A DNA stretch of 64,000 nucleotides, taken from positions 1-64,000 of the forward strand of contig DASTZZ010000109.1 of the NCBI GenBank assembly GCA_035764005.1, in the 5' to 3' direction. The translations under genes and the position numbers were made by a program. The notes beneath the pieces were generated by a model. That model was not told where the DNA came from, made no database searches, and saw nothing but the letters and a program-made list of their open reading frames with translations. Positions 1 through 64,000 of this stretch are shown here, piece after piece (positions within the stretch are counted from its first letter, which is position 1; each line of letters begins with the position of its first letter). The DNA comes from Terriglobales bacterium (GTDB lineage: Bacteria > Acidobacteriota > Terriglobia > Terriglobales > Acidobacteriaceae).

Positions 1-696
1 TTGCAGCCTCACGAGTTCGAGCAGTGCTAGAAACGTGCAGATCAGAGCGTTGCGTGATTGCATTGGCTGCAGCAGACGCTTCAACCGCAGCGGTTTGTCT
101 TCGAGCAGCAGACGGCGACGCAGATAATCGATCATTTGCCCTACTGTGACCGCGTCTTCATTCACTTGCAATATAGGACGCTCGTGCAGACGATCGAGAA
201 TCGATTGGAATGTCCGCACCAGATCGACAACATCCGCGGCCATCTCCGGCTCGGCGCCTTCGTCTTCTCTAAATTCTTTCAGTGCCGGATTGGTCCAGAC
301 CGCTTCCTCGATCTGCTGCTTCTGCAGCAGCATCTGCGCGGCACTTTTGAACTTCTCATGCTCCAGCAGGCGCTCGACTAATTCATTGCGTGGATCTTCC
401 TGAGCTTCGGTCGGGGCGTCGGGATCACGCGGCAACAACATCTTCGACTTGATGTGAATGAGCAGCGAGGCCATGTAGATGAACTCGGCGGCTACGTCCA
501 CATCGAGTTGCTTCATTCGTTCTACGTATCCCAGATACTGCGCGGTGAGTTTCGCGATAGGGATGTCGTAGATGTCGATATCCTGCTTGCGAATTAGATC
601 GAGCAGAAGATCGAGGGGGCCCTCGTAGACTTGTCCCACGGTCACCGCGAAAGGGAATTCGCTGGGCTCGCGCTTGATTGGTTGCGTCTGCGTCAT
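1..696 (-). CDS. scpA: Segregation and condensation protein A (partial, runs off left edge)
   Basis: ScpA is the kleisin that bridges the SMC heads together with ScpB in the bacterial condensin complex. Only the first 232 codons are visible; the frame is still open at position 1. The N-terminal kleisin signature EGPLDLLLDLIRKQDIDIYD and the following AAEFIYMASLLIHIKSKMLL stretch are diagnostic. An acidic linker and the start of the C-terminal domain follow. The ATG lies one base after the trpS stop (TGA-G-ATG), so it is translationally coupled to trpS and is the third gene of a site-2-protease/trpS/scpA operon. scpB is expected just to the left of the window. The identity is secure; only the C-terminus is missing. 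Confidence 0.9.
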   Translation of the reverse strand, partial: MTQTQPIKREPSEFPFAVTVGQVYEGPLDLLLDLIRKQDIDIYDIPIAKLTAQYLGYVERMKQLDVDVAAEFIYMASLLIHIKSKMLLPRDPDAPTEAQEDPRNELVERLLEHEKFKSAAQMLLQKQQIEEAVWTNPALKEFREDEGAEPEMAADVVDLVRTFQSILDRLHERPILQVNEDAVTVGQMIDYLRRRLLLEDKPLRLKRLLQPMQSRNALICTFLALLELVRLQ

Positions 697-697
697 C

Positions 698-1816
698 TCA
701 CTTCGTCGCCGCCTGCCCCGCAGGCGCTTCGTAATCCTTCGACATCTTCATCGCCACCCGAACTTCCTCCATCGTAGCCTCAGCGGTGCGGCTTGCGCGA
801 CGTGCACCATCTTCGAGCAGGTCCCACGCCTCTTGCGGATTCTGCTCGTAATGCCGCCGCCGCTCCTGCATTGGATTCAGCACAGCAACCAGAGCGTCGG
901 CTGCCCAACTTTTGCACTCGATGCAGCCGATTCCCGCGCTGCGACAGCCGGCGTAGACCTTCTGCAGTGTATCGCTAGAACTGAAAATCTTATGCACATC
1001 TCCGACAGGGCACACATCCGGGTTCCCCGGATCAGTGCGGCGCACACGAGCCGGATCGGTGACCATAGTCTTTAGCTTCTGCCTGACGATAGCTTCAGGA
1101 TCGCTCATCAGAATCGAGTTGCCGTATGACTTCGACATCTTGCGTCCGTCGGTGCCCGGCAATTTGGGCGACGGCGTCAAGAGCGCCTGCGGTTCTGGGA
1201 AAACATAACTACGCTGCGGATCTTTATCGGCAGACTTGACCACTCGCGGGTAGAACCCATTGAAACGGCGTGCGATCTCACGCGTGATCTCGATGTGCGG
1301 AACCTGGTCCTCACCGACCGGCACAAAATCTGCCTGGTACATCATGATGTCCGCCGACTGCAGCAGGGGATAGCCTAGAAATCCGTAGGTGTTCAGATCC
1401 TTGTCGCGAATATTCTGCTGCTGCTCCTTGTAGGTTGGCACCCGTTCCAGCCAGCCCAGTGGCGTGATCATCGACAGCAACAGATGCAGCTCGGCGTGCT
1501 GCGGGACGTGTGACTGAATGAACATCGTGCACGTCTGCGGATCCAATCCAGCGGCGAGATAGTCCAGCATCACTTCAATCGAGCTTTGCTTCACCGCAGA
1601 CGTGTCGGCGTAGTCGCTGGTAAGCGCGTGCCAATCGGCGATGAAGAAGTAAGAGTCGTACTGGCGCTGGAGCTTCACCCAGTTGGCGAGTGCACCCACG
1701 TAGTTGCCCAAATGAAGTTTGCCCGTCGGACGCATACCGCTCAGGATTCGCTGCCTGCGTCCAGAGGTGTTCGGGTTATGCGTGGAAGTTAGAGATTGAG
1801 TAGGAGCGTGATCCAT
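698..1816 (-). CDS. trpS: Tryptophanyl-tRNA synthetase
   Basis: Cytoplasmic class I aminoacyl-tRNA synthetase that charges tRNA-Trp. The HIGH-type motif appears as KLHLGNYVGAL at about residue 34 and the KMSKS loop as GRKMSKSYGNS at about residue 225. The fold between them (ADWHALTSDY, GFLGYPLLQSADIMMY, GEDQVPHIEITREIARRFN) is typical of TrpRS. I chose the ATG at 1816, which shares a base with the upstream stop (TGATG); a TTG one codon earlier is also open. About 25 residues precede the usual family start, which is slightly long. The TrpRS body runs to the end, with no second domain. It sits between the M50 protease and scpA with overlaps or one-base gaps, so it is co-transcribed. Confidence 0.95.
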   Translation of the reverse strand: MDHAPTQSLTSTHNPNTSGRRQRILSGMRPTGKLHLGNYVGALANWVKLQRQYDSYFFIADWHALTSDYADTSAVKQSSIEVMLDYLAAGLDPQTCTMFIQSHVPQHAELHLLLSMITPLGWLERVPTYKEQQQNIRDKDLNTYGFLGYPLLQSADIMMYQADFVPVGEDQVPHIEITREIARRFNGFYPRVVKSADKDPQRSYVFPEPQALLTPSPKLPGTDGRKMSKSYGNSILMSDPEAIVRQKLKTMVTDPARVRRTDPGNPDVCPVGDVHKIFSSSDTLQKVYAGCRSAGIGCIECKSWAADALVAVLNPMQERRRHYEQNPQEAWDLLEDGARRASRTAEATMEEVRVAMKMSKDYEAPAGQAATK

Positions 1817-2502
1817 CAAAGTCTTAGCGATAGTAAGCGAACGTCAAAGATACTCATTACTGATCCCAGAACTGCGCCGAGAAAATTACCGCCGAACAGC
1901 ACTAGCAGCCAGAGGAGGGAAATGCCAGCAATATCAAAGCCGCGACGCACGCCTTCCGGTAGAAAATGTCGGATTACGTGACTGCCATCGAGGGGCGATA
2001 GAGGGATCAGATTGAAAATTCCCAGCAAGATATTTAACTCAAGTGCTAGATGAAAGAATAACGCGATCGGCATGAGTGAAGACGAGGTATCGACAATTCC
2101 ATTTCGTGCAAGCGCTTGAACAATCATCAGTCCATTTATCGAGCTCTTACCGATGATAATCAGTACAACAAAGCAGCCAATCGCCACAACAAAGTTGCTG
2201 ATAGGGCCCACGACCGCCGTGAGGACGTCATCAAGAACGGGATTCTTGAAGTTACGCGTGTCTACCGGTGTTGGCTTTGCCCAGCCGAGCAGGGGAATAC
2301 CTGTAATCGCCGCGATCGCCGGCAGGAGAATCGTTCCAACAATGTCGATGTGGCGAATGGGATTGAGCGAGATGCGTCCCAACATCCGCGCCGTGGGATC
2401 CCCCAACCGATTCGCCATCCACGCATGCGACGACTCATGCACGCTGATGGCGAACAGAAACACGACGATTTCGAAAACAATGATTACAACCTTGAAATTC
2501 AT
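1816..2502 (-). CDS. Site-2 protease family (M50) membrane metallopeptidase
   Basis: Intramembrane zinc protease of the short M50-B group. The zinc-binding HESSH motif (SVHESSHAWMANRLGD) is at residues 22-26 in the first membrane segment. The third ligand lies in NLIPLSPLDGSHV near residue 170, matching the N-P-x-P-x-x-P-L-D-G consensus of the family. At 228 residues with about six hydrophobic segments it is full length for this short type, and there is no PDZ domain. The substrate is unknown; family members cleave transmembrane regulators, while this short soil-bacterial type is uncharacterised. Its stop overlaps the trpS start, giving a protease/trpS/scpA operon that is common in acidobacteria (family knowledge). 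Confidence 0.9.
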   Translation of the reverse strand: MNFKVVIIVFEIVVFLFAISVHESSHAWMANRLGDPTARMLGRISLNPIRHIDIVGTILLPAIAAITGIPLLGWAKPTPVDTRNFKNPVLDDVLTAVVGPISNFVVAIGCFVVLIIIGKSSINGLMIVQALARNGIVDTSSSLMPIALFFHLALELNILLGIFNLIPLSPLDGSHVIRHFLPEGVRRGFDIAGISLLWLLVLFGGNFLGAVLGSVMSIFDVRLLSLRL

Positions 2503-2530
2503 CCGCGGAGATTCGATGGTAACAGGTGCA

Positions 2531-2611
2531 GGGGACAGGGAACAGGTTGTAGGACGCAGGAAAACAAGCGATTAGCGTCGGCGTCTTTCCTGTTCCCTCT
2601 CCCCTGTCCCC
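2531..2611. repeat. Imperfect inverted repeat, purine/pyrimidine rich
   Basis: A 16-base arm at 2531-2546 (GGGGACAGGGAACAGG) pairs with CCTGTTCCCT...CTGTCCCC at 2589-2611, with 42 bases between and a 7-base insertion in the right arm. The right arm lies inside the last codons of the acyltransferase gene. It could fold into a stem-loop in RNA, but no U-tract follows. Confidence 0.5.
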
Positions 2612-3423
2612 TCTAACCGCTCCGGAGCTATCGTCTTCACCTTCACCGTCTTTGCCGGAATTCCAGCGACTACGTTGAACGGAGGCACGTCTTTCGTTGC
2701 CACGCCCATAGCGCCGACCAGTCCATGCTCACCGACTTTGACTCCGCTCATTACGGTGGCGTGATAGGTGATGCGAGCTCTCGGACCGATCTCTGTCTTC
2801 TGGTTGGTGATGATCATGGAGTCATTGAGGTCGTGCTCGTGGGAGTAGACGTTGGCGTAGTCGGAGACCGAGCTGCCTTCGTGAATGATGAGTTCGCCGC
2901 GATCATCGAGCAGAACATACTTATGGATGACGCAGTTGTCTTCGATAGTAAGGTTGTAGCCGAATGATACCTCGATTCCGTGGAACAGCTTCACGTTCTT
3001 CCCAATGTGTTTGAGCACATGGCGGGCGATCATGTAGCGCATGCGGTATCCCAGCCAGTGATTCAGACCTAGAGGCGACCGGTCAAACATCATCCAAAGC
3101 CAGATCAGTGGCTTGCGCGGCTCATATTTTTTCGCGTCGATGTCCCCGTAATACTCGGGTTCTAGCGTGACGTTGCGCGGATCGAACGAATGAGCAACTG
3201 CTCGACTCGCAAGCTGCGAGGTCACCGAAGCGTTATCGTACGGCTCGTTTTCGTCTGCGAGCGCGTAAGGCCGACCGAGGTAAATCTGATGTAGGGCATC
3301 GCGCACGACCTCGCTACGATGTGTCGGATTGGGATTGTCGAATTCTTTATCGAGATGATCGATGAAAGCGAGAAAGCTCTTCTCGGCGTCGGGATGAAGC
3401 GTGCGGTATTCGTAGCGCGGCAT
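2572..3423 (-). CDS. Left-handed beta-helix (hexapeptide repeat) acyltransferase
   Basis: Probable acetyltransferase of the LbH/maltose-O-acetyltransferase-like superfamily, 283 residues. Residues 1-130 are an N-terminal extension with basic and aromatic patches. From about residue 140 hexapeptide-type turns appear (IGKNVKLFHGIEVSFGYNLT, CVIHKYVLLDDRGELIIHEG, IGPRARITYHATVMSGVKVG), with conserved His in VYSHEHDL, ending in the typical VVAGIPAKTVKVK. The true fold should end there: the last dozen residues (GTGEREQERRRR) are encoded by a low-complexity inverted repeat and look like read-through into an intergenic element. The acceptor substrate cannot be told. It is encoded upstream of the M50 protease on the same strand but separated from it by 69 bases. 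Confidence 0.8.
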   Translation of the reverse strand: MPRYEYRTLHPDAEKSFLAFIDHLDKEFDNPNPTHRSEVVRDALHQIYLGRPYALADENEPYDNASVTSQLASRAVAHSFDPRNVTLEPEYYGDIDAKKYEPRKPLIWLWMMFDRSPLGLNHWLGYRMRYMIARHVLKHIGKNVKLFHGIEVSFGYNLTIEDNCVIHKYVLLDDRGELIIHEGSSVSDYANVYSHEHDLNDSMIITNQKTEIGPRARITYHATVMSGVKVGEHGLVGAMGVATKDVPPFNVVAGIPAKTVKVKTIAPERLEGTGEREQERRRR

Positions 3424-3461
3424 GCAGTTTCGAGAGGGAACCCAAAAATTCTACAAGACAA

Positions 3462-3593
3462 CGTGGAGCCGGGCGCCTCCGCCCGGGTGTTTGGGTGGAA
3501 TTTCGCGATTGTGGGATTCGGCTGCTGAAGGGGCAAAACATTCACGCAGTTGGCGACCTTTCCAACACCAGGCTGAAGGCAGCCGGCTCCACG
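3462..3593. repeat. Palindromic intergenic element with 11-bp perfect inverted ends
   Basis: CGTGGAGCCGG at 3462-3472 is perfectly inverted as CCGGCTCCACG at 3583-3593. Just inside the left end is a smaller GC palindrome (GGGCGCCTCCGCCCGGG, 3471-3487). The element fills the whole gap between trpD and the acyltransferase gene, and its right end abuts the trpD stop codon (3594-3596). Confidence 0.6.
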
Positions 3594-4646
3594 CTAGCTT
3601 CGCTTTCCCGAAGTGAACTCCGCCAACTTTTTCAGCTTCTCCCGTGCGGCGCCTGAATCCAGAGACTCCGCCGCAATCGGCATTGCCGAAGCAATCGAGT
3701 CTGCACGACCTGCAACCACCAGAGCCGCCGCAGCATTCAATAACACTACGTCGCGCCGGGCAGATTTTTCCCCAGCGACGATGTTCCGAATGATCTCGGC
3801 GTTCGCTTTCGTGTCCCCGCCCTGAATTTCCGAAATGGGAGCGCTACGCAGCCCGAACTCCTCAGGGGAGATTTCGTACTCGCGAATCTCGCCATTGCGG
3901 ACTTCAGCGATGTGAGTCGGGCCGGTAATCGTGATCTCGTCGAGCCCGTCTGTCCCGTGTACAACCAGAGCGCGCTTTAGACCAAGCATTTGCAGTGCGC
4001 GTGCGAGCTTTTCGACCAGCGCAGATGAATAAACTCCAACGACCTGCGCCGAAGCGTTCGCTGGATTGCACAGCGGCCCAAGAAGATTAAAAACTGTGCG
4101 CAAGCGTAGTTCGCGTCGCGCGGGTTGGACGTACTTCATTGCCGAATGCATGGAGGGCGCAAAGAGAAATGCAATGCCAACTGCGTCCAGGCATTCAGCG
4201 ACCCGCGCGGGCGGCAGAGTGATGTTGATTCCCAGTGCTTCCACTACATCGGCCGATCCGCAGCGCGAGCTCACACTGCGATTGCCATGCTTGGCGACGC
4301 GCACGCCCGCGCCGGCAACAGCGAGCGCCGTAGCAGTAGAGATGTTGAAGGTGCCGCTGGCATCGCCGCCTGTGCCGCACGTATCGACCAGAGCGTCGCG
4401 TTCCGTGCCGCTCACGTCGAGCGCTGAGTCACGAAGAGCGAGAGGAGCTGAAGCTTTGCGAATCGCTTCCGCAAATCCGACTATCTCCTCGACCGTCTCG
4501 CCCTTCATGTGCAGTGCGACCAGCAACGCCGCAATCTGGGCGTCGGTTGCGCCGCCGGAAAGGATTTCCGACATCACGTCGCGCGCAGCGTCGCGCGAGA
4601 GCGATTCGCGATGGTTCGCCACCTGATGCAGGGCTTCAATGATCAT
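3594..4646 (-). CDS. trpD: Anthranilate phosphoribosyltransferase
   Basis: Transfers phosphoribose from PRPP to anthranilate, the second step of tryptophan synthesis. The PRPP-binding signature [18 protein letters not shown] lies near residue 88, followed by [21 protein letters not shown] and the Mg-binding [10 protein letters not shown] region. At 350 residues it is of normal length. The start is the ATG at 4646. No other trp genes are adjacent, so it is an orphan member of the pathway here. The stop codon abuts a palindromic element downstream, and another element lies in the divergent region upstream (4710-4847), which may carry the promoters of both this gene and the M28 peptidase gene. 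Confidence 0.95.
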
Positions 4647-4709
4647 CGAGGTCTTTTCAAGCTAACTCACTGCAGGGTTGGGTTCAACTGCTGAGGAGAT
4701 GAATGCGGG

Positions 4710-4847
4710 ACAGAACCGCTGGCGCTAGTCAGCGGTGCAGTCGCTTGTGTCGTGGCGGCGGCACGCGCGCAATTCATGCAGCATCGTGCAACTCGGAGCT
4801 GGCCATCTGACCAGCTCCGATCAATCGCCTACCGGCGGCGGTTCTGT
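4710..4847 (+). repeat. ACAGAACCGC...GGCGGTTCTGT palindromic element, copy A
   Basis: The ends are ACAGAACCGC at 4710 and GCGGTTCTGT at 4847, inverted relative to each other. Inside is a perfect 9-bp stem with an 8-base loop (CGGAGCTGG/CCAGCTCCG, 4794-4819) and a GC-rich segment 4732-4775. It shares its termini and the GGAGCTG...CTCCG hairpin with two other copies at 6481 and 7881. It fills the divergent region between trpD and the M28 peptidase gene and ends 26 bases before the latter's start. Confidence 0.75.
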
Positions 4848-4873
4848 TTTATCCTGCTAGACCGGAGAACTCG

Positions 4874-6481
4874 ATGCACAAATCCCTGGTAGTCCTATTC
4901 ACGGCCACGCTCCTCATCGCCCAAGACGTTCCCAATCCGCCCAAAGACTTCGACGGCAAGAGTTGGTGGGACCACGTCAAGGTCCTGGCCGACGACAACA
5001 TGCAAGGACGCGAGACCGGAAGTCCCGGTCTGCAGAAAGCAGAGGCATACGTTGTCGATCAGCTCAAGCAAGCTGGTGTCGAGCCCGCGGGCACGCAGGG
5101 CTACTACCAGCCGGTGAAGCTCACGTCACGAGCAATCGACGAGAAAAATTCGAGCATGGCGCTGATGAAGGAGGGCAAAGCAGAGCTGCTCACGCTTGGT
5201 GAAGACGCGTTCTTCTCCACTCGCGTTGACCTTGCGCCCAAAGTGGAAGCGCCGCTCGTCTTCGTGGGCTATGGATTGAAGATTCCAGAAGAGAGCTATG
5301 ACGACCTCGCCGGGCTCGATCTGAAAGGCAAAATCGCGGTTGTGTTTTCTGGAATTCCGGCTAATATTCCCGGCCCACTCGGATCGCATTATCAAACCGC
5401 CGCAGAGCGATGGAGGGTATTGAAAGAAGCCGGCGCGATCGGTGCACTGTCGATTCCCAATCCGGCATCGATGGACATCCCGTGGTCGCGCATGAGTCTT
5501 TCCCGCACGCATCCCAGCATGCAGCTGGTCGGTGCTGAGTTCAACGACACGGCAGGCGAGAAGATCGCGGGAGTTATCAATCCCGAGCACGCGGATAAAT
5601 TCTTCGCGAATTCAGGACACAAATTTCAGGAAGTCGTCGATGTTGCGAAGGAACGCAAGCAGCTGCCGCGCTTTCCTCTGAACATCTCGTTGCGGGCTCG
5701 CACTAAGACCATCAGGCACGATGTGCAATCGGCGAACGTGATTGGCAAGCTCACAGGCAGCGATCCCAACTTGAAAGACAAGTACGTAGTGCTCTCCGCG
5801 CATATTGACCACCTCGGCATTGGCGAGCCCATTAACGGCGATAAGCTTTACAACGGTGCGATGGACAATGCATCAGGAGACGCTGTCCTACTCGACGTTG
5901 CATCCGCTCTGAAGAGCGCGCAGGAAAAGCCCAAGCGTTCGCTTCTGTTCGTGTTTGTGACGGGAGAAGAAAAAGGTCTGCTCGGCTCAAAGTACTTCAC
6001 TGCACGTCCAACGGTTCCGAAGAATGCGATAGTGGCCGACATCAACATCGACATGTTCCTGCCGCTGTACCCGATGAAGTCGGTGATGGTCTATGGACTG
6101 AATGAATCCGATCTGGGCGATGATCTGCGACGCGTTGCGGAGAAAGATGGCGTCGAGGTGCAGGACGATCCTGAGCCGCAGCGCAACAGCTTCATCCGCA
6201 GCGATCAGTACAACTTTATCCGCCACGGAATTCCCGCGATCACGATGAAGGTCGGTTACAAGCCCGGCTCGGCGGACGACAAAACGTTCCACGACTGGCT
6301 GCATCAGCGGTACCACGCCCCTTTGGACGATCTGAGCCAACCGGTTGATCAGAGCGCGGCAGGAAAGTATGAGCAAATCATAAGTCAGCTCATGCTGACC
6401 ATCGCCGACAATTCGAAGCGTCCGGAATGGAAGCAGCAGAGCTTCTTCCGCAGGTACGCCGAGAGTGTCGGGGGGCAATAA
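4874..6481 (+). CDS. Secreted M28-family peptidase with PA domain
   Basis: Exported zinc aminopeptidase of 535 residues. An N-terminal signal peptide (MHKSLVVLFTATLLIAQ) is followed by a segment around residues 120-250 of protease-associated (PA) type (VFVGYGLKIPEESYDDLAGL, LKGKIAVVFSG). The catalytic M28 domain follows with a complete set of metal ligands: His in SAHIDHLG, Asp in GAMDNASG, Glu-Glu in TGEEKGLLG, Asp in NIDMF and His in RYHAPLDD. It probably releases amino acids from peptides in the periplasm or outside the cell. The start is the first ATG, preceded by ACCGGAG. The gene lies between two copies of the ACAGAACCGC element, copy B starting exactly at its stop codon. Confidence 0.92.
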   Translation: MHKSLVVLFTATLLIAQDVPNPPKDFDGKSWWDHVKVLADDNMQGRETGSPGLQKAEAYVVDQLKQAGVEPAGTQGYYQPVKLTSRAIDEKNSSMALMKEGKAELLTLGEDAFFSTRVDLAPKVEAPLVFVGYGLKIPEESYDDLAGLDLKGKIAVVFSGIPANIPGPLGSHYQTAAERWRVLKEAGAIGALSIPNPASMDIPWSRMSLSRTHPSMQLVGAEFNDTAGEKIAGVINPEHADKFFANSGHKFQEVVDVAKERKQLPRFPLNISLRARTKTIRHDVQSANVIGKLTGSDPNLKDKYVVLSAHIDHLGIGEPINGDKLYNGAMDNASGDAVLLDVASALKSAQEKPKRSLLFVFVTGEEKGLLGSKYFTARPTVPKNAIVADINIDMFLPLYPMKSVMVYGLNESDLGDDLRRVAEKDGVEVQDDPEPQRNSFIRSDQYNFIRHGIPAITMKVGYKPGSADDKTFHDWLHQRYHAPLDDLSQPVDQSAAGKYEQIISQLMLTIADNSKRPEWKQQSFFRRYAESVGGQ

Positions 6482-6616
6482 CAGAACCGCCGACGATAGG
6501 CGGTGGGGCAGCCGCGTTTGTTGCGGCTGCGTGCCTTATTAGGTTGCAGATGGCATTGCGCAGCCCGGAGCTGGCCATTCAGTCATCTCCGGCACACATC
6601 GACTGCCGACGTTCCC
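6481..6616 (+). repeat. ACAGAACCGC palindromic element, copy B (3' end degenerate)
   Basis: It starts with ACAGAACCGCCG directly at the stop codon of the M28 gene. It contains a perfect 8-bp hairpin GCAGCCGC-N7-GCGGCTGC at 6508-6530 and the family hairpin region CGGAGCTGGCCATTC...CATCTCCGG (6566-6592). The right terminal repeat is decayed (GCCGACGTTCC). It ends a few bases before the start of the DUF2264 gene. Confidence 0.65.
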
Positions 6617-6623
6617 TGAATTC

Positions 6624-7874
6624 ATGAACACGCGCAGAGAATTTCTCACGTCCACGATCTCCTGCGGCATTGCCGGACTCTGCTCCTCGTCGGCCTCCAC
6701 CGCCATCACAGCTGCGATCCCGAATGGGGAAACACGCTCCTACTGGCTCACTGTTCTGGAAAAAGTCGCTCTACCCGTTCTCGACGGCCTAGCGAAGCGC
6801 CGATTAAAGAAAGTGATGCCGGTCGAGGCTGCCTATCCCGGCGATCGTGCCAAGTACACACATCTCGAGGCCTTTGGTCGGTTGCTCGCGGGCATCGCTC
6901 CATGGCTTGGCGCCACTGGACTGGATCAATCCGAAGGCACACGGCAAGGACATCTCCTCAACCTCACCTATGCCTCTCTCGATGCTGCTACCGATCCCCG
7001 CTCCCCGGATTTTATGAATTTTTCTGACGGCAATCAGCCGCTGGTAGATGCAGCGTTCCTAGCGGAAGGCATTTTGCGTGCTCGCGATGCTCTATGGAAC
7101 CGGCTGGATCAGCGCGTGAAGCGTCAACTTATCGACGCGCTGAAATCCTCGCGCTCGATTCCCACTCCCGATAAAAATAATTGGGTAATGTTCGCCGCGA
7201 CGGTTGAAGCTGCGCTACACGTTTTCGGTGAGCAGACGATCGAAGATCGTCTTGAGCGCTGTGTCGAACGGATGCTGAGTTGGTACAAAGGCGATGGCGT
7301 TTACGGCGACGGAGAGTTCTTCCACTTCGACTACTACAACAGTTTCGTGATTCATCCCATGCTGGTCGACGTGTTGGCCGTGCTGCAGCAGAAAGACACG
7401 AAGGATGCTTCGCAGTACCAGAGTGAACTGAAGCGTGCTCGCCGTTATGCGGAAATTCAAGAGAGGCTGATCGCACCAGACGGGACTTACCCTGCGGTCG
7501 GTCGTTCAATTACTTACCGCTTCGGGGCCTTCCACGCGCTTGCGCAGATGGCATGGATGCACGAACTTCCCGAGCTGGTGACACCGGCGCAGGTCCGTTG
7601 CGCTCTCACTGCTGTCATTCGTAAACAGATCGAGGCGCCGGGAACATTTGACGAAAACGGTTGGCTCCGCATTGGATTCGCCGGACACCAGCCGACATTA
7701 GCTGAAGGCTACATTTCAACCGGCAGTTTGTATCTCTGCGCAACCGCATTCTTGCCGCTCGGACTGCCTCCGTCCGACCCATTCTGGAACAGCGCTGACG
7801 CGCCGTGGACGTCACAACAAATGTGGTCGGGAAAAGCGCTTCCGGCGGATCATGCGCTCGTTGATGGGAAATGA
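6624..7874 (+). CDS. DUF2264 domain-containing exported protein
   Basis: 416 residues with a Tat-like leader (MNTRREFLTSTISCGIAGLC). The body matches what I know of DUF2264 proteins, which have an alpha/alpha toroid fold related to unsaturated glycosidases and heparinase-type lyases; key stretches are DGNQPLVDAAFLAEGILRA, NNWVMFAATVEAALH, YGDGEFFHFDYYNSFVIHPM and GTYPAVGRSITYRFGAFHAL. The Asp, His and Tyr residues in the third segment could form the active site. The role is probably degradation of plant or microbial polysaccharide in the periplasm, but no enzyme activity can be assigned from the sequence. Its start lies just after repeat copy B and its stop just before copy C. Confidence 0.85.
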   Translation: MNTRREFLTSTISCGIAGLCSSSASTAITAAIPNGETRSYWLTVLEKVALPVLDGLAKRRLKKVMPVEAAYPGDRAKYTHLEAFGRLLAGIAPWLGATGLDQSEGTRQGHLLNLTYASLDAATDPRSPDFMNFSDGNQPLVDAAFLAEGILRARDALWNRLDQRVKRQLIDALKSSRSIPTPDKNNWVMFAATVEAALHVFGEQTIEDRLERCVERMLSWYKGDGVYGDGEFFHFDYYNSFVIHPMLVDVLAVLQQKDTKDASQYQSELKRARRYAEIQERLIAPDGTYPAVGRSITYRFGAFHALAQMAWMHELPELVTPAQVRCALTAVIRKQIEAPGTFDENGWLRIGFAGHQPTLAEGYISTGSLYLCATAFLPLGLPPSDPFWNSADAPWTSQQMWSGKALPADHALVDGK

Positions 7875-7880
7875 AGCATG

Positions 7881-8014
7881 AAAGATCCGCCGCTGGTAGG
7901 CGGTGGGCCGGAGATGGCGAATAGGCAGCTCCGGGTCACGTCGACTCCGAATGTGTCTTAGAAGCAGCCGGAATATCGGAGGCTGTCGAGGGCTCGGTCC
8001 AGCGGCGGTTCTGT
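7881..8014 (-). repeat. ACAGAACCGC palindromic element, copy C (inverted orientation)
   Basis: Read on the minus strand it begins AACAGAACCGCCGCTGG (from 8014), carries the CCGGAGCTGCCTATTCGCCA hairpin region with partner ATCTCCGG (7908-7934), and ends CGCCTACCAGCGGCGGATCT (7882-7901). Order and spacing of these parts match copies A and B. It fills the gap between the convergent DUF2264 and permease genes, so it may serve both as a termination region. Confidence 0.7.
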
Positions 8015-8017
8015 TTA

Positions 8018-10366
8018 TTAATGCCGTCGCGGCTCTGTCGGTGGGACTGGATTCGGCAAAGGCTTGCCGCTTGGACCGATACGGGCAGGAGTCTTGCCAA
8101 TCACACCGTCGCTGGTTCCGCGCAGATCTTTCAGAATGCTCTGGCGGTCGCGCGAGTAGTCGGATGCAAGGCGAGTGAGCGCAAGTGTGACGATATCGTG
8201 ATGATGCAACTCCTCCATGCCCGATTGTCTCCGCGCGTCGAGCCATAGGCGATGGACGAGCATCACGTCTTCAGTTTTTAAGTCAGGATTGTGCGGGCCA
8301 ATACGGAAGCTCCGCACTTCCGGACCTGGCAGTACGACTTGAAACACAAACTGATGTTTCGGAGGCAATGCACCTTCCCAAGCCTGCCCCATGCGGAACG
8401 CCTGCTCCTCGGCGGTCATCTTCGTTGACAATCCAGCCACCACGCGTGCGGCTCCCAGCGAATTCGCCGTCTGCACAATCGCGGAAAACACATCGCGTGC
8501 TGGGACGACCATCAGAGAAATGTGCTTTCCATAGCTTTCTGCGATGCTGACGCACTTGGTGAACAGCGTCTGCTCATGATCGCTGAAGATCTGCTCGCTG
8601 GAGAGATCGACCTCGCCGCTGCCCGGTCCAGTAAGTCTTGCGGCAAGGACGACCACATCATTCTCCGTTGTGTCGGTACTCTGCAGCACCCAACGCAATT
8701 GCAACAGCGTGTTGTAGTCACGAACGGTGACGAGCGTGCAATCCGGACGCACGCCGACGGCTTCACGCTCGATGCGCTCTTCGTGGAGTAGTTGAAAGTG
8801 CTCCTTCATCTCCTTTTCCGCGTGCTTGAACTTCTTTGCATTCGTGTGCTCGGAGATAGTGAAAATGACGAAGAACGCCGCGGCGAACATCACGCCGCTG
8901 ACGGTCGCTACCTTCTTGGTCGCGAGATTCACCAATGCGGTCGTGAGCAGCACCATGAATACTGAGAGAAGACCGAGCGGGATCTCTTTACCGAAGATCC
9001 GTATATTCGGAGGAACCTTCCAGCCGCGCTCGCCTTTGTACTTGAAGCGCAGCACCAGCATGGCGAAGCTATTGAAGGTGAAACTCCAGATCACGCCAAA
9101 CGCATACGCCTCGCCCAGGACATTGACGTCGCCTCGGCTGAGCAGAATCGTGATGATCTGCAGGCCGACGATCAGATTGACGATGCGATAGCTGGTCCCG
9201 TATTTACGCTGCGGCTTGCGGAACCAGTCGGTCAGAACTCCATCTTCTGATACACGATTCAACACGCCATTCGATCCAATGATCGAGGTATTGATCGCGC
9301 CGGAGAGGATCAGGAAACCAACGACGACGACGAACGTGCGGAAGAGCAGTCGGAGCACCAGCGGGCCGTTGAACCACATCACCAGCTCTGCCAGGAGATT
9401 GTTCTCGTAGCTCGCGACTGGCACTTGCTGCGGGATGATCATCACCGCGAGCAGCGTGCCCACTCCAGTAAATAGGAAGCTGTAGATGGCGACGATGATC
9501 GCGGCGCGCTTCAGGTTCTTCAGCTTCGGATGCGCGATTTCGCGATTTACTTGGGCCAGGGTCTCTTCGCCGCTCATGGCCAGCACAGAGTGCCCAAAGG
9601 CCATAAGGATGCCGAAAAGGCCAAACGCACTGGCGACACTGGTGTGCTGCAGGAATCCGAGCGAGGTCTCGTTGAAGTGCAGGTTCGAAGGCGTCGGCCA
9701 CGGCGGCAGCTCGCCACCTCGCTTTAACAGCGTGATCACCGCCCAGCCGAGCAGGAGCACGACCATGATGCTGGTGATCTGCATTACGCGGAGGGCCTTG
9801 TCGCTCGATTCCTCGATGCCTTTGATGTTTTCCCACCAGTAATAAAGCGTGACCGCAAGACAGATCACGACCGACGCAGTATTCACATTTAGCTGCGGTG
9901 TCCCGTGAAACATCGCGTGGATGCCCGGGCCGATCCAGCCGTGGGCGTCCGCTTTGCTGAAAAGCTCGTTAACGAGACCGGCGATGTACTGGCCCGCAGA
10001 TACTCCCGAAATGGGACCAGTGAGGATGTAGTCAAACATCAGCGCGGAGACGCTGAGCTTCGCCAAGGTCCCGCCGAGCGCTTCCTTGACTACGCGATAG
10101 ACGCCGCCGCGCACGAACATCGAGCAGCTCTCGACGTACACTGCGCGGACCGCGAACGAGAAGAGCATCACTCCCAAAATGAACCAGGGAGCAGAGCGTC
10201 CAAACGCGTCTTCGGCGATGCCGCCGACGTAATAAGCGGATGATCCCAGATCGTTGAGAACGATGGCAGCTGCGCGCCAATACGAGATAAACGTAAGCGC
10301 CACCGAAGAGGCGACTACGATTCGTACCCGGTTGGAAGGCGTGAGTATCTGGGAACCAGAGGACAT
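8018..10366 (-). CDS. APC-superfamily amino acid permease with C-terminal cytosolic domain
   Basis: 782-residue inner-membrane transporter. Residues 1-520 carry about 12 hydrophobic segments of the APC fold; the first contains a broken-helix region (VASSVALTFISYWRAAAIVL). From about residue 545 a soluble domain follows (VRPDCTLVTVRDYNTLLQL, NDVVVLAARLTG, ISLMVVPARDVFSAIVQTA), which looks like a universal-stress-protein (USP) type alpha/beta sensor; this part is inference. The substrate is unknown, probably an amino acid or polyamine. The start ATG at 10366 is the first in frame. A 56-residue membrane protein is encoded 82 bases upstream on the same strand and may be its partner. Confidence 0.88.
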   Translation of the reverse strand: MSSGSQILTPSNRVRIVVASSVALTFISYWRAAAIVLNDLGSSAYYVGGIAEDAFGRSAPWFILGVMLFSFAVRAVYVESCSMFVRGGVYRVVKEALGGTLAKLSVSALMFDYILTGPISGVSAGQYIAGLVNELFSKADAHGWIGPGIHAMFHGTPQLNVNTASVVICLAVTLYYWWENIKGIEESSDKALRVMQITSIMVVLLLGWAVITLLKRGGELPPWPTPSNLHFNETSLGFLQHTSVASAFGLFGILMAFGHSVLAMSGEETLAQVNREIAHPKLKNLKRAAIIVAIYSFLFTGVGTLLAVMIIPQQVPVASYENNLLAELVMWFNGPLVLRLLFRTFVVVVGFLILSGAINTSIIGSNGVLNRVSEDGVLTDWFRKPQRKYGTSYRIVNLIVGLQIITILLSRGDVNVLGEAYAFGVIWSFTFNSFAMLVLRFKYKGERGWKVPPNIRIFGKEIPLGLLSVFMVLLTTALVNLATKKVATVSGVMFAAAFFVIFTISEHTNAKKFKHAEKEMKEHFQLLHEERIEREAVGVRPDCTLVTVRDYNTLLQLRWVLQSTDTTENDVVVLAARLTGPGSGEVDLSSEQIFSDHEQTLFTKCVSIAESYGKHISLMVVPARDVFSAIVQTANSLGAARVVAGLSTKMTAEEQAFRMGQAWEGALPPKHQFVFQVVLPGPEVRSFRIGPHNPDLKTEDVMLVHRLWLDARRQSGMEELHHHDIVTLALTRLASDYSRDRQSILKDLRGTSDGVIGKTPARIGPSGKPLPNPVPPTEPRRH

Positions 10367-10448
10367 TCGTTAGCAGAACCTGCTGCCAAACTCGTCCCGC
10401 AGGCCTGGCGGGCAGAGACAATCAGGCGCTTAGGAGGCTTCGCGAGGT

Positions 10449-10619
10449 TTAACTGTACGCTTGCGATTTTGTACGGTCAATCTCAGCCGCATCGTCGCTT
10501 TGAGCCAGCAGTTCGAGATCTTCGACGAAGCTAATCAGCACAACCACCATCGAGCCCACGATTCCGACTAAGAACAGAACGACGAAGATCCCGGACGCGG
10601 TTTGGAGCAGCGCATTCAT
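10449..10619 (-). CDS. Small single-span membrane protein
   Basis: A 56-codon frame, ATG at 10619 to TAA at 10449-10451. The peptide begins MNALLQTASGIFVVLFLVGI and continues VGSMVVVLISFVEDLELLAQ, then a polar acidic tail ending SQAYS. One clear transmembrane helix (about residues 8-32) is followed by a charged cytosolic tail. There is no strong ribosome binding site. It sits between glutamine synthetase (divergent) and the permease (same strand), a position that suggests a transporter accessory subunit. The function is unknown. Support is the clean hydrophobic/charged partition and the lack of any competing frame. Confidence 0.55.
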   Translation of the reverse strand: MNALLQTASGIFVVLFLVGIVGSMVVVLISFVEDLELLAQSDDAAEIDRTKSQAYS

Positions 10620-10785
10620 GCGCTATACATTCTAGCGGATGCGAGAGAGCGGCAGCCGCAATTCTGCAGCACAAAAGACGTATATCCCCCATCAATTAAA
10701 TTTATTTGGGCGCGGCCAACTGCTCAGATACTCTACTTTGCATTCTGCTCTGCTGCTTTGTGACGAATTCATTCTGAGGAGACGC

Positions 10786-12216
10786 ATGTCGAACGAACTT
10801 CGAAATTTTCTCGCCATTCCTTACGACGAATTGGAACAACTGAATCTGGACGCGAAGGAGAAGCGCAAACAGCGAGTTCCGTTCCACGAGGTGCAGGAAG
10901 AGCGTCTTCGTTATCTCACTGACGAGAAGCGCATCAAGGCCGTTACCGTCTTATTCAGCGACCTCGAAGGCCGTCTGCACATGCTCGACTACGACAAGAA
11001 ATTCCTGCTGCGCGCCTACGACAACCTCACATTCGACGGTTCTTCGATTCGCGGCTTCACTGCGCAGCGCGAGAGCGATCTGCGCCTGGGAATCGATTGG
11101 GCAGCGTTTTATTGGGCTCCAGCCGACATCTTCGGTCCGGGAAAAGTTCTCGTTTTTGGCGACGTGATCGACAAGGGCGGAACACCTTATACAGCCGACA
11201 TTCGCGGCATGTTCAAAGAGTGGGCGCAAGCTCTCCACAAGAACGAAGGGCTCACGCTCAATGCCGCCAACGAAATCGAAGGCTTCCTGTTTGAAGGAGC
11301 GGATGCGGAACGCCGATATCACGAGACCGCCAAATTCAACTACGTGAACACGGGCGGCTATTACCACTCCCTGCCGGGCGATCCGCTGCGCAGCTTCATC
11401 GATACAACTGCAGAAGTGCAGCGTGCCATGGGATTCCAGAATGAGAAGGATCACCCGGAAGTCGCTCCTTCTCAATTTGAAATTAACTATAGTTACGGCG
11501 AAGCCGTAGCCGCCGCTGATCAGATTCAACTCTACAAACTAATCTGCCGCCAAGTCGCTACCAAAATGGGATATACGGCGTCGTTCCTACCTAAGCCAGT
11601 CGTCGGGGTAAACGGCAGCGGAATGCACACCAACGTCTCTGTTAGTAAAAACGGAAAGAACACTTTCTGGGATCCAAAAGGGGAAGAGAAGCTTTCCAAA
11701 AACGGTTGGGGATTCATCGATCGAATTCTCACACACGCGAACGACATCTGCCTGATGCTGAATGCCAGCGTGAATGCATATCGCCGTCTCGATCCTCACT
11801 TCGAGGCGCCTAACCAAATCAAAGCATCGCCTGTGGATCGTGGCTCGATGATCCGCATTCCCATCGGCAACGAAAAGACCTCGCGCGTGGAAGTCCGGTC
11901 TGTCGGTCCGGATGCGAATCCATACATGGTGATGTACTCGGTGTTCCGTACAGGTCTCGAAGGTGATGTATCGAAGATCAAGAACTTGCGCCAAGCGGAG
12001 CGTTATTTGCCGGATAACATTTACACCGCAATTGATAATTTCCTCGGCGCAGAATGGACGACGAAAATGTTGGGCGCCGACGTGAAGGGGCGTTACGCAG
12101 ACTTAAAGAAAGCGTCAGCCGATCGATGCCCTCGCCTGCTGGGAACATTCGTCAAGACGCCGGAAGTTCAGTATCACCACGATGTCTACAATCAGTACCT
12201 CTGGAATTTGTTCTAG
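10786..12216 (+). CDS. glnA: Glutamine synthetase family protein
   Basis: ATP-dependent ligase joining ammonia to glutamate, 476 residues. I chose the ATG at 10786 because it has an ideal ribosome binding site (GAGGAGACGC before ATG) and the conserved N-terminus starts there, although the frame is open 49 codons further upstream. Catalytic-domain signatures are FDGSSIRGF, NAANEIEGFLF (metal Glu), VAPSQFEINYSYG, PVVGVNGSGMHTNVSVSKNG (ATP and ammonia site) and SRVEVRSVGPDANPY. The adenylylation loop Tyr of enteric GlnA is not recognisable, so regulation is probably different. The neighbouring divergent permease suggests a nitrogen-uptake context. A strong terminator follows at 12245. Confidence 0.9.
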   Translation: MSNELRNFLAIPYDELEQLNLDAKEKRKQRVPFHEVQEERLRYLTDEKRIKAVTVLFSDLEGRLHMLDYDKKFLLRAYDNLTFDGSSIRGFTAQRESDLRLGIDWAAFYWAPADIFGPGKVLVFGDVIDKGGTPYTADIRGMFKEWAQALHKNEGLTLNAANEIEGFLFEGADAERRYHETAKFNYVNTGGYYHSLPGDPLRSFIDTTAEVQRAMGFQNEKDHPEVAPSQFEINYSYGEAVAAADQIQLYKLICRQVATKMGYTASFLPKPVVGVNGSGMHTNVSVSKNGKNTFWDPKGEEKLSKNGWGFIDRILTHANDICLMLNASVNAYRRLDPHFEAPNQIKASPVDRGSMIRIPIGNEKTSRVEVRSVGPDANPYMVMYSVFRTGLEGDVSKIKNLRQAERYLPDNIYTAIDNFLGAEWTTKMLGADVKGRYADLKKASADRCPRLLGTFVKTPEVQYHHDVYNQYLWNLF

Positions 12217-12244
12217 AGAGCGCCTATCGCAAGAGTTCAACTTG

Positions 12245-12278
12245 AAACCCACTCATTGGATTCATGAGTGGGTTTTTT
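12245..12278 (+). terminator. Rho-independent terminator after glutamine synthetase
   Basis: AAACCCACTCAT is inverted as ATGAGTGGGTTT around a 6-7 base loop, followed by an unbroken T run (TTTTTT). Stem and U-tract are textbook; it lies 29 bases after the stop codon. Confidence 0.92.
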
Positions 12279-12377
12279 GCATGCCGCCAACTCAGCACGG
12301 TTCCTTTGCCACTGTCCTGATCTCAAAGGAAAATTCGCTGATACGGGTGATAGCCTGTATCCGGTAAACTTGCGTTG

Positions 12378-13940
12378 ATGCGACCATCTCCTCGGACCGG
12401 ATGGCTGCTGGCACTCCTCTCTGCGATCCTGCAGATACTCTGCTTTCCATCGCCGAGTTTCTATTTCCTCTGCTGGATTGCGCTAGCCCCTCTGCTGGTC
12501 GCCCTAATTGATCGGCGCTACTCACCGACTATGCTTCGCGGCGTACTACTCGCGTATTGCAGCGGGGTGATCTGGTACGCAGGCACCTGCTACTGGATCT
12601 TTCACGTCATGCATGTATACGGCGGCTTGTCTGAGCCTGTGGCCGTCGGGGTGCTCATTTTGTTCTGTCTGTATCTCGCGTTGTATCACGCCCTTTTCGG
12701 ACTTCTACTTGGGCTGCTCACGCGAAGCCGCTCCTTCGCCAATGGTCGCGTGTTGATTTTGGTCCCAGTGCTATGGGTTGGAGTTGAACTGGCTCGTGCT
12801 CATATCACGAGCTTTCCCTGGGATCTGCTCGGATACGCGCAGGTCAACAACGTTCCGCTGACGCGCATTGCGGCCGTCACAGGTGTGTACGGACTCTCGT
12901 TCGTTGTTGCTCTGGTAAACACGATCTTTGCACTCGGATTTCTGCTGCCGCAAGAACGACGCCTGGGCGTTGCCCTTGTCGCTTTGCTTGGAGCAGTCGC
13001 CCTTCAGTCTGGCGCGGCAGTGCCGTATCCGCCGGTACATCCAGACCATATTGCCGATCTCGTGCAGGTAAACCTTCCTATCCTGCAGACCAATTGGGCT
13101 CCTGCCTTTTATGACCAAACCATTGCGCAGCTAGTTCAACTGAGTAGCGAGGCTGCAAAAGCGATGCCTCAAGATTCAAATTCGCGTTTGATTGTTTGGC
13201 CGGAGTCTCCCGCTCCCTTCTTTACCAGTGATCCAAAATTTCGACACTGGATGTTCGCGCTGGCGCAAGACTCGCGCGCTTACCTGATCATCGGCAGCCT
13301 TGGCGTGAGCCCCGGAAACAAACGAGACAATTCTGAAGTGTTTAATTCTGCGCAGTTGATCGAGCCCGACGGCAGCATGGGCGCGCGTTACGACAAAATC
13401 CATCTGGTTCCGTTCGGGGAGTTTGTTCCATTTCGGCGCCTGTTGAGTTTTGCCGAATCTTTAACACATGATATCGGGGACCTCTCGCGTGGAAATGAGC
13501 GCAATTCCCTGAACGTCGATGATCATAGAGTCGGCACGTTCATTTGCTACGAATCGATTTTTCCTGATGAAGTGCGCAGGTTCGCGCAAAATGGCGCCGA
13601 GCTGTTCGTCAACCTTTCCGATGATGGCTGGTATGGCGACTACGGCGCGCCAGGTCAGCACCTCAACATGGCGCGGATGAGAGCGATCGAGAATGGACGC
13701 TGGCTGCTTCGCGCCACCAACGACGGAATCACGGTTTCGATCAGCCCACTAGGGGAGCTGGTCGCTACGGCTCCACGCAACGTGCGAACTGTCCTGCAGG
13801 CGCCTTACGGCTTCGAATCGGGAACCACTTTCTACACTCGGCATGGGGACTGGTTCGCGCATGCCTGTGCGATAATTTCAGTACTGGCTCTGATCATGGC
13901 CGCGCTCAGCGGACGTTTGCCACAACGGCTTCGCCAGTGA
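12378..13940 (+). CDS. lnt: Apolipoprotein N-acyltransferase
   Basis: Inner-membrane enzyme that adds the third acyl chain to lipoproteins. 520 residues from the ATG at 12378 (a TTG one codon earlier is open). The N-terminal 200 residues are hydrophobic with several membrane segments; the periplasmic nitrilase-fold domain follows with the catalytic triad in LIVWPESPAPFF (Glu), RYDKIHLVPFGEFVPFR (Lys) and GTFICYESIFPDE (Cys). A final C-terminal membrane helix (WFAHACAIISVLALIMAAL) is present as in the family. It lies 26 bases upstream of prfB, so the two are probably co-transcribed. Lipoproteins such as the one at 63519 would be substrates. Confidence 0.93.
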   Translation: MRPSPRTGWLLALLSAILQILCFPSPSFYFLCWIALAPLLVALIDRRYSPTMLRGVLLAYCSGVIWYAGTCYWIFHVMHVYGGLSEPVAVGVLILFCLYLALYHALFGLLLGLLTRSRSFANGRVLILVPVLWVGVELARAHITSFPWDLLGYAQVNNVPLTRIAAVTGVYGLSFVVALVNTIFALGFLLPQERRLGVALVALLGAVALQSGAAVPYPPVHPDHIADLVQVNLPILQTNWAPAFYDQTIAQLVQLSSEAAKAMPQDSNSRLIVWPESPAPFFTSDPKFRHWMFALAQDSRAYLIIGSLGVSPGNKRDNSEVFNSAQLIEPDGSMGARYDKIHLVPFGEFVPFRRLLSFAESLTHDIGDLSRGNERNSLNVDDHRVGTFICYESIFPDEVRRFAQNGAELFVNLSDDGWYGDYGAPGQHLNMARMRAIENGRWLLRATNDGITVSISPLGELVATAPRNVRTVLQAPYGFESGTTFYTRHGDWFAHACAIISVLALIMAALSGRLPQRLRQ

Positions 13941-13966
13941 TTTCTATGCAGACCGGGGAACCCAAA

Positions 13967-15074
13967 ATGATGGTTGAAGAACTGGAACGCGAATACGCGG
14001 CCGTCCGCGCGAAGGCCCATGATCTGCGGGAGTATCTTTGACGCGCCTCGACTGCGCGAGCAGCTCGCCGAAGTAGAAAAAAAAGCCTCCGATCCCAACT
14101 TCTGGTCAAATCAGGAACTCTCGCAACAAGCCATGCGCGAACGTAAGCGCATCGAAGCCGCGCTGGCGAACGAGAACGATCTAACCCGTCGCACGCAGGA
14201 TATCGAAGCTTATTTCGAACTGGCGCGCGAAGGCGAGAACGTCGACGGCGATCTCCGCCGAGAAATCAACAATCTGCGGGAAGTTGTCGACAAGTTGGAG
14301 ACGCAGACGCTGCTGGCCGGAGAAAACGACGCGCGCAACGCGATCGTAACAATCCATCCTGGCGCGGGCGGCACGGAATCGCAGGATTGGGCGGAGATGC
14401 TCATGCGCATGTACCTGCGATGGGCGGAGCGTCAGGGATTTGAAGCCGTCCTGAACGACTACCAGGCGGGCGAAGAAGCCGGCATTAAATCAGCGACGTT
14501 CACCGTGAACGGCGATTACGCCTTTGGATTACTCACCGGCGAAATTGGAGTACATCGTCTCGTGCGCATCTCTCCGTTCGATCAGGCGAAGCGGCGTCAC
14601 ACCTCCTTCGCCAGCGTCTTTGTCTCTCCGGAGATCGACGAATCGATTCAGATCGACATCAAAGAAACCGATCTCAAGATCGACACGTACCGCTCGGGCG
14701 GTGCGGGCGGCCAGCACGTGAATACTACTGATTCCGCCGTGCGCCTCACCCACATTCCAACCGGCATCGTCGTGAGCTGTCAGAACGAGCGCTCGCAGCA
14801 CAAGAACCGCGACCGCGCCATGAAGATTCTGCGTTCAAAGCTGTACGAATACGAGTTGGAGAAGAAACGGGCTGAAACCAAGAAGCTGGAAGACTCCAAG
14901 CTCGATATTGATTTCGGATCCCAGATTCGCTCCTACGTGCTTGCCCCATATCAGCTCGTCAAGGACCATCGTTCCAAAGTGGAAGTCGGTGATCCCAGCC
15001 GAGTGCTCGATGGAGATTTGGCCCCCTTCATTCGCGGATACCTTCTCATGCGCCGTGAAGCAGGCGTCTCCTAA
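13967..15074 (+). CDS. prfB: Peptide chain release factor 2 (programmed +1 frameshift)
   Basis: RF2 recognises UGA and UAA stop codons. It is encoded in two frames: codons 1-24 (13967-14038), then an in-frame TGA at 14039-14041, then the rest from GAC at 14040 to 15074 after a +1 shift, giving about 368 residues as usual for RF2. The start ATG at 13967 follows GGGGAACCCAAA; the ATG at 13970 is equally possible. The peptidyl-hydrolysis motif is present in SGGAGGQHVNTTDSAVRL. Without the shift the product would be a 24-residue peptide, so this is not a pseudogene. It lies between lnt and a helical protein of unknown function, 6 bases downstream. Confidence 0.96.
14031..14042 (+). promoter_or_regulatory. 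RF2 autoregulatory +1 frameshift site
   Basis: GGGAG-TAT-CTT-TGA-C: an SD-like GGGAG three bases before the slippery CTT, then the UGA stop and a C that makes termination inefficient. The order and spacing are the same as in the known E. coli prfB site. When RF2 is scarce the ribosome slips and makes more RF2. Confidence 0.95.
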
Positions 15075-15080
15075 AGCCGA

Positions 15081-16190
15081 ATGCCACGACTCATCGAAAT
15101 GATGAAGCAGTCGGCCGTGCCGGCGGGCGTGATGCGCTCAGCATCGCGGGGCGCTCTGGCCGTATCTCCAGGAGAAATGCTGGAGATTCTGATTTACCTG
15201 AGCGATCACGCCATTTTCGGGGAGCAAGCGCGAATGACATTGGCGGGGTTTGACGAAGTTGGTTCGATAACAGCGCTGGCTGATCCGAACACGTCGCGCG
15301 AAGTTCTGCATTATTTCCTTGCTCCCCGCAATCGTCGTCCGAAGCTGCTGCCCGTCTTGTTCGAGAATCCTTCGGTTTCGGACGACATTCTGGCTGCAGT
15401 TGCTGAGACTGCCAGTCGCGAAGTTTTCACGATGCTGCTGGTGAGTCCGCGCGTGACAGGCTCGGCGAAGATTCTGAAGCGACTCCTCGGGAATCCCAAT
15501 ATCGCTCCCGAGGAGCACGACTCATTAACACAGAAGCTGTCATCGTTAGGTGTGGATGTGGCGGAGATGGGGACCGTCACCGACACGCACGTTCTGGAGT
15601 GGCTCAAAGAACACGCCGCCGAACTAGAAGCCGAGGAGAAGGAAGCCAGACCGTTTGCTCTGATGGGCGGTGTGGACGAGACCGGCGACGAACAGTCCGC
15701 CGAAATCACCCCGCAGGCTCTGGAGACGGCAAAAGGAAAGAGCGCGGCGCAAGATGAGCGGCTTTCGGTGTTGCAGAAGCTGGCCAGAATGAAAGTAAGC
15801 GACCGCATCAAAGTCGCGATGACCGGCTCGCGCGAAGAGCGCAACATTCTGATTCGAGACTCGTCAAAGCTCGTCTCTTCTGCCGTGCTGGCTTCGCCGA
15901 AGGTCAGTGATCAGGAGATCGAAAGCTTTGCCAACATGAAGAACGTGCGCGAGAACGTGCTGCGCGATATCGCGCGGAACCACAAGTTCATGAAGAACTA
16001 TGTGGTGGTTCGCAACCTGTGCAACAACCCTCGCACCCCGCTTGATCTTTCCTTAGGGCTAATCAAGAACCTGCTAACTCCCGACCTAAGAACGCTTTCG
16101 ATGAACAAGAATATCCCTGAGACTCTGCGTAAGATGGGTCTCAAGCTCTTCAAGATGCGAACAAGTCCGGGTGGCAAGGGTGGAGAATAG
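15081..16190 (+). CDS. Conserved-looking alpha-helical repeat protein, function unknown
   Basis: 369 residues, no signal peptide or membrane segment. It is mostly alpha-helical with two regions of HEAT-like helical repeats (about residues 30-150 and 235-350) separated by an acidic linker (HAAELEAEEKEARPFALMGG and on). Repeated short motifs such as NPSVSDDILAAVAE, NPNIAPEEHDSL, SPKVSDQEIESFAN and NPRTPLDLSLGL look like divergent copies of one helical unit (N/S-P-x-v-x-x-x-x-l). The gene starts 6 bases after prfB and is probably co-transcribed with it. I do not recognise the family beyond this; a scaffold or regulatory adaptor role is only a guess. Confidence 0.75.
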   Translation: MPRLIEMMKQSAVPAGVMRSASRGALAVSPGEMLEILIYLSDHAIFGEQARMTLAGFDEVGSITALADPNTSREVLHYFLAPRNRRPKLLPVLFENPSVSDDILAAVAETASREVFTMLLVSPRVTGSAKILKRLLGNPNIAPEEHDSLTQKLSSLGVDVAEMGTVTDTHVLEWLKEHAAELEAEEKEARPFALMGGVDETGDEQSAEITPQALETAKGKSAAQDERLSVLQKLARMKVSDRIKVAMTGSREERNILIRDSSKLVSSAVLASPKVSDQEIESFANMKNVRENVLRDIARNHKFMKNYVVVRNLCNNPRTPLDLSLGLIKNLLTPDLRTLSMNKNIPETLRKMGLKLFKMRTSPGGKGGE

Positions 16191-16221
16191 GCGAGTAGTC
16201 AGGTCACAGCAGGGAAAAACT

Positions 16222-16632
16222 ATGAAGCCGATCGTCAGCGATGAAATAGGCGAACTGCTTGGTCGGGTGAAGACGATTGCAGTAGTCGGTTTATCTTCCG
16301 ATCCGATGCGGCCGAGTTTTGGCGTTTCGCAGTACATGCAGCGCAAGGGTTACCGCATCATTCCGGTGAATCCGAACGAGAGTTCCGTTTTGGGAGAGAA
16401 GGCTTATTCCACCCTGTCCGAGGTGCCCGAGAAGATTGATGTCGTAGACGTGTTTCGGCGGCCCGAGTTCGTTCCCGAGATCGTGGAAGAAACAATTCGC
16501 TCGAAAATTCCTGCCTTGTGGCTGCAGGAGGGAATAATCCATGAAACCGCGGCCAAACGTGCGCGAGATGCAGGAATTACCGTCGTGATGAATCGCTGCA
16601 TTCTCAAAGAGCACCGCGCCAGAAATCTGTAA
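16222..16632 (+). CDS. CoA-binding domain protein (YccU-like)
   Basis: 136 residues forming a single Rossmann-type CoA-binding domain: IAVVGLSSDPMRPSFGVSQY at the N-terminus, then GYRIIPVNPNESSVLGEKAY, a central DVVDVFRRPEFVPEIVEE and PALWLQEGIIHETAAKRARD. This is the pattern of the YccU/PaaG-adjacent CoA-binding family, related to the N-terminal domain of succinyl-CoA synthetase alpha. The ATG at 16222 is preceded by CAGGGAAAAAC and fits the family start better than the upstream open codons. The physiological role is not known for the family. It lies 31 bases after the helical protein, on the same strand. Confidence 0.88.
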   Translation: MKPIVSDEIGELLGRVKTIAVVGLSSDPMRPSFGVSQYMQRKGYRIIPVNPNESSVLGEKAYSTLSEVPEKIDVVDVFRRPEFVPEIVEETIRSKIPALWLQEGIIHETAAKRARDAGITVVMNRCILKEHRARNL

Positions 16633-16742
16633 CTCTGAATACCCCATCGGATAGCACAGATGTTACGGATTTTGTCTTTTTGAGCAATCCGTTTCCCAAG
16701 CGTCGGCGTGATCCGTGGTTGGTGTTTGGTTCGAATCGATTT

Positions 16743-18620
16743 TCAGCGCACGGCAGCCGGAGCTACGGCGTGCACTTCTTCGACAATTGCCTGCCAGTTG
16801 ATCTTGTATTTAGCCAGCAACTCGTCCGCTTTACCGCTGTGAGGAACCTCGCGCACCGCCAGACGATGCACCCTCACTCCTTCTGGTCCAACTGCCTCAG
16901 CTACGGCATCGCCGATGCCCCCGGCCGCATAGTGATCTTCAACTGTAATGATGGTGTTGTTGGTTGCTGCTGCCGCTTTTAGAAGCGCGTCCGTATCCAC
17001 GGGACGAACGCTGAAAAGATCGATCACCCGGATTGGAATGCCTTGCCTCTTCAGTTCGTCATAGGCCTTCAATGCCTCTGTCAGAGTAATACCGCCAGCG
17101 ACGACGGTGACTGCATCATCCTTGCTCTGGCGCAACACTTTGGCTTTCCCAATTTCGAACTCCTCGTCGTTCTTATAGATCACGGGCTGCTTGGGTCTTC
17201 CGCTGCGAATGTAGAAGATTCCATGGTGAGACGCAGCAAGATCGACGGCGTACCAGGCGCTTACGGCATCGCTCGGATAGAGAACAACGGATTCCGCCAT
17301 TGCGCGGAAAAGGCTCATGTCTTCGAGTCCCATCTGCGATGATCCGTCTTCGCCGATCGACACTCCTACGTGCGTGCCAATGAATTTCACATTCAGATGA
17401 GCGAGGCCGGCCAAACGAATGAAATCTGCTGCGCGGGTAAGGAAGCAGGCGAAGGTCGAAGTGAACGCGATTTTTCCCAAAGCGGCAAAGCCCATCGACA
17501 TGCCGACCATGTTCTGCTCGGCGATGTAACCCTCGAAAAAGCGCTTCGGAGCGACCTTCTGGAAGAACTCGGTGTATGTGGAGTTCTCAACGTCGCCATC
17601 GGTACAGACGACGTTTTCATTAATCTTGCCCACCTGCTCCAGTGAATGTCCGCAGGCCTCGCGCGTGGCGATTTCCTTCCCAAGCTCATATTGAGGAGAA
17701 GGAACATGCTTATAGGCACCGTATTGCTTTGGTTTGCCGGTCGGCTTAGACGGTTTCGGCGCGGGCACACTCGATTTGACGAACTGCTTCTCGAGCTCAG
17801 CAATTGCTTTGTCAGCTTCTTCTTGCTTCAGTGGCTTGCCGTGCCAGCCATCTTTGTCTTCCAGGAAAGAAACGCCCTTACCTTTAAAAGTGCGTGCCAG
17901 GACTACAGTGGGCCGACCTTTGGTCTGCTTCGCGTTGTCGAACGCTTCGAGCAGTTGTTTCGGATCGTGGCCGTCTACGACCAGTGCATTCCAACCAAAT
18001 GCCGCCCAACGCTGCTTATAAATGTCGAGGTGATGCTGAAGCATGGTTGGTTGGCTTTGGCCGAGACGATTCACGTCCACAATCGCGCAGAGATTGTCGA
18101 CCTTGTGATGGTCCGCCAGTTCCGCCGCTTCCCAGACCGAGCCTTCGGCGTTCTCGCCATCGCCGAGCAAGGCGTACGCGCGAAAATTTGATCCATCGAC
18201 TCGCGCATCCAGCGCCATGCCGAGCGCGACGCAAATTCCTTGCCCTAGAGAACCTGTCGGAACAGAGACGAACTTCAGAACCGGAGTCGGATGGCCTTCC
18301 AAATCGGAATCGATTCTCCGCAGCGTAAGCAGATGCTCGCGCTTGATGAATCCCAGCTCTGCCCAGGTGGAATAAAGAACTGGGGCAGCATGACCTTTCG
18401 AGAGTACGAATTTGTCGTTGGCGGGATTGTGGGGATCTTGCGGATCGAAATTCATCACCGAGAAGAAAAGGCACGCCATGATCTCAGCGGCAGACATGCA
18501 GCTGGTGGGATGTCCGCTGCCGGCGGCGGTCGTCGCACGGATCGAGTCAATTCGGAGTTGCGTTGCGATATTGTGAAGAGAGTCGAGCAGATCTTGCGAG
18601 TAAGCCACGGGGAGCTCCAC
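16743..18620 (-). CDS. tkt: Transketolase
   Basis: Thiamine-diphosphate enzyme of the non-oxidative pentose phosphate pathway, 625 residues in one chain. Seen are the N-terminal SIRATTAAGSGHPTSCMSAA (phosphate and TPP contact His), the TPP signature GDGENAEGSVWEAAELADHH ending in IVDVNRLGQSQ, the pyrimidine domain (RFFEGYIAEQNMVGMSMGFA with catalytic Glu) and the C-terminal regulatory-type domain (VEDHYAAGGIGDAVAEAVG). The shorter length compared with enteric transketolases (about 660) and the linker at residues 270-310 resemble the animal/actinobacterial short type. The gene stands alone, with repeat sequence upstream. A C-terminal dehydrogenase role cannot be excluded but is unlikely. Confidence 0.93.
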   Translation of the reverse strand: MELPVAYSQDLLDSLHNIATQLRIDSIRATTAAGSGHPTSCMSAAEIMACLFFSVMNFDPQDPHNPANDKFVLSKGHAAPVLYSTWAELGFIKREHLLTLRRIDSDLEGHPTPVLKFVSVPTGSLGQGICVALGMALDARVDGSNFRAYALLGDGENAEGSVWEAAELADHHKVDNLCAIVDVNRLGQSQPTMLQHHLDIYKQRWAAFGWNALVVDGHDPKQLLEAFDNAKQTKGRPTVVLARTFKGKGVSFLEDKDGWHGKPLKQEEADKAIAELEKQFVKSSVPAPKPSKPTGKPKQYGAYKHVPSPQYELGKEIATREACGHSLEQVGKINENVVCTDGDVENSTYTEFFQKVAPKRFFEGYIAEQNMVGMSMGFAALGKIAFTSTFACFLTRAADFIRLAGLAHLNVKFIGTHVGVSIGEDGSSQMGLEDMSLFRAMAESVVLYPSDAVSAWYAVDLAASHHGIFYIRSGRPKQPVIYKNDEEFEIGKAKVLRQSKDDAVTVVAGGITLTEALKAYDELKRQGIPIRVIDLFSVRPVDTDALLKAAAATNNTIITVEDHYAAGGIGDAVAEAVGPEGVRVHRLAVREVPHSGKADELLAKYKINWQAIVEEVHAVAPAAVR

Positions 18621-18716
18621 GAGTGAAGTGGAATGCGGGTACAGTTCAGTCTATTTTCCGACGGCAGGGAGGTCAATTCGACGGCAACAGCCTATTCACC
18701 ACGGAGACTTTTCAGC

Positions 18717-18892
18717 TTTGTCATTCCGAACCGCTGCCGTTGCGGTGAGGAATTCCTATTGACTGCAATGGTCTTCGCGTATGCGTAAGATCAATTGTCG
18801 CCGTGAGGTTACTCGAAAGTCTTCTCCCTGCAACACGCAATGCAGTCGATAGGGATTCCACCGCCAAACGGCAGGCCTCGGAATGACAAGAC
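18717..18892. repeat. GTCATTCCGA-type inverted repeat, large copy
   Basis: The left arm 18717-18767 (TTGTCATTCCGAACC... to ...GACTGCA) and right arm 18841-18892 (TGCAGTCGATAGGG... to ...GGAATGACAAGAC) are imperfect inverted copies about 50 bases long around a 73-base loop. The outer ends (TGTCATTCCGA / GGAATGACA) and the GAGGAATTCCTA / TAGGGATTCC core match the element at 40991-41073. It fills the divergent gap upstream of transketolase and downstream of the glycine-zipper gene. Confidence 0.65.
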
Positions 18893-18902
18893 AAAGCAAA
18901 GC

Positions 18903-19586
18903 CTAGCCGCGGGGCAAGAAAATGTCGCGTTCCAGTCGCAGATCCAGCATCTGGCCCTTGTTCAGTCGGATGTTGCGTCCCGTCAGCAAGCCTGCTCCAG
19001 TTCCGAGTCCGCCGCCAACGCCGGCGCCAATGGCCGCACCTTTTCCGCCCCCCGCCGCTGCTCCAGCCATCGCGCCGATTGCTGCCCCCGCAGCCGCAGT
19101 TTCAACCTCACGACGCGCATCGATCTTCGTGTGTTTGATCTCGCCTTCTGGCCCAGTGTCACTCTGGACGCTGTGCTCGCCAGGAACGCCGGCGACCATG
19201 GCGGCGAGTGGCACCCAACCGTGACGAGTCTTGATCTCGTCGAAGCTCAAGAGCAGTTGTGAGTGGAATCCGCGCTGCACATCGCTGACATGGCCTTTGA
19301 GCTCGGAGCCCATCGGAATCGTACTGCCGTCTTGCGCGACAAGATCCTGCGAGAGCTTGGCTTTAAACTTCTTGCCGACAGAGTCCTTGCTGCTGTCGAG
19401 GGTATCTTTCAGCTGGACTTCGAACTGGGTGTCCGCCGGAATCACGTTTTGAGCTGTTGGACCCTGATTGCGGTTGGTGAGCACCGGTCCCTGACCCTGG
19501 CTCATGTCGATTTGTGCAAACGCTCCCAATGCCGGCGCAATCGTAAGGCCCAGTGTTGCGGCCGCGGTAATCCATAGCCTTTTCAT
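18903..19586 (-). CDS. Exported glycine-zipper protein, function unknown
   Basis: 227 residues from the ATG at 19586, preceded by GGAGG at 13 bases; a signal peptide follows (MKRLWITAAATLGLTIAPAL). The middle part (IPADTQFEVQLKDTLDSSKD, IPMGSELKGHVSDVQ) resembles small beta domains found in exported acidobacterial proteins that set a lower bound on coating or conjugation-type pilus components, but no family can be named. Residues 165-205 form a long Gly/Ala-rich glycine zipper (GAAIGAMAGAAAGGGKGAAI) that probably inserts in a membrane. The C-terminal LNKGQMLDLRLERDIFL is a conserved-looking closing strand. No operon partner is evident. Confidence 0.75.
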   Translation of the reverse strand: MKRLWITAAATLGLTIAPALGAFAQIDMSQGQGPVLTNRNQGPTAQNVIPADTQFEVQLKDTLDSSKDSVGKKFKAKLSQDLVAQDGSTIPMGSELKGHVSDVQRGFHSQLLLSFDEIKTRHGWVPLAAMVAGVPGEHSVQSDTGPEGEIKHTKIDARREVETAAAGAAIGAMAGAAAGGGKGAAIGAGVGGGLGTGAGLLTGRNIRLNKGQMLDLRLERDIFLPRG

Positions 19587-19674
19587 GCAGCTACCTATCC
19601 TCCGAATCCGCAAAGCGGACACTCATTTCGATGATGGTTTAAACCCAGAAATGCGGCAAAAGTGGCGACAGGAA

Positions 19675-19720
19675 GGTAACCAGTGCAAATAGCTGATTTC
19701 ACGCTGTCCGGCTGGTTACC
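19675..19720. repeat. 9-bp inverted repeat in intergenic region
   Basis: GGTAACCAG at 19675-19683 is perfectly inverted as CTGGTTACC at 19712-19720, and CTGGTAAC recurs near 19751. It lies between the divergent glycine-zipper gene and the 77-residue membrane protein gene, where an operator is plausible. Confidence 0.4.
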
Positions 19721-19861
19721 ATTAGCTACCTTCAACCGCCCATTTAGAACCCTGGTAACGCAGCCAGCTACTTTCTTTTTGCCTGAAGCCACAAAGCTGC
19801 ATCATATTTTTCAGCAGGATGCTGTCATTGGGCATCTTGAAAGTGGGGGTCCAGACGGGCA

Positions 19862-20095
19862 ATGGACAAGAACAAACAACTCACATATGGCCTGGGCGGC
19901 CTGGGAGTGTTGCTGGGAGGACTCGGCGTGTTTCTCCTGAGCGACCGTGGCCGCGAGATTGTACGCAACGTGGCACACCATTTAGAGCGAGCCCCTGAGA
20001 GCATCGAGCAGTTCACAGAGGCGACTCAGGTGGAACTCGATCGCATTCAGCAGACTCTGAACCAGATCGCAGCACGACTCGAGGCGACTAGCTAA
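19862..20095 (+). CDS. Small membrane-anchored coiled-coil protein
   Basis: 77 residues. A glycine-rich hydrophobic helix (TYGLGGLGVLLGGLGVFLLS, residues 8-27) is followed by a basic stop (DRGREIVRNVAHHLERA) and an amphipathic, Gln/Glu-rich tail (VELDRIQQTLNQIAARLEAT) likely to form a coiled coil. It resembles YtxH-type small stress proteins in layout but has no clear family match. The start is the ATG at 19862, reached after GGGGGTCCAGACGGGCA. It is a single gene between repeats and a 340-base gap. Confidence 0.6.
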   Translation: MDKNKQLTYGLGGLGVLLGGLGVFLLSDRGREIVRNVAHHLERAPESIEQFTEATQVELDRIQQTLNQIAARLEATS

Positions 20096-20119
20096 GCTTC
20101 GGCCATACACACAAGCTGC

Positions 20120-20436
20120 ACTCCCCATCAGGTCCTTCTTTCCCGAAAATCGACGCCAAACAAAACAGGATTCCCTGGGGCGAATTCGGCAGCGAATTGT
20201 TTATCTTGCCAGCTCGTATTCTTCAAATTCCAACCAACGGGCAGACTTGACCCAGACCAGGGAACGTCGCAACGATTAATTGGAATTTTGCAGTTAAATG
20301 CTGAATACAGCATCACTTGCCACAGCGCGTACAACGACCCGAACTCAAAAGCAGGGTATCGGCAGCGAATCCTAACGTTGACTGTGCGGTTCAGCTTCGG
20401 AGTCAAGCGGCAAGAGAGTTTTGATACTCTGTCCTC
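20120..20436 (+). pseudogene. Possible remnant of an outer-membrane beta-barrel C-terminus
   Basis: This gap between genes holds no complete gene. One plus-strand frame stays open for about 340 bases up to and into the next gene without a start codon; it reads LVFFKFQPTGRLDPDQG, then QLNAEYSITCHSAYNDPNSK and GYRQRILTLTVRFSF. Alternating polar/aromatic residues ending in Phe are typical of the last strands of a beta-barrel. A frame on the opposite strand (20128-20406) is also open, so chance is possible. Confidence 0.25.
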
Positions 20437-21111
20437 ATGCTCACCTGCAGCGCAATTTTGTTCGATTTAGACGGTGTTCTCGTGGACTCCACGCCTGCAG
20501 TCGAGCGGGTCTGGCGCAAGTGGGCCGAGGACCACAACATCGATCCCGACTACGTGATGCAGTGGGCACACGGCCGACGCTCCATCGAAACGATTCGCCG
20601 CGTGGCTCCGTACATGGACGCCGCCAAAGAGAACGTCAACGTGGAGCGCCGAGAGATCGAAGATCTTGAAGGTGTGACCAAGATCGAGGGGGCATCGGAA
20701 CTGCTAGCCTCAATCCCTCCAGACCGTTGGACGATTGTGACCTCGGCAACACGTCCACTCGCCGAAGCACGCATGAACTACGTAGGTCTGCCGCTTCCCA
20801 AGGATGCGATCACAGCGGAACTCGTCGAACGCGGAAAGCCACATCCAGAACCGTTTCTGAAGGGTGCGCAGTTGCTAGGTCTTCCTCCTGGCGAATGTCT
20901 CGTAGTCGAAGACACTGCAGCAGGCATTGCTGCTGCCAAAACGGCCGGCATGATGGCCATTGGCCTCACGACTACCTATCCCGCTCACGATCTCCGAGAA
21001 GCCGATGTGGTGGTTCGCTCCTGCGCTGACATCCGAGTCGAAGTAAGAGAAGGCCAGGAAGACGAACTCAAGCTCCAGCTCTATTTCGAGTACTCCCCTG
21101 CAGAAATCTAG
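20437..21111 (+). CDS. HAD-superfamily sugar phosphatase / beta-phosphoglucomutase-like hydrolase
   Basis: 224 residues with all four HAD motifs: ILFDLDGVLVDS (nucleophile and acid Asp), IVTSATRPLAEARM (motif II Ser/Thr), GKPHPEPFLKGAQLLG (Lys) and CLVVEDTAAGIAAAKTAGM (acidic pair). The alpha-helical cap between motif I and II places it in subfamily I (YfbT/Gph/beta-PGM group). It most likely removes phosphate from a sugar phosphate or from glycerol phosphate; the substrate cannot be read from the sequence. The ATG at 20437 follows TGTCCTC with no strong ribosome binding site. It ends 90 bases before the E1 dehydrogenase gene. Confidence 0.88.
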   Translation: MLTCSAILFDLDGVLVDSTPAVERVWRKWAEDHNIDPDYVMQWAHGRRSIETIRRVAPYMDAAKENVNVERREIEDLEGVTKIEGASELLASIPPDRWTIVTSATRPLAEARMNYVGLPLPKDAITAELVERGKPHPEPFLKGAQLLGLPPGECLVVEDTAAGIAAAKTAGMMAIGLTTTYPAHDLREADVVVRSCADIRVEVREGQEDELKLQLYFEYSPAEI

Positions 21112-21201
21112 ACGGATTCATTTCGACCATTCCGGCTTAAAATAGGGAGTGCTTGCCCCTCTAGAACAACCAGCACCACCTATTCCATCCAAGGAGTCCG
21201 C

Positions 21202-23391
21202 ATGGCGCTAAGCCGGACGGAGCAGAAGAAGACCGCAGTTGCGGAACGGCCTCAAGAAGCAAAAAGCTACGCGGGACTCACCAGCGAACAACTGATCCAG
21301 ATGTACCGGATCATGTATATGTCGCGCCGGATCGACGACCGCGAGATCCTCCTCAAACGCCAGCAAAAAATCTTCTTCCAGATCTCCGGCGCCGGGCATG
21401 AAGCGCTCATGGTCGCTGCTGCGTTTTCCTTGAAGGGCGGCTACGACTGGTTCTATCCCTACTATCGCGATCGAGCGCTCGTGCTTGCACTCGGTGTTAC
21501 TCCGGAAGAGCAGTTGCTTCAAGCGGTGGGCGCTGCGGACGATCCCGCTTCGGGCGGAAGGCAGATGCCCTCTCACTGGGGGCACAAAGGCCTGAACATT
21601 GTTACGCAGTCGTCACCCACGGGAACCCAACTGCTGCAGGCGATCGGATGCGCCGAAGCCGGACACTACCTCAATCGTCACCCAAAAGCCGCCGAGCGGC
21701 GTGATCCCAGCGACTATTCCGGATATAAGGACGTTGTCTTCCACGGAGACGAAGTGGTCTATGTCTCCTGCGGTGATGGCACCACCAGCGAAGGGGAATT
21801 CTGGGAAGCGATCAACGGCGCTTCCAACATGAAGCTACCCGTCCTGTTTGTCGTTGAGGACAACGGCTATGCCATCTCTGTGCCCGTCGAAGTGAACACC
21901 GCGGGCGGCAATATCTCCAAGCTGGTTTCCAATTTCCCGAACTTCTATTTTGCCGAGTGTGACGGCACTGATCCGGTTGAGTCATATGCGGCGATGCAGG
22001 CTGCAGTGAAGCACTGCCGCTCCCGCAAAGGTCCGGCCTTCGTTCACGGGCATGTAATTCGTCCGTACTCGCACTCGCTCTCGGATGACGAGAAGCTCTA
22101 CCGTCCGGAGTCGGAGCGTTCCCGCGACGCACAGCGCGATCCGATTACGCGCATGCAGTTGTTCCTCATTCGGGAGAACATCCTCGACGAAGAGGCGATC
22201 AATAAACTGGAAAAAGACGTCGATCGCGAGATTCAGCGCGCGACAGATCACGTCTTGGGCGCGCGCTTCCCTGAGCCAGTCACGATTAAGGAGAACCTAT
22301 ACTCGCCAAGCCTGGACCCGACTTCTGCCCAATTCGAAACTCAGCCCAAGAGTTCCGGCGCAGAGAAGACAATGGCCGATCTCATCAACGCCTGCCTGCG
22401 CGATGAGATGAAGCGCGACGAGCGCATCGTGATGTTCGGTGAAGACGTCGCCGACTGCAGTCGCGAGCAATACCTGAACGAGAAGCTGGTCAAAGGCAAG
22501 GGTGGAGTTTTCAAACTCACATCAGGATTGCAGTGCTCGTATGGTTCCGACCGCGTCTACAATTCGCCCCTTGCCGAGGCATCGATCGTGGGACGCGCGA
22601 CCGGTCTGGCGACTCGAGGACTGAAACCGGTAGTTGAAGTCCAGTTTTTCGACTACATCTGGCCGGCATTCCACCAGATGCGCAACGAATTGCCTGTGAT
22701 CCGCTGGCGCTCGAACAACGGCTTCTCTTGTCCGGCCGTGATTCGCGTGGCCGTCGGCGGATATCTCACGGGCGGCGCGATCTATCACTCCCAATGTGGC
22801 GAGAGCCTGTTCACCCATACTCCGGGAATGCGGATCGTCTTCCCCTCCAACGCCCTGGATGCCAATGGTCTACTGCGCACTGCAATTCGCTGCGATGATC
22901 CCGTGCTCTTCCTCGAACATAAACGCCTCTACCGCGAAACCTTCGGACGCGCTCCGTATCCCGGCCCCGACTACATGATCCCATTTGGGAAAGCCCGCAT
23001 CGTTCGTCCGGGTGATGACATGACGCTCGTGACTTATGGCGCGACCGTCCCGCGGGCTTTGCAAGCAGCTCAGCGCATCGAGCGCGAACTCGACATCAGT
23101 GTCGAATTGATCGACCTGCGCACGCTGAATCCTTACGATTGGGAAGCCATTGCGACTTCTGTAAAGAAGACCAACCGCGTGATCGTCGCGCACGAAGATA
23201 CGCTGAGCTGGGGTTACGGCGCCGAGATAGCTGCGCGAATCGCCGGAGAACTCTTCGAGCATCTGGACGCGCCAGTCAAACGCGTGGCAGCGCAGGATAC
23301 ATTCATCGCCTATCAACCGCTGCTCGAAGACGAAATCCTGCCCCAGGCTGACGATTTCTATCACGCCATTCAGGAACTGGCGGAGTACTGA
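21202..23391 (+). CDS. 2-oxoacid (branched-chain type) dehydrogenase E1, alpha-beta fusion
   Basis: 729 residues joining both E1 subunits in one chain. The alpha part (about 20-350) has the TPP motif [20 protein letters not shown] with [14 protein letters not shown], and [17 protein letters not shown]. The beta part (about 385-729) has [35 protein letters not shown], and the transketolase C-terminal domain ([20 protein letters not shown]). It decarboxylates a 2-oxoacid and passes the acyl group to a lipoyl E2. No E2 or E3 gene is adjacent, so partners must lie elsewhere. The ATG at 21202 follows AAGGAGTCCGC, an ideal ribosome binding site. Confidence 0.92.
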
Positions 23392-23392
23392 G

Positions 23393-23476
23393 AGAGCTGC
23401 TAGCTTCTAGCTGCTAGCTCCCAGCTAACAGTCGGCGTTTTCGGTTTTTGCTAGTAGCTAGCGGCTAGCGGCTGCT
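23393..23476. repeat. Short AGCTGCTAGC-rich palindromic repeat
   Basis: Multiple direct and inverted copies of GCTAGC/AGCTGCTAGCT lie on both sides of a GTCGGCGTTTTCGGTTTTT centre. The layout matches the element at 55086-55180. It fills the gap between the E1 gene and the molybdopterin oxidoreductase. Confidence 0.55.
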
Positions 23477-23484
23477 CTCCTTTT

Positions 23485-24162
23485 ATGGTCCTCTCAGGAA
23501 TGTTCTCCGGCGATGAACGCACACGCAAAGAACAGGAGATGCGCGAGCAGCATCGTCTGCCTCCTGGACAGTCCCTCACGCTCAAGTGGCCAGTTCTGCA
23601 CTATGGATCAATCCCGCGTTTCGATCCGGAGCACTGGGATTTTCGCGTAAGCGGCCTGGTTGCTCACCCGCTGCGGTTCACCTGGAACGAGTTCAATCAG
23701 CTTCCCAGAATTCAAACCACCAGCGATTTCCATTGCGTGACGCGCTGGAGCCGCTTCGACAATCGCTGGGACGGCGTGGCAATCGGAGAAATTCTATTGC
23801 GCGCAGCTCCGCTGCCGAGTGCGACCCATGCGTTGATCCATGCTGAGCAGGGCTACACCGCAAACGTTCCGCTGGCAGATTTGGATCGCGATGATGTCCT
23901 GCTGGCTAGGCATCATGACGGCGAGCCGCTGACGCCGGAGCATGGCTATCCCTTGCGGCTAATTGTTCCGCAACTTTACGCGTGGAAGTCTGTGAAGTGG
24001 GTGCGCGGCCTGGAACTACTCAATCATGATCAGGCAGGCTTCTGGGAGCAGAACGGATATCACATGCGTGGTGATCCGTTTCAGGAACAACGATTCGATA
24101 CGGATGGAGAACGACGGGCAGTACAACAATCGTCAGTACCGTCCGCGGCAGCGGATGGGTAA
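23485..24162 (+). CDS. Molybdopterin-dependent sulfite-oxidase-family oxidoreductase
   Basis: 225 residues of the SUOX/MsrP (YedY) molybdopterin-binding domain. The Mo-ligating cysteine is Cys84 in SDFHCVTRWSRFDN; other family stretches are WDFRVSGLVAHPLRFTWNEF, ALIHAEQGYTANVPLADLDR, HGYPLRLIVPQLYAWKSVKWV and FWEQNGYHMRGDPFQEQRF. There is no signal peptide or dimerisation domain, so this is a small cytoplasmic type whose substrate is unknown. The last codons (QQSSVPSAAADG) are encoded by the left arm of a 30-bp inverted repeat, so the native C-terminus was probably slightly different. The start is ATG 23485 or ATG 23500; the family core begins near residue 25. Confidence 0.88.
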   Translation: MVLSGMFSGDERTRKEQEMREQHRLPPGQSLTLKWPVLHYGSIPRFDPEHWDFRVSGLVAHPLRFTWNEFNQLPRIQTTSDFHCVTRWSRFDNRWDGVAIGEILLRAAPLPSATHALIHAEQGYTANVPLADLDRDDVLLARHHDGEPLTPEHGYPLRLIVPQLYAWKSVKWVRGLELLNHDQAGFWEQNGYHMRGDPFQEQRFDTDGERRAVQQSSVPSAAADG

Positions 24163-24208
24163 GTGCTGAATGTGAATCACCCATCCGCTACCGCGGACGG
24201 TACTGACG
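24131..24208. repeat. 30-bp inverted repeat, 29 of 30 matching, between convergent genes
   Basis: Left arm 24131-24160 begins CGTCAGTACCGTCCGCGG; the right arm 24179-24208 is its reverse complement with one mismatch; the loop is 18 bases. It would form a very stable hairpin in either transcript. The left arm overlaps the last 32 bases of the molybdopterin gene, and the right arm ends 6 bases before the PilT-type gene's stop, so it can serve as a bidirectional terminator, though no T run follows. Confidence 0.85.
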
Positions 24209-24214
24209 GTGCGA

Positions 24215-25378
24215 TTAGGCTTCCTTCTCGTCGAAATCAGCGAGCGACAGGTTCAGATTTCCTGCGTTGGTCGCATAGCCCAGCGCGGTGGCTTTGCTGA
24301 TGACTCCCTCGCGCGTCATGCCTTCCAGAACGCCGTCGAAGTACTGCATGCCTTCTAGCTCGCCATCTCTCATGGCGTCGAGCAGTGATTGGCCTTCCTT
24401 CTCGCCTTTCTGAACGTAATCGCGGGTGCGCATCGTGGACTTGAGAATCTCGATTGCAGCTACTCGCCCTTGCCCGTCTTTTCTGGGCAGCAGCCGTTGC
24501 GAGACGATGTAGCGGAAGGATTGCGAGAGGCGATTGCGGATTGCAGTCTGTTCCGCAATTGGGAATTCGCCGATAATTCGTTCTACTGTTTTTGCCGCAT
24601 CGATCGTGTGGAGAGTCGAGAAGACCAGGTGGCCGGTTTCGGAAGCGGTCATCGCGATTTCAATGGTCTCGCGATCACGCATCTCTCCAACGAGGATTAC
24701 TTTGGGCGCCTGGCGCAGCGCCGCACGCAGAGCCAACGCAAATGTAGGAGTATCGCTGTGCAATTCCCGCTGGTGAATCGTCGATTTGCCGTGCGGGTGC
24801 ATGAATTCGATTGGATCTTCGATCGTCACGATGTGATATGCCTTCGTCTCGTTAAGCAGGCGGATAATGGCGGCAAGCGTAGACGACTTGCCCGAACCCG
24901 TCGGTCCCGTGACCAGCACGATCCCATTCTTGAGGTTGCAGATCTCTTTAAGCTGTGGCGGAAGCTTCAGATCGTCAAACGATGGGATGCCCATCGGGAT
25001 GATACGCATCACAATTGCGTACGTGCCGCGCTGGCGAAACACATTAATACGGAATCGGGCCAGATCGGGAATGCTGTACGAGGCATCGCACGCGCCGTCG
25101 TTTTTCAGTGTTTCTGCTGCGCGTTTGTTCGTGCCGATAAGGTCCGCAGCGATACGCGCGGTGTCCTGCGCGGTGAGAACCGGCAGTCCGGGAACGACAA
25201 CGAGCTGTCCGCTTAACTCTACCTGTGGCGGGCGAAACGGCGAGATGATCAAATCGCTTACGCGGGGATTAAACTTCACCATCGCCGAGATCAGGGCCGG
25301 TGTCGAAAAAGTTTGCTGCGCCGGTTTTGCGGCTGCGCCCTGCGGAGTGACAGATGTAGTAGTTGGCGTAGTCGCCAT
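24215..25378 (-). CDS. pilT: PilT/PilU-type type IV pilus retraction ATPase
   Basis: 387-residue secretion-type AAA ATPase. Walker A is GPTGSGKSSTLAAIIR, the Asp box TIEDPIEFMH, Walker B VILVGEMRDRETIEIAMTA and the His box ETGHLVFSTLHTIDAA. The N-terminal PAS-like part (SDLIISPFRPPQVELSGQLV) and C-terminal LEGMQYFDGVLEGMTREGVI resemble PilU more than PilT. It should power pilus retraction for twitching. No pilin or assembly gene is adjacent; it is instead the last gene after SPOR protein, slipin and NfeD genes on the same strand, 29 bases from the SPOR gene. Confidence 0.88.
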   Translation of the reverse strand: MATTPTTTSVTPQGAAAKPAQQTFSTPALISAMVKFNPRVSDLIISPFRPPQVELSGQLVVVPGLPVLTAQDTARIAADLIGTNKRAAETLKNDGACDASYSIPDLARFRINVFRQRGTYAIVMRIIPMGIPSFDDLKLPPQLKEICNLKNGIVLVTGPTGSGKSSTLAAIIRLLNETKAYHIVTIEDPIEFMHPHGKSTIHQRELHSDTPTFALALRAALRQAPKVILVGEMRDRETIEIAMTASETGHLVFSTLHTIDAAKTVERIIGEFPIAEQTAIRNRLSQSFRYIVSQRLLPRKDGQGRVAAIEILKSTMRTRDYVQKGEKEGQSLLDAMRDGELEGMQYFDGVLEGMTREGVISKATALGYATNAGNLNLSLADFDEKEA

Positions 25379-25407
25379 AAGGTCCCTTCTGAAACTAAAT
25401 TTATCGG

Positions 25408-26061
25408 CTACTTCTTGACGATCGCGTTGTACCCGTCGCTGGCCAGCTTGCTCTTCATGGCTTCAGCATCTTTCAGTTCGGCAAACGGGCCGACCTGTAC
25501 GTGGTAGAGATTGTCGCTGCCATTGTTCGAAGAGATGAACACTGGGTAATTCTTCTTCTGCAGGGCTGAGACCAGAGCCTGTGCGTCTTCCTGCTTCGTG
25601 ACAGCGGCGACCTGCACGGTAATGGCTCCCGAATCGGGAGTCTCAGCATTAGCCGAAGTATTTGTTTGAATCGCGGCAACTGGCGTAAGAGTTGGGGAAG
25701 GCGCCGGGGCAGAGTCAGTGTTCGATGCGCTTTGGTTTTGTGGCGGAGCTTGATCGACCTGCGCATTTGCAGCGCTGTTCGGATCGCTCGCCGGGAATGG
25801 CGGCGCATCTTGCGCCACAGCGGGAGCAGTCACAGTGACGCCGGCCAATGGCTTAGCACCGCTGGAAGCGCTGGTCTTTCCCGACTGTCCAGTCTGGATC
25901 GCCATTGGACTCGCACTGTGTCCGACCGAGTAGCCCAGTCCGAAGAATGTTCCACAAAGAAGCACGAGACCAAAGAAGATGGCCAGCAGCTTGCCCGTGC
26001 CCAATACGATCTCGGTGTCTTTCTCCTGGTCAACCTGTTGCGAAAGCATTGTTGTTGCCAT
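25408..26061 (-). CDS. SPOR-domain inner-membrane protein
   Basis: 217 residues: a short cytoplasmic stretch (about 26 residues), one transmembrane helix (LAIFFGLVLLCGTFFGLGYS), a Pro/Ala/Gln-rich periplasmic linker (about 55-140) and a C-terminal SPOR domain (ITVQVAAVTKQEDAQALVSA, YHVQVGPFAELKDAEAMKSK). SPOR domains bind denuded peptidoglycan strands at the division septum (family knowledge). It lies 4 bases after the slipin gene and 29 before the PilT-type gene, so it is in one operon with them. Confidence 0.88.
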   Translation of the reverse strand: MATTMLSQQVDQEKDTEIVLGTGKLLAIFFGLVLLCGTFFGLGYSVGHSASPMAIQTGQSGKTSASSGAKPLAGVTVTAPAVAQDAPPFPASDPNSAANAQVDQAPPQNQSASNTDSAPAPSPTLTPVAAIQTNTSANAETPDSGAITVQVAAVTKQEDAQALVSALQKKNYPVFISSNNGSDNLYHVQVGPFAELKDAEAMKSKLASDGYNAIVKK

Positions 26062-26065
26062 ATGT

Positions 26066-26848
26066 CTAAGCGGTCTTGTTCGCCTGCGAATGTATTTCCA
26101 AAATCTTGTTGAAGCTGTTCATGAACTCAAGCGGCAGCGGGAAGACAATCGTCGTGTTTTTTTCGACGCCGATCTCGGTCAGCGTCTGCAGATACCGAAG
26201 CTGGATGGTGATGGGCTGGGTCGCCAGTACCTGCGCTGCATCCGCCAGCCGCTGTGCGGCTGAGAATTCGCCTTCCGCATGAATGATCTTTGAACGCTTT
26301 TCACGTTCGGCTTCCGCTTGCTTTGCCATCGCGCGCAGCATGCTCTCCGGCAGATCGACCTGCTTCACTTCGACGTTAACCACTTTCACGCCCCACGGCG
26401 CGGTGTGCTGGTCAAGGATTGTCTGAATTCGCAGGTTCAACTTTTCGCGATGCGAGAGCAACTCGTCGAGTTCGACTTCTCCCAAAACGGAACGAAGCGT
26501 AGTCTGCGCAAACTGCGAAGTCTGATAGACGTAATTGGAAACTTCGACAACCGCCTTATTCGGATCGATCACGCGCAGAAAAATAACCGCGTTTACTTTC
26601 AGCGTAACGTTGTCGCGCGTGATGATGTCCTGCGGAGGAACCTCGAGCGCTTCCTGCCTGAGAGAAACGCGCACCATGCGATCGATCGGACCAAAGACCA
26701 GAATCACTCCCGGACCTTTGGCACTTGTCAGCAACCTGCCGAGCCGGAAGATTACGCCGCGCTCGTATTCAGCGAGAATCTTGATCGAACTAATAAGGTA
26801 GAGCCCAACGATGATGATGATGGCGTAGATTAGGTAGTCCAATTTCAA
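26066..26848 (-). CDS. Slipin / stomatin-like SPFH membrane protein
   Basis: 260 residues with an N-terminal membrane hairpin ([20 protein letters not shown]) and an SPFH/band 7 domain: [60 protein letters not shown], then a coiled coil ([20 protein letters not shown]). This is the slipin-2 type that usually forms a pair with an NfeD membrane protease, and indeed nfeD lies 95 bases upstream on the same strand. The pair is thought to control membrane microdomains and stomatin cleavage. The ATG at 26848 is the first in frame. Confidence 0.92.
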
Positions 26849-26943
26849 GTCCTCGCCTTGCCGAAAGATGTACGCTGGGCAACTGGAGCGGATTTTACCC
26901 CAGAAGGTCAGCTACTTAGCTCAAGCATATGCCTGAGTTGAAG

Positions 26944-28269
26944 TTACGAGAGTGTGTTGATGGAAGTGGAACCAACAGGTACACCCGCCGTGGCCGGCTC
27001 GACCGTCAGAGTGAGGTCGTGGACGGCGGTCACCCGAACCGAACTACCCGGATCAATCGGAACCGAAGCGTGGGCGTTCCAGATTTCGCCGTGAACAAAG
27101 ACCTTTCCGTCGGGTCGAAGCAGGGTCTGAGCAACGCCAATCTCGCCGATCAGGCCGCGCTCTCCGGTCACGACCTTGTTGCGCCGCGCGCGTACGGCGA
27201 TGTCCACCAGAAACATGGTTATTAACCCGAAAGGTACGCTGACGGCGACGGCGGTGAGCAATCGAATCCGCATCTGCGGGATTGGTCCGTCGACCAGCAG
27301 CAGAGCGCCCAGGATCAGCACGGCAGTACCCCCGAGACCAAGCGCACCATGCGTTGCAAACTTGGCCTCAAGAGCGAACAGCACAAACGCGGTGATGATC
27401 AGTGCCACGCCGGCAAAACGCAGCGGCAGTAAATTCAGCGCAAAAACCGCGAGTATGACGAAGATGATCCCGATCACGCCGGGAATCACCGCTCCGGGGT
27501 GGTTGAATTCGAAGTAGATCGCGAGCGCACCGATAATCAAAACCAGAAATGCGGTATTGGGATTGATGAGGAACCCGAGTATTTCTTCCTTCAGCGTGAG
27601 TCCATAGTCATCTATGTGCGCGCCGGCAATATGAAGCGTGACCTTCTGACCGTCGAAGCGCGTGACGCTCTTGCCATCCATTTGCTTGAACAGATCAGTC
27701 GTATCTTTTGCCACGTAGTCGATCAGGTGCTGCTGCAGCGCTTCCTGATCGGTGAACGACTTCGATTGCCGCACGGCACTCTCAGCGACCTCGACATTGC
27801 GTCCGCGCTTGGCGACGAACGATCGCATGAAAGCGGCCGAATCGTTCTCGACCTTCTCCTTCATGATGGGATCCATGGTCGTGCCCATCAGCACTGGATG
27901 AGCTGCGCCGGTGTTCGTGCCCGGCGCCATCGCGGCGATGTCGGCGGACTCGAGAATGTAAAAGCCCGCCGAAGCGGAGCGGCTTCCGGTGGGGTAAACG
28001 TAGACGATGACAGGAACCGGAGAGGCAAGAATCTTGCTGATGATGTTCCGTGTGGAATCCACCAGTCCGCCGGGCGTGCGAATTTCGATCAACACTGCTT
28101 GCGCGTGCTGTCTGCCGGCTTGCTGGATTCCACGCTCGATGTACTCGTCGGAGATTGGATTGATGGTTCCATCGACCGCGACCCGCAGCACGTCTGCGCG
28201 AGCTGATGCCGCCATGCCGATTACTGCCAGGAGCATCAGCGCGAACCAAATTGGGAATCGACTTTTCAC
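26944..28269 (-). CDS. NfeD membrane serine protease (long, ClpP-fold form)
   Basis: 441 residues: signal peptide (WFALMLLAVIGMAASARADV), a ClpP-class protease domain with RTPGGLVDSTRNIISKILAS and the Ser in SRSASAGFYILESADI, a Lys in the MKEKVENDSAAFMRSF stretch that probably completes the dyad, then four to five membrane segments and a C-terminal OB-fold NfeD domain (GLIGEIGVAQTLLRPDGKVF). Long NfeD proteins of this type cleave stomatin-type partners (archaeal PH1510 precedent). It overlaps the TPR gene by 4 bases (ATGA) and precedes the slipin gene, so the protease and its likely partner are together. Confidence 0.92.
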   Translation of the reverse strand: MKSRFPIWFALMLLAVIGMAASARADVLRVAVDGTINPISDEYIERGIQQAGRQHAQAVLIEIRTPGGLVDSTRNIISKILASPVPVIVYVYPTGSRSASAGFYILESADIAAMAPGTNTGAAHPVLMGTTMDPIMKEKVENDSAAFMRSFVAKRGRNVEVAESAVRQSKSFTDQEALQQHLIDYVAKDTTDLFKQMDGKSVTRFDGQKVTLHIAGAHIDDYGLTLKEEILGFLINPNTAFLVLIIGALAIYFEFNHPGAVIPGVIGIIFVILAVFALNLLPLRFAGVALIITAFVLFALEAKFATHGALGLGGTAVLILGALLLVDGPIPQMRIRLLTAVAVSVPFGLITMFLVDIAVRARRNKVVTGERGLIGEIGVAQTLLRPDGKVFVHGEIWNAHASVPIDPGSSVRVTAVHDLTLTVEPATAGVPVGSTSINTLS

Positions 28270-29879
28270 TGGTTTTGCGGCGCCGCGCTGCTCAGCTTGG
28301 ACTCAAGCTGCTGCTTGAGCTGCAAGGCAGAGGTATTATTCGGTTCCATCCGGAGCGCCTCCGCGACAGCCTGATTGGCTGCGTCCAGCTTATTCTCTTT
28401 GAGATTGAGCTGTCCCAAAGTTACATACGCGTCCGGCGTAGGTTGAGTTCGCAGAGTTGAGTCCAACTCGGTACGCGCTCCGGTCAAATCGTTGAGCGCA
28501 ATCTGCGCATTGGCGAGGCCGACGTGGGCCTCGGCATTCTCCGGATCGAGAGCCAGCGCTTTGCGGAAGTTGTCGCGCGCCTCCTCATAGAATCCCTGCC
28601 GCAACTGCTCCTTGCCCTCATCGACGTGCATGGCCGCATGCTTCTTCGGATCGGAGTGCGCCATCTGCGCTTCTTCGGCCTTCTCGATGGCGAACGCAAG
28701 CTGGCGGAAGGAAGCCTCGTCATAGTTGCGCTTGATGCGCTCCAGCGGAGCACGCATTCCGGCGGATGAACCGGTAACGGTGTCGAGGTAAGCCTTGGCC
28801 TCAGTGTCTGACGGGCGCAGAGCCAGCGTTTCCTTCAGCTGCTTGGTAGCTCCCGCCGTATCTTTTACTCGTGCGAGCGACAGAGCCAGGTTGAAGTGAT
28901 AATCGGCATCGGTAGGGTCCGCTTGCACCGCACGCTCTAAATATTCCACTGAGCTTGGCTTCCGCCTGCGGGCTTCGACGACTCCGAGGTTGTTGAAAAC
29001 CTCAGTAAGCGGCAGACGCGAGGCCACGAAGTTGAAAGCATCTGCGGCGCGGTCCAGATTGCCGGAGTAATACGCCGACAGCCCAAGGAAGAAGTTCGCT
29101 TCTGCGGCGTGCTTATCCGAAACGGGAATCTTGCTGAACCACGAGATCGCCGAGGCGTAGTCACGCTGCGCAAAGTAGGTCTTGCCGAGCTGCAGCATGG
29201 CTACGGAGTAATTCGGGTTGAGCCGTACAGCTTCTTTGAAGTGACGAATCCTGTCGGCTGCGTCGGTCGCAATTACGCCGCGCACGTAGTTTTCCAGCGC
29301 GTCCAGGCGAATGTCCTTGGTTTCGGCGATGAAGTCCTGCTTGGTTGCGGCGAGGTCAGGACGAATCTGATGCATCAGGTCCCAACTTGTGCCCGCCTGG
29401 ATATCGGTGAGCTGCAGCAGCGATCCGATTTCGGTCACCGCGGGAGATAAATGAAGGCGGCGCATGTCGAGGAGCTGCGCCTTTGCCGTGAACATGTTGC
29501 CGTCGTAGTTGTAGTTGCCGAAGACGACATAATCCACGTCCATCTGCTGCGCGATCAGCAGCAGAGTGGCGCGCGAGAGTTGCGCGTTGGCCGGTACGCC
29601 TACTCGATCGAATGCGTTCATCCGGTCTTCGCGGCTGATCACGAACGTGTTTTCCGACTGCATCCGCTGGCCCAGTACCTCCGCGAATGCCTCGCCAATC
29701 CATTCCAGTCCAGGAGCTTTCGAGTCGTTATGAAAGGGAAGCACGAGCACAACTTTGTTGCTCGGTTGGGAGGCCTCACTGAGTGCTGCCTTGGCTGGCG
29801 CGTGTTGTGCCGTCAAGTTCGGGAGTCCCAAAATGGCGCAGCACACGGCCAGGCAAGCGAAAATGCGGGTACGACTCAA
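28266..29879 (-). CDS. Exported TPR-repeat protein with TolB/FlgO-like N-terminal domain
   Basis: 537 residues with a signal peptide (MSRTRIFACLAVCCAILGLP). Residues 40-170 form an alpha/beta domain (KVVLVLPFHNDSKAPGLEWI, TLLLIAQQMDVDYVVFGNYN) like the N-terminal domain of TolB/FlgO-type proteins. From about residue 205 onward at least seven TPR units follow (LNPNYSVAMLQLGKTYFAQR, DPTDADYHFNLALSLARVKD, DPENAEAHVGLANAQIALND, TPDAYVTLGQLNLKENKLDA). It is the first gene of the nfeD/slipin/SPOR/pilT operon and overlaps nfeD by 4 bases, so it probably works as a periplasmic scaffold for that membrane system. Confidence 0.85.
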   Translation of the reverse strand: MSRTRIFACLAVCCAILGLPNLTAQHAPAKAALSEASQPSNKVVLVLPFHNDSKAPGLEWIGEAFAEVLGQRMQSENTFVISREDRMNAFDRVGVPANAQLSRATLLLIAQQMDVDYVVFGNYNYDGNMFTAKAQLLDMRRLHLSPAVTEIGSLLQLTDIQAGTSWDLMHQIRPDLAATKQDFIAETKDIRLDALENYVRGVIATDAADRIRHFKEAVRLNPNYSVAMLQLGKTYFAQRDYASAISWFSKIPVSDKHAAEANFFLGLSAYYSGNLDRAADAFNFVASRLPLTEVFNNLGVVEARRRKPSSVEYLERAVQADPTDADYHFNLALSLARVKDTAGATKQLKETLALRPSDTEAKAYLDTVTGSSAGMRAPLERIKRNYDEASFRQLAFAIEKAEEAQMAHSDPKKHAAMHVDEGKEQLRQGFYEEARDNFRKALALDPENAEAHVGLANAQIALNDLTGARTELDSTLRTQPTPDAYVTLGQLNLKENKLDAANQAVAEALRMEPNNTSALQLKQQLESKLSSAAPQNQ

Positions 29880-29917
29880 GATAGGGAGATTATATCTCTG
29901 GAATTCGGCAGCTCGGC

Positions 29918-30181
29918 TCAGCTCGCCTTGGCGCGATCGGCCAGCGCCAGATGGTGAAACCGCATACTTGTGACCTTCACATCTTCGCCGGGATAGTTGC
30001 GCGCAGCTTCGATTTCTGCAATGCGCAGAGCATTGCGCATGTGTTCCGAACAGAGATCCATGCGAACGGGATGTCCATTGGAAAGTTCAACAGCAACTCT
30101 GTAATGAGCGAGGTTCTCGCACCGCGCGAATTCGCGCAGATTGAGATGCTTAAGACGACAGTCTGGTAGTCGGCGCTGCAC
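29918..30181 (-). CDS. Small hypothetical protein
   Basis: 87 residues, no signal peptide or membrane segment. It reads like a small mixed alpha/beta protein: LREFARCENLAHYRVAVELS, GHPVRMDLCSEHMRNALRIA, then DVKVTSMRFHHLALADRA. Two cysteines fall 35 residues apart and are not arranged like a metal finger. The first ATG (30181) gives 87 residues; a shorter start is possible since the first 20 residues are atypical. It lies 38 bases before the TPR gene on the same strand. I do not recognise a family. Confidence 0.5.
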   Translation of the reverse strand: MQRRLPDCRLKHLNLREFARCENLAHYRVAVELSNGHPVRMDLCSEHMRNALRIAEIEAARNYPGEDVKVTSMRFHHLALADRAKAS

Positions 30182-30294
30182 TGAGCTGGTTTCTGGGCTT
30201 TATCGAATGGATTCGTCCCGCCACTCAAATGTTGCACTCACACGTGGGCGCAGTCGCGAACGCGCAAGGTCAGGGGAACAGAAGGAACAGAAAC

Positions 30295-30369
30295 TGGAGC
30301 GGGAGACGGGGATCGAACCCGCGACATCCGGCTTGGGAAGCCGACGTTCTACCGCTGAACTACTCCCGC
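30295..30369 (-). tRNA. tRNA-Gly (anticodon CCC)
   Basis: On the minus strand the acceptor arm GCGGGAG pairs with CTCCCGC; the D arm is GTTCAGCGGTAGAAC, the anticodon stem TCGGC/GCCGG encloses loop TTCCCAA (anticodon CCC, reading GGG), and the T arm is GTCGCGGGTTCGATCCCCGT. CCA is encoded (30297-30295). All arms fold. Confidence 0.95.
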
Positions 30370-30456
30370 TCAGCAGAAGCTTCGGGCAACATCTTAACAG
30401 CATGACTGGAGGCCGTCACACATAGGGCCGCCGGACTCCACGTCCGGCAAAGACTC

Positions 30457-32529
30457 TCACCATACCCTGCACACCTGGTCTGCCGGCTTTGTCATCGGCT
30501 GATCCGGCTTGCAGGAAAACGCTTGCGTGAACTCCGGCATATTTACGACTACGCCATTGATGCGGTACTCCGCAGGCGAGTGCGGGTCGGTTAATGCGCG
30601 CAATCGCGCATCTTCGGGACGATCATTCTCGCAGGCCCACTGCGCGAAACCCACGAAGAAGCGCTGATCGGGCGTGAGATTGTCGACCGGCTGCAGGTTC
30701 TTGTCTGCCGTGGCGCCTTTCCAGGCGATGTACGCGAGGATCTCGCCGCCGAGATCGGCCACATCTTCGCCCAGCGTCAGCTTGCTGTTGATATGGACGT
30801 CATCTACGACGACGTACTTCGCATACTGGTCTTCGACGCATTGCGTGCGCTGCATAAATTTGTTGGCATCGGCCTTCGTCCACCAGTCTCGCAGATTGCC
30901 CTTAGCGTCGTACTTGCGGCCCTCATCGTCGAAGCCGTGTGTAAGTTCGTGGCCGATGGTGCCACCGGTATCGCCGTAGTTGGGAGCATCATCCATCTTG
31001 GCGTCGTACAGCGGCGGCTGCAGGACACCGGCAGGGAAGTTGATGTCGTTCATTGACGGGTTGTAATACGCGTTGACCGTCGGCGGAGTCATACCCCATT
31101 CGCTGTGGTCGACCGGCTGACCAATCTTGTTCAAGCGGCGATGAGCCTCGAAGAAGCTCGCATTGCGCACGTTGCCAAGGAAGTCGGTCGCGGTGATCTT
31201 CACCGAACTGTAATCGCGCCACTTGTCCGGATATCCGATCTTGTTGCGCATTCCTTGCAGCTTCAGCAGCGCCTGCTGTTTCGTTTCGGGACTCATCCAG
31301 TCGAGCTGCTGAATGCGCTGCGCCATCGCATCTTCGATACGTCGGACCATATCGAGCGTGCTCGCCTTCAGCTCCGGCGAGAACACGCGCCGAACATAAG
31401 CCTGCCCAAGAGCTTCGCCGAGATCGTCGTCGACGTACTGCACGCATCGCTTCCAGCGCGGCTGCTGCTCTTTCGCACCACGCAGATACTGGCGATAGAA
31501 CGCGAAGTTCTCGTCCACGAACGGCTGTGACAGATACGGCGAGTAGGCGTTCGCAACGTGGAAGCGCAGATAATTCTTCCATTTGTCGAGCGGTTCGGAC
31601 GCCAGCTCGGCGTTCAGTGCTTTGAAGAAAGGTGGGGCGGTGACGTTCAGAATCTCGAACGACGGCGCCTTTTCTGTCTTGAAGAAAGCCGCCCAATCGA
31701 AATTGGGAGCGAGTGTTTCGAGTTCCGCAACCTTCATCTTGTTCTTGCGCTTGTAAGGATCGCGACGCTCCACGCGCGTGAGCGATGCCTGCGCCAGGCG
31801 CGTTTCCATCCGCATTACATCCTGTGCTTCTGCCTGCGCTTTGTCAGGCGAATCGCCCAGCAGCTCGAAAACTTTCTGCACGTGTTGCAGATAGCGCTCG
31901 CGGGTCTCTTTCGATTTCGCATCTTCCTTCGTGTAGTAATCGCGATCTGGCAGTCCGAGCCCGCCTTGATTAATGCCGGCGATCTGCTGCTCGGAGTTGT
32001 CAGGATCCTGAATCGAGGATGCGCCGAACATCGTCGCCGCGGGTGATGCCTCAAGCTGCAGCCGCGCAACCAGCGGTGCGAGATCATGTACCGATTTCAA
32101 ATGTGCGATCGCTTCCAGGTCCGGCTTGATGGCCTGGATGCCACGGCTATTCACCGCAGCTTCATCCATGCACGCGGCGTAGTAGTCGCCAATTTTCTGC
32201 ATAACTGCATCGCGCTGCTTCGTGCGCGATGCGTCTTCGAGAATGCCGCGCAGGAACTGCAGATTGTCCTGGTACAACTTGCCGTACACGCTCCACGAAG
32301 TCTGGTCCGGAGGAATGGGATTCTTCTTCTGCCATCCGCCGCATGAATACTGATAAAAATTCTCGCAGGGATTGACCGAGCGATCGATCGAGGTCACGTC
32401 AAGACTGGGCGAATAGGGAAGGGTCGCTTCCGTGCCGGACACAGCGGCTGAGGCGCTCGATTGGGCAGTTTGTGCGCACAGTGATCCGATACAGAACACG
32501 AACAAGGTGATGGTCGCGAAAGTTCTCAT
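30457..32529 (-). CDS. M13-family (neprilysin-like) secreted metallopeptidase
   Basis: 690-residue exported zinc endopeptidase. A signal peptide (FATITLFVFCIGSLCAQTAQ) precedes the M13 N-terminal domain (SLDVTSIDRSVNPCENFYQY, CGGWQKKNPIPPDQTSWSVY). The catalytic site is HELTH in TIGHELTHGFDDEGRKYDAK, with the third ligand in LTLGEDVADLGGEILAYIAW (Asp replaces Asn of the common GENxAD). The C-terminus FSCKPDQPMTKPADQVCRVW matches the conserved C-x-V-W end of M13 enzymes. It probably cleaves peptides up to about 40 residues. The gene stands alone with a tRNA-Gly on one side. Confidence 0.95.
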   Translation of the reverse strand: MRTFATITLFVFCIGSLCAQTAQSSASAAVSGTEATLPYSPSLDVTSIDRSVNPCENFYQYSCGGWQKKNPIPPDQTSWSVYGKLYQDNLQFLRGILEDASRTKQRDAVMQKIGDYYAACMDEAAVNSRGIQAIKPDLEAIAHLKSVHDLAPLVARLQLEASPAATMFGASSIQDPDNSEQQIAGINQGGLGLPDRDYYTKEDAKSKETRERYLQHVQKVFELLGDSPDKAQAEAQDVMRMETRLAQASLTRVERRDPYKRKNKMKVAELETLAPNFDWAAFFKTEKAPSFEILNVTAPPFFKALNAELASEPLDKWKNYLRFHVANAYSPYLSQPFVDENFAFYRQYLRGAKEQQPRWKRCVQYVDDDLGEALGQAYVRRVFSPELKASTLDMVRRIEDAMAQRIQQLDWMSPETKQQALLKLQGMRNKIGYPDKWRDYSSVKITATDFLGNVRNASFFEAHRRLNKIGQPVDHSEWGMTPPTVNAYYNPSMNDINFPAGVLQPPLYDAKMDDAPNYGDTGGTIGHELTHGFDDEGRKYDAKGNLRDWWTKADANKFMQRTQCVEDQYAKYVVVDDVHINSKLTLGEDVADLGGEILAYIAWKGATADKNLQPVDNLTPDQRFFVGFAQWACENDRPEDARLRALTDPHSPAEYRINGVVVNMPEFTQAFSCKPDQPMTKPADQVCRVW

Positions 32530-32609
32530 TCAAATCAGCTCCGAATCCGAACGGAAAGAGTAGCAGAAGCGTGGGCTTTTTCCATGCATGGAGGATGTAA
32601 CCGAAGCCG

Positions 32610-32690
32610 AATCAGCCTCTACGATATACAAGCTGAGACGAATCAATCGCAACCGGTCCTGAGTGGGATAATCGGGAGTAGAGGCTGATT
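32610..32690. repeat. Perfect 13-bp inverted repeat ahead of hemerythrin gene
   Basis: AATCAGCCTCTAC at 32610-32622 is inverted perfectly as GTAGAGGCTGATT at 32678-32690, four bases before the hemerythrin start codon. The 55-base centre holds the promoter region. Either a hairpin that occludes the ribosome binding site or an operator pair would fit. Confidence 0.55.
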
Positions 32691-32693
32691 GCT

Positions 32694-33395
32694 ATGGACG
32701 ATCGCGAATCTGCTTTTCAACACACCCGCCGCCATTTTGTACGCACGTTGCCCGTTTTAGGAAGCGCAGCCGTTCTGGCGTCCACTCCTCTGTTTGGGCA
32801 GGAGAAAGAGAAGGAAGACGAAGAGGTCTCAACGAACGAAGACCTCATGCGCGAGCATGGAATCCTTAAGCGTGTGCTGCTGGCCTACGATGAAATCATC
32901 CGCCGCATTCAGGCTAATAAAGATTTCCCGCCGCAGGCTGTGACAGATGGTGCGACTATCATCCGCAAGTTCATCGAGGAATATCACGAGAAGCTGGAAG
33001 AGGAGCACCTGTTCCCACGCTTCCGCAAAGCCGGCAAGCTGGTGTCGCTTGTGGATACGCTTTTGAAACAGCACCAGGCGGGGCGGCGCGTCACCGAGCG
33101 CGTACTGGCGACAGCATCTTCGCTGAAGAGCCGGGACGATCGCAATCGGCTGGCAAACGATCTCGAGGCGTTCGTTCGCATGTATGCGCCACACGAGGCG
33201 CGTGAAGATACGGTGCTCTTTCCCGAGCTGCACAAGATCGTTTCACCGCATGAGTACGACGCAATGGGCGAGCAGTTCGAGAGCATCGAACGAAAAACCT
33301 TCGGCGGCGATGGCTTCGATATCTATGTCGATAAAGTCGCGGCTCTGGAAAAGCAGTTGGGAATTTACGATCTTAACCAGTTCACACCGAGATAA
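32694..33395 (+). CDS. Tat-exported hemerythrin-domain protein
   Basis: 233 residues. The leader TRRHFVRTLPVLGSAAVLAS has the twin-arginine motif and hydrophobic core of a Tat signal, so the protein folds and takes up iron before export. The hemerythrin-like four-helix bundle follows with candidate diiron ligands in LMREHGILKRVLLAYDE, EYHEKLEEEHLFPRF, LLKQHQAGRRVTERV and MYAPHEAREDTVLFPEL. A periplasmic role in oxygen or NO handling is likely. The start ATG is 4 bases after a 13-bp inverted repeat, with no usual Shine-Dalgarno sequence (GATTGCT). The C-terminal 50 residues are an extra helical part. Confidence 0.88.
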   Translation: MDDRESAFQHTRRHFVRTLPVLGSAAVLASTPLFGQEKEKEDEEVSTNEDLMREHGILKRVLLAYDEIIRRIQANKDFPPQAVTDGATIIRKFIEEYHEKLEEEHLFPRFRKAGKLVSLVDTLLKQHQAGRRVTERVLATASSLKSRDDRNRLANDLEAFVRMYAPHEAREDTVLFPELHKIVSPHEYDAMGEQFESIERKTFGGDGFDIYVDKVAALEKQLGIYDLNQFTPR

Positions 33396-33405
33396 TCTTT
33401 AACGC

Positions 33406-33434
33406 CAAAACAAAAGGGGACGAGAGTCGTCCCC
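33406..33434 (-). terminator. Rho-independent terminator for the exported protein at 33457
   Basis: On the minus strand GGGGACGA-CTC-TCGTCCCC (33434-33416) is followed by TTTTGTTTT. Stem of 8 perfect GC-rich pairs with a 3-base loop and a T run, 22 bases after the stop of the gene at 33457. On the plus strand the same stem follows the hemerythrin gene but without a T run. Confidence 0.85.
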
Positions 33435-33456
33435 GGTATTGCTCGTTTCAGAGCTG

Positions 33457-33870
33457 CTACTTCTGCACGCTGGTGCGCAGAACATCGGTGCTGCTCGGCG
33501 TATCTGGCTTCGCGGTGTCCTCCGCGGTTACGAAGATGTCGAAGTTGTGATATGGCACCGAGGTCTTGAAGCTGGCCGCTTCGTCCTGGGTATTCACGCG
33601 CAGCTCTCCTAAGATCTGCGGCTGCTGGCCCGACGGCTGAATCCATACGATGTAATTTGAGTGTGCAGGACTGAGCCGATCGGCTGGCGCCAGATGTTTT
33701 GCCTCCAGCTCGATTGCCAGATTGCCATTCCGATCGGTGTTCACATGCACCACCCCCATCGCCGCCGGATTCGATTCTCCAGCGCGCATCTTGAATTGAT
33801 CGGCTAATGCTGCCGTAACAAACAGCAGCACTGCCGCGCCGATTAGTGTGATCGTCTTGCCTGATTTCAT
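33457..33870 (-). CDS. Exported protein with C-terminal beta domain, function unknown
   Basis: 137 residues: signal peptide (MKSGKTITLIGAAVLLFVTA, cut probably after ALA), then a short beta-sandwich-like domain (GVVHVNTDRNGNLAIELEAK, HSNYIVWIQPSGQQPQILGE, NFDIFVTAEDTAKPDTPSST). The layout resembles periplasmic anti-sigma-factor C-terminal domains (anti-sigma K type: YVVWLQ... and ...ITVEPAGG), but there is no membrane anchor or sigma-binding part. It ends with its own terminator. ATG at 33870 follows AGGAGCTTCCAA, a good ribosome binding site. Confidence 0.75.
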   Translation of the reverse strand: MKSGKTITLIGAAVLLFVTAALADQFKMRAGESNPAAMGVVHVNTDRNGNLAIELEAKHLAPADRLSPAHSNYIVWIQPSGQQPQILGELRVNTQDEAASFKTSVPYHNFDIFVTAEDTAKPDTPSSTDVLRTSVQK

Positions 33871-34009
33871 TTGGAAGCTCCTCCCGTATCTGTTTCATAA
33901 AGATGAAGAGTGCGGAACACGGCGTTGTCCAGCGGTCAACACGCGCCTTCGCCGTTAGACAACGAAGACAATAGTAGGTTCCTGTACACTCTCCGGCTGA
34001 GGATTCGAA

Positions 34010-34960
34010 ATGCGAAAATCGCTGCTTTCATTGCTGCTCATTGTCTGCTTAAGTCTGATTCTGTCAGCGCAAACACAGAAGCCTTCCGGATGGCCTCCCA
34101 GTGCTGATCACACGACCATTCCACTGTGGCCGAACGGTGCGCCGGGATCTTCGACTGCAAAGGGACCAGAGCAGGACATGACGACCAGCAAAGACCATCA
34201 GGTCGCCGGACGTGCCGTGGTGCGTCTCGGCAACGTGAGTTCTCCTACGGTCACGCTCTATCTAACACACTCTGGCTCAGCCAGTGCAGACGGCGGTCCA
34301 GCAGTGGTGGTTTTTCCGGGAGGCGGGTACCGTATCGTCGCTATCGACCTTGAGGGAACGGAAGTCTGCGATTGGCTGAATTCGATCGGAGTAAATTGCG
34401 TGCTGCTGAAGTATCGTGTGCCCGATACCGGTCCATTTCCCAAATCGGAAGCAGCGCTGCAGGATGCGCAACGCGCGGTGGGCATGGTCCGTGAGCATGC
34501 GGCAGAGTGGCACATTGATCCGAAGCACGTCGGAGTGCTTGGATTCTCGGCCGGTGGACACCTTGCCGCGGCTCTGAGCACGCACTATGACCGCCGTCTT
34601 TATCCCGCAGTGGACGCCGCCGACCGGCAGAGTTGCCGTCCCGATTTTGCCATCATCATCTATCCCGGCTACCTTGCGTTTTCAGAGAAGAACTTTCAAT
34701 TCAATCCAGACATTCCGGTGACTTCGTCCACACCTCCAGCGTTTATCGTGCAGGCAGAAGATGATCCCGTACACGTAGAAAATGCGGTTGAGTACTTCAT
34801 GGCGCTAAAGAAGGCGGGAGTTCCAGCCGAGCTGCACACGTATGCACAAGGCGGCCATGGATATGGACTGCGCCCAACAGCGCTCCCCGTAACCCATTTG
34901 CCGCAATTAGCTACGACATGGCTGCACACGATCGGAGTGCTGCCGGGCAGCGGAGAGTAG
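34010..34960 (+). CDS. Secreted alpha/beta hydrolase (acetyl-xylan-esterase-like)
   Basis: 316 residues with a signal peptide (MRKSLLSLLLIVCLSLILSA). Family features: IPLWPNGAPGSSTAKGPEQD at the N-terminus, the oxyanion region AVVVFPGGGYRIVAIDLEGT, the nucleophile elbow in GVLGFSAGGHLAAALSTHYD (Ser in GFSAGG), Asp in FIVQAEDDPVHVENA and His in YAQGGHGYGLRP. This matches the BD-FAE/esterase group usually annotated as endo-1,4-beta-xylanase or acetylxylan esterase, which removes acetyl groups from hemicellulose. ATG at 34010 is near the promoter-like TTCCTGTACACTC; no operon partner. Confidence 0.88.
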   Translation: MRKSLLSLLLIVCLSLILSAQTQKPSGWPPSADHTTIPLWPNGAPGSSTAKGPEQDMTTSKDHQVAGRAVVRLGNVSSPTVTLYLTHSGSASADGGPAVVVFPGGGYRIVAIDLEGTEVCDWLNSIGVNCVLLKYRVPDTGPFPKSEAALQDAQRAVGMVREHAAEWHIDPKHVGVLGFSAGGHLAAALSTHYDRRLYPAVDAADRQSCRPDFAIIIYPGYLAFSEKNFQFNPDIPVTSSTPPAFIVQAEDDPVHVENAVEYFMALKKAGVPAELHTYAQGGHGYGLRPTALPVTHLPQLATTWLHTIGVLPGSGE

Positions 34961-34977
34961 ACGCACAAGCGTTCCAT

Positions 34978-37542
34978 TCACGGAAATGCTTTCCGGATCT
35001 TCACCGTGCGGTCGAGGTCATCGACGACCTGAAGCACCTTCAACCGCAAGTCGGGATCGATGTTGCCGGCCTGCAGCCATGAATGAACCTGAGCGTCGGC
35101 CTGCGGTGACTGCTGTCCGTCAATGAATGCACCAAGCCAAGCCAGCACGAAAAATATTTTGCGCTCGCGTTTTACCTGCGGCAGCGCCTTCAGTGCCGGC
35201 TCCAGGTATGGAGCCGTGAGTTCCGACTGATTCCAGTAATTGAACGCGGCGAGGCTCTGCTCGACCCAATCTTCAGGGCGGTCAGCGTTGCGTAAATAGT
35301 CGTCAAAGTATTTCTTCTTGCTGGCCGCATCGGGACGCGCGGCTTCGGCCACATAAGCGTATTTGAGACCGTCGCCCGAGTGATCGCGCTCCCGTTCTGC
35401 GGCGAAGATCTTGTCGGCTTCGGTATCCTTTGTTGCGATCAGAGCAGTGACCATGCTCCAGCGATCTAGCGGACGGAGCTGAACTCCGGGTACTTGAAGT
35501 TTACCGTTTAACAACCGCTTCAAGCCAACCCGTCCAAAGTCGGTTTCGGCCACCGCACGGAAGGTTCGAAACCAAATGATACGCAGTCCTTGTTCCTGCG
35601 AATTCAACATGCAGTAATGCGCGAGTTTCTCGAATTCCGGCACACGTTCAGCTCGCGTTTGCTGACTGATGTACCGATGCAGCGCCGTTACGGTATGCGC
35701 GGTCAAAGATTGCGCCAACGACTCGTTCGTTTCGTTGGGAAGGAGTCGCTGCGTCAGGGACAGATATTTCTGGGGACCAAACTGCGCTTCGCGCACTGAG
35801 TCCCAGAGCGATCCCCAGAGCAGCGTGCGTTCGAACAAGTCGTCTATGTCACCGAGTCTCTGCTCGACTGCGGTCTGGCTCGTCGGATCGAGAAGGAAGC
35901 GGCCGTAAGCATAATCCTGATCATTGGCAAACACGAAAGCAGGGCACGCCTTTCCCGCAGCCGCAGCCACGGCTGCCTCAGCGGTTCCCAATTCGGCGCG
36001 AAGACGCACCGGCGCAGAGTTGCCGTACGAAAGCAGTATCTGAGTAGCGATCGGCCATACGCCGCCTTCGTTCAGGACATTGTGCTGTCTGAGCGACAAG
36101 TTCGTTAATCGGCCGTTGCTGCAGTTCCAGGAGACGTCCACCTGCGGCATGCCGCGCCGTCGAATCCATGCATCTGCCCAGTCAGAAAGCTTGCGGCCTG
36201 ACGCGTGTTCGAAGGCCTTTACCAGATCGCTCCACTCAGCATTCCCGTATTGGTGCTCTTTCAGGTATATGCGGAGACCATCGCGAAAGTGTTCGTCGCC
36301 AAGAATGAAGGCAAGCTGACGCAGCAGCCCGGGAGCTTTTGAGTAGACGATCGCGCCGTAAGCTGACTTGGCGTTCTGCAGGTTGTCGATGTCCTGATAG
36401 ATCGGCGTAGTTCCCAAAGTGGAATCGATCGCATAAGCTGCCGGTTTGATCGAAAGATAGAATCGCTGCCAAACGTTCTCAGTGGGCTTGAGTTGATCCA
36501 GCGTGCGGTACGCCATGTATTGCGCGAAACCTTCTTTCAACCACAGGTCGTCGAACCAGCGCATGGTGGTGAAATCGCCGAACCACTGATGTGTGAGCTC
36601 GTGTAGAGTGAGCAGATCACGGCCGATGCGGTCGCTGTGCGTGGGAGCGGTGCGAAACAGGACCGACTCTTCGCGAAGAAAGGTTGCTCCAGCGTGTTCC
36701 ATGCCGCCATAGGCAAAGCCTGGAATGAGGACGAGGTCGTATTTAGGAAACGGGAATGGCTGCGCGAAATACTCGGCGAGGAACTTCATTCCAGCCGCCG
36801 TCACCTGCTGGAGCTCGGGGACCTCGGGAAGCGCTTTTTCATATTGGGATTTACGGACATAAACGCCTGGGAGGCCAGTCGTTTCGTGCACCTTGCGGAA
36901 TGGGCCGGCCGCGAAGGCAAATAGGTAGGTGCTGATGGGCTCGCTTTCAGGAAAGATGGCCTGAATTCGATTGCCACGGTCGAAGAACTTACCTGACGTG
37001 TTCGAAATCGCCATCCAGCTGTTTGGAATCTGCAGAGTCAGGCTGAAGCGTCCTTTTAAATCCGGCTGATCGAAGCATGGGAACGCCATGCTTGCATCCA
37101 TCGGAACAAAAAGCGTGTAGAGGTACTCGCTGCCATCGTCCTTGTCTTCAAACTGAGTGATCGCCTTTCCCGCTGGCGCTACCGGAGAGGCGAAATCGAG
37201 ACTGATCTGGTTTTCTCCCACTCTGAGCATTTCTTCGGGCAGCAGAATGTGTCCGTTCTCGGTTTGGACCAGAGCCTCCTTATCGTTTATTCGAAGGTTG
37301 CTCGCGGCACCGTCGCGATAGTCGAGTAGGACTGCTTCAGGCGACTTCAGTTCGAATGTGAGTTCCTCGTGTCCGATGGTTGTTGCCGCGTGAGGCACGA
37401 GCGTGAAGGAAAGATGATAGCGAACGTTGGAAATGAGGCGAGCACGCTCTTGCGCCAGCTCCCGCGGGATTCCGCTCGGTGCGGACGCGAGACAAGGAAT
37501 GGCGAGAAGAAAAACAAAAGAAATCAAACCGACGCAGCGCAT
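34978..37542 (-). CDS. Secreted M1-family aminopeptidase
   Basis: 854 residues with a signal peptide (MRCVGLISFVFLLAIPCLAS). The zinc site is HELTH in LTLHELTHQWFGDF with the downstream Glu in LWLKEGFAQY (18 residues on), and the exopeptidase motif appears as GYGGMEHAGATFL-type FAYGGMEHAGATF. The N-terminal saddle domain and the C-terminal helical ERAP1-like domain (TLLWGSLWDSVREAQFGPQK, LKALPQVKRERKIFFVLAWL) are complete. It removes N-terminal residues from peptides in the periplasm. It faces the esterase gene tail to tail with only 17 bases between; no terminator is visible in the gap. Confidence 0.95.
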   Translation of the reverse strand: MRCVGLISFVFLLAIPCLASAPSGIPRELAQERARLISNVRYHLSFTLVPHAATTIGHEELTFELKSPEAVLLDYRDGAASNLRINDKEALVQTENGHILLPEEMLRVGENQISLDFASPVAPAGKAITQFEDKDDGSEYLYTLFVPMDASMAFPCFDQPDLKGRFSLTLQIPNSWMAISNTSGKFFDRGNRIQAIFPESEPISTYLFAFAAGPFRKVHETTGLPGVYVRKSQYEKALPEVPELQQVTAAGMKFLAEYFAQPFPFPKYDLVLIPGFAYGGMEHAGATFLREESVLFRTAPTHSDRIGRDLLTLHELTHQWFGDFTTMRWFDDLWLKEGFAQYMAYRTLDQLKPTENVWQRFYLSIKPAAYAIDSTLGTTPIYQDIDNLQNAKSAYGAIVYSKAPGLLRQLAFILGDEHFRDGLRIYLKEHQYGNAEWSDLVKAFEHASGRKLSDWADAWIRRRGMPQVDVSWNCSNGRLTNLSLRQHNVLNEGGVWPIATQILLSYGNSAPVRLRAELGTAEAAVAAAAGKACPAFVFANDQDYAYGRFLLDPTSQTAVEQRLGDIDDLFERTLLWGSLWDSVREAQFGPQKYLSLTQRLLPNETNESLAQSLTAHTVTALHRYISQQTRAERVPEFEKLAHYCMLNSQEQGLRIIWFRTFRAVAETDFGRVGLKRLLNGKLQVPGVQLRPLDRWSMVTALIATKDTEADKIFAAERERDHSGDGLKYAYVAEAARPDAASKKKYFDDYLRNADRPEDWVEQSLAAFNYWNQSELTAPYLEPALKALPQVKRERKIFFVLAWLGAFIDGQQSPQADAQVHSWLQAGNIDPDLRLKVLQVVDDLDRTVKIRKAFP

Positions 37543-37795
37543 AGCCGAGCAGTGTAAACGGCGATAGCGCTAATTGAGAAGTCAAGCCCTGCAAAGCCGG
37601 CGGGTTATTGATGAATAGAAAAGAGAGCAGATGATCGGAGGTTCCCAGAATGGAACTCTGCCATCAAATTATAGATGTACGGTAGTCGACCTCAGCGAGA
37701 CTAGGCTGCTGCGCGACTTGGAGCGGCGAAATCCAAAGCACACGAAAGGGGGCGGCGACAATGGTCGAGTATCCGTTGCTTGGACGGAGCTTCTG

Positions 37796-38437
37796 TCAGG
37801 CGGCCTTTTTCTCGGCTGATCTGAATGCCGGCAGGCCCTTTTGCTTGCGGTGCCAGATGTAGATTCCCGCCGCGATTCCGCCGAGGACGGCCAGACCAAT
37901 GAGGGCCCAGATGATCGGCTTTGAGTACTTCTGCATGCCCGCAATAAGCGCCTTGCCGTAGAGGCGGCCGAGCCACGCGACAATGCCGTAGCGAACCAGT
38001 CGTCCCGCGGAGTAGGCTGCCAGGAACTTCGTTCGGGGTACCTTCAAGACGCCGGCAGCGAGCAGGAATGGCGAAAGCGGAAATGGTGGAGGCAGCAGTG
38101 CGGGCACCGCGACGGCGCCCAACCCATACTTCTCGCTCCAGCGATAAACTTTCTTCAGTTTCTTTTCAGGAATCCGGTTTTCCAGACCTTCCTTGCCGCC
38201 CTTCACGCCGATGCCGTAAGTAATGTATGCGCCGATGGCGGAGCCAATGGTTGCGGCGATTACGAAAATCCACCAGTGCTGTGGCGCTCCTGCGACAAGC
38301 AAAATGATGAGGATGTCCAAACTTCCCGGAGTGGGAATTACGGAAGCGTCGGCAATGCCGAGCAGTATCTCGCCGATAGGCCCGAGCTGCCGGATTTTTG
38401 CCCACACGCTGCTCGCGATGATCAGCTCGGCTGTCAC
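37796..38437 (-). CDS. VTT/DedA-like membrane protein (YqaA type)
   Basis: 213 residues with four to five hydrophobic segments. The VTT (SNARE-associated) core is visible in GPIGEILLGIADASVIPTPG, a central KYGLGAVAVPALLPPPFPLS and PRTKFLAAYSAGRLVRYGIV, with the conserved glycine- and proline-rich turns. Family members are thought to be lipid or proton-driven transporters; the substrate is unknown. The basic C-terminus (WHRKQKGLPAFRSAEKK) is cytosolic. It starts 17 bases after the mqnA stop and is co-directional, so the two are probably one transcript. Confidence 0.82.
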   Translation of the reverse strand: MTAELIIASSVWAKIRQLGPIGEILLGIADASVIPTPGSLDILIILLVAGAPQHWWIFVIAATIGSAIGAYITYGIGVKGGKEGLENRIPEKKLKKVYRWSEKYGLGAVAVPALLPPPFPLSPFLLAAGVLKVPRTKFLAAYSAGRLVRYGIVAWLGRLYGKALIAGMQKYSKPIIWALIGLAVLGGIAAGIYIWHRKQKGLPAFRSAEKKAA

Positions 38438-38454
38438 ATTTGGTCCTGATTGAT

Positions 38455-39312
38455 TTAGAAGCGATTTCTCAAGGCCGAGTTGCGGATTTCGAGTTCGCGT
38501 GCAAACCGCAGCTCTGGTACGGGAGGCAGGACCTTCAATTCGGCCGCCAGCTCGAAGAACAACTGCATACCGGTGAGGTTTCCCGCATAAAGGCGGTACT
38601 GAATATTCTCAGCGAGGTAGCTGGTGATGAACTCAGGCGAGAGATCGAGCTTGGTCGACCACTCGGTCGCGATCTCCGACAAGTGCGCCAGACCGGCATC
38701 GCGGGAGGCGCGGAATACTTCCGTAACATAAGCGAGTTCGTCTTCAGAGGCAGCGCCGCCGCGAACCGCCCAGAAGGCGAAGACGAATGGTTTGCCGGTG
38801 AACAACCGCCATTCATGGGCCAAATCCCAGGTGAGGTACCGTGACCGATCCACCTTCAGCGCCGGGTCGCCGATCAGCAGCGCGGCGTCACTGACGGCGA
38901 GCATGGTACCGAGCTGCGGCTCTGCGGGTACGAATCGTGCTTCCTGCTTCCAGTGCTTGGCGAATAGCACCTGGATCAGCGCTGCCGATGATCGCGAGGA
39001 GCTGTCGAGAGCGACAGTACGAATCTGCTCCAGGGGCACATTGCTCACGAGCAGAATTGAACGTACAGCGCCATCGCTGGCGATAGCTATTTCGGGCAAA
39101 ATCGTCAGATTTTCGATGCTTGTATAAGCTGCCACCGGGATAATCCCAATATCCGCTGAGCCGTCCGCCAGCATCTGAGCACAGCGAGATGGAATGGTGT
39201 AATCAACCTGGAAAGTGCGCAACAACTCTTCACGCTTAGAGCCGTGCTCGAAGTTCCACATTAGAGGAGCCGTGTTCAGATAGCTGATTGCGGAGACGCG
39301 TAGTCGAGGCAT
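38455..39312 (-). CDS. mqnA: Chorismate dehydratase (futalosine menaquinone pathway)
   Basis: 285 residues. MqnA converts chorismate to 3-(1-carboxyvinyloxy)benzoate, the first step of the futalosine route to menaquinone. Diagnostic stretches are RVSAISYLNTAPLMWNFEHG, PSRCAQMLADGSADIGIIPV, VRSILLVSNVPLEQIRTVAL with SSSRSSAALIQVL, and ALLIGDPAL. It has the periplasmic-binding-protein fold without a signal peptide, as expected for a cytosolic enzyme. The start ATG at 39312 is divergent from gcvT with 129 bases between. No other mqn genes are in the window. Confidence 0.93.
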   Translation of the reverse strand: MPRLRVSAISYLNTAPLMWNFEHGSKREELLRTFQVDYTIPSRCAQMLADGSADIGIIPVAAYTSIENLTILPEIAIASDGAVRSILLVSNVPLEQIRTVALDSSSRSSAALIQVLFAKHWKQEARFVPAEPQLGTMLAVSDAALLIGDPALKVDRSRYLTWDLAHEWRLFTGKPFVFAFWAVRGGAASEDELAYVTEVFRASRDAGLAHLSEIATEWSTKLDLSPEFITSYLAENIQYRLYAGNLTGMQLFFELAAELKVLPPVPELRFARELEIRNSALRNRF

Positions 39313-39441
39313 TCACGTGATGGTAGCAGTTGTGTTGTGCCTGCGGCGCACGCGTTGACCCTCCCCAACCAGCGTGTTACTTTCAAGGGTTGCCCAGCGC
39401 GCTCTGGGCCTCACTATCTTCCACTGACAAAAGGTATCCAC

Positions 39442-40575
39442 TTGAGTCCCACCGCCGAAGCCAATGTTGCGCTCCGTAAGACTGCCTTGAACGCGGTCCA
39501 TCGACAAATGGGCGCGAAGATGGTCGATTTCGGCGGATGGGACATGCCCGTTGAGTATTCCGGCTTGATCGCCGAGCACTTGGCCGTCCGTACAGGTGTC
39601 GGGGTGTTTGATGTAAGCCACATGGGCGACATCCTCATTCGCGGCCCGCAATCCCTCGACGCGGTCCAGCACATCAGCATGAACGACGCTACCAAGCTCC
39701 AGGCTGGGCAGGCGCACTACTCCGCGCTGCTCTATCCTGAAGGGACGTTCGTCGATGATGTAATCGTTCACAAGCTAGGGGATAACGACTATCTTCTCGT
39801 GATCAACGCTGGAACACGCGAGAAAGACGTGAGCTGGGTGCAGAAGAATGTCCGCGGATTTCGATGTCATGCGCAGGACCTCAGCGACTACTACACCCAG
39901 TTAGCCATCCAGGGGCCTCGCGCAATCGATGTCCTGCGCAAGCTCACCAATGCCGATCTGGCTTCTATCAAGAATTACTGGTTTACTTACGGCACGATTT
40001 GCGGGCTGCCGAATACAATGATCGCCCGCACCGGCTACACCGGCGAAGATGGATTCGAGATTTACGTCCCATCGGACGAGCCGACCAGCGCAAGAGTGTG
40101 GAACGAAGTGCTCGAAGCCGGAAGAGAATTTGGCATTCTGCCTTGTGGCCTTGGTGCGCGCAATACGCTGCGGCTCGAAGCGAAAATGGCCCTTTATGGT
40201 CATGAAATATCAGACACGATTAACGTTTGGGAAGCCGATCTGGTTCGCTTCTGCAAAATGGAGAAGCCGGAGTTCATCGGGCGCGATGCACTACAGCGCG
40301 CCAAGGCAGAAGGGCTCAAACGCATTCTCGTTGGGCTGGAGATGATCGAGCGCGGCATTGGACGTGATGGTTACAAAGTATTCAGTGAATCCGGAGATGA
40401 GATCGGATACGTCACCAGCGGGTCCCCAGCGCCGTTCTTGAAGAAGAACATCGCCTTAGCGTACGTGCCGCCGAGCTATTCCCAAACTGGGAGCGTGGTT
40501 CTGGTGCAAGTGCGCGCGCAAAAGATTAAAGCGCAAGTTGTGCCGACGCCGTTCTACAAACGCCAAAAGAAATAA
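39442..40575 (+). CDS. gcvT: Glycine cleavage system T protein (aminomethyltransferase)
   Basis: Transfers the methylene group from aminomethyl-lipoyl-GcvH to tetrahydrofolate. I chose the TTG at 39442: it follows AAAAGG at eight bases and gives 377 residues, the family length, while upstream GTG at 39337 adds 35 residues with no family match. Seen are MGAKMVDFGGWDMPVEYSG, RTGVGVFDVSHMGDI, the folate/lipoyl site DNDYLLVINAGTREKD-type stretch and the C-terminal GYVTSGSPAPFLKKNIALAY. It is the first gene of the gcvT-gcvH-gcvPA-gcvPB operon. I looked for a glycine riboswitch in the 129 bases upstream and saw none. Confidence 0.94.
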   Translation: MSPTAEANVALRKTALNAVHRQMGAKMVDFGGWDMPVEYSGLIAEHLAVRTGVGVFDVSHMGDILIRGPQSLDAVQHISMNDATKLQAGQAHYSALLYPEGTFVDDVIVHKLGDNDYLLVINAGTREKDVSWVQKNVRGFRCHAQDLSDYYTQLAIQGPRAIDVLRKLTNADLASIKNYWFTYGTICGLPNTMIARTGYTGEDGFEIYVPSDEPTSARVWNEVLEAGREFGILPCGLGARNTLRLEAKMALYGHEISDTINVWEADLVRFCKMEKPEFIGRDALQRAKAEGLKRILVGLEMIERGIGRDGYKVFSESGDEIGYVTSGSPAPFLKKNIALAYVPPSYSQTGSVVLVQVRAQKIKAQVVPTPFYKRQKK

Positions 40576-40589
40576 AAGGATCGATAGCA

Positions 40590-40979
40590 ATGGCCTTTCC
40601 TCCAGCTTATCGCTACACGCGCGAACACGAATGGATCAACGTGGACGGAAACCAGGCCACGATTGGCATCACCGATTATGCGCAGAACTCGCTCGGAGAT
40701 ATCGTCTTCGTGGAATTACCTAAAGTTGGAGATGAACTCACGGCAGGGAAGAGCTTCGGAACGGTCGAGTCGGTAAAGGCAGTTTCGGAGCTATACGCTC
40801 CGGCCTCGGGAAAAGTCGTGGCCGTCAATCCAGAGTTGGCGAATGCGCCGGAGAAGATTAACTCCGATGCCCACAGCTCCTGGATGGTGAAGATCCAGCT
40901 TGCGAATGCCGGCGAGGTGAACAAGCTGCTTTCTTCGGACGATTATGAGAAGTATGTGAAAGAGGAGGGCGGACATTAG
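40590..40979 (+). CDS. gcvH: Glycine cleavage system H protein (lipoyl carrier)
   Basis: 129 residues, the usual size. It carries the aminomethyl group between the P and T proteins on a lipoylated lysine, which lies in SFGTVESVKAVSELYAPASG (the ESVKA motif). Other conserved parts are YTREHEWINVDGNQATIGIT and SWMVKIQLANAGEVNKLLSS. The ATG at 40590 follows AAAGGATCGATAGCA. It starts 14 bases after gcvT. A palindromic repeat lies between its stop and gcvPA. Confidence 0.96.
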   Translation: MAFPPAYRYTREHEWINVDGNQATIGITDYAQNSLGDIVFVELPKVGDELTAGKSFGTVESVKAVSELYAPASGKVVAVNPELANAPEKINSDAHSSWMVKIQLANAGEVNKLLSSDDYEKYVKEEGGH

Positions 40980-40990
40980 GAATTCGCGGT

Positions 40991-41073
40991 GTCATTCTGA
41001 GCGCAGCGAGGAATCCCTACTTTAACGAAAGTTTGTGGGTTCGGTAGAGATTCCTCGCTGCGCTCGGAATGAC
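40991..41073. repeat. GTCATTCTGAG-type palindromic element inside the gcv operon
   Basis: GTCATTCTGAGCGCAGCGAG at 40991, continuing GAATCCCTAC, is inverted as GTAGAGATTCCTCGCTGCGC then TCGGAATGAC at 41044-41073, with a 23-base loop. The arms are 30 bases with few mismatches. It would form a long hairpin in the gcv transcript between gcvH and gcvPA. The AAAGG that serves as ribosome binding site for gcvPA follows its right end directly. Confidence 0.8.
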
Positions 41074-41084
41074 AAAGGTCCCAG

Positions 41085-42413
41085 ATGCGTTATCTTCCAA
41101 AATCTCCTGCCGACCGCGAGCAGATGCTGCGCGAGATCGGCGTTCATTTGATCGACGATTTCTTTAAAGCAATTCCCGGCGAATATCGCCTGAATCGCGA
41201 TCTCAAGGTTCCGCGCCAGATGGCGGAATCGGAGATCATCGATTACTTCCGCGAACGCAGTCACGAGAACGCCGCCGGATACGCAGTTTTTCTCGGAGCC
41301 GGCGCATACCACCACTATCGTCCGGTGATTATTGATGCGCTGGTGCAGCGTGGTGAATTTCTCACTTCTTATACGCCATATCAAGCTGAAATTTCGCAAG
41401 GCACGCTGCAGGCAATCTTTGAATTTCAGACCATGATCTGCGAGCTCACCGGCATGGAGATTGCCAATGCCTCAATGTACGACGGCAGCACTGGAGCGGC
41501 CGAGGCGATCCTGATGGCAATGCGTGTGACCGGAAGGGAACAGTCAGTCATCGCGCGCACGCTGCATCCAGAGTACCGCGAGGTGATTCATACCTACCTC
41601 CACCATCGCGGCTTCCCGATGCACTTCGTCGGCTATGAGGAAGAGACCGGCGAGATCAATTTGGATGAACTCGAACGAACCATAACAGATCAGACCGCAT
41701 GCGTGCTCATCCAGAGCCCGAATTTCTTTGGATCCCTGGAAGATGTTTCTGCAGCTGCACAGATCGCGCATCGCAAAGGAGCGTTGCTCGTGGTCTCGAT
41801 TGCTGAAGCGCTGTCGCTTGGAATTGTGAAGCCCCCCGCGGAGGCAGACATCGTTTCCATGGAAGCGCAGTCCTTTGGAGTACCTCTTGGATTCGGAGGG
41901 CCCTACGACGGTGTGCTCGCTGCCAAAGAGAAATATGTTCGCCAAATGCCCGGGCGCCTCGTGGGCGAAACCAAAGACAAGAACGGCCAGCGTGGATACG
42001 TGCTCACACTCTCAACGCGCGAACAGCACATCCGCCGCGAGAAGGCCACGTCGAACATCTGCACTAATCAAGCCTTGGTAGCGTTGATGTCCACCATATA
42101 TATGGATGTTTACGGGCGCGAGGGGCTCAGGGAGCTCGCGAAGCAAAATCTCGCCAAAGCGCACTATGCAGCCAATCAGTTTGGGAAAAAGGCAAAGCTG
42201 CTCTTCGCGAAAGGAAAGCGCTTTAACGAATTTGTCGTACAGACGAAAGAAGATCCGCACGCTATCAACGACCGGCTGCTCGAAAAGAAAATGATTGGTG
42301 GATTCCCTTTGAAGAAGTTCTATCCCGAATTGGGCAATGCAGCTCTGTGGTGCTGTACGGAGATGAATACGCGCGAGCAGATAGACGCCGCAGTCCAGGC
42401 GGTGGAAGCGTGA
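41085..42413 (+). CDS. gcvPA: Glycine dehydrogenase (aminomethyl-transferring) subunit 1
   Basis: 442 residues, the N-terminal half of the split P protein, which decarboxylates glycine as an alpha2beta2 enzyme with GcvPB. Conserved parts are [80 protein letters not shown] and [20 protein letters not shown]. It lacks the PLP lysine, which is on GcvPB. The ATG at 41085 follows AAAGGTCCCAG. It overlaps gcvPB by 4 bases, so the subunits are translationally coupled. Confidence 0.96.
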
Positions 42414-43942
42414 AGCCGCGCAAAGTTTCGCAGCACGTAAACCAGAACGAAGGACTGATCTTCGAGAAGTCCTCGCCCGGAAAGAAGGCGTATAAGCTGC
42501 CGCCGCTCGATGTACCCGATGTCGATCCTGAGAAGCTACTTGGCGAGCACGCGCGCGAAGATCTCGGCGTGATGCCGGAGGTAAGCGAGATCGAGATCAT
42601 CCGCCACTTCACCCGACTCTCCACCTGGAACTATGCGATCGATCTCGGCATGTATCCGCTGGGCTCATGCACGATGAAGTACAACGCGCGGGTGAACGAG
42701 TTTGTCGCGCGACTCGAAGGCATTGGCAACGCGCATCCCTACCAGCCGGAAAAGATTTCGCAAGGCGCCCTGCGGATCATCAAAACACTCCAGGAATGCC
42801 TGTGCGAGATCACCGGTATGGACTCAATCACGCTGCAGCCTGCCGCCGGCGCTCACGGCGAATTCACCGGCATTCTGCTGATCCGCGCGCATCACGAATC
42901 AAAAGGGAACCCGCGCAAGAAGATCATCATTCCCGATTCGGCTCACGGCACCAATCCCGCCACGGCGGCGATTTGCGGCTACGAGATCATCAACCTAAAA
43001 TCCAACTCGGAAGGTATGGTTGATTCCAGCCTGCTCGCGTCCGTGGTGGACGACACCGTAGCCGGCATGATGTTGACCAACCCAAGCACAATCGGAGTCT
43101 TCGAGAAGGACATCCACCGCATCGCCGACGTGTTGCACGATAAAGGCGCGCTCCTCTACATGGACGGTGCGAATATGAACGCCCTGGTAGGAAAGACGCG
43201 GCCTGGCGACTTCGGCGTCGATGTAATGCACCTCAACTTACACAAGACCTTCTCAACCCCGCACGGCGGCGGCGGTCCTGGATCGGGACCGGTGGCGTGC
43301 AAGAAGTTCCTCGAAGCGTTCCTGCCGACTCCGGTGCTCACCACACGCCCAGACGGAAAACTAGGTTTCGAGTACAACCGCCCCAGATCGATCGGCCGCG
43401 TGCGCGCCTTTTATGGCAATTTTGGAATGTTCGTTCGCGCGCTTGCGTACATCTTCGCGAACGGGCCTGATGGCCTGCGCCAGACAACGGAGGATGCGGT
43501 TCTCAACGCCAACTACATTCGCAAGAAGCTGGAGGGGGTGTACGACCTTCCGTACAAGACAGGATCAATGCACGAGGTCGTCTTCAGCGATCGTCTGCAG
43601 ACCCAAAACGGTGTTAAGACCGGCGACATCGCCAAGCGGCTGATCGACTATGGTTTCCACCCATATACGACCTCCTTCCCCTTAATCGTGCCCGGCGCAC
43701 TGATGATCGAACCGACGGAAAGCGAATCGAAGGAAGAACTCGATCTGTTCGTCGAAGCGATGAAGGCCATAGCACGCGAAGTGGAGGAGGACCCGCAGCT
43801 CGTCGTAAGCGGCCCTCACAACACTCGTGTTGCGCGAATGGATGAAACCACGGCTGCGCGAAAGCCTATCTTGCGGTGGAAGCCGGAACAGAAGACCCAA
43901 GCTAAATCGGCGGAGAAGCCTGAGCTGGTGGAGACCAGATAG
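42410..43942 (+). CDS. gcvPB: Glycine dehydrogenase (aminomethyl-transferring) subunit 2
   Basis: 510 residues from the GTG at 42410, whose codon overlaps the gcvPA stop (GTGA); reading from the further-upstream ATG would add 21 residues inside gcvPA with no family match. The PLP-binding lysine is in [20 protein letters not shown], and the partner residues in [20 protein letters not shown] and [19 protein letters not shown]- and C-terminal arms ([19 protein letters not shown] and a charged Lys/Glu tail) are as usual. It completes the operon. With T and H, only the shared L protein (lipoamide dehydrogenase) is missing from this locus. Confidence 0.96.
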
Positions 43943-44036
43943 GCATACCTCGCCGTAGCGGGTTTTACTCCGCTCGATCATCCGATGGCCCGATCACCCC
44001 GATTCCTTGTAAGCTATAACTGACCAACCTCGAAGC

Positions 44037-44113
44037 GCGCCCGTAGCTCAGCTGGATAGAGCGAATGCCTCCGGAGCATTAGGTCGGGAGTTCGAATCTC
44101 TCCGGGCGCGCCA
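44037..44113 (+). tRNA. tRNA-Arg (anticodon CCG)
   Basis: Acceptor GCGCCCG pairs with CGGGCGC; D arm GCTCAGCTGGATAGAGC; anticodon stem AATGC/GCATT with loop CTCCGGA (anticodon CCG, reading CGG); T arm GGGAGTTCGAATCTCTC with variable loop TAGGTC. CCA is encoded at 44111-44113. Confidence 0.96.
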
Positions 44114-44245
44114 TTACGAATTTGCCGGCAACGAATCCCAACAGCAGTTGAGAAGCCCATCGTTAAAACAGGTCCACATAGCACACATCCATTCCCGAAG
44201 CAGGAAATATCACTTGGCCGCATCCTCCAAGCCTCCTATGGACAT

Positions 44246-44276
44246 CGCAAAGGAGAAGTGCTATCGTTCCTTTGCG
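44246..44276. promoter_or_regulatory. Candidate PadR operator (inverted repeat)
   Basis: CGCAAAGG at 44246-44253 is perfectly inverted as CCTTTGCG at 44269-44276, 23 bases before the padR start. PadR-type regulators commonly repress their own operon through dyads close to the start. The inner region holds no obvious promoter boxes. Confidence 0.4.
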
Positions 44277-44298
44277 GATCACAAAGGAGAGCCATCCA

Positions 44299-44643
44299 AT
44301 GACGGAGCCGAAGTCGGAAGTCTTTCAAGGGACGCTCGATCTCATGGTGCTCAAAACGCTAGAGGCGATGGGCCCATTGCACGGCTATGGCATCGCGCGC
44401 CGAATCGAGCAATTGAGCGAGCAGTTGTTGCGCCTGAATGAAGGCACCGTTTACGCCTCGCTTTTGCGACTCGCGCAGAAGGGCTGGATTCGATCTGAGT
44501 GGGGCACTTCTGAAAACAACCGCAAGGCCAGGTTCTACTCAATTTCTGCCGCTGGCCGCCGTCAGCTCGCACGAGAGGCAGAAAATTGGGAGCGGTTCTC
44601 AGGAGTAATCGGCCGAATCCTGCAGATGCAAGGTGAGGGCTAG
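44299..44643 (+). CDS. PadR-family transcriptional regulator
   Basis: 114 residues, a winged-helix repressor: FQGTLDLMVLKTLEAMGPLH, then GYGIARRIEQLSEQLLRLNE, the recognition part GTVYASLLRLAQKGWIRSEW and the wing ENNRKARFYSISAAGRRQLA. The short C-terminal dimerisation helix (REAENWERFSGVIGRILQMQ) is typical of the acidobacterial PadR group linked to ADOP permeases. The start ATG at 44299 has AAAGGAGAGCC before it. It is followed 4 bases later by the first permease gene, so it is an operon with it and presumably controls it. The ligand is unknown. Confidence 0.93.
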   Translation: MTEPKSEVFQGTLDLMVLKTLEAMGPLHGYGIARRIEQLSEQLLRLNEGTVYASLLRLAQKGWIRSEWGTSENNRKARFYSISAAGRRQLAREAENWERFSGVIGRILQMQGEG

Positions 44644-44647
44644 TCAC

Positions 44648-47353
44648 ATGCTGACTGCTATGCGAGTTCTTGCGTCTCGATGCTTAGGCCTATTTCGCCG
44701 TAACCACTTTGATCATGCAATGGATGAGGAGTTTCACTCACATCTCGAAATGCTGGTGGATCACTTCGCGAGTCAGGGCATGACAAGAGACGAAGCTCTG
44801 CTGGCAGCGAAGCGGCAGTTCGGAGGCGTCACGCAGATCGAAGAGGACCTTCGAGAGCGTTCCAGCCTCGCCTTTGTCGAATCGTTGTGGGCAGATGCAC
44901 GATACGCGCTTCGGCAAATGCGGAAGTCTCCGGCTTTCACGGCGACCGCTGTTCTGACGCTGGCGCTCGGCATCGGAGCCAACACTGCGATCTTCACCCT
45001 GATTGACGCGCTGATGTTGCGCATGGTGCCGGTCGAACATCCGCAGGAACTCTACGAGGTCCAGTTCCGAGCCCCGCAAGGTGGGCAGCCGCGTGACTCG
45101 ATTACCAATGCTCTATGGGAGAACCTGCGTGCGCGGCAGAACGTCTTTTCGCAGGTCGCGTCATGGGGGCGAGATGAATTCAACCTCGCGCCGGGGGGTG
45201 CTATCCAGCGCGCGAATGGTGTCTGGGTCAGCGGCGAATACTTCAGCATGCTTGGAGTCGCGCCCGCAGTAGGGCGACTCATCACAACGGCCGACGATCA
45301 GCCTGGCTGCGCCGACGTCGCCGTCCTGAGCTATGACTTTTGGCAGCGGCACTATGGCGGGGTGGCGGCGGCGGTCGGGAGTACCCTCGCGCTGAATGGG
45401 CATCCGTTCACAGTCATTGGTGTGTCCGCGCCTGGATTTTATGGGCTGAACGTTGGCAGTAAGTTCGAAGTCGCAGCGCCGAATTGCTCGACGCGGCTGC
45501 TCGATGGCGACCGGCCCCGCCTGGCCGAGCGCTCATATTGGTGGCTACGCGTTGTCGGACGCATCAAGCCGGGAGTGACGCCGCAGCAATTGAGCGCGCG
45601 ATTGGCAGCGGTCTCGCCCCAGGTGTGGGAGGCGGCACTGCCGCAGGACTGGGATAAAGACGCGCAGAACAACTTTCGTCATCGCACGTTTTTCGCGGTG
45701 CCGGCAGCAACTGGGCTGAGCGATCTGCGGCAAGATTTTGGCCAACCACTGGCGGTATTGATGGCGGTGGTCGCGGTCGTGCTGCTGATCGCGTGCGCGA
45801 ATGTCGCGGCCCTCATGCTGGCGCGCGCTACCGCGCAACAACGCGAGATCGCTGTGCGAATGGCGCTCGGCGCGAGCCGGCTGCGGCTGATTCGCTATCT
45901 TCTGACGCACGCGATGCTGCTCTCGGCGGCCGGGGCCGCTGCCGGATTACTCATCGCGAAATGGGGAACGACAATACTCGTCACGACCTTGACGACGCGG
46001 GGCCGCACTGTGTTCCTCAATCTTTCGCTCGATTGGCGTGTGCTGGCATTCACCAGCGGCATCGCCCTCGCGACAGCAATGCTGTTCGGCATTCTGCCCG
46101 CGTTTCGGTTGACCCGATTGCCGCTGACAGCGGCGATGCATGGCGCAAGCGCGGGCCGGACGGAGCGTATCTCGCCATTGCGACGCTGGATTGCGGCGGC
46201 GCAGATCGCACTCTCCCTCGTGCTGCTCGTCACCGCAGGATTGTTTCTGCGCAGCTTCACGAAACTGATACAACTCGATCCTGGTTTCGATCGACACAAC
46301 GTGCTGCTTGTCAACGTCGACCTGCGATCTACCAATTTGAAATCTGACCAGTACATCGCGACATTTGACGCGATCCAATACCAGCTGCGTGCACTCCCCG
46401 GTGTAGCCGCCGTGTCGCGCTCGCGCCTGACGCCGCTGCAAGGCGGCAATTGGGACACCCTCGTCTTCGCTGACAGCGACACCGGCATGAAAGCGCATGA
46501 CGATACCTTTCTTAATGCGGTGACGCCCGGCTACTTCGCCATCCTGCGGACGCCGCTGCTTTCAGGTCGTGACTTCAGCGCACAAGACCGAACGGGCGCG
46601 CAGCGGGTCGCGATCGTAAATCAGACGTTCGCCCAGCAGTCGTTCCCCGGGCAGGACCCAATTGGTCACATCCTGCGCATGTCTCAGCCTGACGGCACCA
46701 AGGGCCCGCCGATCCAGGTGATCGGCGTTGCCGCCGATGCGAAATACAACGATCTGCGCGAACCGATGAAGCCGACCGTCTATCTGTCCGTCGCGCAGCT
46801 CACCGCCCAGCAGAGCACGAAAAACAGTTTCGAGCTGCGCACTACGCTACCCCTCGCGACGATGCGGAGCGCCATCGAGGCCGCAATTGCCGGCGTGAGC
46901 CGGGAGGTTCCGCTCGAGTTCTACACGCTGTCGGAGCAAGTGGACGATACGCTGGTACAGGAGCGCCTGCTCGCGATGCTCTCCGGCTTTTTCGGCGCCG
47001 TCGCGCTGTTGCTGGCGATGATTGGACTCTACGGTGTGCTCAGCTATCTGGTAACGCAGCGGCAGACTGAGTTTGGCATTCGCATGGCACTAGGCGCAAA
47101 GCCGAGTTCGATTTTGCGGCTGGTCATGAACGACACGTTTGCGATGTTGACCGGCGGGATTGTTGTCGGCGTTGGCCTGTCACTTGCAACTGTGCAGCTT
47201 TTGCAGAAGATGCTGTTTGGTCTCTCCCCGCATGATGCCACGACGATGTTGATCGCAATCGGCGTACTCGCAGGAGTCGGATTGCTTGCAGGATTTCTGC
47301 CGGCGCGCAGAGCGACCCGCGTAGATCCGATGGTGGCGCTGCGTTACGAATAG
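44648..47353 (+). CDS. ADOP-type ABC permease 1 (MacB-like core plus two FtsX domains)
   Basis: 901 residues. Residues 1-90 form an N-terminal helical module (MRVLASRCLGLFRRNHFDHA, EEALLAAKRQFGG-type repeat) specific to the acidobacterial duplicated orphan permeases. Then a first membrane helix (FTATAVLTLALGIGANTAIF), a MacB-like periplasmic core, an FtsX domain near residues 370-490, a second periplasmic core and a second FtsX domain to the end (ARRATRVDPMVALRYE). There is no ATPase in the cluster, which is why the family is called orphan. It probably exports an antibiotic or lipid or acts in cell-envelope stress. The N-terminal 115 residues are nearly identical to the next gene. Confidence 0.9.
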   Translation: MLTAMRVLASRCLGLFRRNHFDHAMDEEFHSHLEMLVDHFASQGMTRDEALLAAKRQFGGVTQIEEDLRERSSLAFVESLWADARYALRQMRKSPAFTATAVLTLALGIGANTAIFTLIDALMLRMVPVEHPQELYEVQFRAPQGGQPRDSITNALWENLRARQNVFSQVASWGRDEFNLAPGGAIQRANGVWVSGEYFSMLGVAPAVGRLITTADDQPGCADVAVLSYDFWQRHYGGVAAAVGSTLALNGHPFTVIGVSAPGFYGLNVGSKFEVAAPNCSTRLLDGDRPRLAERSYWWLRVVGRIKPGVTPQQLSARLAAVSPQVWEAALPQDWDKDAQNNFRHRTFFAVPAATGLSDLRQDFGQPLAVLMAVVAVVLLIACANVAALMLARATAQQREIAVRMALGASRLRLIRYLLTHAMLLSAAGAAAGLLIAKWGTTILVTTLTTRGRTVFLNLSLDWRVLAFTSGIALATAMLFGILPAFRLTRLPLTAAMHGASAGRTERISPLRRWIAAAQIALSLVLLVTAGLFLRSFTKLIQLDPGFDRHNVLLVNVDLRSTNLKSDQYIATFDAIQYQLRALPGVAAVSRSRLTPLQGGNWDTLVFADSDTGMKAHDDTFLNAVTPGYFAILRTPLLSGRDFSAQDRTGAQRVAIVNQTFAQQSFPGQDPIGHILRMSQPDGTKGPPIQVIGVAADAKYNDLREPMKPTVYLSVAQLTAQQSTKNSFELRTTLPLATMRSAIEAAIAGVSREVPLEFYTLSEQVDDTLVQERLLAMLSGFFGAVALLLAMIGLYGVLSYLVTQRQTEFGIRMALGAKPSSILRLVMNDTFAMLTGGIVVGVGLSLATVQLLQKMLFGLSPHDATTMLIAIGVLAGVGLLAGFLPARRATRVDPMVALRYE

Positions 47354-47383
47354 GTGAGCAGATGCAAGCTGGAGGTTAATCAC

Positions 47384-50134
47384 ATGCTGACAACGATGCG
47401 AGTTCTTGCGTCTCGATGCTTAGGCCTATTTCGCCGAAACCACTTCGATCATGCAATGGATGAGGAGTTCCAGTCCCATCTTGAAATGCTGGCGGATCGC
47501 TTCGTGAGTCACGGTATGACAAGACACGAAGCTCTGCTGGCCGCGAAACGGCAGTTCGGAGGCGTGACGCAGATCCAAGAGGACCTTCGCGAGCGTTCGA
47601 GCCTCGCCTTCGTCGGATCGTTGTGGGCAGATGCACGCTACGCACTTCGGCAAATGCGGAAGTCTCCAGCTTTCACGGCGACTGCCGTCTTGACGTTGGC
47701 GCTCGGCATCGGGGCCAACACCGCGATCTACAGCTTCATGGAATCGATCCTGCTGCGCTCGCTGCCCGTGTCCGACCCCGAATCGCTAGTGGTTTTGAAT
47801 TGGCATAGCCGACCGCCGTATGACGGCAGCAAGCATTGGGTGCACGTGATGCACGGAGTACAAGGCATTGCCTGGAAGGGAAACAACGGCTCCATGGTTA
47901 GCGGAATGTTCCCGTACCCCGCGTTCGAGACGTTTCGTGAGGACAATCCTGTATTTTCCACGCTCTTCGGATACTTCAACGCGCGAAACCTCAATCTGAG
48001 CGTACGCGGGCAGGCTACAAGCGCTAACCTGGAATATGTTACTGGCGAATATTTTCGCGGGCTGGCAGTGGCGCCCGCTGCAGGACGTCTGATCGATTCC
48101 GAAGACGATCGCGCAGGCGCAGCGCCGGTCGCGGTAATCAGTTTTGCTACAAGCGAAAATCGTTTTGGAGGACCGGGGAATGCGATTGGACAATCGATTC
48201 TCGTCGACAACATTCCCTTTACGGTGATTGGCGTCGCACCGCCGGAATTCTTCGGAGTAGATCCTGCGATCTCGCCGGATCTCTACGTTCCGTTGCACAC
48301 GAATCTGCTTATAGAGGGCGCCGCGGCGACTCGTCTGTATGGTGACGGAAATTTCTACTGGATCGAAATGATGGGCCGCCTGCGTCCCGGCGCAACCATG
48401 GCCCAGGCGCAGGCGGCGCTGGCTCCTCGTTTCCATCAATGGGTTGCCACCACTGCGAGCACTGACGGTGAGCGTGCCAACCTGCCCGCGCTGACTCTCA
48501 ATCCCGGGGCGGCCGGTCTGGGTAGCTTGCGCCGCCGATATTCCAAGCCTTTGTACGTGCTGGTAATGATGGTGGGATTGATCCTGGCGATCGCGTGCGC
48601 GAACATCGCCAACCTGCTGCTGGCAAGGGCCGCCGCGCGTCGCTCCGAAATGGCTGTCCGGCTCAGCCTGGGAGCAAGACGGTTCCGCGTGGTGCGGCAG
48701 TTGCTTACCGAGAGTGTGATGCTGGCTTCGCTCGGCGGAGCACTAGGCGTTTTGTTTGCAATCTGGGGCGTGCGATGGCTGACGTTTCTGCTCTCCAAGG
48801 GGCAGGAGAACTTTACGCTGCACGCGGAATTGAACTGGAACGTGCTGGGTGTGACTGTGGCGCTCTCAGTTCTGTGTGGGTTATTGTTTGGTCTCGCTCC
48901 AGCGATTCAGTCCACGCGTCCGGACGTGATGCCTGCGCTAAAGAATGGCTTCGGCGGTGGACCGCGCCGCCGCGCGCAGCACGTTCTGGTGGTCGCTCAA
49001 ATCGCGCTCTCTTTTCTACTACTGTTCGCGGCGGGTCTATTTCTCCAGACACTCAATAAGCTGCACTCCGTCCAACTGGGATACGCACGCGAGAACATCC
49101 TTCTGTTTTCGTTGAATGCGCGCCAGGCCGGACATCGCGACCCGGAGATCACCACTTTTTACACCGACCTGCGCAACCGCTTGGAATCGATTCCCGGAGT
49201 AAGCAGCGCAACGCTTTCGCAATCCTCCATCATCAGCGCCGGCCATGCCGGGACAACATACAGGGGACCAATCAAGATCGGCGATGTCACCGTCCAAGGT
49301 GCAGGCGTGATGGTCGTAGGACCGCGTTTTCTCACAACGATGCAGATTCCCATTTTGGAAGGACGCGAGATTGACGACCACGACCAACCAGGCTCCACGC
49401 CGGTTGCAGTCATCAGCGAACGTATGGCGCGGACCTATTTCGGAAACGAGAATCCGATAGGCCGGCGCATCACGTTCCTGGACGAGAAGCGCGATCTCGA
49501 AATCGTCGGCGTCTCGGCGAACGTGCGCTACGGTGATCTGAAAGAGGACGACAGTTCAATGACCGTCTTCGCAGCGCTCAGCCAGACTTCTCCTGAGCGA
49601 GTGACCTACGCGTTGCGCACTGCAGGTGATCCGCTGAGCTATGTCAGCATTGTGCATGCGATCGTGCGTGAGGCAGATTCACGCATACCGGTCACAAACG
49701 TGATCACACAGGCTGGGGAAATCGATCGGACGATCAGCCAGGAAGTCACCTTCGCGAAACTGTGCACAGCCTTCGCGGTTCTCGCTCTCCTGATCGCGTG
49801 CGTGGGACTCTACGGGACGATGTCGTACAACGTCGCGCGGCAGGTCGGCGAGATTGGGGTCCGTATGGCCATGGGCGCGCAACGCGGCGCAGTGGTGTGG
49901 ATGATTTTGCGCCGTGTTCTGATACTCGCCGCGGTGGGGCTCGCGATCAGCATGCCTGCCGCATTGAGCGCCTCCCGGCTTATCAGATCGTTCCTCTTCG
50001 AGACCCAACCGAATGACCCGCGAACCCTGGCTGTGGCCGCTGTCATCCTCCTGAACGCGGCGACTCTCGCCGGCTATGCGCCGGCAAGAAGAGCTTCTCG
50101 AATTGATCCGCTGGCAGCTCTGCGGAATGAGTAA
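47384..50134 (+). CDS. ADOP-type ABC permease 2, tandem paralog of permease 1
   Basis: 916 residues from the ATG at 47384 (GGAGG at eight bases). Layout is as in permease 1: N-terminal helical module, membrane helix, MacB-like periplasmic core, FtsX domain (LVMMVGLILAIACANIANLL), second core, second FtsX domain ending RRASRIDPLAALRNE. The first 115 residues differ from permease 1 at only about ten positions and the DNA is equally conserved, but after GIGANTAI the two diverge to ordinary paralog level. It starts 30 bases after permease 1 and is in the same operon. The two probably form a heterodimer or have alternative substrates. Confidence 0.9.
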   Translation: MLTTMRVLASRCLGLFRRNHFDHAMDEEFQSHLEMLADRFVSHGMTRHEALLAAKRQFGGVTQIQEDLRERSSLAFVGSLWADARYALRQMRKSPAFTATAVLTLALGIGANTAIYSFMESILLRSLPVSDPESLVVLNWHSRPPYDGSKHWVHVMHGVQGIAWKGNNGSMVSGMFPYPAFETFREDNPVFSTLFGYFNARNLNLSVRGQATSANLEYVTGEYFRGLAVAPAAGRLIDSEDDRAGAAPVAVISFATSENRFGGPGNAIGQSILVDNIPFTVIGVAPPEFFGVDPAISPDLYVPLHTNLLIEGAAATRLYGDGNFYWIEMMGRLRPGATMAQAQAALAPRFHQWVATTASTDGERANLPALTLNPGAAGLGSLRRRYSKPLYVLVMMVGLILAIACANIANLLLARAAARRSEMAVRLSLGARRFRVVRQLLTESVMLASLGGALGVLFAIWGVRWLTFLLSKGQENFTLHAELNWNVLGVTVALSVLCGLLFGLAPAIQSTRPDVMPALKNGFGGGPRRRAQHVLVVAQIALSFLLLFAAGLFLQTLNKLHSVQLGYARENILLFSLNARQAGHRDPEITTFYTDLRNRLESIPGVSSATLSQSSIISAGHAGTTYRGPIKIGDVTVQGAGVMVVGPRFLTTMQIPILEGREIDDHDQPGSTPVAVISERMARTYFGNENPIGRRITFLDEKRDLEIVGVSANVRYGDLKEDDSSMTVFAALSQTSPERVTYALRTAGDPLSYVSIVHAIVREADSRIPVTNVITQAGEIDRTISQEVTFAKLCTAFAVLALLIACVGLYGTMSYNVARQVGEIGVRMAMGAQRGAVVWMILRRVLILAAVGLAISMPAALSASRLIRSFLFETQPNDPRTLAVAAVILLNAATLAGYAPARRASRIDPLAALRNE

Positions 50135-50298
50135 AACACCATCCTCCGCTGAAGAGAAAAGAAAACCGGAACGAAGATAGATCCAATGAAAATTTGAGAG
50201 TACCCAAGGTGGCCCTGATCTGCTGCGTGTAGCAGCGTAGCATTCTCGTTTCCAATCGCCTTTGCTATCTTGTTGGGACGCTCCGGAGGTGACGAAGC

Positions 50299-51381
50299 AT
50301 GGATCGCCGCGAATTTACGAAACTCTCGACTCTAGCACTGGCAGGGGGATATCTGCCGAGAACCGCCTATGCCGGTGTAAACAAGCCGGTCGGCTATGCC
50401 GCGGTCGGACTCGGCAGGATTTCCGACATCTTCATGCGAGCATGCGCAAACTCGCAGACTGCGAAGATCACCGCGCTCGTGACCGGACATCCTGACACCA
50501 AGGGTGTGAAGTATTCCGGGATGTATGGCATCCCAAAAGCCTCGATTTACACTTACGAGACATTCGATCACATCCGCGAGAACCCCGAGATCGATGCCAT
50601 CTACGTGGGGCTGCCGAACAGCATGCACGCCGAGTACACTATCCACGGCGCGCAAGCGGGAAAGCACGTGCTATGCGAGAAGCCGATGGCGATCTCGAGC
50701 GCCGAATGCCGCAAGATGATCGATGCCTGCCGCCAAGCGAAGGTCAAACTGATGATCGGCTACCGCGTGCAATACGAGCCAATGTGGAATCAGGCAATCG
50801 GGATCATCCAGTCTGGGCGCATCGGGCAACTACAGTCTTTCCGCGGTGGCTTCTTCGGGCAAGAGCGGGCTGGAGAATGGCGACTCACGAAGGCTCTCGG
50901 CGGAGGCGGCTCGCTGATGGATTTAGGAATTTATCCTCTCAACGCCATTCGCCACATCACCGGCGAGGAGCCGGCGAATTTCACTGCCGTAACCGCCACG
51001 CGCGATCGCAGCGGCCGCTTCAGCGAAGTGGAACAATCGCTCGAATGGACGATGAAGATGCCTTCCGGAATCATCGCATCGTGCGGATGCTCGTACGGCC
51101 AGCGCGGACCCAGCTTCCTGGCCATCAACGGCGAATCCGGCTACCTGGTAATGGAACCCGGCTTTAACTACGACGGTCTCCGCCTGCACGGAGAAGTCGG
51201 CGGAAAACCGATCGAACAGGTGAGCACAGAGAAACATCCATATCAATTCACGATCGAAGCAGAACATTTCGCTGACTGCGTCCGCAATAATAAGGAGCCG
51301 AATTCGCCAGGCGAGGAAGGGTTGAAGGACATGCTAGCCATCGAGGCGATTTACCAGGCAGCCGGCGCGCCAATTGCTTGA
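50299..51381 (+). CDS. Gfo/Idh/MocA-family oxidoreductase, exported
   Basis: 360 residues. A leader with RR (MDRREFTKLSTLALAGGYLP) indicates Tat export of a folded NAD(P)-dependent enzyme. The Rossmann domain begins VGYAAVGLGRISDIFMRACA; the family EKP motif is in HVLCEKPMAISSAECRKMI, and the C-terminal part has GGGGSLMDLGIYPLNAIRHI and a His/Asp site. This is the glucose-fructose-oxidoreductase-like group that reduces or oxidises sugars in the periplasm; the substrate is unknown. It starts 164 bases after permease 2 with its own GGAGGTGACGA site, so it is probably a separate unit. Confidence 0.9.
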   Translation: MDRREFTKLSTLALAGGYLPRTAYAGVNKPVGYAAVGLGRISDIFMRACANSQTAKITALVTGHPDTKGVKYSGMYGIPKASIYTYETFDHIRENPEIDAIYVGLPNSMHAEYTIHGAQAGKHVLCEKPMAISSAECRKMIDACRQAKVKLMIGYRVQYEPMWNQAIGIIQSGRIGQLQSFRGGFFGQERAGEWRLTKALGGGGSLMDLGIYPLNAIRHITGEEPANFTAVTATRDRSGRFSEVEQSLEWTMKMPSGIIASCGCSYGQRGPSFLAINGESGYLVMEPGFNYDGLRLHGEVGGKPIEQVSTEKHPYQFTIEAEHFADCVRNNKEPNSPGEEGLKDMLAIEAIYQAAGAPIA

Positions 51382-51446
51382 CCTCGCAGTTTTCACAAGG
51401 TGGGAGGCCATGCAATTATGCGGCGAAAGAGACTTTCAGATGGGAA

Positions 51447-51521
51447 CCCACGCATTTATGCGTGGGCGAGGCTTTAGCCTCGTGTCGAAGGACAAAAAAG
51501 ATTCCCGGCTTTAGCCGCGGG
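51447..51521. repeat. Cluster of three short perfect palindromes
   Basis: CCCACGCATTTATGCGTGGG (51447-51466), GAGGCTTTAGCCTC (51468-51481) and CCCGGCTTTAGCCGCGGG (51504-51521, one mismatch) follow each other in 75 bases. The second and third share the CTTTAGCC centre. They lie between convergent genes, so a transcription-termination or REP-type role is plausible. Flanks 51382-51446 and 51522-51677 show nothing else. Confidence 0.6.
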
Positions 51522-51677
51522 CTTTGCCTTTATTGAACCTAACTCAAAGTTCCAACCTGGCCACGGCTAAAGCATCCAAGCACTGGATTACTAGAAGGTT
51601 GCGTTTCATGCCATAGACGCTCTGATTGCACAAAACGCACGCGACAGGAGCTGTTGCAGAGACGGCACGTTGCGATT

Positions 51678-52379
51678 CTATGAAGGGCCAGCAGCTAGTG
51701 TTTGGCTCGACAGGAGGGATTGCAGTGTTCGGCTTAGGACGCGCGCTCCAACTTGTTTTGAGATGAATGTCTTGGCTCCCATCCACATGGACATCTCTCG
51801 TGTGGTGAGATTATCGAGAACACTCCAGACAATCAACGGAACTGCTGATCTCAGTTCCGGTGCGTTGCGGTAGCGCGTGAGCACTTCAAACCCGCTTTCC
51901 CCCGACAGTTCGTAATCAAGCACAATCAAAGCAGGCGCGCGCAGATTGCCACGTTCCAAATCAGCAAACGCTTTAAGGGCGTCAGAAGAATTGGCAAAAA
52001 TGCTCATTTGGTAGGGGCCCAGCTTTCGCAGCACAGCCCCAAATGTTTCCACATACGAAGGATCGTCCTCTATGAGCCAGATCCTCTCGGGATTCCGAGC
52101 TTTGAGAAGAAGCTTGTTGGTCGAGCCCGCGCCATGAAGCTGGCGAGCAGAGTCAGCGATCGGATTCTCCTCTTCACTATTCCGTTGCTGCAAAAGAGGA
52201 GAGTGTCTTACCCAAGCATCAATCTCATCAGTCAGCGCCATAACCGAAGTGCGTGCCCGGCCTGCGACGCGGCGCACCGGAAAAGAGTAGCTATGCTCGT
52301 AACGTTGGATGGTCCTCACGCCACGCCCGACATACTGCGAGATCTCCTTCCAGGAATTGAGAATACGGCCGTCGCCCAT
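51678..52379 (-). CDS. HTH plus receiver-domain regulator (inverted domain order)
   Basis: 233 residues. The N-terminal 60 residues hold a helix-turn-helix of the excisionase/MerR-like type (LNSWKEISQYVGRGVRTIQR, YSFPVRRVAGRARTSVMALT), then a linker, then a response-regulator receiver domain from about residue 97: IWLIEDDPSYVETF (acidic pocket), LIVLDYELSGESGFEV (phosphoacceptor Asp) and a Lys in AKTFISKQVGARV. The usual order in response regulators is receiver first. No histidine kinase is next to it. The start ATG at 52379 is the first in frame. The function in signalling is likely but the partner is unknown. Confidence 0.82.
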   Translation of the reverse strand: MGDGRILNSWKEISQYVGRGVRTIQRYEHSYSFPVRRVAGRARTSVMALTDEIDAWVRHSPLLQQRNSEEENPIADSARQLHGAGSTNKLLLKARNPERIWLIEDDPSYVETFGAVLRKLGPYQMSIFANSSDALKAFADLERGNLRAPALIVLDYELSGESGFEVLTRYRNAPELRSAVPLIVWSVLDNLTTREMSMWMGAKTFISKQVGARVLSRTLQSLLSSQTLAAGPS

Positions 52380-52733
52380 AGATGTTCAGCGTACTTGCAG
52401 ATCAGCGTCTTGGATGCGCCCAGTTCGGCCAAAGGCTTGAAGTGTGAGTATCTGAGAATACTTCGCTGCCCAGTAGCCTGTGCTAGACACCCTATGCTAC
52501 GACAACTTCGGAGCCACGAGCGAATGAAGGGGTCACGCCCGACGGGATTGCGCGAGACATCACGGCAAGTGCGAGCCTGATCGGAGCTTGGGAACGCGGC
52601 ATAGCTCGCAAACATCGAATCGCACGCTTACAATAAAAAACCCGGAGCAGAGGCAACGTATTCTCATCTAATTTCCCGATTCAGGAAAGCGTTCCGTCTG
52701 TGTCCGATTTATCGATGAAGCGCGGTCAGTGTT
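52380..52733. other. Intergenic region without a supportable gene
   Basis: 354 bases between the HTH-receiver gene and trmJ. Open frames here are short and have no family features. A T/A-rich AATAAAAAACC stretch near 52633 is the only compositional oddity. I see no hairpin terminator. Confidence 0.5.
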
Positions 52734-53453
52734 TCACTTGCCCCGCCCGACATGGCGAAGCATGCCGAGCAGCAGCTCAGCGTCTGCGCTCGACAAATTC
52801 AAGCGGTACACCAGGCGCCGCACCTTTTCTTCTGTGGCGGATCGTCCGTCGGAGTTCGTGTAGCCGGTTGCGAGCAAGGCTTCTGTGAGCACGCCACTAA
52901 TCCGTTCCAGTTGTTGAGCGTCCGCTGTATCGTCGTTTTTTGGTTCCGGAATGGAACGCTCTTGGCGAATCAATTCGTATAAACAGACCGCCACGGCCTG
53001 TCCCAAATTCATGGAGATATTGCATTCAGACGTGGGAATACGCAGCAGCCAGTGGCAATGGCTGAAATCGCGGTTGGAGAGCCCAGTTTTCTCCGAGCCA
53101 AAAAGCAGGGCGACTCGGCTGCTTTGAGAGTTGATGATTCCCGCCGCTTCTTCCAACCGCCACACTGGATGCTGAATTTCGCGATGGCTCAGCGCCGTCG
53201 TTCCCACAACGAGTCCGCAGTCAGCCACGGCATCGGCGATGTTCGTGAACTCCTCTGCGCCCGCCAGCACCTCGGAAGCCCCAACCGCTGAGCGCGCCTC
53301 CCGAAATGCGACCTCATAAGGATTCACGACGCGCAAGCGTGTGAACCCAAAATTGCTCATCGCCCGAGCCGCAGCGCCGATATTCAGCGGATTTCGCGGG
53401 CGTACCAGCACGACACGCAAATGAGAGTGAATGCCTTCGGGCAAGATCCTCAT
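52734..53453 (-). CDS. trmJ: TrmJ-type tRNA 2'-O-methyltransferase (SPOUT family)
   Basis: 239 residues from the ATG at 53453; the upstream start at 53483 would add ten residues with no family match. SPOUT knot motifs are RVVLVRPRNPLNIGAAARAM (motif 1), ALLFGSEKTGLSNRDF (motif 2) and IPTSECNISMNLGQAVAVCL (motif 3), matching TrmJ, which methylates position 32 of tRNA. The C-terminal helical extension (RISGVLTEALLATGYTNSDG, TEEKVRRLVYRLNLSSADAE) is the usual TrmJ dimerisation tail. It is the last gene of the leftward run and divergent from a small protein gene at 53555. Confidence 0.9.
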   Translation of the reverse strand: MRILPEGIHSHLRVVLVRPRNPLNIGAAARAMSNFGFTRLRVVNPYEVAFREARSAVGASEVLAGAEEFTNIADAVADCGLVVGTTALSHREIQHPVWRLEEAAGIINSQSSRVALLFGSEKTGLSNRDFSHCHWLLRIPTSECNISMNLGQAVAVCLYELIRQERSIPEPKNDDTADAQQLERISGVLTEALLATGYTNSDGRSATEEKVRRLVYRLNLSSADAELLLGMLRHVGRGK

Positions 53454-53554
53454 TCCAGCTAATCGATATCGGCAGGGGACCATCTTTAGGTTTTTCCCTT
53501 GCTCTTCCCGCGAGACACTCGCGGGTCGAAAAGTCCTCCGCTATACTGTCGGGC

Positions 53555-53761
53555 ATGGATGTCGAGCGCGTTATTGATGAAATTCAGCAGCTAGAGGAAA
53601 TGTTTGAAGCTCCTGATATTAGACCATTCAACGCAAGCCATATCGCCGCTGCGAATCGACAGCATGATCAGAGGCTAGCGCGCAGCCCGTGGTTTCGGCT
53701 TTGGCAGGATTTTGGTGTCTGCTGCCGAACGGAGGCTCCCGTAATCCGACTACCCGAATAA
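53555..53761 (+). CDS. Small conserved-looking acidic/helical protein
   Basis: 68 residues: an acidic N-terminal helix (MDVERVIDEIQQLEEMFEAP), then DIRPFNASHIAAANRQHDQR and an aromatic end (SPWFRLWQDFGVCCRTEAPV). There is no signal or membrane segment. The amphipathic pattern and the closing CC pair look like a genuine small protein, and it reminds me of short proteins common in acidobacteria, but I cannot name a family. ATG at 53555 follows GTCGGGC. It is divergent from trmJ. Confidence 0.55.
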   Translation: MDVERVIDEIQQLEEMFEAPDIRPFNASHIAAANRQHDQRLARSPWFRLWQDFGVCCRTEAPVIRLPE

Positions 53762-53929
53762 GTCCGGATCACGCCTCGAACTTTGACGCTGTACATAACT
53801 CATCCAAACAGAGGTTGATTACCAGGAGCTGTTGGAGAATCCAAAGTTCGACACCGAGAAAGAAAAAGGTCCGCAAGCAGCAATGTGCGGAAAGCCTGAA
53901 CGTAGAAAGGCCGGAGGGGCAGAATCACA

Positions 53930-54085
53930 GTGAAAAATCAGAACAGGCGCGACCTCGAAAGGCAATGGTCGGATCAAGCGAAAAAAGCGGCTAAGAACAT
54001 GTCAGGGGGCAAACAGCCAACAGGTAAGCCGCAGGTTGGCGGTCGAGCTCCAGCCCGAACCGGCGGACAGAAGCGCGGAACGTAA
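53930..54085 (+). CDS. Very small basic protein (51 residues)
   Basis: GTG at 53930 to TAA at 54085, with a strong ribosome binding site GGAGGGGC ten bases before. The peptide starts MKNQNRRDLERQWSDQAKKA and ends in a Gly/Arg/Lys-rich tail (GGRAPARTGGQKRGT). It is strongly basic, like nucleic-acid-binding or ribosome-associated small proteins. No competing frame is better. Function unknown. Confidence 0.6.
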   Translation: MKNQNRRDLERQWSDQAKKAAKNMSGGKQPTGKPQVGGRAPARTGGQKRGT

Positions 54086-54102
54086 ACCAGCCATGAGTTG
54101 TA

Positions 54103-54261
54103 CTAGCTATCTTTAACGTCCGCTCCTCCGTTGCTTCCAGGCTCCGGGAGACCTGCATCTTCGTCGCGCTTCTGTTGCTCCATCGCTGCACGTTTTTCCC
54201 TGCTCTTGCGGGCGACTTCCGAGAACTTGCCTTCGGGCTTTTTGGGTTCATCGTTTGCCAT
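54103..54261 (-). CDS. Very small charged protein (52 residues)
   Basis: ATG at 54261 to stop at 54103. It starts MANDEPKKPEGKFSEVARKS and continues REKRAAMEQQKRDEDAGLPE, all charged and probably helical or disordered. Reading from the further-upstream start would add 24 atypical residues. It converges with the basic protein at 53930, leaving 17 bases between. Function unknown. Confidence 0.5.
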   Translation of the reverse strand: MANDEPKKPEGKFSEVARKSREKRAAMEQQKRDEDAGLPEPGSNGGADVKDS

Positions 54262-54336
54262 TTGGTGATGATGACACAAGAGGACGAGCCGGGTGGAATT
54301 CAGAAGATCGCCACTCTGACCTTCAAAACCCACACA

Positions 54337-54852
54337 TTAATGATGGTTGCTGCGTGAGAAGTGGAATGAGTTAAACCACCGCGTCAGCTGCGCAGGCTCG
54401 TGCTCACGTGATGGCCATTCGCCTGTTATTGAGTAAGCCTTGGCTCCGACGCAGTAAACGGCTTCCTGGTATCGAACATTGCCAACCTTTCGGGTGGACT
54501 CCAGGCCTACATTCCCATCAAGGGTCACATCCTTAACAATCATGTCGCGAAGGTCGCCGCGTGCATTCTCTGTAGCGAATCTAAGATTGGCCACGATTTG
54601 CTTACAGTCCGGGCGATCTCCGACATGTATTGCCGCCGCAACACTGGGACTTAGATTCCAACGGTAGACCGCTACATCGTCGGCTTTCGGATCAGGATGA
54701 ATGTCGGGTGTAGAAGGAGCACTGATCATGAATCCGTCCGAAGCATACACATAGTCCTGCCATTGCTTCGGTCCTTGATTCACCTGGGCGAAGCAAGTCG
54801 CAATGGCAGATGCAAGAAACAATACGATGATGTTCGAGCAGCAGGACGTCAC
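54337..54852 (-). CDS. Exported protein of unknown function
   Basis: 171 residues with a signal peptide (NIIVLFLASAIATCFAQVNQ). The mature part starts QWQDYVYASDGFMISAPSTP and has a pattern (GFMISAPSTPDIHPD, AVYRWNLSPSVAAAIHVGDR, GLESTRKVGNVRYQEAVYCV, SITGEWPSREHEPAQLTRWF-NSFHF) typical of small secreted lipocalin- or PsbP-like folds described in environmental bacteria, where the first strand reads F-x-x-x-x-P and the last is a W/F-rich helix. No enzyme function can be assigned. It has its own ATG at 54852 and no operon partner. Confidence 0.7.
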   Translation of the reverse strand: MTSCCSNIIVLFLASAIATCFAQVNQGPKQWQDYVYASDGFMISAPSTPDIHPDPKADDVAVYRWNLSPSVAAAIHVGDRPDCKQIVANLRFATENARGDLRDMIVKDVTLDGNVGLESTRKVGNVRYQEAVYCVGAKAYSITGEWPSREHEPAQLTRWFNSFHFSRSNHH

Positions 54853-55035
54853 GGATTTGAGGCCATTATAGCGACTGCTTTATCGAACGCCAGGTGCCCC
54901 TCGACGCGCGGGAAATTCGCGCAGCGGGTGTACGAATCCGGACGGCGCTGTTCGGAAGTCGACGCCGAGTCCGTGATCGGGAAGACCCACCTACGCAAAA
55001 AGCACCGTCTATACAGGATTTCATTTTGCGTTCTT

Positions 55036-55051
55036 TGGCACGGCGCGTGCT
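55036..55051 (+). promoter_or_regulatory. Sigma-54-like promoter upstream of permease 3
   Basis: TGGCACGGCGCGTGCT matches TGGCACG-N4-TTGCW at all positions but one, with the GG (-24) and GC (-12) dinucleotides at the correct spacing. It lies 168 bases before the permease 3 start. No activator gene is adjacent. Confidence 0.55.
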
Positions 55052-55085
55052 ACGTTGATGGTGCAAAACTGCGTTCCGATCAGGT

Positions 55086-55180
55086 CAAAGCTTCTAAGCT
55101 GCTAAGCTCCTGAGCTGCTAAGCCCAAGCCGGGCGTGGGTGGTTTTTAGCTTAGAAGCTGAGCAGCTTAGAAGCTCAGAA
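55086..55180. repeat. Short AGCTGCTAAGCT-rich palindromic repeat
   Basis: The left arm (AAAGCTTCTAAGCTGCTAAG, from 55088) and right arm (CTTAGAAGCTGAGCAGCTTA, from 55150) are near-inverted around a GGGCGTGGGTGGTTTTT centre. It has the same plan as the element at 23393-23476. It lies between the sigma-54-like site and the permease 3 start, so it would be in the mRNA leader. Confidence 0.55.
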
Positions 55181-55218
55181 GAGCCATCATCGCGGCGATG
55201 AGTTGTGAGGGTACTCGT

Positions 55219-57651
55219 ATGCCTGTTTTTTTTAACGATGTGCGCTACGCGCTACGTCAGATTCGCAAGAGCCCGGGATTCACGCTGATAGCTGTCACGA
55301 TGCTGGCACTCGGAATCTGCGCGAACAGCACAGTTCTGAGCTGGATCGACGGCACCATGCTTCGCCCGATTCCAGCAGCGAGAGATACGGGCGATCTGGT
55401 GAGCGTAATGCGGGGTGAACGGAATGGTTCGCCAACTCCGCCATTCTCCTACCTCGACTACCGCGATCTACGCGAGCGGAACCGCAGCTTCGATGGAATT
55501 CTGGCGTATCACCACGACTGGGCTGCCTTGACCGATCGCGGCGGTGTTCCGGAGCGGATCTATATCGGGAACGTCTCGTGGAACTATTTCGACGTGCTCG
55601 GTGTGAAGCCCATATTGGGCCGCTTCTTCTTGCCGGAGGAAGAGACGCGTCCCGACGCCGTACCGTATGTTGTGCTGGGTTACTCGCTCTGGAAGACGCG
55701 CTATGCAAGCGATCCTGCGATCGTGGGCAAGTCCATTGAAATTGCGCGGCATCCCGTGACCGTCATCGGCGTGGCTCCTAAGGGCTTTATTGGGGCGATG
55801 CCCGGAATTCGGCAAGACGCATGGCTGCCGCTCAATCCGTTGGGGAGTGAATGGCGGTTAACCCACCGCAGCGTGACCTGGCTGAATGTAGTGGGTCGAG
55901 TGAAACCGGGAGTGCGCAGGGAAAATGCGGCACAGGATTTGGACACGATCATGCGGCAGATCGTGACAGCCTATCCGAAGGATCACCTGGGTACGAACAC
56001 GATCACGCTGGACCCGATGTGGCGATCCCCATTCGGCGCCAATGGCTACATGTCATCCACGCTGCCGATTCTGCTGGCAATTGCGGGTGTGGTGATGTTG
56101 CTCACGTGCGCCAATGTGGCCACACTCACACTGGTGCGGTTTGTGGCGCGCCGTCGCGAGATTGCCATCCGACAATCGCTGGGTGCGGGGCGTGCCCAAC
56201 TCGCGCGTCAAATGCAGCTTGAAGGAGTGTTGGTTTCCATTGGCGCGGGAGCGATCGCAATTCTGCTCACGTTTTGGACCGCGAAATCGCTGGCGCTCTT
56301 CATTCCGGCGAACGCAAATCCGCTCGCACTGAACACCGCAATGGACCAGTACGCGGTGGGGGGAATTCTAGCGCTCGTGGTGCTGGCCAGTTTGCTCTGC
56401 GGAACCTTCCCGGCATGGCGGTCGTCGCAGCTTCCTCCAGGCGAAGTTCTGAAGGAGGAGTCGGCGAGCACTTCGCGCGGGGCGAGCAATCAGCGTCTGC
56501 TCAACGGGCTAGTCGTGACGCAGATTGCGCTATCGCTCGCTCTGCTAGTCTGTTCAGCCCTGTTTCTGCGGACCTTGCGCAATCTGGCAAACGCGAACCC
56601 TGGATTCGAAGAGGATCACATCCTGACTGCGTCGGTGGGTCTGAATATTTTGGGATATTCCAACGAACAAGCAAACCTGCTTCGCCACAAGATTCTTGAT
56701 CAGGTATCGCTATTGCCGGGAGTAGAAGTCGCTTCGCTCACGGACTGGGTACCTCTGGCTTTGAGCAGGAAAACTGAGGACGCATATCCGGATGGGTATG
56801 TTCCGCGTCCGCATGAGTCGATCGAAGTAGGAAGGGCCGGCGTGACCCCGCGGTATTTCGAAACGATGCAAATTCCCATTCTGGAAGGACGCTCTTTCAC
56901 CGAGAACGACGACGAAAAAGCGCCGCGAGTGCTGATTGTCGATCAAACTGCAGCGAACCGCTACTGGCCGGGGCAGGACCCGTTGGGAAAAAGACTCAAG
57001 ATCTGGAACCTCCAGTTTACGGTTGTAGGAGTCGTCAAGAATTCGAAGCATGTGCTGGTGAGCGAGCAGCCGGGACCGATGATCTACACGAGCTACTTCC
57101 AGATTGGGGGTCCCGAAATGATCGTGCAGCTGAAGACGCACGGGAATCCGCAGGATCTGGCTTCGCCGGTCGAGACAGCGATTCACGAGATCGACAACAG
57201 GCTACCGGTGTTCGATGTGCGGACGATGCGTGAGACGACACTGATGGCACGCAGCTTTGCAATCGTACAGAGCACGCTTTCAGGCATATTTGCGACGATC
57301 GCGCTTATCCTGGCGGCGATTGGGATTTACGGCGTGGTCGCCTACCGGACAGAGCTGCGCACACACGAGATCGGAATTCGCATGGCTCTTGGAGCAACAC
57401 GAGTTAACGTGCTGCGTCTGGTCCTGTGGCAGGGGGTGCGCCTGACGGTCATCGGCTTGGCGCTTGGGCTCGGGTTGGCGTTTGTGCTGGCGCGCTTCAT
57501 GCGAGGGATGCTCTACGGCATTTCGTCCACCGACCCGCTGACCGCCGCCAGCGTTTCTGTGCTTCTGGCGGGTATCGCGATTTTGGCTTGCTGCCTGCCG
57601 GCGCGGAGAGCAATGGAGGTCGATCCGGTTAGGGCGATTCGGGCTCAGTAG
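55219..57651 (+). CDS. ADOP-like ABC permease 3, without the N-terminal module
   Basis: 810 residues from the ATG at 55219 (GAGGG at 8 bases; an upstream ATG at 55198 adds 7 residues). It starts straight at the first membrane segment (VRYALRQIRKSPGFTLIAVT, LALGICANSTVLSWIDGTML), then a MacB-like periplasmic core, FtsX domain (LPILLAIAGVVMLLTCANVA), second core and second FtsX domain ending CCLPARRAMEVDPVRAIRAQ. Unlike permeases 1 and 2 it lacks the 90-residue module and is not next to a PadR gene; instead it has a sigma-54-like site upstream. The function is probably export at the cell envelope. Confidence 0.9.
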   Translation: MPVFFNDVRYALRQIRKSPGFTLIAVTMLALGICANSTVLSWIDGTMLRPIPAARDTGDLVSVMRGERNGSPTPPFSYLDYRDLRERNRSFDGILAYHHDWAALTDRGGVPERIYIGNVSWNYFDVLGVKPILGRFFLPEEETRPDAVPYVVLGYSLWKTRYASDPAIVGKSIEIARHPVTVIGVAPKGFIGAMPGIRQDAWLPLNPLGSEWRLTHRSVTWLNVVGRVKPGVRRENAAQDLDTIMRQIVTAYPKDHLGTNTITLDPMWRSPFGANGYMSSTLPILLAIAGVVMLLTCANVATLTLVRFVARRREIAIRQSLGAGRAQLARQMQLEGVLVSIGAGAIAILLTFWTAKSLALFIPANANPLALNTAMDQYAVGGILALVVLASLLCGTFPAWRSSQLPPGEVLKEESASTSRGASNQRLLNGLVVTQIALSLALLVCSALFLRTLRNLANANPGFEEDHILTASVGLNILGYSNEQANLLRHKILDQVSLLPGVEVASLTDWVPLALSRKTEDAYPDGYVPRPHESIEVGRAGVTPRYFETMQIPILEGRSFTENDDEKAPRVLIVDQTAANRYWPGQDPLGKRLKIWNLQFTVVGVVKNSKHVLVSEQPGPMIYTSYFQIGGPEMIVQLKTHGNPQDLASPVETAIHEIDNRLPVFDVRTMRETTLMARSFAIVQSTLSGIFATIALILAAIGIYGVVAYRTELRTHEIGIRMALGATRVNVLRLVLWQGVRLTVIGLALGLGLAFVLARFMRGMLYGISSTDPLTAASVSVLLAGIAILACCLPARRAMEVDPVRAIRAQ

Positions 57652-58141
57652 CCGGGTGCGATCGTCGCCGCGCTGTTTGCGCTCTTTAGACTTAAGTTAC
57701 AAAGGTGGGCAGCCCCACCTTACTCCGTGTCTTCCTGAGCCCCGGTTTTGGGCGAAGGACCTTGCGTCTGCTTTTGGGTTTGCTTCTGCCTGTGCCGACT
57801 GCCTATTCCCAAAAACCTCTCATTGCAGGCAGCTATTGAGTTTTCAAGGCGAGACAATCGGGCACCACCCGGTGCCCAATTCTCGCGCGGCGTGAGGGGT
57901 GGGATTCCATGAACATTGAATGAGGAATGTTCTGCTGTCATCACCGCACGAGCCCAAAATGGGAATACCCACCATCCTCCTCACCCACTCTTGCCACAAT
58001 CAGACAAGGATGGAGTCCCCCACATCTTGTGCGGGCCTCACGACCGCTTCTTCAAGAGCTACTGGGTGAGCCATCCGCAGTTGGTTCAGAGAGAAGTCGA
58101 ACGTCCGACTCGGGTATAAAGCGAGTTTTTACATGTTCGCT
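57652..58141. other. Intergenic region with one hairpin
   Basis: 490 bases with no supportable gene. A perfect 8-bp hairpin AAGGTGGG-N4-CCCACCTT lies at 57702-57721, 50 bases after the permease 3 stop; no T run follows on either strand, so a terminator role is uncertain. Open frames further on are short and overlap each other on both strands. Confidence 0.5.
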
Positions 58142-59485
58142 TTACTGTGGACCTACAAGATTGGCACGGACGTTATCGACGTTGACGTCTATGCTGGCGA
58201 TGCTTCGTTGTGAGACACAATTTGGGGCAAAGCTGCCGGCCTGAATTGATTTGATCGGCACTGCTGGCATTTGACTATCAGGTAACGTGTACGGCATGCT
58301 CTGCTCTACGATCGCGGGAGTAGTAGTGCTCTTCACGATGCGAAGTACAAATGCTTTGTTCAAGAGATCCCACTGTATCGACACTCGAGCTTGTTCACCG
58401 ACCTGAAGAGTTCCGAGATCAACGTTATTGAAAAATCTTCCATCCAGAGACATAAAACCGCCAACTCGCAATATTCCTGGCGGATCGGAAAGATCATCTG
58501 TTCTGCGTTCGACCATCAGATACGCGGAAACGTCACCTGATGCAGTACCGGTGCCTGTATTGAAAAATGTACCTGAAATCAAGAATTGCGGATGCGCAGC
58601 ATCCGAGTTTGCTGAGCAAGCTGACGCGCTGAAACTTTGAACACTCAGGTTTACCTGAAGAGAGTCAATTGAATTAGGGTTTGTAAAGAGGACCTGCGAA
58701 GAGGCAAACGAGCTCCCTGAATCACGGCTGACATCCCCATATCCACGCACTGCCAGTCGCAAGTGACCGTTTCTAACTTCTCGTGCGCAATCGTATGCGT
58801 TCCCACCGCACATAGGAGAAACAGACCACTTAGAGGGGTCAATAAATCCTTCGCTGAAATCGTCGTAGAGATTCAGCAGAGTCCCAGTTGCTGCGGAAAG
58901 CTCCAGATCGGTCAATCCAAACGCAAAATTATTCCCGCTCGTCTCTTTTATGGTCACTGAAAGAATCCCAGCCCTTGCGGTAAAGCCGATGAACGATCCA
59001 AAGTTTTCACCTGACGCTAGCGGATCGAAGTGGCTCAGGGCGATTTCACCAGAATCAGTTGTTGCCGACCATATGCCATCGGTCGTGCCAAACGCACCAA
59101 AAGAAATGCCGAATGCCCTTATCGGGTGTGTGAAAGTGAATGTAATGATGTCGCCGGGAAAAAATGGCTGGTTAGAAGCGGTAACTAGGGCGTTCGGATG
59201 TCCTGGAACAGCCACCCCGCCGGACAGAATCAACAATGACTTTGGCGAATTTGTGGATATCGCCACTCCTCCCAAGGCAGAGCCGGATACAAATGCTGTG
59301 CCAGACGGGTACTCGTCGAGAAAGCTCTCTGTTGAGGCTGCGGCGTAGAAATCTTCTCGTGTGGAATACGTAGTGATGGAATTCAATTTGATCTGCGCAC
59401 TCGCAGGAAGTGAAAGAGTAAGGAAAGTCAGACCAGCGAATGCCCACCCACTGAATCGGGCAAAACGAAACAACTTGCTTTTCAT
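58142..59485 (-). CDS. Exported protein with lectin-like domains, function unknown
   Basis: 447 residues from the ATG at 59485 (GGAGG six bases upstream after CTCC... on the minus strand). A signal peptide (WAFAGLTFLTLSLPASAQIK) is followed by a first beta-rich domain (residues 40-195: IITFTFTHPIRAFGISFGAF, ILSVTIKETSGNNFAFGLTD), then a second part (LLNLYDDFSEGFIDPSKWSV and on) that looks like a concanavalin-type jelly roll: VNLSVQSFSASACSANSDAA, AYLMVERRTDDLSDPPGILR, VSIQWDLLNKAFVLRIVKST. No PEP-CTERM anchor is at the end. It is one of two neighbouring secreted proteins on this strand; binding to an extracellular matrix or polysaccharide is a guess. Confidence 0.72.
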   Translation of the reverse strand: MKSKLFRFARFSGWAFAGLTFLTLSLPASAQIKLNSITTYSTREDFYAAASTESFLDEYPSGTAFVSGSALGGVAISTNSPKSLLILSGGVAVPGHPNALVTASNQPFFPGDIITFTFTHPIRAFGISFGAFGTTDGIWSATTDSGEIALSHFDPLASGENFGSFIGFTARAGILSVTIKETSGNNFAFGLTDLELSAATGTLLNLYDDFSEGFIDPSKWSVSPMCGGNAYDCAREVRNGHLRLAVRGYGDVSRDSGSSFASSQVLFTNPNSIDSLQVNLSVQSFSASACSANSDAAHPQFLISGTFFNTGTGTASGDVSAYLMVERRTDDLSDPPGILRVGGFMSLDGRFFNNVDLGTLQVGEQARVSIQWDLLNKAFVLRIVKSTTTPAIVEQSMPYTLPDSQMPAVPIKSIQAGSFAPNCVSQRSIASIDVNVDNVRANLVGPQ

Positions 59486-59563
59486 TTTATTCCTCCGCAT
59501 CACCCGCAACATCGAGGTAGCCGAACACAATCCGTCATTTCCGCCGTCGGTTCACCTTCCCTC

Positions 59564-60136
59564 TCACCGGTTTTCCTTTCTTAGCTTGCGTCTAAAGGCG
59601 CCGAGCCCCGCGAATCCCATCCCCAACAGAAGAAGGCTCGCGGGTTCCGGCACTGATGCAGCCTGTATCGAATTCCACGTGCCTCGTGGTCCCACAATTC
59701 GACCGAAACCCGAGCTGGTAAAGATTCCATCCGTTGGGGTACAGCCGGATGGGCAGACTACGGAGTCGCCCGTTCCCGAAAACATGGAGTAGTCGCCTTG
59801 AAACCAGTCCATGTTCCACCCGATTATGTTTCCAGCTCCGTCGGTGATCACACCAAAATCCGCCTTTGACACGGTGGATTGATTGAAGGTTACGCCTCCA
59901 TCCGTGAAGCTAAATGAGTCAGGGGTAAAGTAATAGGCCGAATCGGGAATGAGCGGAGACGATACTGTGAATGATCCTGTTATGCCACAATCTGGAGGAC
60001 AGGCCGTCGCGCCTCCAAAGTCATCAAAGTGCAAGCCCGTGTAGGTATAGATCGTGTCGGCCGGACTTGGAACAGTGAACAGAGCCACTGTAAGAGTCAG
60101 CATCAGAAAGAATTTCGCGTTGCCAAGTAATCTCAT
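59564..60136 (-). CDS. PEP-CTERM sorted exported protein
   Basis: 190 residues. The ATG at 60136 has GGAGGAATCA before it and is followed by a signal peptide (FFLMLTLTVALFTVPSPADT). The C-terminus is a complete PEP-CTERM sorting signal: VPEPASLLLLGMGFAGLGAF with a basic tail (RRKLRKENR), the target of an exosortase. The mature part is a small beta-rich domain with two cysteine pairs (ACPPDCG, VCPSGC). It is likely anchored on the cell surface or in the extracellular matrix. No exosortase gene lies in the window. It is encoded 78 bases upstream of the other exported protein on the same strand. Confidence 0.85.
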   Translation of the reverse strand: MRLLGNAKFFLMLTLTVALFTVPSPADTIYTYTGLHFDDFGGATACPPDCGITGSFTVSSPLIPDSAYYFTPDSFSFTDGGVTFNQSTVSKADFGVITDGAGNIIGWNMDWFQGDYSMFSGTGDSVVCPSGCTPTDGIFTSSGFGRIVGPRGTWNSIQAASVPEPASLLLLGMGFAGLGAFRRKLRKENR

Positions 60137-60426
60137 TGATTCCTCCACAATTGTGTGGCAGCCGCATTGCGGCCTCATTGGGGTTGTCAGATTGAAGGAT
60201 CATTCACAGTAAGTCATCCCCCAAATGGGTGAAAAATTCCAAATTTGAACGCTCTGGGCACCCAGAACAGCGACCGTGCAGATAATGTACGTTGGACTTT
60301 GGACCCACGAGTCACAAACCCCAATAGGCCGCCCTCTATCGAATTGCGTAGCACGGCAAAGTAGAGAGTTGCGATCCTGTCGCTTATTGCAAGGGACGAC
60401 GACCCCACCAAGAATGCCGAAAGAAA

Positions 60427-61563
60427 TTAACGTTCGCTTGTCTCTCGGGCTTCGCAGGTGGTGAGAATCAGCTGGACCAGTTCAGCTTGGCGACGCACGC
60501 CCGCCTTATTGAACACCGACTTCAGTTGCGAGCGAGCCGTTTCGTACTTGATCTGACATTGGTCGGATACTTCTTTCAGGGTGAGGCCACGAACAAGCAG
60601 ATCGGCGAGCTTGCACTCAGCGGCAGTGAACCCAAATAATGCAGCCATTATTTCCGATGAAGCCCGAGCTGGCCGATCTGGATCAGAAAGAATCGCAATC
60701 GCGACTGCTCGTGCTGATACGCTGGAAATTGCAGATCGAAAACGACGTACGGAAATCCTGAGAGGTCGTTGAGTAGCTCGACTGACTAGAGCAGATCCAC
60801 CTGGTGAAGGCAGAATGTCTCCCGAGCAGCATTGTTTCACCAGGGCGTCTAGTTTTCCTCGCTCCGTCGGTGAGAATACCCAGAGTCTTGATCTGCACAG
60901 CGAAAGACCATCATTTCGATCCACTATCGCTTGAGCCTCTCGGTTAACAAAAACGCAGATACCTGACGAATCCAGCAACACAATCGCTTGTTCGAGATTA
61001 TTGAATGCCGCTTCAAAATCTCGGCTACGGCCATCTGCCGAAACTAAGAGTTGTCTGGTGCTTAAGGCTGTCCTGAGATGCGGCAATAACAGATACAGCA
61101 ATTCAAGCCTTTGCTTTTCCGGAGCTTTATCCTTCCATCGCTGATAAAGCGATATCGTTTCGATTTTCGTGCTTCGCTTTATTGTTTCGACGCCACAGAA
61201 CAGCTTGGAGTCGAACCTCAACAGAAAATCGTTGAAGAACTCTGTCTTCGAGAGTTCATTGAGGTTGCAGATCGCTTCGCCAAAGAATAGTTCTCCTTCC
61301 GGAATCTGCGATCGGAGGACCGCGGCGCGCCACTCGTCAATGGTCCCATAATAATTTTCATACTCCTTGACACCTGCAGGATCGAGCCCGACATAGGTAT
61401 TCAACGCATATCGTCGGTTCCCCATGTCGTGATGAACGATTGCAGCACCTGACACACCAATCAAATTAGAGAATTGCTGCAGAAATTGCGGCCACAACTC
61501 TGGCGCCGCGGAGGTTGCGTATAGGGTGTGGAGGATCTCCGACAAACGTTGTGCCGAGACCAT
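60427..61563 (-). CDS. LuxR-type regulator with N-terminal sensor domain (paralog 1)
   Basis: 378 residues. The C-terminal 65 residues form a LuxR/GerE helix-turn-helix (LTLKEVSDQCQIKYETARSQ, LKSVFNKAGVRRQAELVQLI). The N-terminal 160 residues (LYATSAAPELWPQFLQQFSN, GSGAAIVHHDMGNRRYA-type) look like a GAF/PAS-like small-molecule sensor, and a PAS-like piece with FVNREAQAIVDRNDGL follows. There is no receiver domain. It lies head to head with a second protein of the same length and plan at 61792. ATG at 61563 is the first in frame. The signal it senses is unknown. Confidence 0.85.
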   Translation of the reverse strand: MVSAQRLSEILHTLYATSAAPELWPQFLQQFSNLIGVSGAAIVHHDMGNRRYALNTYVGLDPAGVKEYENYYGTIDEWRAAVLRSQIPEGELFFGEAICNLNELSKTEFFNDFLLRFDSKLFCGVETIKRSTKIETISLYQRWKDKAPEKQRLELLYLLLPHLRTALSTRQLLVSADGRSRDFEAAFNNLEQAIVLLDSSGICVFVNREAQAIVDRNDGLSLCRSRLWVFSPTERGKLDALVKQCCSGDILPSPGGSALVSRATQRPLRISVRRFRSAISSVSARAVAIAILSDPDRPARASSEIMAALFGFTAAECKLADLLVRGLTLKEVSDQCQIKYETARSQLKSVFNKAGVRRQAELVQLILTTCEARETSER

Positions 61564-61649
61564 AGAGCCTCATTTACAGACTTAATGTTGAGTGAGGGAG
61601 GGAACAAAGTATGCCATAAAAAGTGCATTTTCATAGCTAGAGGGCAAGA

Positions 61650-61668
61650 CAACGCCGTTATAGCGTTG
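61650..61668. promoter_or_regulatory. Dyad in the divergent promoter region of the LuxR pair
   Basis: CAACGC at 61650-61655 and GCGTTG at 61663-61668 form a perfect 6-bp dyad with a 7-base centre (CAACGC-CGTTATA-GCGTTG), 86 bases before one start and 123 before the other. A typical size for a LuxR-type operator. Confidence 0.35.
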
Positions 61669-61791
61669 CATGCTCGATCCTCTTTACCCGGAACATCGCC
61701 GTCGGATTGTGAAATTTGCTTGCCTCCGTTGCCCTGTTCGCCTAGTATTTCGGCCATTTCCTAGCGGTAGGGTTCGACAAGAGGTGCCTCA

Positions 61792-62922
61792 GTGCTCCCC
61801 AGCCGGCAAGAATTTTCGGATCTCCTCGGCACGCTTTACGAAGCGGCGGCTGATCAATCACTTTGGGAGCCATTCATTGAGCAGCTTGGACAGAAGACGG
61901 GTGCAACTTCAGGCGCGCTACTCATTCTTGACTATGAGCACGAGAAGTATTCCCTTTCGACATCGTGGCGTATGACTTCGGATTCGGTTCGTCTATACCA
62001 AGAGCACTACCATTCCCTGGACATCTGGGCGCAAAGGGGCTTAGTTAATCCAACCGGGTATGTCTTGACTTCCCAATCGATCTGCCCGCTTGCGGAGATT
62101 AAAACAACCGAGATTTATAACGACTATATGCTCCAAGCCGGGATCGAACATGGAATGTTCAGCATTCTCGAAAACAACAAATCTTGTGCTGCTTCGGTCA
62201 GTCTTTACCGGCATCGCTCACGCAAAGAGTTCTCGGAATCAAACGTACGGGTGTTACGTTTCCTTGCTCCTCATCTCCGACGAGCTTTCAAGCTTCATTT
62301 CCAGCTCTCCGAAGCCAAAGCTCACTCCGTCGGAATGGAAGCTGCATTTGACGCGCTTCCAACGGGCATCGTTTTATTGGACGCTAGCGGAGATATAGTT
62401 TTCATGAACCGAAGTGCGGCTGGCACGACGGCGGAAAGCGACGGCCTGCTCGTCACCGGCAATCAATTACGAGCAGAGCGATCATCGGAGTCGCAACGTA
62501 TGGCCGCTATGGTGAAGACTGCTGTTTCTCTATCTATAGCAAATGACGTTTCTGCCGGAGGAGCAATCCTGATATCACGGCGTACACGCCCGCCTCTACA
62601 ACTCGTCATCAGTCCGATTCGAAACACGAAGCTGCAAACTTCTTCGAGCATTGCGGCTGTCACCATCATCAACGATCCCTTACGCTCTCAACGTCCAAGC
62701 GAGCAAACAGTTCGGGTGCTCTACGGCCTGACGCCAGCGGAGTGTCGAGTTGCCCTGCTCCTTAGCGATGGACACGGTCCAGGACACATCGCGGAGATGA
62801 TCGGTGTAACTAAAGAGACGGTGCGCTCGCAAATCAAGAGTATTTACTGTAAGACCGGAGTGAGGCGACAAAGCGAATTAGTTAGGCTCCTATTGAACCA
62901 CGCAGCGATCCCCAATCGCTGA
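61792..62922 (+). CDS. LuxR-type regulator with N-terminal sensor domain (paralog 2)
   Basis: 376 residues starting at GTG 61792 (AGAGG eight bases before). The HTH is in LTPAECRVALLLSDGHGPGH, IAEMIGVTKETVRSQIKSIY and CKTGVRRQSELVRLLLNH. The sensor part parallels paralog 1 (DLLGTLYEAAADQSLWEPFI, FDALPTGIVLLDASGDIVFM), so the two arose by duplication, but they are only moderately alike. It is divergent from paralog 1 with 228 bases between. Its 3' end overlaps the toxin-like remnant on the other strand by 41 bases. Confidence 0.85.
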   Translation: MLPSRQEFSDLLGTLYEAAADQSLWEPFIEQLGQKTGATSGALLILDYEHEKYSLSTSWRMTSDSVRLYQEHYHSLDIWAQRGLVNPTGYVLTSQSICPLAEIKTTEIYNDYMLQAGIEHGMFSILENNKSCAASVSLYRHRSRKEFSESNVRVLRFLAPHLRRAFKLHFQLSEAKAHSVGMEAAFDALPTGIVLLDASGDIVFMNRSAAGTTAESDGLLVTGNQLRAERSSESQRMAAMVKTAVSLSIANDVSAGGAILISRRTRPPLQLVISPIRNTKLQTSSSIAAVTIINDPLRSQRPSEQTVRVLYGLTPAECRVALLLSDGHGPGHIAEMIGVTKETVRSQIKSIYCKTGVRRQSELVRLLLNHAAIPNR

Positions 62923-63196
62923 TACTTGGAAGTAGCGAGGACGGTTTCCACTCCGACCGACTGACAAGCGCGAATCGACGTCTCGAGCCAACTTTCAATT
63001 CGCATGACCGCTTGCAGGTTTGCTTCCGCCGATTGCTCTTTTGCTTGAACTGGGCGGCCAGCAGGTCGGGATTGATAATCCAGAAAGGGCGTTCTGAATC
63101 TTTGAAAAGTACGTTCTCTTGAAGAGTGCTCTTGCCGGAGCCGTTTGGTCCGGCAATGATCCAGAATTGTGGCGGATCAGCCTTTTTGCAGGACAA
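62882..63196 (-). pseudogene. Truncated, frameshifted zeta-toxin-like ATPase (COG4185 type)
   Basis: The first about 50 residues are intact and typical: FWIIAGPNGSGKSTLQENVL (P-loop) and RPFWIINPDLLAAQF. Then the frame changes: a shifted frame continues with AEANLQAVMRIESWLETSIR and ACQSVGVETVLATSKYQRL, which is the expected family sequence (substrate and catalytic helices of predicted ABC-type ATPases/zeta toxins). The shift lies around 63025-63060. The remainder of the protein (another 100 residues in the family) is missing, cut by the LuxR paralog 2 gene. The protein cannot be functional. It overlaps the preceding small gene by 20 bases. Confidence 0.75.
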
Positions 63197-63404
63197 GCTC
63201 GCGCAAACCTAGCTTCTTATTTTCACTCCGAGCCTTGCGAACGTTCTCGCTGAACACGTATTCGATATCGCTGGGAAGCGTTCGACTTGCGGCATTGATG
63301 ACCCTCACAACCGTGGTCTTGCCTTTTGACACTTGAAACTGCTTCGCAGAAACCCTCTTCTTTGAGCGCTTCGTCTTGAATTTTCTAACAACCACCTTTG
63401 ACAT
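63177..63404 (-). CDS. Putative antitoxin-like small partner of the zeta-like gene
   Basis: 75 residues from the ATG at 63404 with AGGACAGG as ribosome binding site. It starts MSKVVVRKFKTKRSKKRVSA with a strongly basic stretch, then KGKTTVVRVINAASRTLPSD and VFSENVRKARSENKKLGLRE. Small genes like this commonly precede COG4185/zeta-type ATPases and overlap them, as here by 20 bases. It is short, basic and plausible as a DNA-binding antitoxin. The upstream-extended frame (to 63704) would add 100 residues without any family features. Confidence 0.6.
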   Translation of the reverse strand: MSKVVVRKFKTKRSKKRVSAKQFQVSKGKTTVVRVINAASRTLPSDIEYVFSENVRKARSENKKLGLRELVLQKG

Positions 63405-63518
63405 GCTGCCTGTCCTTTGAAGTAATTTTAACTCAGATGCCCAAAGCGAAAGTAAGGGGAATGGCAACAGCAGCAACCCGGCAAACATTGTGAGTACCTG
63501 CTGCATCCATGATGCTGC

Positions 63519-63962
63519 ATGATGCGAAGGCTCACGGCGGTTCTTCTGCTGCTGGTCTCCACAGGCTGTTCTCGAAAGAAGACTCTCACGTCCGATGATC
63601 TGAAATCTCAGCTCACCCAGGCAATCTCGTTCGCCGCGGAAGAAGAGATGTTCGTTGATTACGTTCGTGCGGGCCGCGCTACATCCAACTTTGCCGAGCA
63701 GCACGCAGCCTATCTCGATGCTGAAATTCAGCGCTCAGCCGACGAACTAGCCAAAGTCGTTCCCCAATCGGGAACCCAGAGTTGCAGAGTGCGGTTTTGC
63801 ATGATCTCGAGGAACCCGGTGATAGGCGGGACCTATTCTCGGCTGAATCTCGCGATGCTGAAAACGCCGACTGGCTTATTCGACCTTCAGGATTCCCGCC
63901 TCGATGAGTTCAGGAATGATGGTGTGCTCAAGCGACGGCCCCAAAAAAAGACTCGCCGTTGA
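63519..63962 (+). CDS. Lipoprotein, C-terminal part doubtful
   Basis: 147 residues, signal with a lipobox: LTAVLLLLVSTGCSRKKTLT (Cys at about 17). The N-terminal half (TSDDLKSQLTQAISFAAEEE, EQHAAYLDAEIQRSADELAK) is helical and probably genuine. From about residue 85 the composition changes (CRVRFCMISRNPVIGGTYSR), and a shifted frame would read LQSAVLHDLEEPG, so a frameshift near 63770 is possible. Its end also overlaps an opposite-strand gene at the right edge. It is likely an outer- or inner-membrane lipoprotein. Function unknown. Confidence 0.55.
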   Translation: MMRRLTAVLLLLVSTGCSRKKTLTSDDLKSQLTQAISFAAEEEMFVDYVRAGRATSNFAEQHAAYLDAEIQRSADELAKVVPQSGTQSCRVRFCMISRNPVIGGTYSRLNLAMLKTPTGLFDLQDSRLDEFRNDGVLKRRPQKKTRR

Positions 63963-64000
63963 GAAATTGTCGTAAGCTCCAAACTCAAGCACGCCATTCC
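63876..64000 (-). CDS. C-terminal end of a gene running off the right edge (partial)
   Basis: The minus-strand frame from 64000 to the TAA at 63876-63878 reads NGVLEFGAYDNFSTASLFLG, then PSLEHTIIPELIEAGILKVE. The pattern of hydrophobic and charged residues looks like a real protein end. Only 40 residues are visible. It overlaps the last 87 bases of the lipoprotein frame on the other strand, so one of the two is probably not translated there. No function can be given. Confidence 0.4.
   Translation of the reverse strand, partial: NGVLEFGAYDNFSTASLFLGPSLEHTIIPELIEAGILKVE

Follow-up and report, generated by a model that had tools for sequence, protein, structure and literature searches.

The three palindromic copies that lie within 3.3 kb around a peptidase family M28 gene and a DUF2264 gene very probably belong to an HUH (Y1) transposase system of the Class 3/TIRYT type, as non-autonomous, REPIN-like elements that are moved as single-stranded DNA. 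They occur in a 64,000-nucleotide stretch of a Terriglobales genome; the whole stretch is referred to here as the window. A sequence-only reading of the window had proposed either selection on RNA or DNA structure or a non-autonomous mobile element. Strong support for the mobile element comes from its many scattered copies, their division into sequence subfamilies, and the presence of element copies on both sides of a transposase gene; a function as RNA is not supported.

Three copies of the element in the window

Using a profile HMM built from 28 genome copies outside the window, so that none of the three window copies entered the model, we recovered all three (Table 1), and the positions first given for them proved right to within 1–3 bases. 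The next matches, the reverse arms of copy 2 (E 0.0002) and copy 1 (E 0.012), were followed elsewhere in the window by a first match with an E value of 0.16; the best match in the reversed window, which served as a control, had an E value of 0.084. The inverted termini described as shared by the copies are both kept in copy 1 only; in copies 2 and 3, a good ACAGAACCGC end is left on one side and the other end has decayed. The first two bases of copy 2 belong to the stop codon (TAA) of the M28 gene.

Table 1. Positions of the element copies, their parts and the neighboring genes in the window. HMM, profile HMM built without the window copies.
Feature	Position	Strand	Basis and remarks
Glycos_transf_3 gene	3594–4646	−	divergent partner of M28
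Element copy 1	4709–4848	+	divergent intergenic region; R1 match 100.2 bits; HMM 4710–4848, E 5.3e-28
Copy 1, 5′ end arm	4709–4737	+	foot CAGA and hairpin, loop GCTA in place of GGTA; alignment; fold as ssDNA −9.1 kcal/mol
Copy 1, inner hairpin H1	4737–4759	+	alignment, pair counts
Copy 1, inner hairpin H2	4793–4820	+	TCGGAGCTGG...CCAGCTCCGA; alignment, pair counts
Copy 1, 3′ end arm	4821–4848	−	same end hairpin, inverse orientation; alignment
M28 gene (PF04389)	4874–6481	+	outside element; domain match
Element copy 2	6480–6619	+	R1 match 82.7 bits; HMM 6480–6611, E 2.8e-24
Copy 2, 5′ end arm	6480–6507	+	foot CAGA and hairpin; alignment, ssDNA fold
Copy 2, H1	6508–6530	+	GCAGCCGC GTTTGTT GCGGCTGC; alignment, pair counts
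Copy 2, H2	6565–6592	+	hairpin of the sequence-only reading; alignment, pair counts
Copy 2, 3′ end arm	6593–6619	−	decayed; alignment
DUF2264 gene (PF10022)	6624–7874	+	outside element; domain match
Element copy 3	7880–8015	−	inverted, between convergent genes; R1 match 59.8 bits; HMM 8014–7882, minus strand, E 2.7e-13
Copy 3, 3′ end arm	7880–7907	+	terminus decayed to GATCC; alignment
Copy 3, H2	7908–7934	−	alignment
Copy 3, H1	7964–7986	−	degenerate; alignment
Copy 3, 5′ end arm	7987–8015	−	inner part decayed; alignment
AA_permease_2 gene	8018–10366	−	convergent partner of DUF2264

The gene settings are as first described, namely divergent (Glycos_transf_3/M28), co-directional (M28/DUF2264) and convergent (DUF2264/AA_permease_2). 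Copies fill every gap around the M28 and DUF2264 genes, but we rejected a special clustering there, since the pattern is compatible with chance. When 86 copies were placed at random in 5.1 Mb, at least one triple within 3.5 kb arose in 14.5% of 2000 placements, so three copies in 3.3 kb are unremarkable.

A dispersed family of four-hairpin elements

The sequence-only reading held that its proposal would fall if no further copies existed; they are numerous in this genome, and the element is present in 6/6 genus genomes examined. The 5.1-Mb host genome contains at least 86 copies, and the extracted genome stretches gave 91 non-overlapping matches; 72 are near full length. The element is about 138 bp long and has four hairpins. 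A 5′ end hairpin is followed by H1, and H2 by the same end hairpin inverted, with a variable linker between H1 and H2. The end hairpin has a CNGA foot (CAGA or CGGA among the dispersed copies) and a GGTA loop. As in a REPIN, the 5′ and 3′ arms are one hairpin unit, inverted and forming a single dispersed element. CNGA plus 1–3 nt come before the stem, in place of the GTAG/GTGG that lies 0–2 nt 5′ of the hairpin in canonical class 2 REPs; GGTA here is the loop.

Across 70 copies, mean pairwise identity was 0.78 in the hairpins and 0.41 in the linker, indicating that the copies are mostly old, which makes present mobility doubtful. Subfamilies are present, one H2 type being common to 13 of the 70 aligned copies. 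Within this 13-copy subfamily, the difference per site was 0.07–0.10 in the hairpins versus 0.24 in the linker, and in an 18-copy cluster the values were 0.12 and 0.27, respectively. Such conservation of the hairpins far beyond that of the linker could also reflect domestication, in which a formerly mobile element is now held by selection for REP-like host roles. We consider this unlikely, as the same pattern arises if the transposase constrains the active lineage only, the difference is small in the closest five copies (0.050–0.061 in the hairpins versus 0.09 in the linker per site), and some copies, including window copies 2 and 3, have one decayed end.

Covariation is strongest within each arm

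Many compensatory changes were found in the stems, in line with the proposed selection on stem structure, so the second ground named for refutation, a lack of paired changes, does not apply either. The best-covarying end stems, however, lie inside each end and not only between the termini. In a model with hairpins within the arms, 89.0% of cells pair, 68 cells show double changes compared to 25.8 in shuffles, and the covariation score is 0.192; in an end-to-end model, the corresponding values are 87.4%, 54 cells and 0.133. The in-arm hairpins supersede the end-to-end stem as the main structure, although the outermost bases, AACAG/CTGTT, still pair end to end only. The diagnostic pair 14–21 is a standard within-arm pair in 25/31 copies, whereas pairing between column 14 and column 136, its cross-arm partner, is seen in only 11/31. 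Because covariation is stronger inside each arm, we regard the arms as hairpins and not as mere inverted repeats. Stem covariation was seen again in 89 arms of the same genome (34 stem types), and loci of the five other genus genomes supplied 31 arms that showed it as well (7 types). Where the 5′ arm has G-T, the 3′ arm is mismatched on the top strand (29/31 unpaired), as expected if one recognition hairpin is presented by each strand.

A MITE of a classical DDE transposon, with terminal inverted repeats acting as double-strand binding sites and with target-site duplication, would likewise have inverted termini (about 28 bp here) and a short non-coding body. We hold this explanation to be extremely improbable. 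In addition to the covariation within the arms, the cross-arm columns 14/136 and 21/129 are unpaired in 20/31 and 17/31 copies, and the gene bracketed by the element encodes an HUH-Y1 enzyme. Moreover, no target duplication was seen among 50 copies anchored at both ends, in which flank similarity was not above that of permuted pairs (k = 3, 4, 5, 6 and 8 at two cut points, giving ten settings, lowest 33 of 500).

A Y1-transposase gene is bracketed by the element

The genome has 12 Y1-transposase genes, one of which (locus L072) carries element copies immediately on both sides. One copy stops 14 bp short of the start codon, while the other overlaps the stop codon; they start with CGGA and CTGA, both of the CnGA form. 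The transposase, P0001 (contig C70), is a 167-residue HUH protein with NHVH, Y154 and Q159, WT at residues 143–144 and the Y motif YVVNGQ. In 34 sequences, H93, H95 and Y154 are invariant, and N92 and Q159 are conserved at 90% or more. P0001 scores barely above the cut-off of Pfam PF01797 (24.2 versus 23) and below those of the NCBIfam models REP_Tyr_transpos (25.1 versus 80) and IS200 (23.4 versus 55). A PDB sequence search returned unrelated weak matches only; the predicted fold of P0001 matches ISDra2, IS608 and the E. coli TnpA-REP 4er8 (Foldseek). Inverted repeats unrelated in sequence to the element are also found at 8/10 other Y1 loci of the genome, so their presence next to such a gene is not specific. 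P0001 is likely the gene that drives the element in this genome, and we infer that it recognizes the element hairpins.

R1 matches also adjoin relatives of the transposase in G001, G002 and G005, while the draft genomes G003 and G004 contain elements but gave no transposase match. Among 12 transposase-relative loci, five had no R1 match (L077, L080, L081, L085 and L087) and two had weak ones only (L078 and L082, E 0.01–0.1); related hairpins at L080, L081 and L087 were recognized by eye only. Judged by record titles, the transposase family belongs mainly to Acidobacteriota (42/80 loci) and Planctomycetota (34/80), and the closest named relatives are from Acidobacteriota. Inverted repeats across the gene were found at 72/80 loci; the shuffles for this count moved two-base blocks and were not exact dinucleotide shuffles. 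Family-wide, the best hairpin had a GTNA or GGTA loop in 39 of 69 dissected arms, and the feet of the relatives also include CNGT. A foot-plus-loop regular expression was rejected as too loose: when either flank sufficed it matched 64/80 loci versus 32/80 shuffled, and it matched both flanks at 50/80 loci versus 1/10 control loci, the only comparison made for both flanks.

Insertion sites and gene context

A clean empty site was not found, as a joined-flank search with 10 copies gave single flanks only, and for 0/10 of them did the flank matches lie side by side in the five other genus genomes. In G001, G003 and G004, both flanks of the C78 copy matched a single contig, separated by about 10 kb. 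The M28 orthologues in these same genomes (83–84% identity) have no R1 match at their loci, but the neighboring sequence differs. No full-length DUF2264 match was obtained at E 1e-30 from the five other genus genomes; the match in G003 is partial (64%) and contains a stop, and full-length relatives are found in G022 and G046.

Ahead of any counting, alignment A1 was cleared of the partial matches L004, L009 and the second of L008, as well as of L018, whose 5′ end has diverged. From 172 element edges, 45 that were truncated or had no anchor were dropped, leaving 127. Gene calls for the context, edge and stop-codon counts were open reading frames picked by codon usage and not by a published gene finder. 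The stop codon of the facing gene abuts the foot exactly at 21/127 edges, and 7/127 fall at the TAG of the loop. The base before the foot is A at 119/127 edges, and the one before that is A or G at 113/127. Because A/G then A precedes most feet, we make no claim of specific stop-codon targeting. Nine gene ends abut an element at 10 loci, and four have a relative among 30 loci. Gene length equals that of the relatives in 2/2 cases for C19-R, 5/5 for C129-L and 3/3 for M28 (hand count); C77-L is 1 residue longer and C10-L 6 residues shorter than its one relative.

The frequent edges at stop codons, together with the covarying stems, could indicate that the elements act mainly as RNA, with transcript hairpins terminating, protecting or regulating neighboring mRNAs, and ribosomes reportedly stall at E. 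coli REPs that lie no more than 15 nt from a stop codon (PMC12306157). This is nevertheless very unlikely. A riboswitch or other known RNA was rejected, since Rfam gave 0 matches at E values up to 1 in 12 loci, and the window yielded two tRNAs at the gathering threshold and nothing else. Copies between co-directional genes show no orientation bias (17 in the same and 19 in the opposite orientation, n = 36), and 7/86 copies lie between divergent genes (matches of at least 40 bits). Furthermore, the two ends carry one and the same hairpin, each on a different strand, with the 3′ arm mismatched on the top strand, and transposase genes in two phyla have a similar hairpin on either side.

Relation to known systems and proposed mechanism

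Canonical REPs and REPINs with their RAYTs are dispersed inverted pairs of hairpins that also flank an HUH transposase gene and are mainly intergenic. The element resembles them in all of this, being a dispersed, mainly intergenic pair of inverted hairpins that are also present beside such a gene. It differs in having two extra hairpins between the pair, in a transposase that falls below the NCBIfam REP_Tyr_transpos cut-off, and in GGTA in the loop instead of a GTAG foot at the hairpin base (compare Corneloup et al. 2021; PMC8266576). With IS200/IS605 members such as IS608 and ISDra2, it shares the predicted HUH-Y1 fold and hairpin ends; in contrast, the coding-free element greatly outnumbers the gene here, and the end hairpins are identical and inverted.

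Judged by sequence features, the element and its transposase fit the "Class 3" REPtrons, a class already known that has received little study. Quentin et al. (2018; PMC6006769) describe Class 3 TnpA-Y1 proteins of 178 aa with NHVH, W[TA] and Y----Q (YV[VI][AENY]EQ) in Planctomycetes and Acidobacteria, whose genes are flanked by atypical structures with a 5′ CnGA foot, present in many copies per genome, with about 600 in Solibacter Ellin6076. Compared with this published description, P0001 has NHVH, WT and Y----Q in 167 aa, and its YVVNGQ fits except for the G before Q; the CnGA foot, the high copy number (at least 86) and the phyla agree. The GTNA/GGTA tetraloop, the paired 138-bp composite and H1/H2, all present here, do not appear in the main-text passages on Class 3. 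Di Nocera et al. (2013; PMC3733652) described the TIRYT/TIRtron type, in which tyrosine transposases of Acidobacteria are flanked by inverted repeats, those of K. versatilis ORF 1552 belonging to a repeat family; they also describe GTAG REP termini as often supplying stop codons. Against their description, the TIRYT motif GGGGWSAS is only approximated, by GGGTGAG/GGGTCAG beside the G001 genes and by GGGGCAGC here.

For the REPIN-like elements considered here, we propose that both ends would form one ssDNA hairpin (foot C-N-G-A, GGTA tetraloop) in opposite orientations, with the drifting linker and the two inner hairpins H1 and H2 between them. Once the region is single-stranded, for which replication is named as the setting in IS608 and ISDra2 (PMC6006769), the transposase would bind the end hairpins, tyrosine 154 would cut beside the foot, and the enclosed strand would be moved or copied elsewhere, with no duplication of the target. 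Once inserted, copies would decay in place. We infer the cut site, the single-strand route and mobility, whether current or past.

More tentatively, the element might be a four-hairpin polar REPIN, each end being a double hairpin made of the common end hairpin and H1 (left) or H2 (right). H1 and H2 might keep the left/right identity of IS200/IS605, with outer hairpins identical as in REPINs, and Class 3 might then represent living IS-to-REPIN intermediates with a code, a CNG[AT] foot plus a C-GTNA-G/C-GGTA-G tetraloop hairpin, common to Acidobacteriota and Planctomycetota. Class 3 transposases were flagged in 2018 as possible IS-to-REP intermediates needing experiments (PMC6006769). The present case offers a concrete candidate transposase/hairpin pair, end hairpins tested by covariation and a usable covariance model, and the natural variants in two phyla are material for reading the recognition code. 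It also provides an explanation for an abundant repeat of the genus and a warning against reading the element as an RNA gene.

Copies of the element in the window and the host genome

The three palindromic copies that a sequence-only reading had described around the M28 and DUF2264 genes were borne out at their positions; a profile built from 28 copies elsewhere, with the window copies excluded, recovered all three. Ranked next were matches to these copies' reverse arms; elsewhere in the window, the best match had an E-value of 0.16. At the Rfam gathering threshold, the whole window yielded two tRNA genes only. Against its own genome, copy 1 gave 51 BLAST match rows, and R1, a covariance model built on 31 copies, gave 135 rows summed over the two strands. 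The model search proposed in that reading uncovered many more copies in the host: once the strands were merged, there were 91 non-overlapping matches (E ≤ 1e-3), including 72 of nearly full length.

Coordinates of the element copies and associated features
Feature	Sequence	Positions	Strand
Element copy 1	window	4709-4848	+
Element copy 2	window	6480-6619	+
Element copy 3	window	7880-8015	-
M28 stop codon abutting the foot	window	6479-6481	
tRNA gene	window	30298-30369	
tRNA gene	window	44037-44110	
Second class-3-like transposase gene (L081)	host (G000), contig C25	75131-75562	
Decayed transposase copy (L085, L086, L088)	host (G000), contig C62	10199-10682	
Decayed transposase copy	genus genome G005, contig C5	23442-23908	
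Decayed transposase copy (L084)	genus genome G001, contig C103		

Element anatomy and covariation

In the 70-copy consensus, the 5′ part (ACAGAACCGCCGGCGGTAGCCGGTGGG) is followed by hairpin H1 (GCAGCCGC GTGTGTT GCGGCTGC), a linker of ~30 nt with little conservation, hairpin H2 (TCGGAGCTGGCCATTCGGCCATCTCCGA) and the 3′ part (CCCACCGGCTACCGCCGGCGGTTCTGTT). Two alternative pairings are open to the element ends. Pairing end to end leaves 87.4% of cells paired, with 54 double-change cells and a covariation score of 0.133; when each arm (CCGNCGNC GGTA GNCGNTGG, or the inverse of this) pairs with itself, the values are 89.0%, 68 double-change cells and a score of 0.192, compared with 0.098-0.100 for shuffles and at most 0.067 for slid structures. 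The compensatory stem changes sought on the strength of the earlier reading are therefore present. In-arm pairing is favored over end-to-end pairing because the most variable pairs form inside the arms: of 31 copies, 25 form 14-21 and 28 form 129-136, whereas the cross-arm pairs 14-136 and 21-129 form in just 11 and 14, respectively. On the top strand, columns 125 and 140 of the 3′ arm do not pair in 29 of 31 copies because they complement a G-T pair; this is consistent with a single strand being recognized in each arm. Folded as ssDNA, two intact arms and window copy 1 gave -8.3 to -9.5 kcal/mol, and the arm of window copy 2 gave -6.8 kcal/mol.

Placement and stop codons

Context was counted for the 86 matches of at least 40 bits, and in 12 of these the overlap with a called gene exceeds 50 nt. 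The 70 intergenic copies flanked by two genes lie between 36 co-directional, 27 convergent, and 7 divergent pairs; in the same stretches of sequence, neighboring genes as a whole form 124, 48, and 37 such pairs. Among 127 anchored edges, 72 face a gene 3′ end; a stop codon exactly abuts the foot at 21, including that of the window M28 gene, and at 7 the gene ends at a TAG spanning the loop. Di Nocera et al. (PMC3733652) report GTAG REP termini as a frequent source of stop codons, so this sharing is a REP-like trait. Compared orthologs of genes that share their stop codon with the element mostly have equal protein lengths, and the three orthologs in the genus match the window M28 gene in C-terminal length. 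The base preceding the foot is A at 119 of the 127 edges, the one before it A or G at 113, and 50 copies showed no sign of target duplication.

Transposase genes of the host

The host genome has 12 Y1_Tnp (PF01797) matches. The gene on contig C70 has element copies of 186 and 205 bp directly on both sides, oriented like the gene itself; the upstream copy stops 14 bp short of the start codon and the downstream one overlaps the stop codon. For the other 11, the 1.5-kb flanks contain no R1 match. In P0001, the 167-residue C70 product, H93, H95, and Y154 are invariant and Q159 near-invariant across 34 sequences. Its predicted structure (mean pLDDT 83.5) retrieved ISDra2, IS608, and E. coli TnpA-REP (4er8) in Foldseek (E 3e-5 to 1e-3), and it scored below the cut-offs of both NCBIfam REP_Tyr_transpos and IS200.

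The second class-3-like gene, L081, is 56% identical over residues 5-148 and, by eye, lies between hairpins of a variant type (CAGTACCGTCCGCGGTAGCGGATGGG / CAGTACCGTCCGCGGTAGCGGATGGGTGAGTC); CAGTACCGTCCGCGGTAGCGGATGGGTGAGTC also lies beside genes in G001 (L080, L087). Decayed transposase copies were recognized by matches in separate pieces or by one in-frame TAA. Several other host Y1_Tnp genes (L065, L067, L069, L070) lie between inverted repeats of another family (TCGGGTGCCCCACTCTCGCGTG...GCGAGGGTGGG), which is probably a REP system of its own.

Distribution of element and transposase

At E ≤ 0.001, R1 matched all 6 genomes of the genus and 1 of 55 others, the latter with a single match. Of the 61 genomes, 7 have transposase relatives, that in G016 being marginal; G003 and G004 have elements and no transposase match. 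R1 adjoins relatives in G001 (L074, L084), G002 (L075), and G005 (L076), matches weakly at L078 and L082, and has no match at L077, L080, L081, L085, and L087.

The arm itself was traced through the genus. Counts of Watson-Crick pairs at stem positions 1 to 4 are 61, 80, 78, and 80 in 89 host arms whose loop is C-GGTA-G (shuffled means 32, 73, 66, and 46). The corresponding counts in 31 arms from loci of the other five genomes are 29, 30, 22 (plus 8 T-G), and 30; every shuffle is exceeded at positions 1 and 3, and positions 2 and 4 are near-invariant, hence uninformative. The single-arm-version pattern (at most 2 mismatches) is present in all six genomes (G000, 101; G001, 62; G002, 54; G003, 37; G004, 3; G005, 38), its reversed control 0-2 times per genome.

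From a genome-collection scan, which gave 177 transposase loci, the best 80 were retained; their record titles place 42 in Acidobacteriota and 34 in Planctomycetota and give other labels to 4. At 72 of these 80, an inverted repeat across the gene beats all 30 block shuffles. Because unrelated inverted repeats also flank 8 of 10 other host Y1 loci, such repeats alone are nonspecific, and hairpin content matters more. The best hairpin has a GTNA or GGTA loop in 39 of 69 dissected arms; the foot is CNGA or CNGT in 62 of 69, partly by construction since the search demanded a C-N-G start. Most Acidobacteriota arms have perfect 8-bp stems, and many Planctomycetota arms have two internal mismatches. 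Planctomycete arms among L212-L271, such as CCGAGCCGCGACCGTGAGGGAGCGG, show a C-GTGA-G loop and two G-A type internal mismatches.

Age and conservation

Copies form subfamilies (13 of 70 share a GAGTTCGCC-type H2, for example). The eight closest pairs are 0.88-0.95 identical in the hairpins and 0.69-0.94 in the linker; the all-pair means are 0.78 and 0.41 (shuffled linkers, 0.26). The elements have therefore multiplied, for the most part in the distant past. The linker is less well preserved than the stems both between and within subfamilies, which may reflect either the transposase or the host.

Relation to class 3 REPtrons

According to Quentin et al. 2018 (PMC6006769), class 3 HuH proteins carry NHVH, W[TA], and Y----Q, their flanking structures have a CnGA foot, and Solibacter has ~600 copies. 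Di Nocera et al. 2013 (PMC3733652) report TIRYT genes of Acidobacteria, and Corneloup et al. 2021 (PMC8266576) treat guide sequences for cleavage. Open-licence literature on REPtron/RAYT/REPIN-type systems with Acidobacteria or Planctomycetes held no further paper on the class among the matches listed, which is weak evidence of absence. By analogy with these systems, the C70 enzyme or its relatives would transpose the element as a single strand. The element and its transposase are a further member of the Class 3 REPtron kind, in which the element takes a composite, four-hairpin and non-autonomous form.
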